NCBI GenBank assembly: GCA_947626075.1
Contig: CANQQW010000015.1
Coordinates: 1 to 32,398, forward strand
Reading direction: 5' to 3'
Source of the DNA: an uncultured Clostridia bacterium
GTDB taxonomy: Bacteria; Bacillota; Clostridia; UBA1381
Length of the DNA stretch: 32,398 bases
Each line of letters opens with the position of its first letter. Within the stretch, counting starts at the first letter, position 1. Positions 1 to 32,398 of the stretch are shown here, piece after piece. The notes under the pieces were generated by a model. It was not told the DNA's origin, searched no databases, and saw only the letters and a list, made by a program, of their open reading frames with translations. A program made the translations under genes and the position numbers.

Positions 1-76
1 TGAGTCCGGTACAATACCGAACTCATTACCGATTAATTTAATATTAAATTTTGTCTAAACTTTGGGGTTCACTTCA
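1..76 (+). mobile_element. Right end of an IS3-family (IS150-like) insertion sequence, truncated by the window start
   Basis: Frame 3 from position 3 reads SPVQYRTHYRLI* (stop 39-41), the typical C-terminus of IS3-family OrfB transposases. 11 bp downstream is TGTCTAAACTTTGGGGTTCACTTCA (52-76), resembling IS3-family terminal repeats (reverse complement TGAAGTGAACCCCAAAGTTTAGACA). Confidence 0.8.
3..41 (+). CDS. IS3-family transposase OrfB, C-terminal fragment (partial, continues left of window)
   Basis: SPVQYRTHYRLI* read directly in frame 3. Too short to be in the ORF track. Confidence 0.75.
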   Translation, partial: SPVQYRTHYRLI

Positions 77-111
77 GGTGACCGTCCGTTTTTTTGTTGG
101 GTGGGGGGATG

Positions 112-273
112 TCATTTATGGGATTGGCAAGCGGAGCTGGAGCAAGTGGAGCAGCCACCGGAGCAGCCACAGGAGCAGCCGCACTCTCCCCTCTTTCTTT
201 TTCTTATTCCGTTCGCTATAATCGCTATGACGGCGGCGGCGATAAGCGCCGCAATTACTATTGTAGCAATCAT
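112..273 (-). CDS. FeoB-associated Cys-rich membrane protein (53 aa)
   Basis: Manual translation: MIATIVIAALIAAAVIAIIANGIRKRKRGECGCSCGCSGGCSTCSSSACQSHK*. One N-terminal TM helix, basic stretch, Cys-rich tail. RBS-like GAGGTGA upstream, directly downstream of feoB on the same strand. Below the length cutoff of the ORF track. Confidence 0.9.
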   Translation of the reverse strand: MIATIVIAALIAAAVIAIIANGIRKRKRGECGCSCGCSGGCSTCSSSACQSHK

Positions 274-291
274 GAAAATCACCTCACGCTT

Positions 292-2727
292 TTACACATT
301 AACGCTTTTAGCGTTTGTTTTGAGCGTATCGCTCTCCTTATACGGTCTTACGAGCAGGTATATAAACGCAATCACAATGAGCAAGGCGACCGCCGTTCCA
401 ACGCCGAAGCCGCCGCCCGTAAAGAGCGAGCCTATCTGATAGATGCATAGCGCCACGCAGTACGCGAACACGCACTGATAGCCTATCGCGAACCACGTCC
501 ATTTAGCGCTGTTCATTTCGCGCCTGATCGCGCCCATTGCCGCGAAGCACGGAGCGCACAGGAGGTTGAACACGAGGTACGAATACGCCGCAAGCCGTGT
601 AAATTCCATTGCGAGGTTATTCCATACCTGATAACCGTTTTCGGCTACCTCGTCAAAGCCGCCGTACAAGATGCCGAATGTGCCGACAACGTTTTCCTTA
701 GCGATAAGTCCTGTGACAGCAGCGACAGCCGCTTTCCAGTCGCCCCAGCCGAGCGGAGTGAATATAGGAGCGATCACAGCGCCTATTGCGGCGAGTATGG
801 AGTTATCCATATTCTCTACCATGCCGAACGAGCCGTTCTCAACACCGAAGCCTTGGAGGAACCAAATAAGTATTGTGGCGAGCAGTATAATCGTACCCGC
901 TTTCTTTATAAACGACCAGCCGCGTTCCCACATGCTGCGGAGCACGCTGCCCGCCGTCGGCATATGGTACGCGGGCAGCTCCATTACGAACGGAGCGGGG
1001 TCGCCCGAGAACATCTTTGTCTTTTTAAGTATTATGCCCGACACGATAATAGCGCACACGCCCACGAAGTACGCGCTGGGCGCTACCCACCACGCGCCGC
1101 CGAACAGCGCGCCCGCGATAAGCGCGATGATAGGGAGCTTCGCGCCGCACGGGATAAACGTCGTAGTCATAATGGTCATGCGTCTGTCGCGCTCGTTTTC
1201 TATCGTGCGCGACGCCATTATTCCCGGTACGCCGCAGCCCGTGCCTATAAGCATCGGTATAAACGACTTGCCGGAAAGACCGAATTTTCTGAATATTCTG
1301 TCCATGATGAACGCGATACGCGCCATGTATCCGCACGCTTCGAGGAACGCGAGGAACAGAAACAGCACGAGCATCTGAGGTACAAAGCCCAAAACCGCGC
1401 CAACACCTGCTACTATGCCGTCGAGAATAAGACTGTTTAGCCAGTCAGCCGTACCGAGCTTTTCCAAAAGACTCTCGATAAGCACAGGGATACCCGGAAC
1501 CCATACGCCGAATTCCGACGTGTCGGGAGCTTCCTCCATTGCCGTGTCCACAACCTCGGAAATGTCGCAGCCGCCTTTTATAAGGTCCTCGCTGTACATC
1601 GAGTATGCCTCGTCAAACGCGCCGAAGTCTTTATCGTCAATAGCCGCGAGTACGTCCTCCGCGCCGCTTACGCCTTCGTCCGCAGCTTTTGAAACTGCCT
1701 CGTACACGTCGTCCGTCCAGATATTATCCGCAGCGTAATCCGTAACTGCCTCCTCGTACCGCGACGAGCCTATGCCGAACAGGTGGAAGCCGTCGCCGAA
1801 TAAGCAGTCGTTTGTCCAGTCGGTTACCCATGTTCCGACCGTGGTTACGGATATGTAGTACACTATAAACATTACCGCCGCGAAAATCGGCAGCGCCAAA
1901 AAGCGATTCGTGACTATCTTGTCTATCTTATCGGAAAGCGACAGCTTTTCACGCGTCTGCTTCTTATAGCAGCCGTCTATAATCGACGTTATGTAATTAT
2001 ATCTCTCATTTGTGATGATGCTTTCGCTGTCGTCGTCAAACTCCTTTTCGGCAGCCGCGATTATGTCCTCGACGCCGGTAACGGCTTGAAGCTGCGGGGC
2101 AAGCTTGTCGTCACGCTCGAAGAGCTTTATCGCGTAGAAACGTTTTTGCGCGTCGGGAACAAGTGAGCCGAGCGCGTTTTCTATTTCGGTGATCGCGCTT
2201 TCCGTCGTTTCGCTGAATGTGTGCGCCGTCGTTTGCGTTTTGCCGGCGGCTGCGACGGCTTTATCAGCCGCTTCCTTTACTCCCTCGCCTTTGAGCGCCG
2301 AAACGGAGACCGCCTCGCAGCCGAGCGCCTTTCCAAGCTTTTCCGTGTCAATCTCATCGCCGCGCTTGCTTACGACGTCCGCCATATTTACCGCCATTAT
2401 GACGGGTATGCCGAGCTCCGTAAGCTGCGTCGTGAGGTACAGGTTTCTCTCCAAATTTGTGCCGTCCACGATATTTAAAATCGCGTCGGGACGCTCGTTT
2501 ATAAGGTAGTTTCTCGCCACTACCTCCTCGAGCGTGTACGGCGAAAGCGAGTATATACCGGGCAGGTCGATAATCGTAACGTCCTTATGCCCCTTAAGCT
2601 TACCCTCTTTCTTTTCTACAGTTACTCCGGGCCAGTTTCCGACAAATTGATTTGACCCCGTGAGCGCGTTAAACAATGTCGTCTTTCCCGAGTTGGGATT
2701 TCCGGCAAGCGCTATTTTTACAGACAT
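292..2727 (-). CDS. feoB: Ferrous iron transport protein B
   Basis: N-terminal GNPNSGKTTLFNALTG P-loop, DLPGIYSLSPYT, polytopic C-terminus with IPCGAKLPI. Start at MSVKIALAG (2727) fits the GGAGGT RBS better than the ORF-track start at 2742. Confidence 0.97.
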   Translation of the reverse strand: MSVKIALAGNPNSGKTTLFNALTGSNQFVGNWPGVTVEKKEGKLKGHKDVTIIDLPGIYSLSPYTLEEVVARNYLINERPDAILNIVDGTNLERNLYLTTQLTELGIPVIMAVNMADVVSKRGDEIDTEKLGKALGCEAVSVSALKGEGVKEAADKAVAAAGKTQTTAHTFSETTESAITEIENALGSLVPDAQKRFYAIKLFERDDKLAPQLQAVTGVEDIIAAAEKEFDDDSESIITNERYNYITSIIDGCYKKQTREKLSLSDKIDKIVTNRFLALPIFAAVMFIVYYISVTTVGTWVTDWTNDCLFGDGFHLFGIGSSRYEEAVTDYAADNIWTDDVYEAVSKAADEGVSGAEDVLAAIDDKDFGAFDEAYSMYSEDLIKGGCDISEVVDTAMEEAPDTSEFGVWVPGIPVLIESLLEKLGTADWLNSLILDGIVAGVGAVLGFVPQMLVLFLFLAFLEACGYMARIAFIMDRIFRKFGLSGKSFIPMLIGTGCGVPGIMASRTIENERDRRMTIMTTTFIPCGAKLPIIALIAGALFGGAWWVAPSAYFVGVCAIIVSGIILKKTKMFSGDPAPFVMELPAYHMPTAGSVLRSMWERGWSFIKKAGTIILLATILIWFLQGFGVENGSFGMVENMDNSILAAIGAVIAPIFTPLGWGDWKAAVAAVTGLIAKENVVGTFGILYGGFDEVAENGYQVWNNLAMEFTRLAAYSYLVFNLLCAPCFAAMGAIRREMNSAKWTWFAIGYQCVFAYCVALCIYQIGSLFTGGGFGVGTAVALLIVIAFIYLLVRPYKESDTLKTNAKSVNV

Positions 2728-2783
2728 TTGCATTACCTCCAAAAAACTTTAATTACCTATGGCTAACCTAATGTCAAAAAATT

Positions 2784-3005
2784 TTAGGCAAGCTCAATCA
2801 TTTCGGCGTCGGCTTTTCTTATGGAAAGCTCGTAACCGCGCACATTTACCTCTACGGGGTCGCCCAAAGGCGCGACTTTCCTTACGTAGACCTGCACGCC
2901 TTTCGTTATTCCCATGTCCATAATCCTGCGTTTTACGGCTCCGCCGCCGCTCACGCGCGCCACCGTCACGGTGTCGCCGATTTTTGCGTCGCGTAATGTT
3001 TTCAT
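2784..3005 (-). CDS. feoA: FeoA family protein (second copy)
   Basis: 73 aa SH3-like: GDTVTVARVSGGGAVKRRIMDMGITKGVQVYVRKVAPLGDPVEVNVRGYELSIRKADA. RBS AGGAGGG. Confidence 0.92.
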   Translation of the reverse strand: MKTLRDAKIGDTVTVARVSGGGAVKRRIMDMGITKGVQVYVRKVAPLGDPVEVNVRGYELSIRKADAEMIELA

Positions 3006-3017
3006 ATTTTACCCTCC

Positions 3018-3227
3018 TTACACTATAATTCTGTTCGCCATTGAACCGTCGATGGCGACGCGTGTTTCCTTTATGTGAACTATCAGATTGCCGTTTATGC
3101 GTGAAACGACAGTGACCTCGGCTCCTTCGACAAATCCGAGGCTTTCAAGAAATTTCCTTATTTTGTCCCTGCCGGAGACGTGCAAAACGGATTTCGTCTC
3201 TCCGACATTCATCATTGACAAAGGCAT
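3018..3227 (-). CDS. feoA: FeoA family protein (first copy)
   Basis: 69 aa: GETKSVLHVSGRDKIRKFLESLGFVEGAEVTVVSRINGNLIVHIKETRVAIDGSMANRIIV. RBS AAGGAGGG. Confidence 0.9.
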   Translation of the reverse strand: MPLSMMNVGETKSVLHVSGRDKIRKFLESLGFVEGAEVTVVSRINGNLIVHIKETRVAIDGSMANRIIV

Positions 3228-3294
3228 TGTTTTCCCTCCTTAATTTCGGTTTGTGTGGTATATCGTTAGTTGTATATTGCTTACCACGGTTACC

Positions 3295-3323
3295 ATTTTA
3301 CTACTTTTATTTGCTTATGTCAA
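3295..3323 (-). promoter_or_regulatory. sigma-A-type promoter of the feo operon
   Basis: Minus strand TTGACA, 17-bp spacer, TAAAAT, upstream of the first feoA. Confidence 0.7.
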
Positions 3324-3353
3324 TAGGTTTGTCGGAATTTTTTTGTTTGTGCC

Positions 3354-3382
3354 TTTACAATTGTGTTAAAATATGATATATT
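3354..3382 (+). promoter_or_regulatory. sigma-A-type promoter upstream of the BspA-like gene
   Basis: TTTACA (3354-3359), 17-bp spacer, TATATT (3377-3382). Predicted start falls at the left edge of the 113-bp inverted-repeat element. Confidence 0.6.
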
Positions 3383-3386
3383 ATAT

Positions 3387-3499
3387 TTGCTACACATCTG
3401 AATAATTTTAACCAAGTAGGTTTACGCTATGAAAAAAGCGTAAGCTTTAGTTTATCATACCCTGCTTGGTGAATTATAGGTATTGATGATGTGTAGCAA
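3387..3499. repeat. 113-bp imperfect palindrome / MITE-like or structured leader element with 12-bp perfect terminal inverted repeats
   Basis: TTGCTACACATC (3387-3398) / GATGTGTAGCAA (3488-3499). Nested ACCAAGTAGG (3411-3420) / CCTGCTTGGT (3461-3470) and TTACGCT (3422-3428) / AGCGTAA (3437-3443). Confidence 0.7.
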
Positions 3500-3522
3500 C
3501 TGAAATTAAAGCTGCGCTTTTA

Positions 3523-5148
3523 TTGACCGTGACGGCGCACGCGGGAAGCGGTATGTGCGGCGACAACGTAACATGGAATTATGACGGCGCGACGCACACG
3601 CTCACAATAGGCGGGTCGGGCGATATGTACGATTACCGCAGTGATTTGCCGCCGTGGGAGTACGATGACGATATGGGAAACAGGAATAATGTGGAAACGG
3701 TTAGGTTCGAGATGGGCGTTACGTCGGTCGGTGAATACGCGTTTGCGGGCTACCGCGGACTTACGACGGTCGATTTGGGGTATGTAAAAAAAATCGGTAT
3801 CGGGGCGTTTAGAGGCTGTATAAGTCTTGAAAATATCGAAATGCCGTCAACGATTGAATATATAGGCGACTACGCGTTTTGGAGATGCGAATCGCTCACG
3901 AGTATGAAGATCCCCGCCAATACGACGTATATCGGTGACAGCGCGTTTGAGCAGTGCAGAGGTTTGCAGGAATTCGAGGTCGATCATTTCAACTCCTCGT
4001 TCACGGGCGTGGACGGCGTTATATACGACAAGGATATGAAGGAACTTGTCGCGTACCCGACGGGCAGAGATATACAAAATTACGCAATTCGCGGCGGTAC
4101 GGAAAGTGCGCGTTACGGCGTGTTTGGCGGCGCGGCGATCGATACGCTTACAATTCCGTCCAGTCTTACGGACGCGAACGGCGCGTTCATTGGGTGCGAA
4201 TGTTTAAAGTACGAGGTGGAGGACGGTAACAGCGCATACACGGCGTCGGGCGGCGTGCTCTTTAACGCGGATATGACGGAGCTTGTCGCGTACCCGGGTG
4301 CGGCGTCGGGCGCGTATGAGGTTCCGTCGAGCGTGACAAAAATATGTGATGGCGCTTTTTGCGGCTCGGGCGGACTTACGCAGGTCACAATTCCGGGAAA
4401 CGTTAAGGAAATAGGGTATGAGGCGTTTTTGGAGAGCGTCAGTCTGAGCAGCGTCCGAATACTTGACGGCGTTGAGAAAATAGGCGATTACGCGTTCGAC
4501 CTTTGTGAAAGTCTTCGTACCGTCGAAATCGCGGGAAGCGTGGAGGAAATAGGCGTTTCCGCGTTTGATTATTGTACCTCTTTGGAAAACCTGTCGCTTA
4601 AAAACGGTTTGAAAACGATATGGGGCGGTGCGTTTTACGGCTGTGAGAGGCTTGAAAGCGTTGAGCTGCCGAAAAGTCTTGAGTATATCGGAGATGATGC
4701 GTTTGGCGATTGCTCTTTGCAGGAATTGACGATTCCGTTAAGTGTGACGTACATCGGTCACGCCGCATTTAGCGGTTGTCCGCTCGATAACGTGTATTAC
4801 CAAGGGACTCGCGGTGAATTTGAGGCTTTGACGTCTCGTTCGGGTATAGATAATTACAATCCGCTTGTGCATTGCGTTGAAATGAGCGCCGGAAACGTAG
4901 GCGGGAACTTTGTCGTGACGGTTACTTACGATAAGCCGCTCGATAAGTCCGATTACGTTCTCTACGCCGCTCAGTATGAGTATGATGAAAATAACGATTG
5001 CGGACGTTTAAAAACTTTAAATATCGGTACGGCGGCGGATACGGAGGGTGGTATGACCATTAGTGTGCCGTATCCAGAAACGAACAATGATGACTACCGT
5101 ATCATGCTGTGGAACGGTAATATGAAACCGATAAATATAGAATATTAA
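3523..5148 (+). CDS. BspA-like leucine-rich repeat (LRR_5) surface protein; N-terminus/signal peptide incomplete or unusual
   Basis: Repeats such as VTSVGEYAFAGYRGLTTVDLG, IEYIGDYAFWRCESLTSMKIP, VEKIGDYAFDLCESLRTVEI. N-terminal SGMCGDNVTWNYDGATHTLTIGGSGDM is typical of this family. Only a TTG start with no RBS is available; upstream in-frame residues (..KAALLLTVTAHA) look like the end of a signal peptide. Confidence 0.85.
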   Translation: MTVTAHAGSGMCGDNVTWNYDGATHTLTIGGSGDMYDYRSDLPPWEYDDDMGNRNNVETVRFEMGVTSVGEYAFAGYRGLTTVDLGYVKKIGIGAFRGCISLENIEMPSTIEYIGDYAFWRCESLTSMKIPANTTYIGDSAFEQCRGLQEFEVDHFNSSFTGVDGVIYDKDMKELVAYPTGRDIQNYAIRGGTESARYGVFGGAAIDTLTIPSSLTDANGAFIGCECLKYEVEDGNSAYTASGGVLFNADMTELVAYPGAASGAYEVPSSVTKICDGAFCGSGGLTQVTIPGNVKEIGYEAFLESVSLSSVRILDGVEKIGDYAFDLCESLRTVEIAGSVEEIGVSAFDYCTSLENLSLKNGLKTIWGGAFYGCERLESVELPKSLEYIGDDAFGDCSLQELTIPLSVTYIGHAAFSGCPLDNVYYQGTRGEFEALTSRSGIDNYNPLVHCVEMSAGNVGGNFVVTVTYDKPLDKSDYVLYAAQYEYDENNDCGRLKTLNIGTAADTEGGMTISVPYPETNNDDYRIMLWNGNMKPINIEY

Positions 5149-5205
5149 GAAAAAGATTTGACGTAAATTGTATGCGCGGCTTATTGTACAAGTTACTTCA
5201 TATGC

Positions 5206-5235
5206 AAAAGGGACACTAAATTTAGTGTCCCTTTT
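5206..5235. terminator. 30-bp perfect palindrome, bidirectional terminator between convergent genes; contains repeat unit GGGACACTAAATTTAGTGTCCC
   Basis: AAAAGGGACACTAAATTTAGTGTCCCTTTT read directly, between the convergent BspA-like gene and ypeB. Confidence 0.85.
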
Positions 5236-5244
5236 GATTTGAGG

Positions 5245-6594
5245 TTATACCGTTAAGATTCCTTCCTCGGATTCAATCAGAATAAATATTTCCTCCTCGC
5301 GTCCGTTCTCGGCGTTGACGTAGATGAGGAAGTTTTTACCCGCGAACGCGCCTTTAAACTCATAGCAAAGCACCTCGCGCATACTGTCCTTAGGAACGAG
5401 AGCAAGCTTTGTTGCCGATACTTCAAGCTCAGTGGAAATTCTTTCCTTTGCTTCGTCAACCGTGAGCGCAGGCGCGGAAAGCTCTCTCTCGCAATGGTTC
5501 ATTATATATCCGTTCGCCTCAAGACCGACGATATCTCCCGTATCGAGAGCGACGCGCACCTTTACAAGGTCGCTGTAGCAGGTGACGTTATCCTGCACGT
5601 AAGCGAAGTTTATCGTCGCAATGCCGCCAGATTTTTCATAGTAGCTGCTCTGCATACTGTAAAAACCTTTTTCCTGCAAGAACCGCGCCGCCTTATCCGT
5701 CGCTTCGTCAACCGTCAATTTTTCCTCGCCCGTCATGCGGCTGTCAAGGTAAGAAAGTACATATCCGCCTTTCTTCGTCACGTTCACGGTGACCTCGCTT
5801 TCGTCTGTACCGCGTATAAACGTATACGTCGGTATGGCGGTGTTCTCGGACATTCCCTCCAAAGTGAGGGATGCGCCGTCAAGAAAGTCCTCCGCTTTCT
5901 TTCGCGCTTCCTCCTGGGATATTTCGCTCTCGTTTTCAAGCATTACCGGCTGCCTGTTCTCTATGTGCTCGGAGAACGGTCCGTCATATATAAGCGACGG
6001 ATAACCTTCAAAGGACTTTTCTACGTTCTCCAAATCCTGAAGTATTCCGCCGTCCGCCGCATCCGCCACGGTGCCTCGGCTTTTTTTGCCCGTATCGGAA
6101 ATACGCACCTCGCCGCTGTAAATTCTGTTTTCAATCTCGGAAAGAGTGTCGCTCAAAGTCGCCGCGTACTCGTTCAAGGACGCTAAGTTATCGTAAGCTT
6201 CCTGGGAGATTTCCTCGCCGTTTATCATAGACTGCGACAGTACGTAGGTATAATCGCCGACTTGCGACAAAAACTTTGAGGTGTTATCGAGCTGCACCTC
6301 GTTGGTCGGCAACTGTCCGAGACACGATTTCGCTTCCGCGCTTTGGCGGAAAATATCGCTTGACAGCTTGGCAAGCTGCGCGGGGCTTTTTGTAAGCTGC
6401 GCCTTGCTTAAAAGCGCGTCGATATTATCCACATACCCGGCAAGCTCATGGAACGCTCTGTTATATTGGTTCTCGTTTGATATTTCAAGCGCCTGCGCGT
6501 TCTTCGACGCGGTAAATCCCCATATCAGCGCGGCGATAATACCCGCCGCAAGGGCGGTGTATATCCATACGTGTATACTTTTTGTTTTCTCCAT
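5245..6594 (-). CDS. ypeB: Spore germination protein YpeB (PepSY-domain)
   Basis: 449 aa, single N-terminal TM, NAQALEISNENQYNRAFHELAGYVDNIDALLSKAQLTKSPAQLAKLSSDIFRQSAEAKSCLGQLP, C-terminal PepSY-like repeats. Directly downstream of sleB. Confidence 0.93.
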   Translation of the reverse strand: MEKTKSIHVWIYTALAAGIIAALIWGFTASKNAQALEISNENQYNRAFHELAGYVDNIDALLSKAQLTKSPAQLAKLSSDIFRQSAEAKSCLGQLPTNEVQLDNTSKFLSQVGDYTYVLSQSMINGEEISQEAYDNLASLNEYAATLSDTLSEIENRIYSGEVRISDTGKKSRGTVADAADGGILQDLENVEKSFEGYPSLIYDGPFSEHIENRQPVMLENESEISQEEARKKAEDFLDGASLTLEGMSENTAIPTYTFIRGTDESEVTVNVTKKGGYVLSYLDSRMTGEEKLTVDEATDKAARFLQEKGFYSMQSSYYEKSGGIATINFAYVQDNVTCYSDLVKVRVALDTGDIVGLEANGYIMNHCERELSAPALTVDEAKERISTELEVSATKLALVPKDSMREVLCYEFKGAFAGKNFLIYVNAENGREEEIFILIESEEGILTV

Positions 6595-6609
6595 TATTTC
6601 TATTTCCTC

Positions 6610-7062
6610 CTAACTGCAAAATCTGTGTTTGCCTATCTGTACTATAAGCGGACGTGACCATATCCATTCGTTTGTCGCGGTGTCGGGATTGAAATAATAT
6701 ATCGCGCCGCCACTGGGGTCCCAGCCGTTAAGCGCGTCCGTACACGCCTTGTACACCGTTGAGTTTGGGTCTATCGGCACGTTTATCTGTCCGTCGCTCA
6801 CGGCGGTAAACGCGCCGGGCTGATATATAACTCCCGAGATAGTATTTGGGAACGACGAATGGCGCACCCTGTTCAGTATCACCGCGGCTACCGCCACCTG
6901 TCCCTCGTATGGCTCGCCGCGCGCCTCGCCGTTGACGGCTCTCGCGAGAAGCTGCTTGTCGTTATTAGTCGCGTTCACGGCGAGTACGCGGGAATGGGCG
7001 CAGTACATTGCCGAAGCGCACAAAATCACGAGCGCGAGCGCGCCGGAAAGTATTTTCCTCAT
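6610..7062 (-). CDS. sleB: Spore cortex-lytic enzyme / cell wall hydrolase SleB
   Basis: LLARAVNGEARGEPYEGQVAVAAVILNRVRHSSFPNTISGVIYQPGAFTAV...DALNGWDPSGGAIYYFNPDTATNEWIWSRPLIVQIGKHRFC is a Hydrolase_2 (SleB) signature. ATG at 7062. Confidence 0.95.
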   Translation of the reverse strand: MRKILSGALALVILCASAMYCAHSRVLAVNATNNDKQLLARAVNGEARGEPYEGQVAVAAVILNRVRHSSFPNTISGVIYQPGAFTAVSDGQINVPIDPNSTVYKACTDALNGWDPSGGAIYYFNPDTATNEWIWSRPLIVQIGKHRFCS

Positions 7063-7184
7063 CAATACTTCCTCCTTGTTGAATTTTTACTTAGTATTTC
7101 CTTTATTAATCGAAAAATATGTATTGAAATCGAAAAAATGTTAATACTTAGAAATGAAAATACATAGAAACGAGGCAAAAAAGT

Positions 7185-7799
7185 ATGAATAAATTTATAG
7201 CGGCGGCAGCGGCCGCGCTTGCCATGACGATTATCGTATCGTCATACTCGGACGGAGTGCAGGCGGATTTGCGTGATAATATTGTGCGGCTGCATATAAT
7301 CGCCGACAGCGACAGCGGCGCAGACCAAAGCGTGAAATTAAAGGTGCGCGACGCGGTGCTTGAGGAAATGCGGGAAATGCCCGACATCTCCGCCGAAAAA
7401 GTAACGGAAAATCTTGATAAAATAGAGGAAACGGCGAACCGCGTTCTTCGCGAAAACGGCTTTGACTACGCCGCGCGCGCGATGTACGGTAAATTCCCTT
7501 TCCCCGAAAAAACGTACAAATCCATGACGCTGCCTGCCGGCGATTACTACGGCGTGAGAATAGTGCTCGGCAGCGGCAAAGGGCATAATTGGTGGTGCGT
7601 TATGTACCCGCCGCTTTGCATGAGCGAGGACGGCGATATGACGCTTAGCGAGGAGGGCGCAAAAATGCTGCGCGAAACGCTTAACGCCGACACTTACGAT
7701 ATAATCACGCAAAAAAATAACGAGGTCACTGTTAAATTTAAAATAGTGGAAATGGCGCAGGAGATAAAACAAAAAATCACATCAAAACAGGGACACTAA
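7185..7799 (+). CDS. spoIIR: Stage II sporulation protein R
   Basis: 204 aa, DNIVRLHIIADSDSGADQSVKLKVRDAVL...GDYYGVRIVLGSGKGHNWWCVMYPPLC is the SpoIIR family signature. Confidence 0.94.
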   Translation: MNKFIAAAAAALAMTIIVSSYSDGVQADLRDNIVRLHIIADSDSGADQSVKLKVRDAVLEEMREMPDISAEKVTENLDKIEETANRVLRENGFDYAARAMYGKFPFPEKTYKSMTLPAGDYYGVRIVLGSGKGHNWWCVMYPPLCMSEDGDMTLSEEGAKMLRETLNADTYDIITQKNNEVTVKFKIVEMAQEIKQKITSKQGH

Positions 7800-7811
7800 A
7801 TTTAGTGTCCC
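7790..7811. repeat. Second copy of the 22-bp palindrome GGGACACTAAATTTAGTGTCCC, overlapping the spoIIR stop codon
   Basis: Identical to 5210-5231. spoIIR TAA at 7797-7799 lies inside. Located between convergent genes. Confidence 0.9.
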
Positions 7812-7824
7812 CTAAATTTTGCGT

Positions 7825-9759
7825 CTATTCAGTTTCCGCCCTATATACCTTTATCCAAAGTCTCGGCATATCGATATAATGTATACCGTCCTTGGATTCT
7901 TTTGTTTCCACATCGTGCGTTACGCACTTCATTTTTTTTATGCCGAATCTCGCCACGTCCACGCGCACGTGTTCCTCGCTCTTGCCCATGTTCGCCATTA
8001 CGAGGTAGCGCTCGCTCCCGTATGAGCGCACGAAGCCGTACACGTAACCGATTTTATACACACATTCAAACTCGCCTATCGAGAACGCCTTTGACATATT
8101 GCGCAGCGTTATCATGTTCTTGTAACGCGTCCGCACAAGTCCGTCGGGGTCAATCTCTTCTATGCCGTCCCACGGGAATGTCGCGCGGCAGAACGGATCG
8201 CCGTAACCCTGCATACCTATCTCGTCGCCGTAGAAAATGCACGGCACGCCCGGGAGCGTCATTTGAAGTCCCAGCGTCAGCGTCGCTCTCTCCTTTGCAA
8301 GCTCCAAAGCGTAACCGTCCAGCTTAAACTGCGATTGATAGTCCTTTGAAACGTCATGACGCGACGGAGCATCGCCCATAATTGTCATAATGCGCTCCAC
8401 ATCGTGGCTGGTTACCATATTAAGAAGCGAGTAGTAAGCGGGCGCGGGGTAATTTTCCTTTAGGCTCATAAGGCGCTCGTCAAGACCCGCGGCGTCTATT
8501 TTGCCCAATGCCGCATCTATAAGCGCGTTGCGCATCGGGTAATTCATTACGCTGTCAAGCTCGCGTCCCAAAAAGTACTCGCGGCGCTCGCTATACGCGC
8601 TCTTATTGGACGCATCCTCCCAAACTTCGCCGATAATTACCGCGTCCTCGTCAACGCTCTTTACGTTCTCGCGAAGCTCCTTTACGAAAAATCCCGGCAG
8701 TTCGTCCACAACGTCAAGTCGCCAGCCCGACGCGCCGTTTCGTATCCATTTCTTCACTATGGCGTCCTTGCCGGACAGAAGATATTTGCGATATTCCTCG
8801 CTGTTCTCCTCCACCTGCGGCAGCGTCGTCATTCCCCACCACGACTCGTACACGTTTGGCCAGTCCATGAAGCGGTACCACGTGTAATACGGCGAGTCCT
8901 GCGACTGGAACGCGCCCACGCTGTCATATGTGCCTTTTTTGTTGAAGTATTTGCTGTCCGAGCCGGTGTGGTTGAACACACCGTCAAGAATTACGCGTAT
9001 ACCGAGCTTTTTCGCCTCGGCGCACAGCTCCTTAAACGTCTCCTCGTCGCCAAACATCGGGTCTATCTCCTCATAGCTGCCGGTGTCGTACTTGTGATTA
9101 GAATACGCTTTAAATATGGGGTTCAGGTAAATAACAGATATTCCCAAATCTTTGAGATACGGAAGCTTTTTTATCACGCCCTTGAGGTTCCCGCCGAAGA
9201 AGTCGTTCGCAAGGTACTCGCCGCCGAATTGCTCCGCCTTGTAAAAAGGCTGTTCGTCCCAGCCGCGCTTTATTATGTCCGTTCTGTCGCCCAAAAACGA
9301 GCCGTCCTCGCTGCCGTTGCAAAATCTGTCCACAAAAATCTGATACACGATACCCGTCTTAAACCATTCGGGGGTTTTGTAATCCTTACTGTAAACGGTT
9401 ATCTGATACGAATGCGCGGGCGGATTGAAGCTAAGCTCGCCCATGCCGCCGAGATTGCGGGAGTTATTGCCGTAGTATACCATGCCTCTGTCCGTTTCAA
9501 GCTCAAAATAATACCATACAAGTCCGACGGTATCGGGCATTTTCACCGTTACGGCGTAGACGCAGTGGTCGCTTAAATCAAACATATACGACATATCCTT
9601 GCGTACTTCCTCGCCGCCGTCGCGCTTTATTACAAGGCGTACCGCCGACGGTATGCCCACACCCGAAACGGAAAGACGGAAGCGTACCTCCGTTCCGCAC
9701 GTCACCGCGCCGAACGGGCGGCGGTAAAAGTCTTCTCTTGAATTATGCTCTATATCCAT
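7825..9759 (-). CDS. GH13 alpha-glycosidase (neopullulanase/maltogenic amylase-like) with N-terminal Ig-like domain
   Basis: GH13 motifs DGVFNHTG, GWRLDVVDE, IIGEVWE, MVTSHDVERI. Start at 9759 with GGAGGA RBS. Confidence 0.92.
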   Translation of the reverse strand: MDIEHNSREDFYRRPFGAVTCGTEVRFRLSVSGVGIPSAVRLVIKRDGGEEVRKDMSYMFDLSDHCVYAVTVKMPDTVGLVWYYFELETDRGMVYYGNNSRNLGGMGELSFNPPAHSYQITVYSKDYKTPEWFKTGIVYQIFVDRFCNGSEDGSFLGDRTDIIKRGWDEQPFYKAEQFGGEYLANDFFGGNLKGVIKKLPYLKDLGISVIYLNPIFKAYSNHKYDTGSYEEIDPMFGDEETFKELCAEAKKLGIRVILDGVFNHTGSDSKYFNKKGTYDSVGAFQSQDSPYYTWYRFMDWPNVYESWWGMTTLPQVEENSEEYRKYLLSGKDAIVKKWIRNGASGWRLDVVDELPGFFVKELRENVKSVDEDAVIIGEVWEDASNKSAYSERREYFLGRELDSVMNYPMRNALIDAALGKIDAAGLDERLMSLKENYPAPAYYSLLNMVTSHDVERIMTIMGDAPSRHDVSKDYQSQFKLDGYALELAKERATLTLGLQMTLPGVPCIFYGDEIGMQGYGDPFCRATFPWDGIEEIDPDGLVRTRYKNMITLRNMSKAFSIGEFECVYKIGYVYGFVRSYGSERYLVMANMGKSEEHVRVDVARFGIKKMKCVTHDVETKESKDGIHYIDMPRLWIKVYRAETE

Positions 9760-9801
9760 AAAATCCTCCAAATGTAATCAGAAAACAGATATTACCAAAA
9801 C

Positions 9802-9831
9802 GTAGGGCGGGATGAAGGCATCCCGCCCTAC
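9802..9831. repeat. Perfect 13-bp-stem hairpin between glgP and the GH13 gene
   Basis: GTAGGGCGGGATG-AAGG-CATCCCGCCCTAC. Confidence 0.85.
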
Positions 9832-9849
9832 AAATAATATTTTTAACAA

Positions 9850-12321
9850 TTACTTTATCGGCTTTAAGTGCCAAATTTGCTCGTTGTACTCTTTAATGGT
9901 ACGGTCGCTGGAGAAGAAGCCCGACATAGCCGTGTTCATAATAGCCATTTCAAGCCACTTTTCTCTGTTCTTGTAGTCCTCGGAGATTATCTCCTGCGTC
10001 TTCATGTAATCCTCGAAGTCGCGCAGTACCATGTACGTGTCGGGGTAACCGTAGTCGCCGAACAGCAGCGTGTTGTAAAGGTCGCTGAATATCGTCGTGT
10101 TGCCGGGAATAATGCTGCCGTCTATTAGCATCTCGAGCGCGTGGCGAAGCGACGCGTTTGTAGAGTAAATGTGCTTTACCTCGTCGCTGCCGGGGTATTT
10201 AAGTCTCGCGGCAACCTCGTCGTCCTTAAGTCCGAAGATGTAGATGTTGTCCTTACCCACCTTTTCAGCCATTTCGACGTTCGCGCCGTCGAGCGTGCCT
10301 ATGGTAAGCGCGCCGTTAAGCATAAACTTCATGCAGCCCGTACCCGACGCTTCCTTGCCGGCGGTCGAAATCTGCTCCGAAACGTCCGCCGCGGTAACGA
10401 TTTTCTCAGCAATCGATACGCCGTAGTTTTCGATAAATACAACCTTTATCTTATCTTCAATGCGGCTGTCGTTATTTATAAGGTCCGCAATCGAGTTGAT
10501 TAGCTTTATGATATTTTTGGCTCTCACATAGCCCGGCGCGGCTTTCGCACCGAAGATATATGTCTTGGGATAGAAGTCCTTTAAATACTTGGGATCCTCG
10601 AGCAGCTTGTTGTACTCCGCGATTATGTGGAGCACGTTCATCATCTGGCGCTTGTACTCGTGCAGTCTCTTGCACTGTACGTCAAATATCGAGTCGGGGT
10701 TTACCTCAACTCCGTTATGCTCCTTGATGTACTCCGCGAGCGCGACCTTATTGTCCCTCTTAATCTTGTCAAATTTCTGTTGAAATTCCTTATCCTTGGC
10801 GTATTTCGCAAGTTCTTCAAGCTTATCCGCGTCTTTGAGCCAGCCCTTGCCTATCTTTGAGTCGATAAGCTTTGTAAGCTCGGGGTTACAGTTGGCTATC
10901 CATCTTCTGAACGTGATACCGTTCGTTATCGCGTGGAAGCGGTCCGGGTCAAGCACGTAATAGTCGTGGAAAATGTCGTCCTTAAGTATCTGGGTATGGA
11001 GCTGCGACACGCCGTTTACGGCAAAGCAGCTCGCGAGACAGAGGTTCGCCATGTTTACCTGACCGTTCGCGATAACAGCCATCCAGTCGAGCTTGCCTTG
11101 GTCGCCGCCGTATACCTCGCGCAGCTTTTCCATAAGACGGCGGTTAATCTCGGAGACTATTTCGTATATTCTCGGCATAAGCGAGCGGAACATATTTTCG
11201 TTCCACTTTTCAAGCGCCTCGCTCATTACCGTGTGGTTCGTGTACGCGAACACGTGCGTTACAATTTCCCACGCCTCGTCCCAGCCGAGACCCTTTTCGT
11301 CCATTAACAGACGCATCATCTCAGGGATAGCAAGCGTCGGGTGAGTATCGTTTATATGAATTACAACCTTGTCGGGAAGCTTTGCCCAGTCGTCGCCGTT
11401 TCTTTCCTCAAACTCCTTTAAAATCCACTGCATTGTGGCGGATACGAGGAAGTACTGCTGGCTTAAGCGAAGTCTCTTGCCCTCGTCGGTCGTATCGTCG
11501 GGGTAAAGAATACCTGAAATTCTTTGCGCTATTGCTTTCGCTTCCATAACGCGGTTAAAGGTATCCTTATTGTAGTTTACAAAGTCATAATCGTTCGGAA
11601 CGGTCGCACCCCAAAGTCTCAATTTGTTGACAATCTTTGAGTCGTAGCCTACCAGCGGAACGTCATACGGAACGGCGAGAACCGTTCTCGCGTTATGGTA
11701 CTTGATTTCAGCCTTGCCGTCGTTCCATACCGTCTCGACGTTTCCGCCGAATTGTACCTTTACAGCCTCCTCGGGACGCGCTATCTCCCACGCGTTGCCG
11801 TTTTCAAGCCATGAGTCGGGAAGCTCCGTCTGATAGCCCTCGACTATTTTCTGACGGAACAGACCGTGCTCATAACGAATCGAGCAGCCGTAAGCCGGCA
11901 GGTCGAGCGTTGTGAGCGAGTCGATAAAGCAAGCCGCAAGTCTGCCAAGTCCTCCGTTGCCGAGTCCTGCGTCGTTTTCCATTTCGGCAATCTCGTTAAA
12001 CGTGCAGCCGAGGTCGGCAAGCACGTTCTTGTATGTCTTTGTCTGCATCAGATTTAAAATGTTCGTGCTTAAAAGTCTGCCCATAAGGAACTCAAACGAA
12101 AGATAGTAAAGCTTCTTTGAGCCTTTTTCTCTCACTGTCTTATGCGACTTTGACCATTGCTCCATAATTTGGTCGCGGACGGTCAGCGCGCACGCGGTGT
12201 AAATCATGTGCGGAGTGGCGTCCTCCATGCCCTTACCGAAATGTCTTCTTACCTTACCGATGATTTCGTTCTTCAAAGCTTCCTCTGAAGCGGTGAGCTT
12301 TGATGTTTTAGCTTGTGCCAT
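9850..12321 (-). CDS. glgP: Glycogen/starch/alpha-glucan phosphorylase
   Basis: 823 aa, LSFEFLMGRLLSTN, NDAGLGNGGLGRLAACFIDSL, EASGTGCMKFMLNGALTIGTLDGANVEM (PLP-binding signature). Confidence 0.97.
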   Translation of the reverse strand: MAQAKTSKLTASEEALKNEIIGKVRRHFGKGMEDATPHMIYTACALTVRDQIMEQWSKSHKTVREKGSKKLYYLSFEFLMGRLLSTNILNLMQTKTYKNVLADLGCTFNEIAEMENDAGLGNGGLGRLAACFIDSLTTLDLPAYGCSIRYEHGLFRQKIVEGYQTELPDSWLENGNAWEIARPEEAVKVQFGGNVETVWNDGKAEIKYHNARTVLAVPYDVPLVGYDSKIVNKLRLWGATVPNDYDFVNYNKDTFNRVMEAKAIAQRISGILYPDDTTDEGKRLRLSQQYFLVSATMQWILKEFEERNGDDWAKLPDKVVIHINDTHPTLAIPEMMRLLMDEKGLGWDEAWEIVTHVFAYTNHTVMSEALEKWNENMFRSLMPRIYEIVSEINRRLMEKLREVYGGDQGKLDWMAVIANGQVNMANLCLASCFAVNGVSQLHTQILKDDIFHDYYVLDPDRFHAITNGITFRRWIANCNPELTKLIDSKIGKGWLKDADKLEELAKYAKDKEFQQKFDKIKRDNKVALAEYIKEHNGVEVNPDSIFDVQCKRLHEYKRQMMNVLHIIAEYNKLLEDPKYLKDFYPKTYIFGAKAAPGYVRAKNIIKLINSIADLINNDSRIEDKIKVVFIENYGVSIAEKIVTAADVSEQISTAGKEASGTGCMKFMLNGALTIGTLDGANVEMAEKVGKDNIYIFGLKDDEVAARLKYPGSDEVKHIYSTNASLRHALEMLIDGSIIPGNTTIFSDLYNTLLFGDYGYPDTYMVLRDFEDYMKTQEIISEDYKNREKWLEMAIMNTAMSGFFSSDRTIKEYNEQIWHLKPIK

Positions 12322-12354
12322 GTTTTCTACATCCCCTCTAATTTTCTTCTTGCT

Positions 12355-14127
12355 TTACGAAGTCTTGCCGCCGGACGCGGGTTTCTTCGCCGTTTTTGAG
12401 GCGGTGCTTTTAGCCGCGCTCTTTTTAGCCGTTCCCGACTTGGGAGCGGTTTTTTTCGTTGTTGTCTTTTTTGCGGCGCTTTTTTTCGGAGCGGTTTTTT
12501 CATCCTCGTCAAAAGGATTTTTTACCTCTACGACCTCCGGCTCCTTGGCGCTTTTTACCGCCGCCTGCGCGGATATTTCCGCGTCCGCCTTCAGATTTTC
12601 GTCAAACCGGCTCGTTTTGGCTTTCGGCGCCGCCTTTTTGCGCGCCGGTTTTTTTACCGGCTCATCCGTTTTTTTTTCGGGCAAATCGTATATTCCCGTA
12701 AGCTGTCGGTACATATCAATATACTTATCAGCCGAAACGTTCCATGAATAATCCACCGCCATACCGTTATCTATTATATTGTTCCATTCGTCTTTTCTGT
12801 TATAATAGATGTCCATAGCGTACCAAATAATCTTCATCATTTCGTCCGCGTTGTAGTTAGCGAATGAGAAGCCCGTACCCTCGCCGGTGTACTCGTTGTA
12901 CGGCTGTACCGTATCCTTAAGTCCGCCGGTTTCGCGCACAATTGGAACAGTGCCGTAACGAAGGCTTATGAGCTGCGACAGTCCGCACGGCTCAAATCTC
13001 GACGGCATAAGGAACGCGTCGCAAGCCGCGTAAATCTTGTGCGACATTTCGTTTGAGAAGTAAATCTGCGCCGAGAAACGGTCGGGATACTTCCATGCGT
13101 AATGTCTGAACAAGTTCTCGTACTTTTCGTCGCCCGTTCCGAGCACGACTACCTGCAAGCCGCCCGCGCAAAGCTCCTCCATCTTGTACGCAACAAGGTC
13201 GAAGCCCTTTTGGTCGGTAAGACGCGAAACAACTCCTATCATCATCTTGTTCTCGTCCACGGGCAGTCCCAGCTCCGCCTGGAGCTTTTTCTTATTCTCA
13301 ATCTTGTTCTTATGAACGGTTTTAGCGGTGTAATTCTTGTAAATCATCTTATCCTTGGCGGGATTCCAGTCGTCATAGGAAATACCGTTCACGATACCCA
13401 TGAGGTCGCCGCTGCGCGCGCGGAGAAGATTATGCAGTCCCTCGCCGTACTCCTCGCTTTGAATTTCACCCGCGTAGGTCGAGCTTACCGTAGTAATCTT
13501 ATTCGCGTAAACCATACCGCCCTTTAAAAGGTTCGCGTCGCGGTAAAATTCGAGTTTGTCGGGAGTGAAGTAGTAATCGCTTATTCCCATAGCGTCCTTT
13601 ATCTTCTTGAAGTCCCAGCGTCCCTGGAATTTGAGATTATGAATCGTCATAACCGTCTTTATCCCCTGGAAGAACGGATTGTCCTGGAACGTGTCAAGGA
13701 ACACGGGTATGGGACCCGTCTGCCAGTCGTTGCAGTTTATAACGTCGGGACGGAAATCAAGCGTCGGCAAAAGCGACAGCACCGCCTTCGAGAAGAATAT
13801 AAACTTCTCGCAGTCAAGGTGGATATAGTCGTAGGGCTTGTCGCCGTTAAAGTAAAACTTATTGTCCACAAAGTAGAAAATACAGCCGTTATGCTCAAGC
13901 TCAAACACGCCCGCGTACTGCTTTCTCCACGCCATATCTATATAGATATGGTCAATGTATTTCATTTTATCCTTGTATTCCTGAGGTATACAATTATAAA
14001 GCGGCAGGATTACTCTCGCGTCAACGCCCTTTTCGCGAAGCGTTGCGGGAAGCGATCCCGCCACGTCGCCGAGACCTCCCGTTTTGACAAAGGGAGCGGC
14101 TTCCGAGGTGGCAAATAAAACTTTCAT
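12355..14127 (-). CDS. glgA: Glycogen synthase (GT5) with ~110-aa Lys/Ala-rich C-terminal extension
   Basis: MKVLFATSEAAPFVKTGGLGDVAGSLP, SRFEPCGLSQLISLRYGTVPIVRETGGLKDTV. Tail ...KKSAAKKTTTKKTAPKSGTAKKSAAKSTASKTAKKPASGGKTS. Start at 14127 fits AGAAAGGA RBS. Confidence 0.95.
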   Translation of the reverse strand: MKVLFATSEAAPFVKTGGLGDVAGSLPATLREKGVDARVILPLYNCIPQEYKDKMKYIDHIYIDMAWRKQYAGVFELEHNGCIFYFVDNKFYFNGDKPYDYIHLDCEKFIFFSKAVLSLLPTLDFRPDVINCNDWQTGPIPVFLDTFQDNPFFQGIKTVMTIHNLKFQGRWDFKKIKDAMGISDYYFTPDKLEFYRDANLLKGGMVYANKITTVSSTYAGEIQSEEYGEGLHNLLRARSGDLMGIVNGISYDDWNPAKDKMIYKNYTAKTVHKNKIENKKKLQAELGLPVDENKMMIGVVSRLTDQKGFDLVAYKMEELCAGGLQVVVLGTGDEKYENLFRHYAWKYPDRFSAQIYFSNEMSHKIYAACDAFLMPSRFEPCGLSQLISLRYGTVPIVRETGGLKDTVQPYNEYTGEGTGFSFANYNADEMMKIIWYAMDIYYNRKDEWNNIIDNGMAVDYSWNVSADKYIDMYRQLTGIYDLPEKKTDEPVKKPARKKAAPKAKTSRFDENLKADAEISAQAAVKSAKEPEVVEVKNPFDEDEKTAPKKSAAKKTTTKKTAPKSGTAKKSAAKSTASKTAKKPASGGKTS

Positions 14128-14215
14128 AATTTTTCCTTTCTCCACATTCTAAATAATATTACACTAAACTTCTGCTTTTGTCAATGTCAAGAATAAAAAT
14201 ACGTTAAATTTAACA

Positions 14216-14241
14216 GGGCTGCCTGCAAAAAGAGGCAGTCC
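14216..14241. terminator. Hairpin downstream of glgD, possible weak terminator or processing site
   Basis: GGGCTGCCT/AGGCAGTCC 9-bp stem, no strong T-run. Confidence 0.45.
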
Positions 14242-14257
14242 TATTATGTATTTATTC

Positions 14258-15376
14258 TTAAATTACGGTACCCTTTGATATTGCCAGAGGATAGCTTTCC
14301 TGACCGATGAGCTTTCTGCCCTTGGTTATATAAACCTCCTTGTCGAATACGACATGGCTAAGCTCCACGTTCTCCTCTATAACGCTGTCCTGCATTATGA
14401 TTGAATTCTTTATTACAGCGCCTTTCTTTACCTTTACGCCGCGCGAAAGAACGCAGTTTATAACCGTTCCCTCAATCATGCAGCCGTCGGAAACAAAGCT
14501 GTTCTGAACAACCGCTTCCGCGCCGTACTTCGTCGGCGACTGATCCTTGGTTTTCGTGTAAATCGGGTTGGCTGGGTTAAACAATTCCTCTCTGATGCTC
14601 TTGTCAAGGAAGTTCATATTGTTTCTGTAATACGACTTTAACGAGTCAATCTTATCGGTGTAGCCCGTATGCTCGTAACCGTATATACGAAGTCCCTGCA
14701 TCTTCTTTACAAGCGCGTCCTTTACAAAATCTCTGTCGCCTCTCGCGCTGCACTCGTCAACAATGCTTTCGAGAAGCGCCTTTTCCATAATGTACACGTC
14801 CATGCTTGCCGTAGCCGTCTTTGGATAGTAAGGCTGCACCTCGATATCCGTAACGCGTTTCTTTTCGTCAAGCTCAATCATTGTAAATCTGGAAAGCTCT
14901 CTTTCCTCCACGCCTCTCATATCCTTATAGAGAATGGTAATATCCGCCTGACTGTTCACGTGCTGCTCGATAACATCGGTAAAATCAAGGTTATAAATAC
15001 TGTTTCCGAGCGAAAGAATAACGTAGGTCTGCGGACTTCTCTGGATAAAGTCGCTTATGCCGGCAAGCATATCTATGTTGCCCTTTATCGCGCCGTATGA
15101 CATCTTTTCAAGGCTCGGAGGAAGAATGTTAAGACCCCAGTTCTTTCTGTCCAAATCCCACGGCTTACCGGACTTGATATGGTCCATAAGCGACGAGTAG
15201 TTTGACTCGGTGGCTACGCCGATGTTCGTTATACCCGCGTTTGCCATATTTGAAAGCACGAAATCAATTATTCTGTAGCGTCCCGCGAACGGAAGCGCGC
15301 TGTTTGCTCTAATATCGGTAATAGGCGGTATTCTGTCGTTATTCGTCAGAATAATACCCATAGTATCTCTTCTCAT
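14258..15376 (-). CDS. glgD: Glucose-1-phosphate adenylyltransferase, GlgD subunit
   Basis: MGIILTNNDRIPPITDIRANSALPFAGRYRIIDFVLSNMANAGITNIGVATESNYSSLMDHIKSGKPWDLDRK. Adjacent to glgC, with diverged N-terminal nucleotide-binding loop. Confidence 0.94.
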   Translation of the reverse strand: MRRDTMGIILTNNDRIPPITDIRANSALPFAGRYRIIDFVLSNMANAGITNIGVATESNYSSLMDHIKSGKPWDLDRKNWGLNILPPSLEKMSYGAIKGNIDMLAGISDFIQRSPQTYVILSLGNSIYNLDFTDVIEQHVNSQADITILYKDMRGVEERELSRFTMIELDEKKRVTDIEVQPYYPKTATASMDVYIMEKALLESIVDECSARGDRDFVKDALVKKMQGLRIYGYEHTGYTDKIDSLKSYYRNNMNFLDKSIREELFNPANPIYTKTKDQSPTKYGAEAVVQNSFVSDGCMIEGTVINCVLSRGVKVKKGAVIKNSIIMQDSVIEENVELSHVVFDKEVYITKGRKLIGQESYPLAISKGTVI

Positions 15377-15393
15377 TGGCTCTGTCTCCTTTC

Positions 15394-16599
15394 TTATACT
15401 TCCACCATGCTGCCCGTGTAAATATCCTCGCCGGGAGCTACTGTCGCTCCGCCCTCGATAAGTACAAGGTCATTGGTACACAACTTTGACGCGTTCTTAT
15501 TGTCGCTCGAAGAATCAACGCCTACTTTCGCTCCGTCGCCGATAACGGCTTCGGTGCCTATAACGGCGTTATGAACAACCGCGTTTTTGCCTATCTTGGC
15601 GCCCGGCATGATTACCGAGTCCTTTACCTCGCTGCCTTCGCCAAGCTCCACGCCGCCGAAGATTACCGAATGGTCTACCTCGCCGTCAATGTGGCAGCCC
15701 TCGGTAACGGTTGACCTCGTGATTTTAGCGTTTGTGCCGACATAGTGAGGAGCAAGCGCCATGTTTCTTGAATATATGCTCCAATATCTGTCGTTCAAAT
15801 CGAACTTCGGAGGCTCGTCAAGCAAGTCCATGTTAGCCTCCCAAAGGCTCTGTATCGTTCCGACGTCCTTCCAGTAGCCTTCAAAGCGGTAGCTTATCAT
15901 CTTTTCACCGTTTGCAAGCATCTTCGGGATTATGTTTTTGCCGAAGTCGTTATCGGAATTGGGGTCATGCTCGTCGTCCGTAAGGTATCTCTTAAGCGCG
16001 TCGTAGCTGAATATATAAATACCCATAGACGCGAGATTGCTCTTCGGCTCCGCGGGCTTCTCCTCAAACTCTACGATTGTACCCTCGTCGTCCACGTTCA
16101 TGATACCGAATCTGCTCGCCTCCTCCCACGGAACGGGCATTACCGCGATCGTCGCCGCCGCGCCCGACTCCTTATGAGCCTTAAGCATTTCACCGTAGTG
16201 CATCTTATAAATATGGTCGCCCGAAAGAATAAGAACGTTATTCGGGTTAAAGCCCTCAAGAAAGCTGAGGTTCTGATAAATGGCGTTTGCCGTTCCCTTG
16301 TACCATTCGCCCGTCTTGGCGCTCTGGTACGGCGGAAGCACATAAACGCCTCCGTGGCTCCTGTCGAGGTCCCACGGATTACCGTTACCTATATAACGGT
16401 TAAGCTCCAGCGGCTGATACTGCGTGAGCACTCCCACAGTGTCTATGCCCGAATGTACGCAGTTCGACAGCGGAAAATCTATTATTCTGTATTTACCGCC
16501 GAACGGAACCGCCGGCTTTGCAACGTTCTTCGTCAGCGCGCCCAGGCGCGATCCCTGACCGCCCGCAAGTATCATTGCAACGCAATCTTTTGATACCAT
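15394..16599 (-). CDS. glgC: Glucose-1-phosphate adenylyltransferase, GlgC subunit
   Basis: [78 protein letters not shown]. Start at 16599 fits AGGAG spacing (ORF track start 16608). Confidence 0.97.
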
Positions 16600-16656
16600 T
16601 AAAATCATCTCCTATATTATTTTTTTATTCTTACCGGTCTGCCGGTTTTTGGTCGT

Positions 16657-18621
16657 TTATTTCTTTGCAGCCGTTTTCTTCGCGGCGGTTTTCTTCGGAG
16701 CAGCCGTTTTCTTCGCGTCAGGCTTTCTCTTTAAAAACATTACCGAGTTGCCGTCCACCGACACCTCTATGGTGTACATCATATCCGAGTACTGCATGCG
16801 CTTCGCCTTGTAGGTTTTCTTGGCTATGCGTCTTTCGCCGCCGTACTTGGATGCGTTGGAGTGGAATACCACCTCGTAATCTCCAGCCACGGGAACGCCC
16901 AGCTTATATATGGGTCTGTCCACCGGCGTGAAGTTTGCCGCCACTATTACGTTATCGGCGGGGTTTTTGCCGCGTCTTATATACGATATTACGGAATTTT
17001 CGCTGTCCGCCTCGTTTATCCATCTGAATCCGTCCCAGCTCGTCTCGCACTCCCAAAGCGCCTTATTTTCGAGATAGAAGTGGTTCAAATCCTTTGTGTA
17101 GCGGTGCAGCTTCTTGTGCTTGTCTATGTCGAGCAAATTCCATTCGAGCTGGTCATCGTAACGCCACTCGAGGAACTGTCCGAACTCGCCGCCCATGAAC
17201 AAGAGCTTCTTGCCGGGCATCGTCATGTAGTAGCCCAAAAGCGTCTTGTAGGCGTTGAACTTGTCATCGTAGCTTCCGAACATCTTGTCAATAAGCGAAT
17301 GTTTGCCGTGAACCACCTCGTCGTGCGACAGCGGCAGTATAAAATTCTCGCTGTACGCGTACATCATAACGAACGTCAAAAGTCCGTGGTTGTCCTTGCG
17401 GAAGTACGGGTCCATAGACATATACCGCAAAGTGTCGTTCATCCAGCCCATGTTCCACTTATAGTTAAAGCCCAGACCGTCGTTTTCGGGCGGCGCGGTC
17501 ACAAGCGGCCATGCCGTCGATTCCTCGGCAATCATCATAAAGTTCGGGAACTCCGTTCCGAGAATTTTATTGAGCTTCCTTAAAAAGTCCACCGCCTCAA
17601 GATTTCCGTTTCCGCCGTATTTATTGGGTATCCATTCGCCGTCGTTACGCGAATAGTCGCGGTACAGCATCGACGAAACGGCGTCGACTCTTATACCGTC
17701 TATATGGTATTCTTCCGCCCAAAAGTACGCCGATGACGTAAGGAACGAGACGACCTCGCTCTTCGAGTAATCGAATACCATTGTTCCCCAATCCTTATGT
17801 TCTCCCATTCTCGGGTCCGCGTATTCATATGTCGGCGTTCCGTCAAACATCCGAAGTCCGTGCGCGTCGCGCGGGAAGTGTGCCGGTACCCAATCCATTA
17901 TGACGCCTATGCCGTTTTTATGGAACTTGTCGATAAGGTACTTTAGGTCCTCGCTCTCGCCGTACCTCGTGGTAGCCGAGAAAAATCCCGTTACCTGATA
18001 CCCCCACGAGCCGTCGAACGGATACTCCGTCACGGGCATCATCTCTATATGGGTATATCCCATATCCTTGATGTACGGCACGAGCTCGTCCGCCAGTTCC
18101 CGATAAGTATAAAGACTGCCGTCGTCGTGAATTTTCCACGAGCCTATGTGCATTTCGTAGATATTTACGGGCTTTAGCATGGTGTTTTCCTTGTCTCTCG
18201 CGCCCATCCACGCCTTGTCGCCCCATTTGTATCCCGAAATATCCTTTACCACCGACGCTGTACCCGGGCGAACCTCGCTTTTGACCGCGTATGGGTCGGC
18301 TTTGTAATACGTCTGACCGTCATGCGCTTCTATCGCGTACTTGTAAAGCATTCCTTCGGTTATATCGGTGAAAAATCCGTACCATACGCCGCTTGTCTCT
18401 ATTCTTTCAAGCATTTTATCGTACCCGTTCCAACCGTTGAAGTCGCCGACAACGCGAACGCTTACGGCGTTTGGCGCCCACACCGCGAATCTCCAGCCCG
18501 TTTTTCCGTCTATTTTGAGCTTATGCGCGCCGAGCATTTCATAGGACTTGAAATTGTCGCCGGAATTGAACAAATACGTCTGAAAACGGCTTATATCCGC
18601 CCATGTTTCCTCTTTGGTCAT
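16657..18621 (-). CDS. glgB: 1,4-alpha-glucan branching enzyme (GH13) with short Lys/Ala-rich C-terminal tail
   Basis: YTHIEMMPVTEYPFDGSWGYQVTGFFSATTRYG, DGIRVDAVSSMLYRDY, PLSHDEVVHGKHS, KLLFMGGEFGQFLEW. Tail KPDAKKTAAPKKTAAKKTAAKK. Confidence 0.97.
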   Translation of the reverse strand: MTKEETWADISRFQTYLFNSGDNFKSYEMLGAHKLKIDGKTGWRFAVWAPNAVSVRVVGDFNGWNGYDKMLERIETSGVWYGFFTDITEGMLYKYAIEAHDGQTYYKADPYAVKSEVRPGTASVVKDISGYKWGDKAWMGARDKENTMLKPVNIYEMHIGSWKIHDDGSLYTYRELADELVPYIKDMGYTHIEMMPVTEYPFDGSWGYQVTGFFSATTRYGESEDLKYLIDKFHKNGIGVIMDWVPAHFPRDAHGLRMFDGTPTYEYADPRMGEHKDWGTMVFDYSKSEVVSFLTSSAYFWAEEYHIDGIRVDAVSSMLYRDYSRNDGEWIPNKYGGNGNLEAVDFLRKLNKILGTEFPNFMMIAEESTAWPLVTAPPENDGLGFNYKWNMGWMNDTLRYMSMDPYFRKDNHGLLTFVMMYAYSENFILPLSHDEVVHGKHSLIDKMFGSYDDKFNAYKTLLGYYMTMPGKKLLFMGGEFGQFLEWRYDDQLEWNLLDIDKHKKLHRYTKDLNHFYLENKALWECETSWDGFRWINEADSENSVISYIRRGKNPADNVIVAANFTPVDRPIYKLGVPVAGDYEVVFHSNASKYGGERRIAKKTYKAKRMQYSDMMYTIEVSVDGNSVMFLKRKPDAKKTAAPKKTAAKKTAAKK

Positions 18622-18689
18622 ATATTTCCCTCCTTTTTTTCCGCGCAGTCAAGGCAAAAATACCCACCGCGCCATTTAATATTACTAAC

Positions 18690-18718
18690 ATTATAGCACA
18701 CTTCTTTTTGGTAGTAAA
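18690..18718 (-). promoter_or_regulatory. sigma-A-type promoter of the glycogen operon
   Basis: Minus strand TTTACT, 17-bp spacer, TATAAT preceded by TGC (extended -10). Confidence 0.65.
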
Positions 18719-18866
18719 GACCATATGTAAATAAATTTTCCAAAATTTTTTGTGCATTTTGACATGATTGTTTTTTTATTTCGTAAAATTTGCCTTTTTA
18801 TCGCGTTTTTTACATTAAAATCTGATTTCAATATTATATATATACTGTAACATTCTCAATAACTCC

Positions 18867-18895
18867 TTGACATATTCGCGAAAATGGTATAAAAT
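18867..18895 (+). promoter_or_regulatory. sigma-A-type promoter of rny
   Basis: TTGACA (18867-18872), 17 bp, TAAAAT (18890-18895). Alternative -10 TGGTATAAA overlaps. Confidence 0.65.
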
Positions 18896-18950
18896 ATATA
18901 ATGCTTAATGTTCTTTAAAAACAAGTTTTCTGTAAATATGAAATTTTATA

Positions 18951-19133
18951 TGTAATCCCAATACTTAAAATGGAGCCGTCTTAAAACGGGCTGCTCCGTA
19001 TGATTACAAGCCGCATTCGGCGCTTTACCTGCAAACGCGCCGGCGCGGGAAACGGCTAGGAGCCGGTGTTTCATAGGAAGCAGTCATTTTAAGAAAGTCC
19101 CCCATTGCAGGTGTTGGAGAAACTTTATGGGGG
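18951..19133 (+). ncRNA. Structured 5' leader RNA of rny (riboswitch-like candidate), start codon in a hairpin
   Basis: TGTAATC/GATTACA closing stem with ATAC/GTAT, GGAG/CTCC and CCGT/ACGG inside. CCGGC/GCCGG hairpin. CTTAAAATG(18964-18972)/CATTTTAAG(19085-19093), ACCTGCAA(19027-19034)/TTGCAGGT(19105-19112), CCCCCAT(19099-19105)/ATGGGGG(19127-19133, includes the start codon). Confidence 0.65.
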
Positions 19134-20707
19134 TGTTACTGATTAGTAGTCCAATAGTTTTGATTGCGGTTATTGCCGCCGCAATCGTGTTATGCGCTGC
19201 GGGCACCATAATCGGTTTTAATATGGGTGTCGCCCACAGAAAAAAGGTTGCCGAAGCGGAGTTCGGCAGCGCTGAGGAAAAGGCAAAGTCTATAATTTCC
19301 GACGCGGAAAAAAGCGCGAGCGCTAAAAAGCGTGAAATGCTCCTCGAAGCAAAAGAGGAAAATCACAAGCTGCGCGCGGCTTTCGACGCGGAGGTTAAGG
19401 AACGCAGAAACGAACTTAATCGTCAGGAGCGCAGACTTAACCAAAAGGAAGAGAATTTAGACAAAAAGACAGACAATTTAGAGAAAAAAGAGCAGTCATA
19501 CAATAAAAAGCTGAAGGCTCTTGAATCTAAAGAACAGGAAATCGCAGAAATTAAAGCTGAGCAGATGGCGCTCATCGAAAGGATTTCGGGTCTGACGGCG
19601 GAGGAAGCCAAGGCTATATTGCTTAAGGACATCGAAAGCCAGACAAGACATGAGGCCGCCATCATGGTTAAAGAAATTGAGCAAGAGGCAAAGGAGAACG
19701 CGGAGAGAAACGCAAAGAATATCGTTGCGCTTTCCATACAAAAGGTTGCCGCGGATCACGTTGCCGAAACAACCGTTTCCGTTGTAAATCTGCCGAGCGA
19801 CGAGATGAAAGGACGCATCATCGGACGCGAGGGACGGAACATTCGCACTCTTGAAACGCTTACCGGCGTCGACCTTATAATCGATGACACGCCGGAGGCG
19901 GTCATAGTTTCGAGTTTTGACCCGATACGCCGCGAGATTGCCCGCACGGCGCTCGAAAAGCTTATCGTCGACGGACGTATTCATCCGGCGCGCATAGAGG
20001 AAACGGTTGAGAAATCTCGCAAAGAGGTTGAAGCGATTATCAAGCAGGAGGGTGAAAGCGCCACGTTCGAGACAGGCGTACACGGCTTGCACCCCGAGCT
20101 TATCAAGCTGCTTGGTAAACTTAAATTCAGAACAAGCTATGGTCAGAACGTCTTAAAGCACAGTGTTGAGGTTTCGCACCTTGCGGGCGTTATGGCCGGT
20201 GAACTGGGAGCCGACGTCGCGCTCGCGAAACGCGCGGGTTTACTGCACGACATCGGTAAAGCGGTTGACCATGAAGTCGAGGGCTCGCACGTTACCATCG
20301 GAGCTGATATAGCGAAGAAGTACCGTGAGAACAAGGATGTCGTACATGCCATTATGGCGCATCACGGCGACGTGGAAGCGCAGACGCTTGTCGCCTCGCT
20401 TGTACAGGCAGCCGACGCGATATCCGCGGCGCGTCCGGGAGCCAGACGCGAAAATCTTGAAACCTACATCAAGCGTTTACAGAAGCTCGAAGAAATTTCC
20501 AACAGCTTCGACGGAGTTGAAAAGTCCTACGCTATTCAGGCGGGCAGAGAAATCAGAATTATGATTAAGCCCGAGGTCATTTCCGACGACGGAATGATTC
20601 TTGTAGCAAAGGATATAGTTAAGCGCATAGAAAGCGAGCTTGAATATCCGGGTCAGATCAAGGTTAGTCTTATCCGTGAAACAAGGGCGGTCGATTACGC
20701 TAAATAA
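19127..20707 (+). CDS. rny: Ribonuclease Y
   Basis: N-terminal TM, coiled-coil, KH domain ([36 protein letters not shown]), HD domain ([18 protein letters not shown]). GGAG RBS 7 nt upstream. Confidence 0.97.
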
Positions 20708-20721
20708 ACCTTCTGCAAACG

Positions 20722-20838
20722 AAAAAATCTGGGGCTGTTACAGGGCGTAAACGGGCTCGGCTGAGGTACTTTGCGATAAAGGCACTGTACATACCGTCCG
20801 CCGTTTAGCTTCTACCCGTTCTGTAATGCTCCTTTTTT
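20722..20838 (+). ncRNA. Structured intercistronic RNA between rny and ymdB ending in a terminator-like T-run
   Basis: GGGGC(20731-20735)/GCTCC(20828-20832), TTACAG(20738-20743)/CTGTAA(20821-20826), TAAACGG(20748-20754)/CCGTTTA(20801-20807), GGTA(20765-20768)/TACC(20792-20795); followed by TTTTTT. Confidence 0.6.
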
Positions 20839-20876
20839 ATTTGTTAATACCGTTAGAGAAAGGATTGGGCGGTCTT

Positions 20877-21659
20877 ATGAAAATCTTATGTATCGGCGAT
20901 GTTGTAAGCCGCGTCGGACGCGAAATGCTTTTTCGCTGCGTCGATGAGCTTAAATATCAAAAGCAAATCGACCTTGTTATAGCCAACGGTGAAAACTCCA
21001 CTCACGGCAGGGGTATGGCAAGGGCGGCATACAACGAGCTTATGCGCGCGGGCGTGGATATTGTGACAATGGGTAACCACACATGGAACTGCCGCGAAAT
21101 AGTGGATATAATGCGTAAGGAACGAAATGTAATCCGCCCCGCGAATTACAACGGTTCCTGCCCGGGCGAGGGTTCTCTCGTGCATACGTTAAAAAGCGGC
21201 GAAAAGGTCGGAGTTATAAACCTTATCGGCAGAACGTACCTCGAGCCTGCCGACTCTCCGTTTGAAAGCGCGGAGGAAGAAATAGAGAAGCTGAAAAAAA
21301 CCACCGATATTATATTGGTGGATTTTCACGCCGAAGCCACAAGCGAGAAGCTTGCGATGGGATATTTCCTCGACGGACGCGTTTCCGCCGTATTCGGCAC
21401 TCACACACACGTTCAAACCTCCGACGATACCGTGATGCCTCTCGGAACCGGCTACATTACAGACCTCGGCATGACCGGTCCGCAGATTTCAATTCTCGGC
21501 AGAGAGAAAACGTCTATCATAAACAGATTTCTCTGCAATATGCCGCAAAAGTTTGAAATAGCGGACGGCAAAGGTCAGTTCTGCGGCTGTATTTTTGATA
21601 TTGACTCCGCAAGCGGTCTTTGCGTCGGCACGGAACGCGTATTTATACGTGAAAAATAA
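20877..21659 (+). CDS. ymdB: YmdB family (TIGR00282) metallophosphoesterase
   Basis: MKILCIGDVVSRVGREMLF, VIANGENSTHGRGM, TMGNHTWNCREI, DFHAEATSEKLAMGYFLDGRVSAVFGTHTHVQTSDDTVMP. Start at 20877; the ORF-track start at 20826 lies in the preceding hairpin. Confidence 0.95.
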   Translation: MKILCIGDVVSRVGREMLFRCVDELKYQKQIDLVIANGENSTHGRGMARAAYNELMRAGVDIVTMGNHTWNCREIVDIMRKERNVIRPANYNGSCPGEGSLVHTLKSGEKVGVINLIGRTYLEPADSPFESAEEEIEKLKKTTDIILVDFHAEATSEKLAMGYFLDGRVSAVFGTHTHVQTSDDTVMPLGTGYITDLGMTGPQISILGREKTSIINRFLCNMPQKFEIADGKGQFCGCIFDIDSASGLCVGTERVFIREK

Positions 21660-21663
21660 GCAT

Positions 21664-21706
21664 AAAAAAAACAGGCTGACCAATATATAGTCAGCCTGTT
21701 TTTTTT
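21664..21706. terminator. Bidirectional rho-independent terminator
   Basis: AAAAAAAACAGGCTGAC-caatatata-GTCAGCCTGTTTTTTTT, perfect 17-bp stem between convergent genes. Confidence 0.95.
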
Positions 21707-23153
21707 ATTCCGTTATGTAAATTCGCGTGCCGAGCGGTATCGTATCGGCGATCCAGTTGATGTCGTCCGGGTGAAGTCTTACGCAGCCGTGGGATATATT
21801 TACGCCCACGCGCCCGTCATACTCGCCGCCTCCGTAGTAGAGAAGCGTGGAATGGAGCGCGTATCCGTTATGGAAACGCAGCACAGGTCCGACATAGTAG
21901 CCGGAATAATTCCAGCGTGTCCGCTCGATGTACTCGAACTGACCCGTTATCGTCGGCGTGCTCGGCGCGCCGAGCGCGCAGGGGAACTCCTTAAGCTGTC
22001 TCCATAAGTATTGCTGTCCCTCATATACCCTTACCTTGTATTCATGCTTTGATACCCAAACAAGATAATTCGTCTTACTTCCTATACCGTCGCGGTTTAC
22101 GGGTATTTTGTTCATTTCCTCCCGCACATACGGCGACTCGCCTATCAGAATATCCATATACTCACCGTAGTCGGCAACTTCAAGGCTGCATTCAAACGCC
22201 TCCGCAAGCGCTCTGACCGGCACGAAAAGCGAGCCGTCTATGTAAACCGTTTCATGGTCGGCGTTCACTCCAACGCCGAAAATTGTCATATATATGTTGT
22301 TCGCGTAGAACACTACCGATTTATCACCGACGCGGCAATCCACGCTGTCTTGTTCCTGATTGTAATTGACCTCAAGCCCCATCGCCTCGCCTATCGCCCT
22401 GACCGGCATCATCGTTATGTCGTCCACAATGCGCGCGTGCGGCGAAACATCGCTTAACCATCGGTTCGTAACATACATTCGCAGTTCCTTGTCGTAATGC
22501 GGATTACCCTCTATCAGCGCGCCGTTATGCTGAACGTAGCTGCCGCTGTCATCAAGGTAACCGTATGTATCGACAAGCAGCTCTTCGCCCGGTCCTACGC
22601 GCGTGTCAAGGTAGCGTATGGAGCGCAGTCCCTCTACCAGCTTTATCTTGAACTTCGCGCCCATTCTGTATTCGGGTACTTCAAAAACCATGCTTACCTT
22701 AGGCGTGTCCCAGCCAACATATCTGAGCTGTGAGCCTAAAAATTCTCCGTCCTCGCTGTAAAGCTCTATAACAGCGTTCTTTGATATTATGTACTTATGA
22801 GGCGTTACCTCTATATCAAGCCTGAATTCCTTTGATAATTCCTGCGGCGGAACATTCTGCGCTGGCGGCGTGCTTGTCGGTGACGCGCTCGGCTCGGGCG
22901 ACGTCACAGGCGAGGCTTGCGGCGTCGGCAAAGCGGACTCGGAGGGCGAAGGCGTTTGGGCGGTATTGTTATTCGCGCCGTCCTTTGCGGCAGCGTCCGG
23001 CGTCTGCGTCGGCGAAGCGTCCGCGCTCACCGCTGTCGCCGTCGGGGACGGTGTTTCAAGCGGTGAATCGCCGCCCGGAGCGGCAAGCGCCGCAGTATTT
23101 ATGAGCATCAGTACCGCCGCAAGGACGGCTGTTATTTTCTTTATCATGGTCAT
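21705..23153 (-). CDS. Secreted L,D-transpeptidase (YkuD) with copper-amine-oxidase-N-like domain and Pro/Ser/Thr-rich linker
   Basis: Signal peptide, PSPT-rich linker, VDDITMMPVRAIGEAMGLEVNYNQEQDSVDCRVGDKSV...SLFVPVRALAEAF, C-terminal LHSTLLYYGGGEYDGRVGVNISHGCVRLHPDDINWIADTIPLGTRIYI (YkuD catalytic motif). Confidence 0.93.
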   Translation of the reverse strand: MTMIKKITAVLAAVLMLINTAALAAPGGDSPLETPSPTATAVSADASPTQTPDAAAKDGANNNTAQTPSPSESALPTPQASPVTSPEPSASPTSTPPAQNVPPQELSKEFRLDIEVTPHKYIISKNAVIELYSEDGEFLGSQLRYVGWDTPKVSMVFEVPEYRMGAKFKIKLVEGLRSIRYLDTRVGPGEELLVDTYGYLDDSGSYVQHNGALIEGNPHYDKELRMYVTNRWLSDVSPHARIVDDITMMPVRAIGEAMGLEVNYNQEQDSVDCRVGDKSVVFYANNIYMTIFGVGVNADHETVYIDGSLFVPVRALAEAFECSLEVADYGEYMDILIGESPYVREEMNKIPVNRDGIGSKTNYLVWVSKHEYKVRVYEGQQYLWRQLKEFPCALGAPSTPTITGQFEYIERTRWNYSGYYVGPVLRFHNGYALHSTLLYYGGGEYDGRVGVNISHGCVRLHPDDINWIADTIPLGTRIYITE

Positions 23154-23267
23154 TGGCTCCTTTAGATGTAATCACTTAATAATCATACCATATTTGTATA
23201 ACAATTTCAAGATTAACTTTTAATTGACTGTAACCATATTTTATGTTACGATAAGTCTCGGGGAGTG

Positions 23268-23840
23268 ATGAATTTGAGACAAGGTATGAAAACGTATCTT
23301 ACACTGTTTTTTTCCACGCTTAAAATAAGCGCTTTCACGTTTGGCGGCGGCTTTGTCATAATACCCATGCTGCGCTCAAGGTTTATTAACAGTCTGCACT
23401 GGATAGATGAGGAGGAAATGCTTGACCTCATCGCGATAGCGCAGTCCGCGCCGGGAGCGGTGGCTGTGAACGCGTCCGTGCTTATCGGCTACAGGGTAGC
23501 GGGAATACGGGGCGCGCTCAGCGCGCTTTTGGGTACCGTACTGCCTCCGCTTGTAATAATTTCAGTGATTTCGATGTTCTACGCCGCGTTTCGCGACAGC
23601 GCCGCGGTAAGTCGGGTATTAAAAGGTATGCAGGCGGCTGTGGCGGCTGTTATAGCTGATGTGGTGATAACGATGGCTCATAACGTCATAAACGACAAGC
23701 GTATCTTCCCCGTGCTTATAATGATTTCCGCGTTTACAGCCGCGTATCTGTTCGGCGTAAACGTAATTTACATAGTAATCGTATGCGCGGTTATCGGAGC
23801 GCTGTTTATGCGTCCGAAACGAAAGGAGGACGCAAAATGA
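23268..23840 (+). CDS. chrA: Chromate transporter, half-size subunit 1
   Basis: FFSTLKISAFTFGGGFVIIPMLRSRF...LDLIAIAQSAPGAVAVNASVLIGYRVAG, a CHR-family signature. Confidence 0.93.
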   Translation: MNLRQGMKTYLTLFFSTLKISAFTFGGGFVIIPMLRSRFINSLHWIDEEEMLDLIAIAQSAPGAVAVNASVLIGYRVAGIRGALSALLGTVLPPLVIISVISMFYAAFRDSAAVSRVLKGMQAAVAAVIADVVITMAHNVINDKRIFPVLIMISAFTAAYLFGVNVIYIVIVCAVIGALFMRPKRKEDAK

Positions 23841-24400
23841 TTTACCTGCAGCTATTCCTCAGCTTTTTCCAAATCGGTCTGTTCGGATTCGGCGGCGGGT
23901 ACGCCGTAATGCCGCTGATACAAAATCAGGTTGTTGACATTCACGGCTGGCTCGATATGAGCGCGTTCTCGGACATTATAACCATTTCTCAAATGACGCC
24001 GGGACCTATCGCGATAAACTCCGCTACTTTCGCCGGTATACAAACGGCGGGAATATTGGGCGCCGCAGTCGCGACGCTCGGCTGCGTGCTGCCATCGACG
24101 ATTATCGTCATAGTACTTGTAAAGCTATATATAAAGTACCGCGATATGTCGGTCATGAAAGGAGTTATGAGCGGTCTGCGTCCCGCTGTTGTGGCTATGA
24201 TTGCGTCGGCGGGGCTGTCGATACTCACGCTGTCGCTTTGGCAGGGAAACGCGCCGTCGCTCGGCGCGGAAAGCTTTGATTTTATCGCGGCGGGTATATT
24301 CGTGCTGTCGCTCGCGGTACTCAGAATTTTTAAAGTAAATCAAATCTACGTCATGCTATCAGCCGGCATAGTCGGTCTGCTCGCGTATATGCTGGTATAA
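23837..24400 (+). CDS. chrA: Chromate transporter, half-size subunit 2
   Basis: MIYLQLFLSFFQIGLFGFGGGYAVMPLIQNQVVDIHGWLDMSAFSDIITISQMTPGPIAINSATFAG. ATGA overlap with upstream gene, AGGAGG RBS. Confidence 0.94.
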   Translation: MIYLQLFLSFFQIGLFGFGGGYAVMPLIQNQVVDIHGWLDMSAFSDIITISQMTPGPIAINSATFAGIQTAGILGAAVATLGCVLPSTIIVIVLVKLYIKYRDMSVMKGVMSGLRPAVVAMIASAGLSILTLSLWQGNAPSLGAESFDFIAAGIFVLSLAVLRIFKVNQIYVMLSAGIVGLLAYMLV

Positions 24401-24427
24401 AAAAAGCGTATCACGATACGCTTTTTT
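24400..24427. terminator. Bidirectional rho-independent terminator
   Basis: AAAAAAGCGTATC-ac-GATACGCTTTTTT between convergent genes. Confidence 0.9.
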
Positions 24428-24435
24428 GTATGTAA

Positions 24436-25920
24436 TTACTCCGCTTTTTCACGGTCCATATCGACTTTCATAAAATCATGGTCGGTAAGCATTTCCGTAA
24501 TATTATCATTCTCTCTGCCCTTGATTTTCTTCATTCTTGCGGCTCTAAGCTGCTGGAGCGGCGCGACAGAGCCGGGACCCGCCATACATCCGCCCTCGCA
24601 CGCCATACCCTCTATAATGTCCTCGGGCAATTTGTCTACGTTGAGCATCGCGAGTGCAACCTTACATTCCTTGACGCCGCTGCAGCCCTTGGCTTTAATT
24701 GGGTCGGTGCAGCCCATTTCCGCAACAGCCTTCATAACCGCCTCTGTTACTCCGCCCGCGCCCGAAAAACGTCTGCCGAACGACGTCGCCTCGGTGGGCG
24801 TTTCCTGACAGTCGGCTACGTTAATTCTTCTCGCGTCGAACAGGGCGTTAAGTTCCTCAAACGTCATTACCGCGTCCGGGCTTCCCTCCACGCCGAATTT
24901 CGCTTCCTCTTTCTTCGCCATGCAAGGACCTATAAACACAATATATGCGCCCGGCATATTCTCCCTTACCCATCTTACCGTCGCTACCATCGGCGATACT
25001 GTGTTTGACATCTTATCGACAAGCTTCGGATAATGCTTTCTTATAAGCGTCACGAACGCCGGACAGCACGAGGTGGTCATCTTTATACCGTTCTCGTGGT
25101 TTTCTATAAGCTCTTTCGCCTCGTTATACGCTACCGCGTCCGCGCCCAAAGCGACTTCCACAACGTCGTCGAAGCCGAGCAGCTTGAGCGCCGTAATCAT
25201 TCGTCCTATGGTCGCTTCCGTACCGAACTGACCTTCAACCGCCGGCGCGGGAATAGCTACCACTCTTGTGTTTTTATCGTTTATTTTCTCGATTACCGTC
25301 GTTATTTGCGATATGTCGGAAATAGCTCCGAACGGGCAGCCTACGGCGCAATGACCGCAGCTTATACACTTTGACTCGTCTATACTCGCGAGCTTGTCAC
25401 CGCCTATCGTAATCGCGCCCACGTCGCAGTTACGCTTGCACGGTCGCATGAGGTCGGCTATCGCATGATACGGGCATGCCTCGGCGCACTTGCCGCATTC
25501 GTGGCACTTTGTCTGGTCTATGTACGCGCCGTGTCCCGTAATCGTAATCGCGCCGAACGCGCACGCGTTCTGACACGCTTTCGCCATACATTTTTGGCAG
25601 TTCTCCGTTACCTGGAAACGGTTAATCGGGCAGCCTTCGCACGCCGCGGGAATAACCTGTATCGTATTGTTTTTAACCTCTATATGCTCCGCGTTGTGCG
25701 CCGGAAGCGGCGGCTTACCCATAGCAAGCCTTACCCTCTGACGTATAATTTCCCGTTCCTTATACACGCAGCAGCGAAACCTCGGCGTCGCCGTCGGTAT
25801 TATTTTGAACGGAATCTCGTCTATATTCTCGTCCGTAAGCTCATTCGCGAACGCAAGCTCCGCAACCGAAAGCAAAGCCTCGTACTTCAGCATTTGCCGT
25901 GTGTCCTTATTTCGTTCCAT
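24436..25920 (-). CDS. Monomeric [FeFe]-hydrogenase with N-terminal ferredoxin-like clusters (possibly group B)
   Basis: H-cluster motifs MTTSCCPAFV, FIGPCMAKKEEA, EGMACEGGCMAGPG. Ferredoxin motifs CHECGKCAEACPYHAI and CISCGHCAVGCPFGAI. Confidence 0.93.
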   Translation of the reverse strand: MERNKDTRQMLKYEALLSVAELAFANELTDENIDEIPFKIIPTATPRFRCCVYKEREIIRQRVRLAMGKPPLPAHNAEHIEVKNNTIQVIPAACEGCPINRFQVTENCQKCMAKACQNACAFGAITITGHGAYIDQTKCHECGKCAEACPYHAIADLMRPCKRNCDVGAITIGGDKLASIDESKCISCGHCAVGCPFGAISDISQITTVIEKINDKNTRVVAIPAPAVEGQFGTEATIGRMITALKLLGFDDVVEVALGADAVAYNEAKELIENHENGIKMTTSCCPAFVTLIRKHYPKLVDKMSNTVSPMVATVRWVRENMPGAYIVFIGPCMAKKEEAKFGVEGSPDAVMTFEELNALFDARRINVADCQETPTEATSFGRRFSGAGGVTEAVMKAVAEMGCTDPIKAKGCSGVKECKVALAMLNVDKLPEDIIEGMACEGGCMAGPGSVAPLQQLRAARMKKIKGRENDNITEMLTDHDFMKVDMDREKAE

Positions 25921-26059
25921 AAGTCACTCCTCCATCGCCGTAAATTATTATTTTATGATATAAATATACACTATTTTGTAGAAAAAGTCAATCAAATCAA
26001 TATTATTTTTGTGACATTTTACATAATTTTAAATGTTTTTTACATTAATTAAGTTTCTA

Positions 26060-26089
26060 TTGACATACCTTATATTTTAGATTTATAAT
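26060..26089 (+). promoter_or_regulatory. Consensus sigma-A promoter of cca
   Basis: TTGACA (26060-26065), 18 bp, TATAAT (26084-26089). Confidence 0.75.
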
Positions 26090-26127
26090 TTTTTAGACGG
26101 AATATGCAAGGTTGGAGGAATGTCAGT

Positions 26128-27471
26128 ATGAACCTCGTACTGCCTGACAGCGTTATCAATATTTTAAGCCGGCTTCAACAGGGCGGCTTTTCCGCGTTTG
26201 TCGCGGGCGGCGCGGTGCGCGATATGCTCATGGACAAGACTCCGCATGATTACGACATAGCCACGAGCGCGAAGCCGAAGGACGTTAAGGCGATGTTCGC
26301 GCGCACCGTCGACACGGGTATAAAACACGGTACTGTCACCGTAGTGGAAAACAAGACCGGCTACGAGGTCACCACATTCCGCCGAGACGGCGAGTACGCC
26401 GACGGCAGACACCCCTCCTCCGTCAGTTTCGTGGACGACGTTCGCGAGGACTGCGCCAGACGTGATTTCACGATAAACGCGATGATGTACAGTCCCGATA
26501 CGGGTATACTCGATTACTTCGGCGGACGCAATGATATAAAGCGCAGGCTGATACGCTGCGTCGGCGAGCCTGAGCGGCGTTTCAAGGAGGACGCGCTCAG
26601 AATGCTGCGCGCCGTACGCTTCAGCGCGGCGCTGTCGTTTAAGATCGAGGACAGCACATGGAAAGCCATAAAAAAATGCGCGGTGCTTATAAAAAAGGTG
26701 AGCAGCGAGAGGATAGCCGAAGAGATAAACAAAATACTCCTTTCGGAAAATCCCGATTATATACGCAAGCTGCACGAATGCGGGCTGCTGCGGTATATAA
26801 TGCCTGAACTTGAAAGATGCTTCGGCGAGCCGCAGAAAAACAAGTACCACATATACGACGTGGGCGAGCATATAATGCATACGGTCAAAAACGTTCCCGC
26901 CGATATGACGTTAAGGTGGGCGGCGCTTATGCACGACATAGGCAAGCCCGTCTGTTCCAGCACGGGCGCGAACGGTATAATACACTTTTACGGTCATCAC
27001 AGGGAAAGCTGCAAAATCGCGGTAGACCTGATGCACAGGCTGCGCATAGGCGCGGACACAATCCGTGACGCGGCTGTGCTCGTGGAAAACCACGATGTGC
27101 GCGTGGAACCGTCGCAGTCGGCGGTAAAGCGTATGATGTCGCGCACGGGCGAAGCGCTTTTCGAGAAGCTTATGCTTTTGCAGACGGCGGACAATATGGC
27201 TAAAAATCCCAAGCATTTCCCCGAAAAGAAAAAACGCATAGACAGCGCGTACCAAATCTACAAGGAAGTACTGGCGGAACGTCAGCCGTATCTTGTGTCG
27301 CACCTCGCGATAAACGGCAAGGACTTGTTAAGCCTCGGCTGCCGCCACGGCAGAGAAATCGGCGATACGCTGAAAAAGCTTATTGACGAGGTTATAATAA
27401 ATCCCTCGCTGAATAACCGCGAATACCTTATTCGGCGCGCGAAAGAGTACAGAAAAACCAAGAAATTTTAA
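26128..27471 (+). CDS. cca: CCA tRNA nucleotidyltransferase with HD domain
   Basis: FVAGGAVRDMLMDKTPHDYDIATSAKPKDVKAMF, RDGEYADGRHPSSVSFVDDVREDCARRDFTINAMMYS, ALMHDIGKPV. GGAGG upstream favours the ATG at 26128. Confidence 0.96.
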   Translation: MNLVLPDSVINILSRLQQGGFSAFVAGGAVRDMLMDKTPHDYDIATSAKPKDVKAMFARTVDTGIKHGTVTVVENKTGYEVTTFRRDGEYADGRHPSSVSFVDDVREDCARRDFTINAMMYSPDTGILDYFGGRNDIKRRLIRCVGEPERRFKEDALRMLRAVRFSAALSFKIEDSTWKAIKKCAVLIKKVSSERIAEEINKILLSENPDYIRKLHECGLLRYIMPELERCFGEPQKNKYHIYDVGEHIMHTVKNVPADMTLRWAALMHDIGKPVCSSTGANGIIHFYGHHRESCKIAVDLMHRLRIGADTIRDAAVLVENHDVRVEPSQSAVKRMMSRTGEALFEKLMLLQTADNMAKNPKHFPEKKKRIDSAYQIYKEVLAERQPYLVSHLAINGKDLLSLGCRHGREIGDTLKKLIDEVIINPSLNNREYLIRRAKEYRKTKKF

Positions 27472-27496
27472 AGCCGCGGCTCTGCCGCGGCTTTTA
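27469..27496. terminator. Bidirectional GC-rich terminator between cca and galU
   Basis: TAAAGCCGCGGC-tct-GCCGCGGCTTTTA. Confidence 0.9.
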
Positions 27497-27508
27497 CATT
27501 GCGCTGTT

Positions 27509-28372
27509 TTACAAATCAAGCGATTTTAAGTATTCCCGAAAACCGTTTCCCAAATCCTCGCGCGCGAGCGCAAACTCCACTGTAGCCCGCAAAAATCCGA
27601 GCTTATCGCCCGTGTCGTACCGTTTACCCTCAAACTCATACGCGTACACGTTCTCGCGCTCTGCGAGCATAACCAACGCGTCGGTAAGCTGTATCTCGCC
27701 GCCCGCGCCTTTCTGCGTCTTTTCAAGACAGTCGAACACGGCGGGCGTTATAACGTACCTGCCGAGTATCGCCACATCCGACGGCGCGTCCGAGATTTGG
27801 GGCTTTTCCACCATACCCTTTACTTTATGAAGTCTGCCGTTATCTTCCTCGCAGTCGACAATACCGTACTTGGAAACGTTTTCCTTACCCACTCTCTGCA
27901 CGCCCAGAACCGTGGAGGAGCATTTTTCGTACTGTTCCATAAGCTGTCCTATGCACGGCTTTTCGCCCGTTACAATGTCATCGCCGAGCATTACGGCAAA
28001 CGGCTCGTTTCCGACAAAGTTCTTTGCGCAAAGGACGGCATGTCCCAGTCCCTTTTGCTCATTTTGACGCACAAAGCAGATGTTAAGTCCTTTAGAGACG
28101 TTTTTTGACGCTTTAAGCATTTCGGTCTTTCCCCCGCGCTCCAAAACCGTCTCCAGCTCAAACGCGCTGTCGAAGTGATTTATAATCGCGTCCTTTCCGC
28201 GCGAAGTTATTATGAGTAAATCCTCTATCCCCGCGGCTGCCGCCTCCTCCGCTATATACTGTATTGCGGGAGTATCCACTATAGGCAGCATTTCTTTCGG
28301 CACCGCCTTTGTCGCGGGCAGAAATCTCGTTCCGAACCCGGCGGCGGGTATAACGGCTTTCCTTACTTTCAT
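27509..28372 (-). CDS. galU: UTP--glucose-1-phosphate uridylyltransferase
   Basis: MKVRKAVIPAAGFGTRFLPATKAVPKEMLPIVDTPAIQYIAEEAAAAGIEDLLIITSRGKDAIINHFD. Start at 28372 with GGAGG RBS. Confidence 0.97.
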   Translation of the reverse strand: MKVRKAVIPAAGFGTRFLPATKAVPKEMLPIVDTPAIQYIAEEAAAAGIEDLLIITSRGKDAIINHFDSAFELETVLERGGKTEMLKASKNVSKGLNICFVRQNEQKGLGHAVLCAKNFVGNEPFAVMLGDDIVTGEKPCIGQLMEQYEKCSSTVLGVQRVGKENVSKYGIVDCEEDNGRLHKVKGMVEKPQISDAPSDVAILGRYVITPAVFDCLEKTQKGAGGEIQLTDALVMLAERENVYAYEFEGKRYDTGDKLGFLRATVEFALAREDLGNGFREYLKSLDL

Positions 28373-28400
28373 ATTAATCCTCCGTATTTTTTTAATCTCA

Positions 28401-28436
28401 CTTGCCATTGTATCATAAAAATGGTATAATGACAAG
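28401..28436. promoter_or_regulatory. Symmetric overlapping divergent promoters for galU (-) and metF (+)
   Basis: Plus: TTGCCA(28402-28407)-17-TATAAT(28425-28430). Minus: TTGTCA(28435-28430)-17-TACAAT(28412-28407). The 36-bp segment is a 13/16-matched inverted repeat. Confidence 0.75.
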
Positions 28437-28473
28437 CGGTACGATAATTTTTATGCTGAGGAGTAGTTATATT

Positions 28474-29340
28474 ATGTTTATTAAGGATATATTTTCATCG
28501 AAAAAACCTGTATTATCGTTCGAGGTGTTTCCGCCAAAACAGGATTCCGGGCTTGACGGAGTGCTGGCGGCAGTAAAGGAAATGTCCGCGCTGCCCATAG
28601 ATTACATGAGCGTCACATACGGCGCGGGAGGAAGCAATTCCAAAAGCACCGCGCGCATAGCCTCGTACCTCAAGGATAATCTGTCCATACCGGCTCTCGC
28701 CCACCTCACCTGCGTGACGAACACCAAAGAGGCGGTAAAGGAGCGCCTTAACGAGTACCGCGCGCTTGGCATTGATAATATTCTCGCGCTTCGCGGAGAT
28801 AAGCCGAAAGACTATTACGGTCAGCTTTTCCCCGGCTACAAATACGCGAGCGAGCTTACCGAGACTATCAAGCGCTTCGGCGGCTTTTGCGTCGGCGGAG
28901 CCTGTTACCCCGAATGTCACCCGGATTCCTCAAGCCTTGACGCCGATATTGAAAATCTTAAAATAAAGGTTGACGCGGGCGCGGACTTCCTTGTGACGCA
29001 GATGTTTTTCGATAATGACGCATTTTACAAATTCCGCGACAAAGCCGTAAAAAAAGGCATAAACGTGCCTATAAACGCGGGTATAATGCCGCTCACGAGC
29101 GCGAGCCAGATAGACCGTATGGCGGTGCTGTCCGGCGGCGCGTCTATGCCGTCGAAGTTCCTGCGCATATTCGCGAAATACCGTGACAATCCCGAAGCGC
29201 TTAAACAAGCGGGTATCGCATACGCCGTCGACCAGATTATAGACCTGATTTCAAACGACGCAGACGGCATACATATCTACACCATGAATAAGCCGGACAC
29301 GGCGAAAAAAATAGTAAATGTTATAAACAGTCTTTTCTGA
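28474..29340 (+). CDS. metF: Methylenetetrahydrofolate reductase family protein
   Basis: SFEVFPPKQDSGLD...MSVTYGAGGSNSKSTARIA...HLTCVTNTKEAVKERLNEYRALGIDNILALRGDKP...GADFLVTQMFFDNDAFYKFRDKAVKKGINVPINAGIMPLTSASQIDRMAVLSGASMP-type motifs. Confidence 0.95.
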   Translation: MFIKDIFSSKKPVLSFEVFPPKQDSGLDGVLAAVKEMSALPIDYMSVTYGAGGSNSKSTARIASYLKDNLSIPALAHLTCVTNTKEAVKERLNEYRALGIDNILALRGDKPKDYYGQLFPGYKYASELTETIKRFGGFCVGGACYPECHPDSSSLDADIENLKIKVDAGADFLVTQMFFDNDAFYKFRDKAVKKGINVPINAGIMPLTSASQIDRMAVLSGGASMPSKFLRIFAKYRDNPEALKQAGIAYAVDQIIDLISNDADGIHIYTMNKPDTAKKIVNVINSLF

Positions 29341-29343
29341 AAC

Positions 29344-29387
29344 AAAAAAATACCGCGGGACTTCATACCTCCCGCGATATTTTTTTT
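29344..29387. terminator. Bidirectional rho-independent terminator
   Basis: AAAAAAATACCGCGGGA...TCCCGCGATATTTTTTT between metF and the tail-fibre-like gene. Confidence 0.88.
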
Positions 29388-29407
29388 ACACAAGGCTTAT
29401 TTTGTTT

Positions 29408-30286
29408 TTATTTAACTTCCGTCCACGCCACGTTCGACGCGCCGATTATGCGCCAAAACTTTCTGTGCGAGCCGAGATTGAACGCGACCTGAATACGCGT
29501 GTCAACGTCAATCGGCACAACCAATACTATGTAATGTATGTATCCGTCCTTATATGTCGTTGTGTCTGACGGAGCGTTTACAAGCTGACCGTACCTCGAG
29601 TTGTACGAGTACCAGTTCGACTGCCACGACGCTCTGTTGAAGTTGTTCGTGCAGTCAATACCCGTGCGCGTATCCATATAATAATTCATCATATACGCAA
29701 GAGATGTGTCGTCAATCTTGTCCTCGGTGACGCTTCCGTTGGCTATTTTATCGGCGTTTACCGCGGTGTCGGCTATCTTCGCCCTTGTAACGGCGCCGTC
29801 GATTATTTTAAACGTGTTTATCGCGTTCGGGTGGATTTTTTCGGCTGTAACCGCCGCGTCCTCTATCTTTGACGTGGTTACCTGTCCGTCTCCCAGTTCG
29901 CCCGCGGGATTATCCAAGTGCTCCTGAAAAGCGTCGAGCTGATTTTGAATCGCCGTTTCCAGTTTGACTTTCGTGACGTGTTGGTCATGTATATGCGGGG
30001 TCTGTACGGCGCTGGGGCATAGATGCGATGCCGTTACCGAATACATCGGTAATTTCTTCGTCGTTACTGCCCCATCCTGTATTTGATTCGTGCCGACTGC
30101 TCCGTCCGCTATATGGCGCTGCTTCACGCTCCCGTCGGGGTGGTCAAGCTCAGCCGCGTCTTTATGCGTCTCAAACTCGTCTTTGTGCGTCTCAAACGCG
30201 TTTTTTACGGCGGTAAAATTGTCGCGGACAATCTTCCACCAATCGCTTAAAGTCGTTTTTCCCGTAAAATTAAAATTTAAATTCAT
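29408..30286 (-). CDS. Tail-fibre-like repeat protein (orphan)
   Basis: Tandem motifs KQRHIADGAVGTNQIQDGAVTTKKL, SKIEDAAVTAEKIHPNAINTFKIIDGAVTRAKIADTAVNADKIANGSVTEDKIDD, typical of phage tail-fibre shaft repeats. Function unknown. Confidence 0.7.
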   Translation of the reverse strand: MNLNFNFTGKTTLSDWWKIVRDNFTAVKNAFETHKDEFETHKDAAELDHPDGSVKQRHIADGAVGTNQIQDGAVTTKKLPMYSVTASHLCPSAVQTPHIHDQHVTKVKLETAIQNQLDAFQEHLDNPAGELGDGQVTTSKIEDAAVTAEKIHPNAINTFKIIDGAVTRAKIADTAVNADKIANGSVTEDKIDDTSLAYMMNYYMDTRTGIDCTNNFNRASWQSNWYSYNSRYGQLVNAPSDTTTYKDGYIHYIVLVVPIDVDTRIQVAFNLGSHRKFWRIIGASNVAWTEVK

Positions 30287-30395
30287 CCTGTAGTTCCTTT
30301 CTTTTTTAATTTATCCTTTGTGTGTATTTTATCTTTATCTTAACAGTGAACTTTTTGATTTTTAAGCCTTGTGCGCCCGCTTTTAAGATATATAT

Positions 30396-30424
30396 ATTAT
30401 ACCATATTTTCCGAAAAATTTCAA
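30396..30424 (-). promoter_or_regulatory. sigma-A-type promoter of the tail-fibre-like gene, overlapping the end of the M14 peptidase gene
   Basis: Minus strand TTGAAA, 17 bp, TGGTATAAT (extended -10). Confidence 0.65.
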
Positions 30425-31299
30425 GTCGTTTGCGCAATATGCGCACATTCGCGCATGGCGCACAGTATGAGCGGCGCGTTTTCGGCGTATACGCCGTCCA
30501 AATCGCTCATGGGCAGCGGATTTTTGCCCCTGCCTATTTCCACCGTAAAACCCGGTCTGTGAAATTCCTTTATGAACCAGTCCTTGCACCCGCCGAAAGA
30601 GGCGGTTCCCGTAGGTATTTTTACCTCGTATCCGCTCGCGGCAGCCATTCTTTTAGCCGTCTCGAGCGAGCGCGGCGTGTATGCGCCGTTAAAGTCGCAG
30701 TATATCTCGCCTCCCTGACTGTGGAACGCAATCATCATGTCAAAGCGTTCCTTTCTCGCAAGATTGACTACGGCGCGCGTTTCGCTTTCGCTGTTTGGGT
30801 ATTCGCCGCCGTATTTCGACGCGGACGGCTTGTCGAGCACTCTGTCCCAGTCCGCGTCGAAGTTGTGGTTTATGTCCACGCCGCGCGCGTTAGCCTGCCA
30901 TACGTTTTTAAAATCATGTATACCGACCGTGCGTATAAGTCTGCGGTGATATTCGTCAGTTAAATCAATGCCGTTCACGGCGATGTCAACGCCGTCTGGA
31001 TTTACCATTGGAACGGTAAAAAGCGTCACGCCGTCAAAAAGCGCGCAGGCGTCGCAGCCGAAAAAGCGTTCGCCGTTTGCGGCGCTTCTTTCGTACTCAG
31101 AAATAAATCTTACAAGCAGCGCGGACGTAAGGTACTCAAGTCCGTGATACGCGCCGGCGAGGAAAAGCTTTCCCGCTCCATTGCCTGTTTTCATACACAT
31201 AATCTCTCTGCCCATAAGGCTTTTACCGATTGAAAACGTCTCCGTAACGGTTTTGTCCAAAGCCGATATATCGTCAAGCATTACCGAATAGCAGTACAT
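30421..31299 (-). CDS. M14 family zinc carboxypeptidase (gamma-D-glutamyl-diamino acid peptidase-like)
   Basis: YHGLEYLTSALLVRF (HxxE zinc motif), MVNPDGVDIAVNG, WQANARGVDINHNFDADW, SESETRAVVNL, AFHSQGGEIY, FTVEIGRG. Confidence 0.92.
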   Translation of the reverse strand: MYCYSVMLDDISALDKTVTETFSIGKSLMGREIMCMKTGNGAGKLFLAGAYHGLEYLTSALLVRFISEYERSAANGERFFGCDACALFDGVTLFTVPMVNPDGVDIAVNGIDLTDEYHRRLIRTVGIHDFKNVWQANARGVDINHNFDADWDRVLDKPSASKYGGEYPNSESETRAVVNLARKERFDMMIAFHSQGGEIYCDFNGAYTPRSLETAKRMAAASGYEVKIPTGTASFGGCKDWFIKEFHRPGFTVEIGRGKNPLPMSDLDGVYAENAPLILCAMRECAHIAQTT

Positions 31300-31398
31300 T
31301 TTTGCGCCTCCTTAAAATCCGTTAAAATAAAATATGCCGATAATATGAAATTAATGCGCGTTTTTAAAGAAAGAATGGGATTTGCCGGCGAAATTCGC

Positions 31399-31427
31399 TT
31401 GACATAGCGCGTAAAATGTTATAGAAT
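31399..31427 (+). promoter_or_regulatory. sigma-A-type promoter of the pyridoxamine kinase gene
   Basis: TTGACA (31399-31404), 17 bp, TAGAAT (31422-31427). Confidence 0.7.
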
Positions 31428-31466
31428 AATCGTTGCGTATAATTTCAAGGAAAGGAGCTGTCGGTT

Positions 31467-32303
31467 GTGAAAAGAATCGTTTCAATACAGGATATTTCAT
31501 GCTTCGGCAAATGCTCGCTGACCGTGGCTCTGCCTATAACGTCGGTTATGGGTATAGAAACCTGCGCCGTTCCCACAGCGGTGCTTTCAACGCACACGGG
31601 CGGCTTTACGGGATATACATACCGCGACCTGACAGGGGACATACCGAAGATAGCGCGTCATTGGAAAAGTATAGATTTGAAATTCGACGCCGTATGCACG
31701 GGCTACCTCGGCTCGTTTGAGCAGATACGGCTTGTGTCGGAATTTTTTGACGACTTTAAAACGGACGATAACCTCCTTATCGTAGATCCGGTAATGGGTG
31801 ATAAGGGTAAATTCTACGCCGGATTTACAAATGAGTTCGCCGCCGAAATGCGCAAGCTCTGCTCTAAGGCGGACGTTATCCTCCCCAATCTGACGGAGGC
31901 TTCGCTGCTTTTGGGTGAAACATACATCGGAGACAGCTACGATGAGGAATGTATTAAAAATATGCTTACGCGCCTTTCAAGGCTCGGCTCGAAAATAGTT
32001 GTGCTGACGGGCGTGACCTTTGATGAAAATTCACAAGGCGTCATGTCATACAACGGCGAAACAAACGAGTTCTTTTCGTATTTCAGCGACAATATCCCCG
32101 GCTACTATCACAGTACCGGCGACGTTTTTTCAAGCGTGCTCTCGGGCGCGCTCGTAAAGGGATTCGATATGGGTAAGTCGGTGAAAATAGCGGTTGACTT
32201 CACGGTGGATTGTATACGTCATACCGTCGGGTACGAAAAGGAGCATTGGTACGGAGTAAAATTTGAGGAGTGCTTACCCGATTTGATTGAAATGATAAAG
32301 TAA
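31467..32303 (+). CDS. Pyridoxamine/pyridoxal kinase (PfkB/ribokinase superfamily)
   Basis: ISCFGKCSLTVALPITSVMGIETCAVPTAVLSTHTGGFTGYTYRDLT, DNLLIVDPVMGDKGKFYAG, DVILPNLTEASLLLG, GYYHSTGDVFSSVLSGAL. GTG start with AAAGGAG RBS. Confidence 0.93.
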   Translation: MKRIVSIQDISCFGKCSLTVALPITSVMGIETCAVPTAVLSTHTGGFTGYTYRDLTGDIPKIARHWKSIDLKFDAVCTGYLGSFEQIRLVSEFFDDFKTDDNLLIVDPVMGDKGKFYAGFTNEFAAEMRKLCSKADVILPNLTEASLLLGETYIGDSYDEECIKNMLTRLSRLGSKIVVLTGVTFDENSQGVMSYNGETNEFFSYFSDNIPGYYHSTGDVFSSVLSGALVKGFDMGKSVKIAVDFTVDCIRHTVGYEKEHWYGVKFEECLPDLIEMIK

Positions 32304-32322
32304 AAATAAAGTAAAAAAGAAG

Positions 32323-32398
32323 TGAACAGAACCAGTAAAAACGGACAATAGCAAAAAAGAGCCTCCTATGGTATAATATAAAAAAACCATAGGAGGAA
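32323..32398 (+). mobile_element. Left end of an IS3-family-like insertion sequence, truncated by the window end
   Basis: TGAACAGAACCAGTAAAAACGGACA (32323-32347) is collinear with the left-edge IS repeat TGAAGTGAACCCCAAAGTTTAGACA (15/25 identical, both ending GACA). Followed by extended -10 promoter TGGTATAAT, hairpin and AGGAGG RBS at the window edge. Confidence 0.6.
32362..32396 (+). promoter_or_regulatory. Promoter-in-loop / RBS-in-stem hairpin of the putative IS
   Basis: CCTCCTATGGT (32362-32372) perfectly pairs with ACCATAGGAGG (32386-32396). TATAAT (32372-32377) starts at the last base of the 5' arm and runs into the loop; AGGAGG is in the 3' arm. Confidence 0.75.

Follow-up and report, generated by a model that had tools for sequence, protein, structure and literature searches.

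Does a structured RNA lying between the gene for RNase Y (rny) and a ymdB-type metallophosphoesterase gene belong to the first or to the second of them, and what could it do there? The question is raised by a locus of an uncultured Clostridia bacterium, contained in a stretch of 32,398 nt that was analyzed as a whole and is called the window hereafter. In the window, rny (19142..20707; TIGR03319, E=4.5e-233), with an apparent AUU start at 19142, is followed by ymdB (20877..21659; TIGR00282, E=4.2e-87) after a gap of 169 nt; both genes, and all features located below unless stated otherwise, are on the + strand. A preliminary description of this DNA had placed in the gap a rod-like RNA that exceeds an ordinary terminator by far in size, and had listed as its possible identities an attenuator of ymdB, a 3′-UTR-derived sRNA, and an independent ncRNA.

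Anatomy of the RNA Behind rny

The structured RNA, U-run included, spans 20731..20838 and is matched at 20730-20839 by covariance models R1 and R2: a rod of ~102 nt (20731-20832) and six U residues (20833-20838), located 23 nt 3′ of the rny stop codon. It starts at 20731 and not at 20722 as had been proposed. According to the fold and the pair counts, the bottom helix P1 is formed by the 5′ arm GGGGC (20731..20735) and GCUCC (20828-20832), which constitute the terminator stem, and is continued as upper P1 by UUACAGGGCG (20738..20747) paired with CGUUCUGUAA (20817-20826); in the latter, UUACAG/CUGUAA (20738-20743/20821-20826) is extended by GGCG/CGUU to 20747/20817. P2 consists of AAACGG (20749..20754) and CCGUUU (20801-20806). 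Alignment and comparison of 42 copies place an apical heptaloop, C-GAUAAAG-G with its closing pair, at 20774..20782, and a 3′-side bulge, CUUCUACC, at 20809..20816; these two patches were absent from the preliminary description, and the GGTA/TACC helix that it had drawn is not conserved, the relatives keeping the GAUAAAG-capped hairpin instead. The architecture is thus P1 (the terminator stem, ~16 pairs when extended), the bulge, a variable P2, and P3, a hairpin whose C-G pair closes the loop. An A-rich linker (20708..20730) connects the rny stop codon with the RNA and may be an entry site for an endonuclease; in most copies, the RNA is likewise preceded by an A/U-rich linker.

The fold is more stable than expected by chance. 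For the stretch of 117 nt, the folding energy is -40.8 kcal/mol, vs -30.3 ± 3.3 kcal/mol for shuffled sequences (z = -3.2; 0/200), so that the structured RNA claimed between the two genes, with its GGGGC/GCUCC, UUACAG/CUGUAA, and AAACGG/CCGUUU helices and U6, is real. Five divergent copies folded singly gave z from -4.3 to -8.0 with identical architecture. The RNA measures 94-105 nt in 40 of the 42 copies, and in the other two the automatic fold set the 5′ end further upstream. In all copies (42/42), the RNA follows a CDS directly, and its end is formed by a terminator-like stem with a run of U5-U8, corresponding to 20828..20838 in the window (3′ arm and U6), which agrees with the terminator-like end previously proposed at the T6 run. 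Judged from these features, the bottom helix P1 is the predicted intrinsic terminator of rny.

Covariation and Two Near-Invariant Patches

Covariation among relatives was examined in two alignments. In A1, a sequence-only alignment of 20 sequences (22 distinct versions were collected), RNAalifold predicted 28 pairs, 22 of them with double changes; a separate count gave 23 such pairs and 91.2% of the cells paired, vs 81.8 ± 0.8% in shuffles and 36-49% after register slides. In A2, where 40 copies were fitted to the A1-derived structure by model R1 and the alignment is hence biased toward that structure, compensatory changes on both sides occur in 27 of the 28 pairs and 92.6% of the cells are paired (0/500 shuffles); slides of 1-3 columns collapse the pairing signal. 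Because A2 favors the structure of the model, the A1 figures are given alongside. The covariation is strong, and with 20 as with 40 sequences it supports the view that a conserved RNA extends well beyond the size of an ordinary terminator.

While the helix sequences change freely, loop and bulge are kept, as is the spacing between them. Among the 42 copies, the only variant of GAUAAAG is CGCUAAAGG (L055 and L057), and CUUCUACC is altered by single changes in L054 and L066 only, UUUCUACC and CUUCUACU occurring once each. Loop and bulge stand 23-29 nt apart, with 25 or 26 nt in 27/42 copies. From this combination of changing helices and constant patches, we infer a binding site rather than a plain terminator.

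The two patches have some complementarity to each other: UAAAG can pair with CUU(C)UA if one C is bulged out. An intramolecular pseudoknot between loop and bulge was considered on this ground, and the geometry of copy L067 speaks against it, since its predicted near-continuous helix of 20 pairs would make contact within one molecule unlikely. Loop and bulge residues hardly vary and so offer no covariation for or against the pseudoknot. The patches could also join intermolecularly.

Distribution in the Family

A DNA search of 61 related genomes and extraction of rny flanks provided the starting set, and covariance models R1 and then R2, both with rough E-values, were used for the searches. Homologues were found by both models in 42 of the 70 family genomes, one copy per genome. 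R2 matched none of 25 genomes from elsewhere in the order and, among 399 genomes sampled from the phylum, only the window's own genome; in 291 genomes of the class, R1 found family members and one lookalike lacking the bulge motif, and nothing else. The genomes compared are nearly all MAGs whose taxonomy below Clostridia is uncertain; one that carries no MAG tag in its listing is Lachnospiraceae bacterium MD329 (L099). When 84,980 species genomes were scanned for the pattern, 29 matches were obtained, 28 of which are model-supported Clostridia copies, in records that are mostly MAGs and in several cases labeled goat rumen or gut. The 29th, in Methylorubrum (L109), has no R2 match, and the one match of a pattern scan of viral contigs is unsupported by R1. 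The lookalike, L064:1501-1601 (G365), has a GAUAAAG-loop rod with a terminator-like end and scores 36-38 bits with R1/R2, but does not contain CUUCUACC and is not counted as a member; its neighborhood is phage-type, with an antirepressor-like gene downstream of the rod.

Within the family, 66 genomes have rny, and its 3′ end is visible in 63: the RNA is present in 42 and absent in 21. In a tree of rny, the genomes with the RNA group as one clade (SH-aLRT 99), the trait needs a single change, and the RNA is kept in all 42 genomes of the clade with a visible rny 3′ end. The sister-genus genomes without the RNA, as far as inspected, mostly show plain terminator hairpins behind rny.

Association With rny and Not With ymdB

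The RNA is located directly behind rny in 42/42 copies, and the model searches found none away from rny among these 42. Downstream, ymdB is usually the next gene, in the window (38 nt from the U-run to the ymdB start) as in most positive genomes. The RNA is retained where the next gene is convergent, as in G002 (polysaccharide-deacetylase-like) and G063, and where another gene replaces ymdB, as in G024, G083, and G084 (ruvX-like in the latter two); the gene names in G002, G024, G083, and G084 were read from the translated sequence and not family-searched. In G024, G083, and G084, a TTGAC/TTGAT-17-TATAAT-like promoter site occurs soon after the U-run, and in G025 a promoter-like site precedes ymdB itself. 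Because the next gene varies and ordinary hairpins mostly hold the same place in the negative genomes, the RNA by its genomic context goes with rny as its terminator, not with ymdB, whose regulation would be no more than a side effect in a part of the genomes. Behind ymdB, the window contains a 20-pair A/T-rich terminator-like hairpin (21662-21708), which the scan lists on the - strand.

A promoter of the RNA's own was sought in the 42 loci: the best candidates match 5-8 of 12 consensus positions, with no consistent site. Since no promoter is found in front of it, the RNA is most likely the end of the rny mRNA.

The 5′ Leader and Start Codon of rny

The other end of the rny transcript is also conserved. 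A promoter-like site, TTGACA-17-TAAAAT (18867..18895), precedes a long leader (18902..19141), which by comparison is specific to the clade and is shared by the genera that have the 3′ RNA; the rny leader of sister genera is shorter and different. Genera g7 and g16, whose rny 3′ ends fall outside the contigs, have the long leader too. The conserved stretches of the leader (18902-19141) are, in order, UGCUUAAUAUUCUUUAAA..UUUUCUGUAAA..AUGUAAUCCCAAUACUUAAAAUGGAGC..ACCUGCA..GCAGUCAUUUUAAGA..UUGCAGGU. Rfam gave no meaningful match to it at either the gathering or the relaxed thresholds, and in a rough alignment double changes occur in just 4 of 20 predicted pairs. The co-occurrence of leader and 3′ RNA rests on one tree branch; the tree shows a single change and thus no independent co-loss of the two. 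Genera g3 and g8 (L128, L129, L154, L157, L159, L161, L167) have an rny leader of their own, with conserved stretches such as UGCUUGUUAUUUCUUUAAACUAU..UUGGGAAUGUUGAAUUUU..AUUCAGCAUCCCC; pairing between GGGAAUGUUGAAU and AUUCAGCAUCCC is possible within it.

Throughout the family, rny apparently begins with a non-AUG codon, AUU or AUA, 6-7 nt after a strong Shine-Dalgarno sequence: ATT at 19142 in the window, ATA in G010, G029, and others, and, in the identical position, ATG in G014 and G092. The infC gene of Escherichia coli starts with AUU. In Staphylococcus aureus, infC starts with AUA (PMC13009471). At ~19093-19132 of the window, a hairpin CCCCCAU...AUGGGGG would cover the rny Shine-Dalgarno sequence, and many family members have similar C-rich/G-rich pairs 5′ of rny.

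Pairing between the two ends of the mRNA was also considered. The duplex energies of cognate 5′ and 3′ UTRs equal those obtained with the leaders of other genera, and, in this lack of a cognate excess of complementarity, a base-paired 5′-3′ loop is unsupported. Between CUUCUACC and the rny Shine-Dalgarno sequence, inspection by eye revealed only UACC × GGUG, an unconvincing four pairs.

Relation to Known RNAs

Rfam 15 contains no match to the element in the window at the gathering cut-off, none in the element region when relaxed to E<=10, and none to eight loci with divergent homologues. An RNA behind rny is not described in the open-licence papers searched, and neither rny nor ymdB is mentioned in the main text of either of two large papers on motif discovery.

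Several known systems resemble it in part. RNase Y of Bacillus subtilis autoregulates by cutting the rny mRNA within its 5′ UTR and the first ~100 nt of the ORF (PMC10303841); control of rny is post-transcriptional there, as it would be here, and involves a structured ribosome-binding-site region, but it lies in the 5′ UTR and early ORF, and no conserved 3′ RNA module has been described (PMC10303841). In S. aureus icaR, the 3′ UTR carries a UCCCC anti-RBS, and in B. subtilis hbs, 3′-5′ pairing protects the mRNA from RNase Y (PMC7821165). In both, a 3′ UTR acts on its own mRNA through base pairing with the 5′ side, whereas here the fold covaries, is closed by a terminator, and has conserved loops, with no sign of such pairing. 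The 3′-end-derived sRNAs CpxQ, OppZ, and RsaC (PMC9438474) likewise lie at an mRNA 3′ end and share the terminator with the mRNA; with regard to release, dependence on an RNA chaperone, and targets, the rny RNA differs in being known from sequence alone. Riboswitches and attenuators with a terminator platform also have a conserved core closed by the terminator stem, and ymdB is usually next; the rny RNA differs in that it follows rny, its downstream gene is not conserved, and no switch partner helix was found. With 6S RNA it shares a rod with an internal bulge, but it is about 105 nt long, forms part of an mRNA 3′ end, and matches neither 6S, which had been named earlier as a family to check, nor any other family in Rfam. 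Taken together, the sequences define a new RNA family whose general kind, the regulatory 3′ UTR/terminator, is known; unusual are its clade-wide conservation, its near-invariant loops, and its host gene.

Possible Roles of the RNA

The conservation of the shape and of the two patches suggests that the RNA helps to control how much RNase Y is made. At about even odds in our judgment, it is the rny 3′ UTR with its intrinsic terminator, elaborated into a module that would act on the rny mRNA through a factor reading the patches. Made most likely as the end of the rny mRNA, the module would be read at bulge and loop by a protein or a second RNA, and this reading would set the efficiency of termination of the rny mRNA, the stability of its 3′ end, or how readily RNase Y reaches the mRNA that encodes it. 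The outcome would be feedback on the level of a main mRNA-decay enzyme, RNase Y possibly acting on itself; RNase Y or a partner protein would be the first candidate for the reader. Self-control of RNase Y in B. subtilis makes feedback a reasonable default by analogy, though the 3′ end is uninvolved there. Circumstantial support for such a factor comes from the exclusive linkage to rny, the retention of the RNA, and other signs of post-transcriptional control of rny, namely the long conserved 5′ leader and the AUU/AUA start. The role could also stop at efficient termination or protection of the 3′ end. More tentatively, one branch of the family may have a bipartite system, in which the 5′ leader with its AUU/AUA start is combined with a 3′ RNA read by RNase Y or a decay partner.

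The main rival, possible and somewhat doubtful, is an sRNA released from the 3′ UTR: RNase Y or another nuclease would cut the A/U-rich linker and free a stable RNA of ~105 nt, which would act in trans on other mRNAs or a protein via CUUCUACC and/or GAUAAAG. The stable rod with its terminator, the A/U-rich linker, and the two conserved patches left single-stranded all suit this explanation, 3′-end sRNAs are a known class (PMC9438474), and the linker would fit the A/U-rich specificity of RNase Y (PMC10303841); however, none of the 42 copies has moved away from rny, few processed 3′-UTR sRNAs are known in Gram-positives (PMC9438474), and the poor promoter matches (5-8 of 12) speak against the kind driven by an internal promoter. 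The same poor matches in 42 loci, the lack of an Rfam match, and the constant position beside rny make an independent ncRNA with its own promoter, 6S-like or of another known family, highly improbable in spite of the rod shape and the asymmetric bulge.

An attenuator, i.e., a ligand- or protein-responsive, riboswitch-like terminator setting the read-through from rny to ymdB, would be in keeping with the closeness of ymdB in the window and most positives, which leaves no obvious room for a promoter, and with the terminator stem closing the conserved core, so that termination could depend on folding of the core. Because the RNA persists in front of convergent genes (G002, G063) or genes of another kind with promoter-like sites of their own (G024, G083, G084; ymdB in G025), attenuation of ymdB is unlikely as a conserved role, and inspection of minimum-energy and centroid folds identified no alternative anti-terminator fold. 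Quite unlikely, too, is a long terminator or 3′-end stabilizer with no regulatory partner: the RNA does sit where sister genera have plain rny terminator hairpins, but this explanation fails to account for two near-invariant unpaired patches of 7-8 nt held at near-fixed spacing among changing helices.

Implications for RNase Y Control

Conserved covarying RNAs at the 3′ ends of bacterial mRNAs are, as far as is known, far less cataloged than 5′ leaders. The present RNA adds a family absent from Rfam 15. It accompanies the gene of a major mRNA-decay enzyme and has two patches that can be tested as recognition sites. The setting of the RNase Y level outside Bacillus is thereby made open to experiment, and the bipartite system, if true, would provide a 3′-UTR sensor for feedback on a main mRNA-decay endonuclease.
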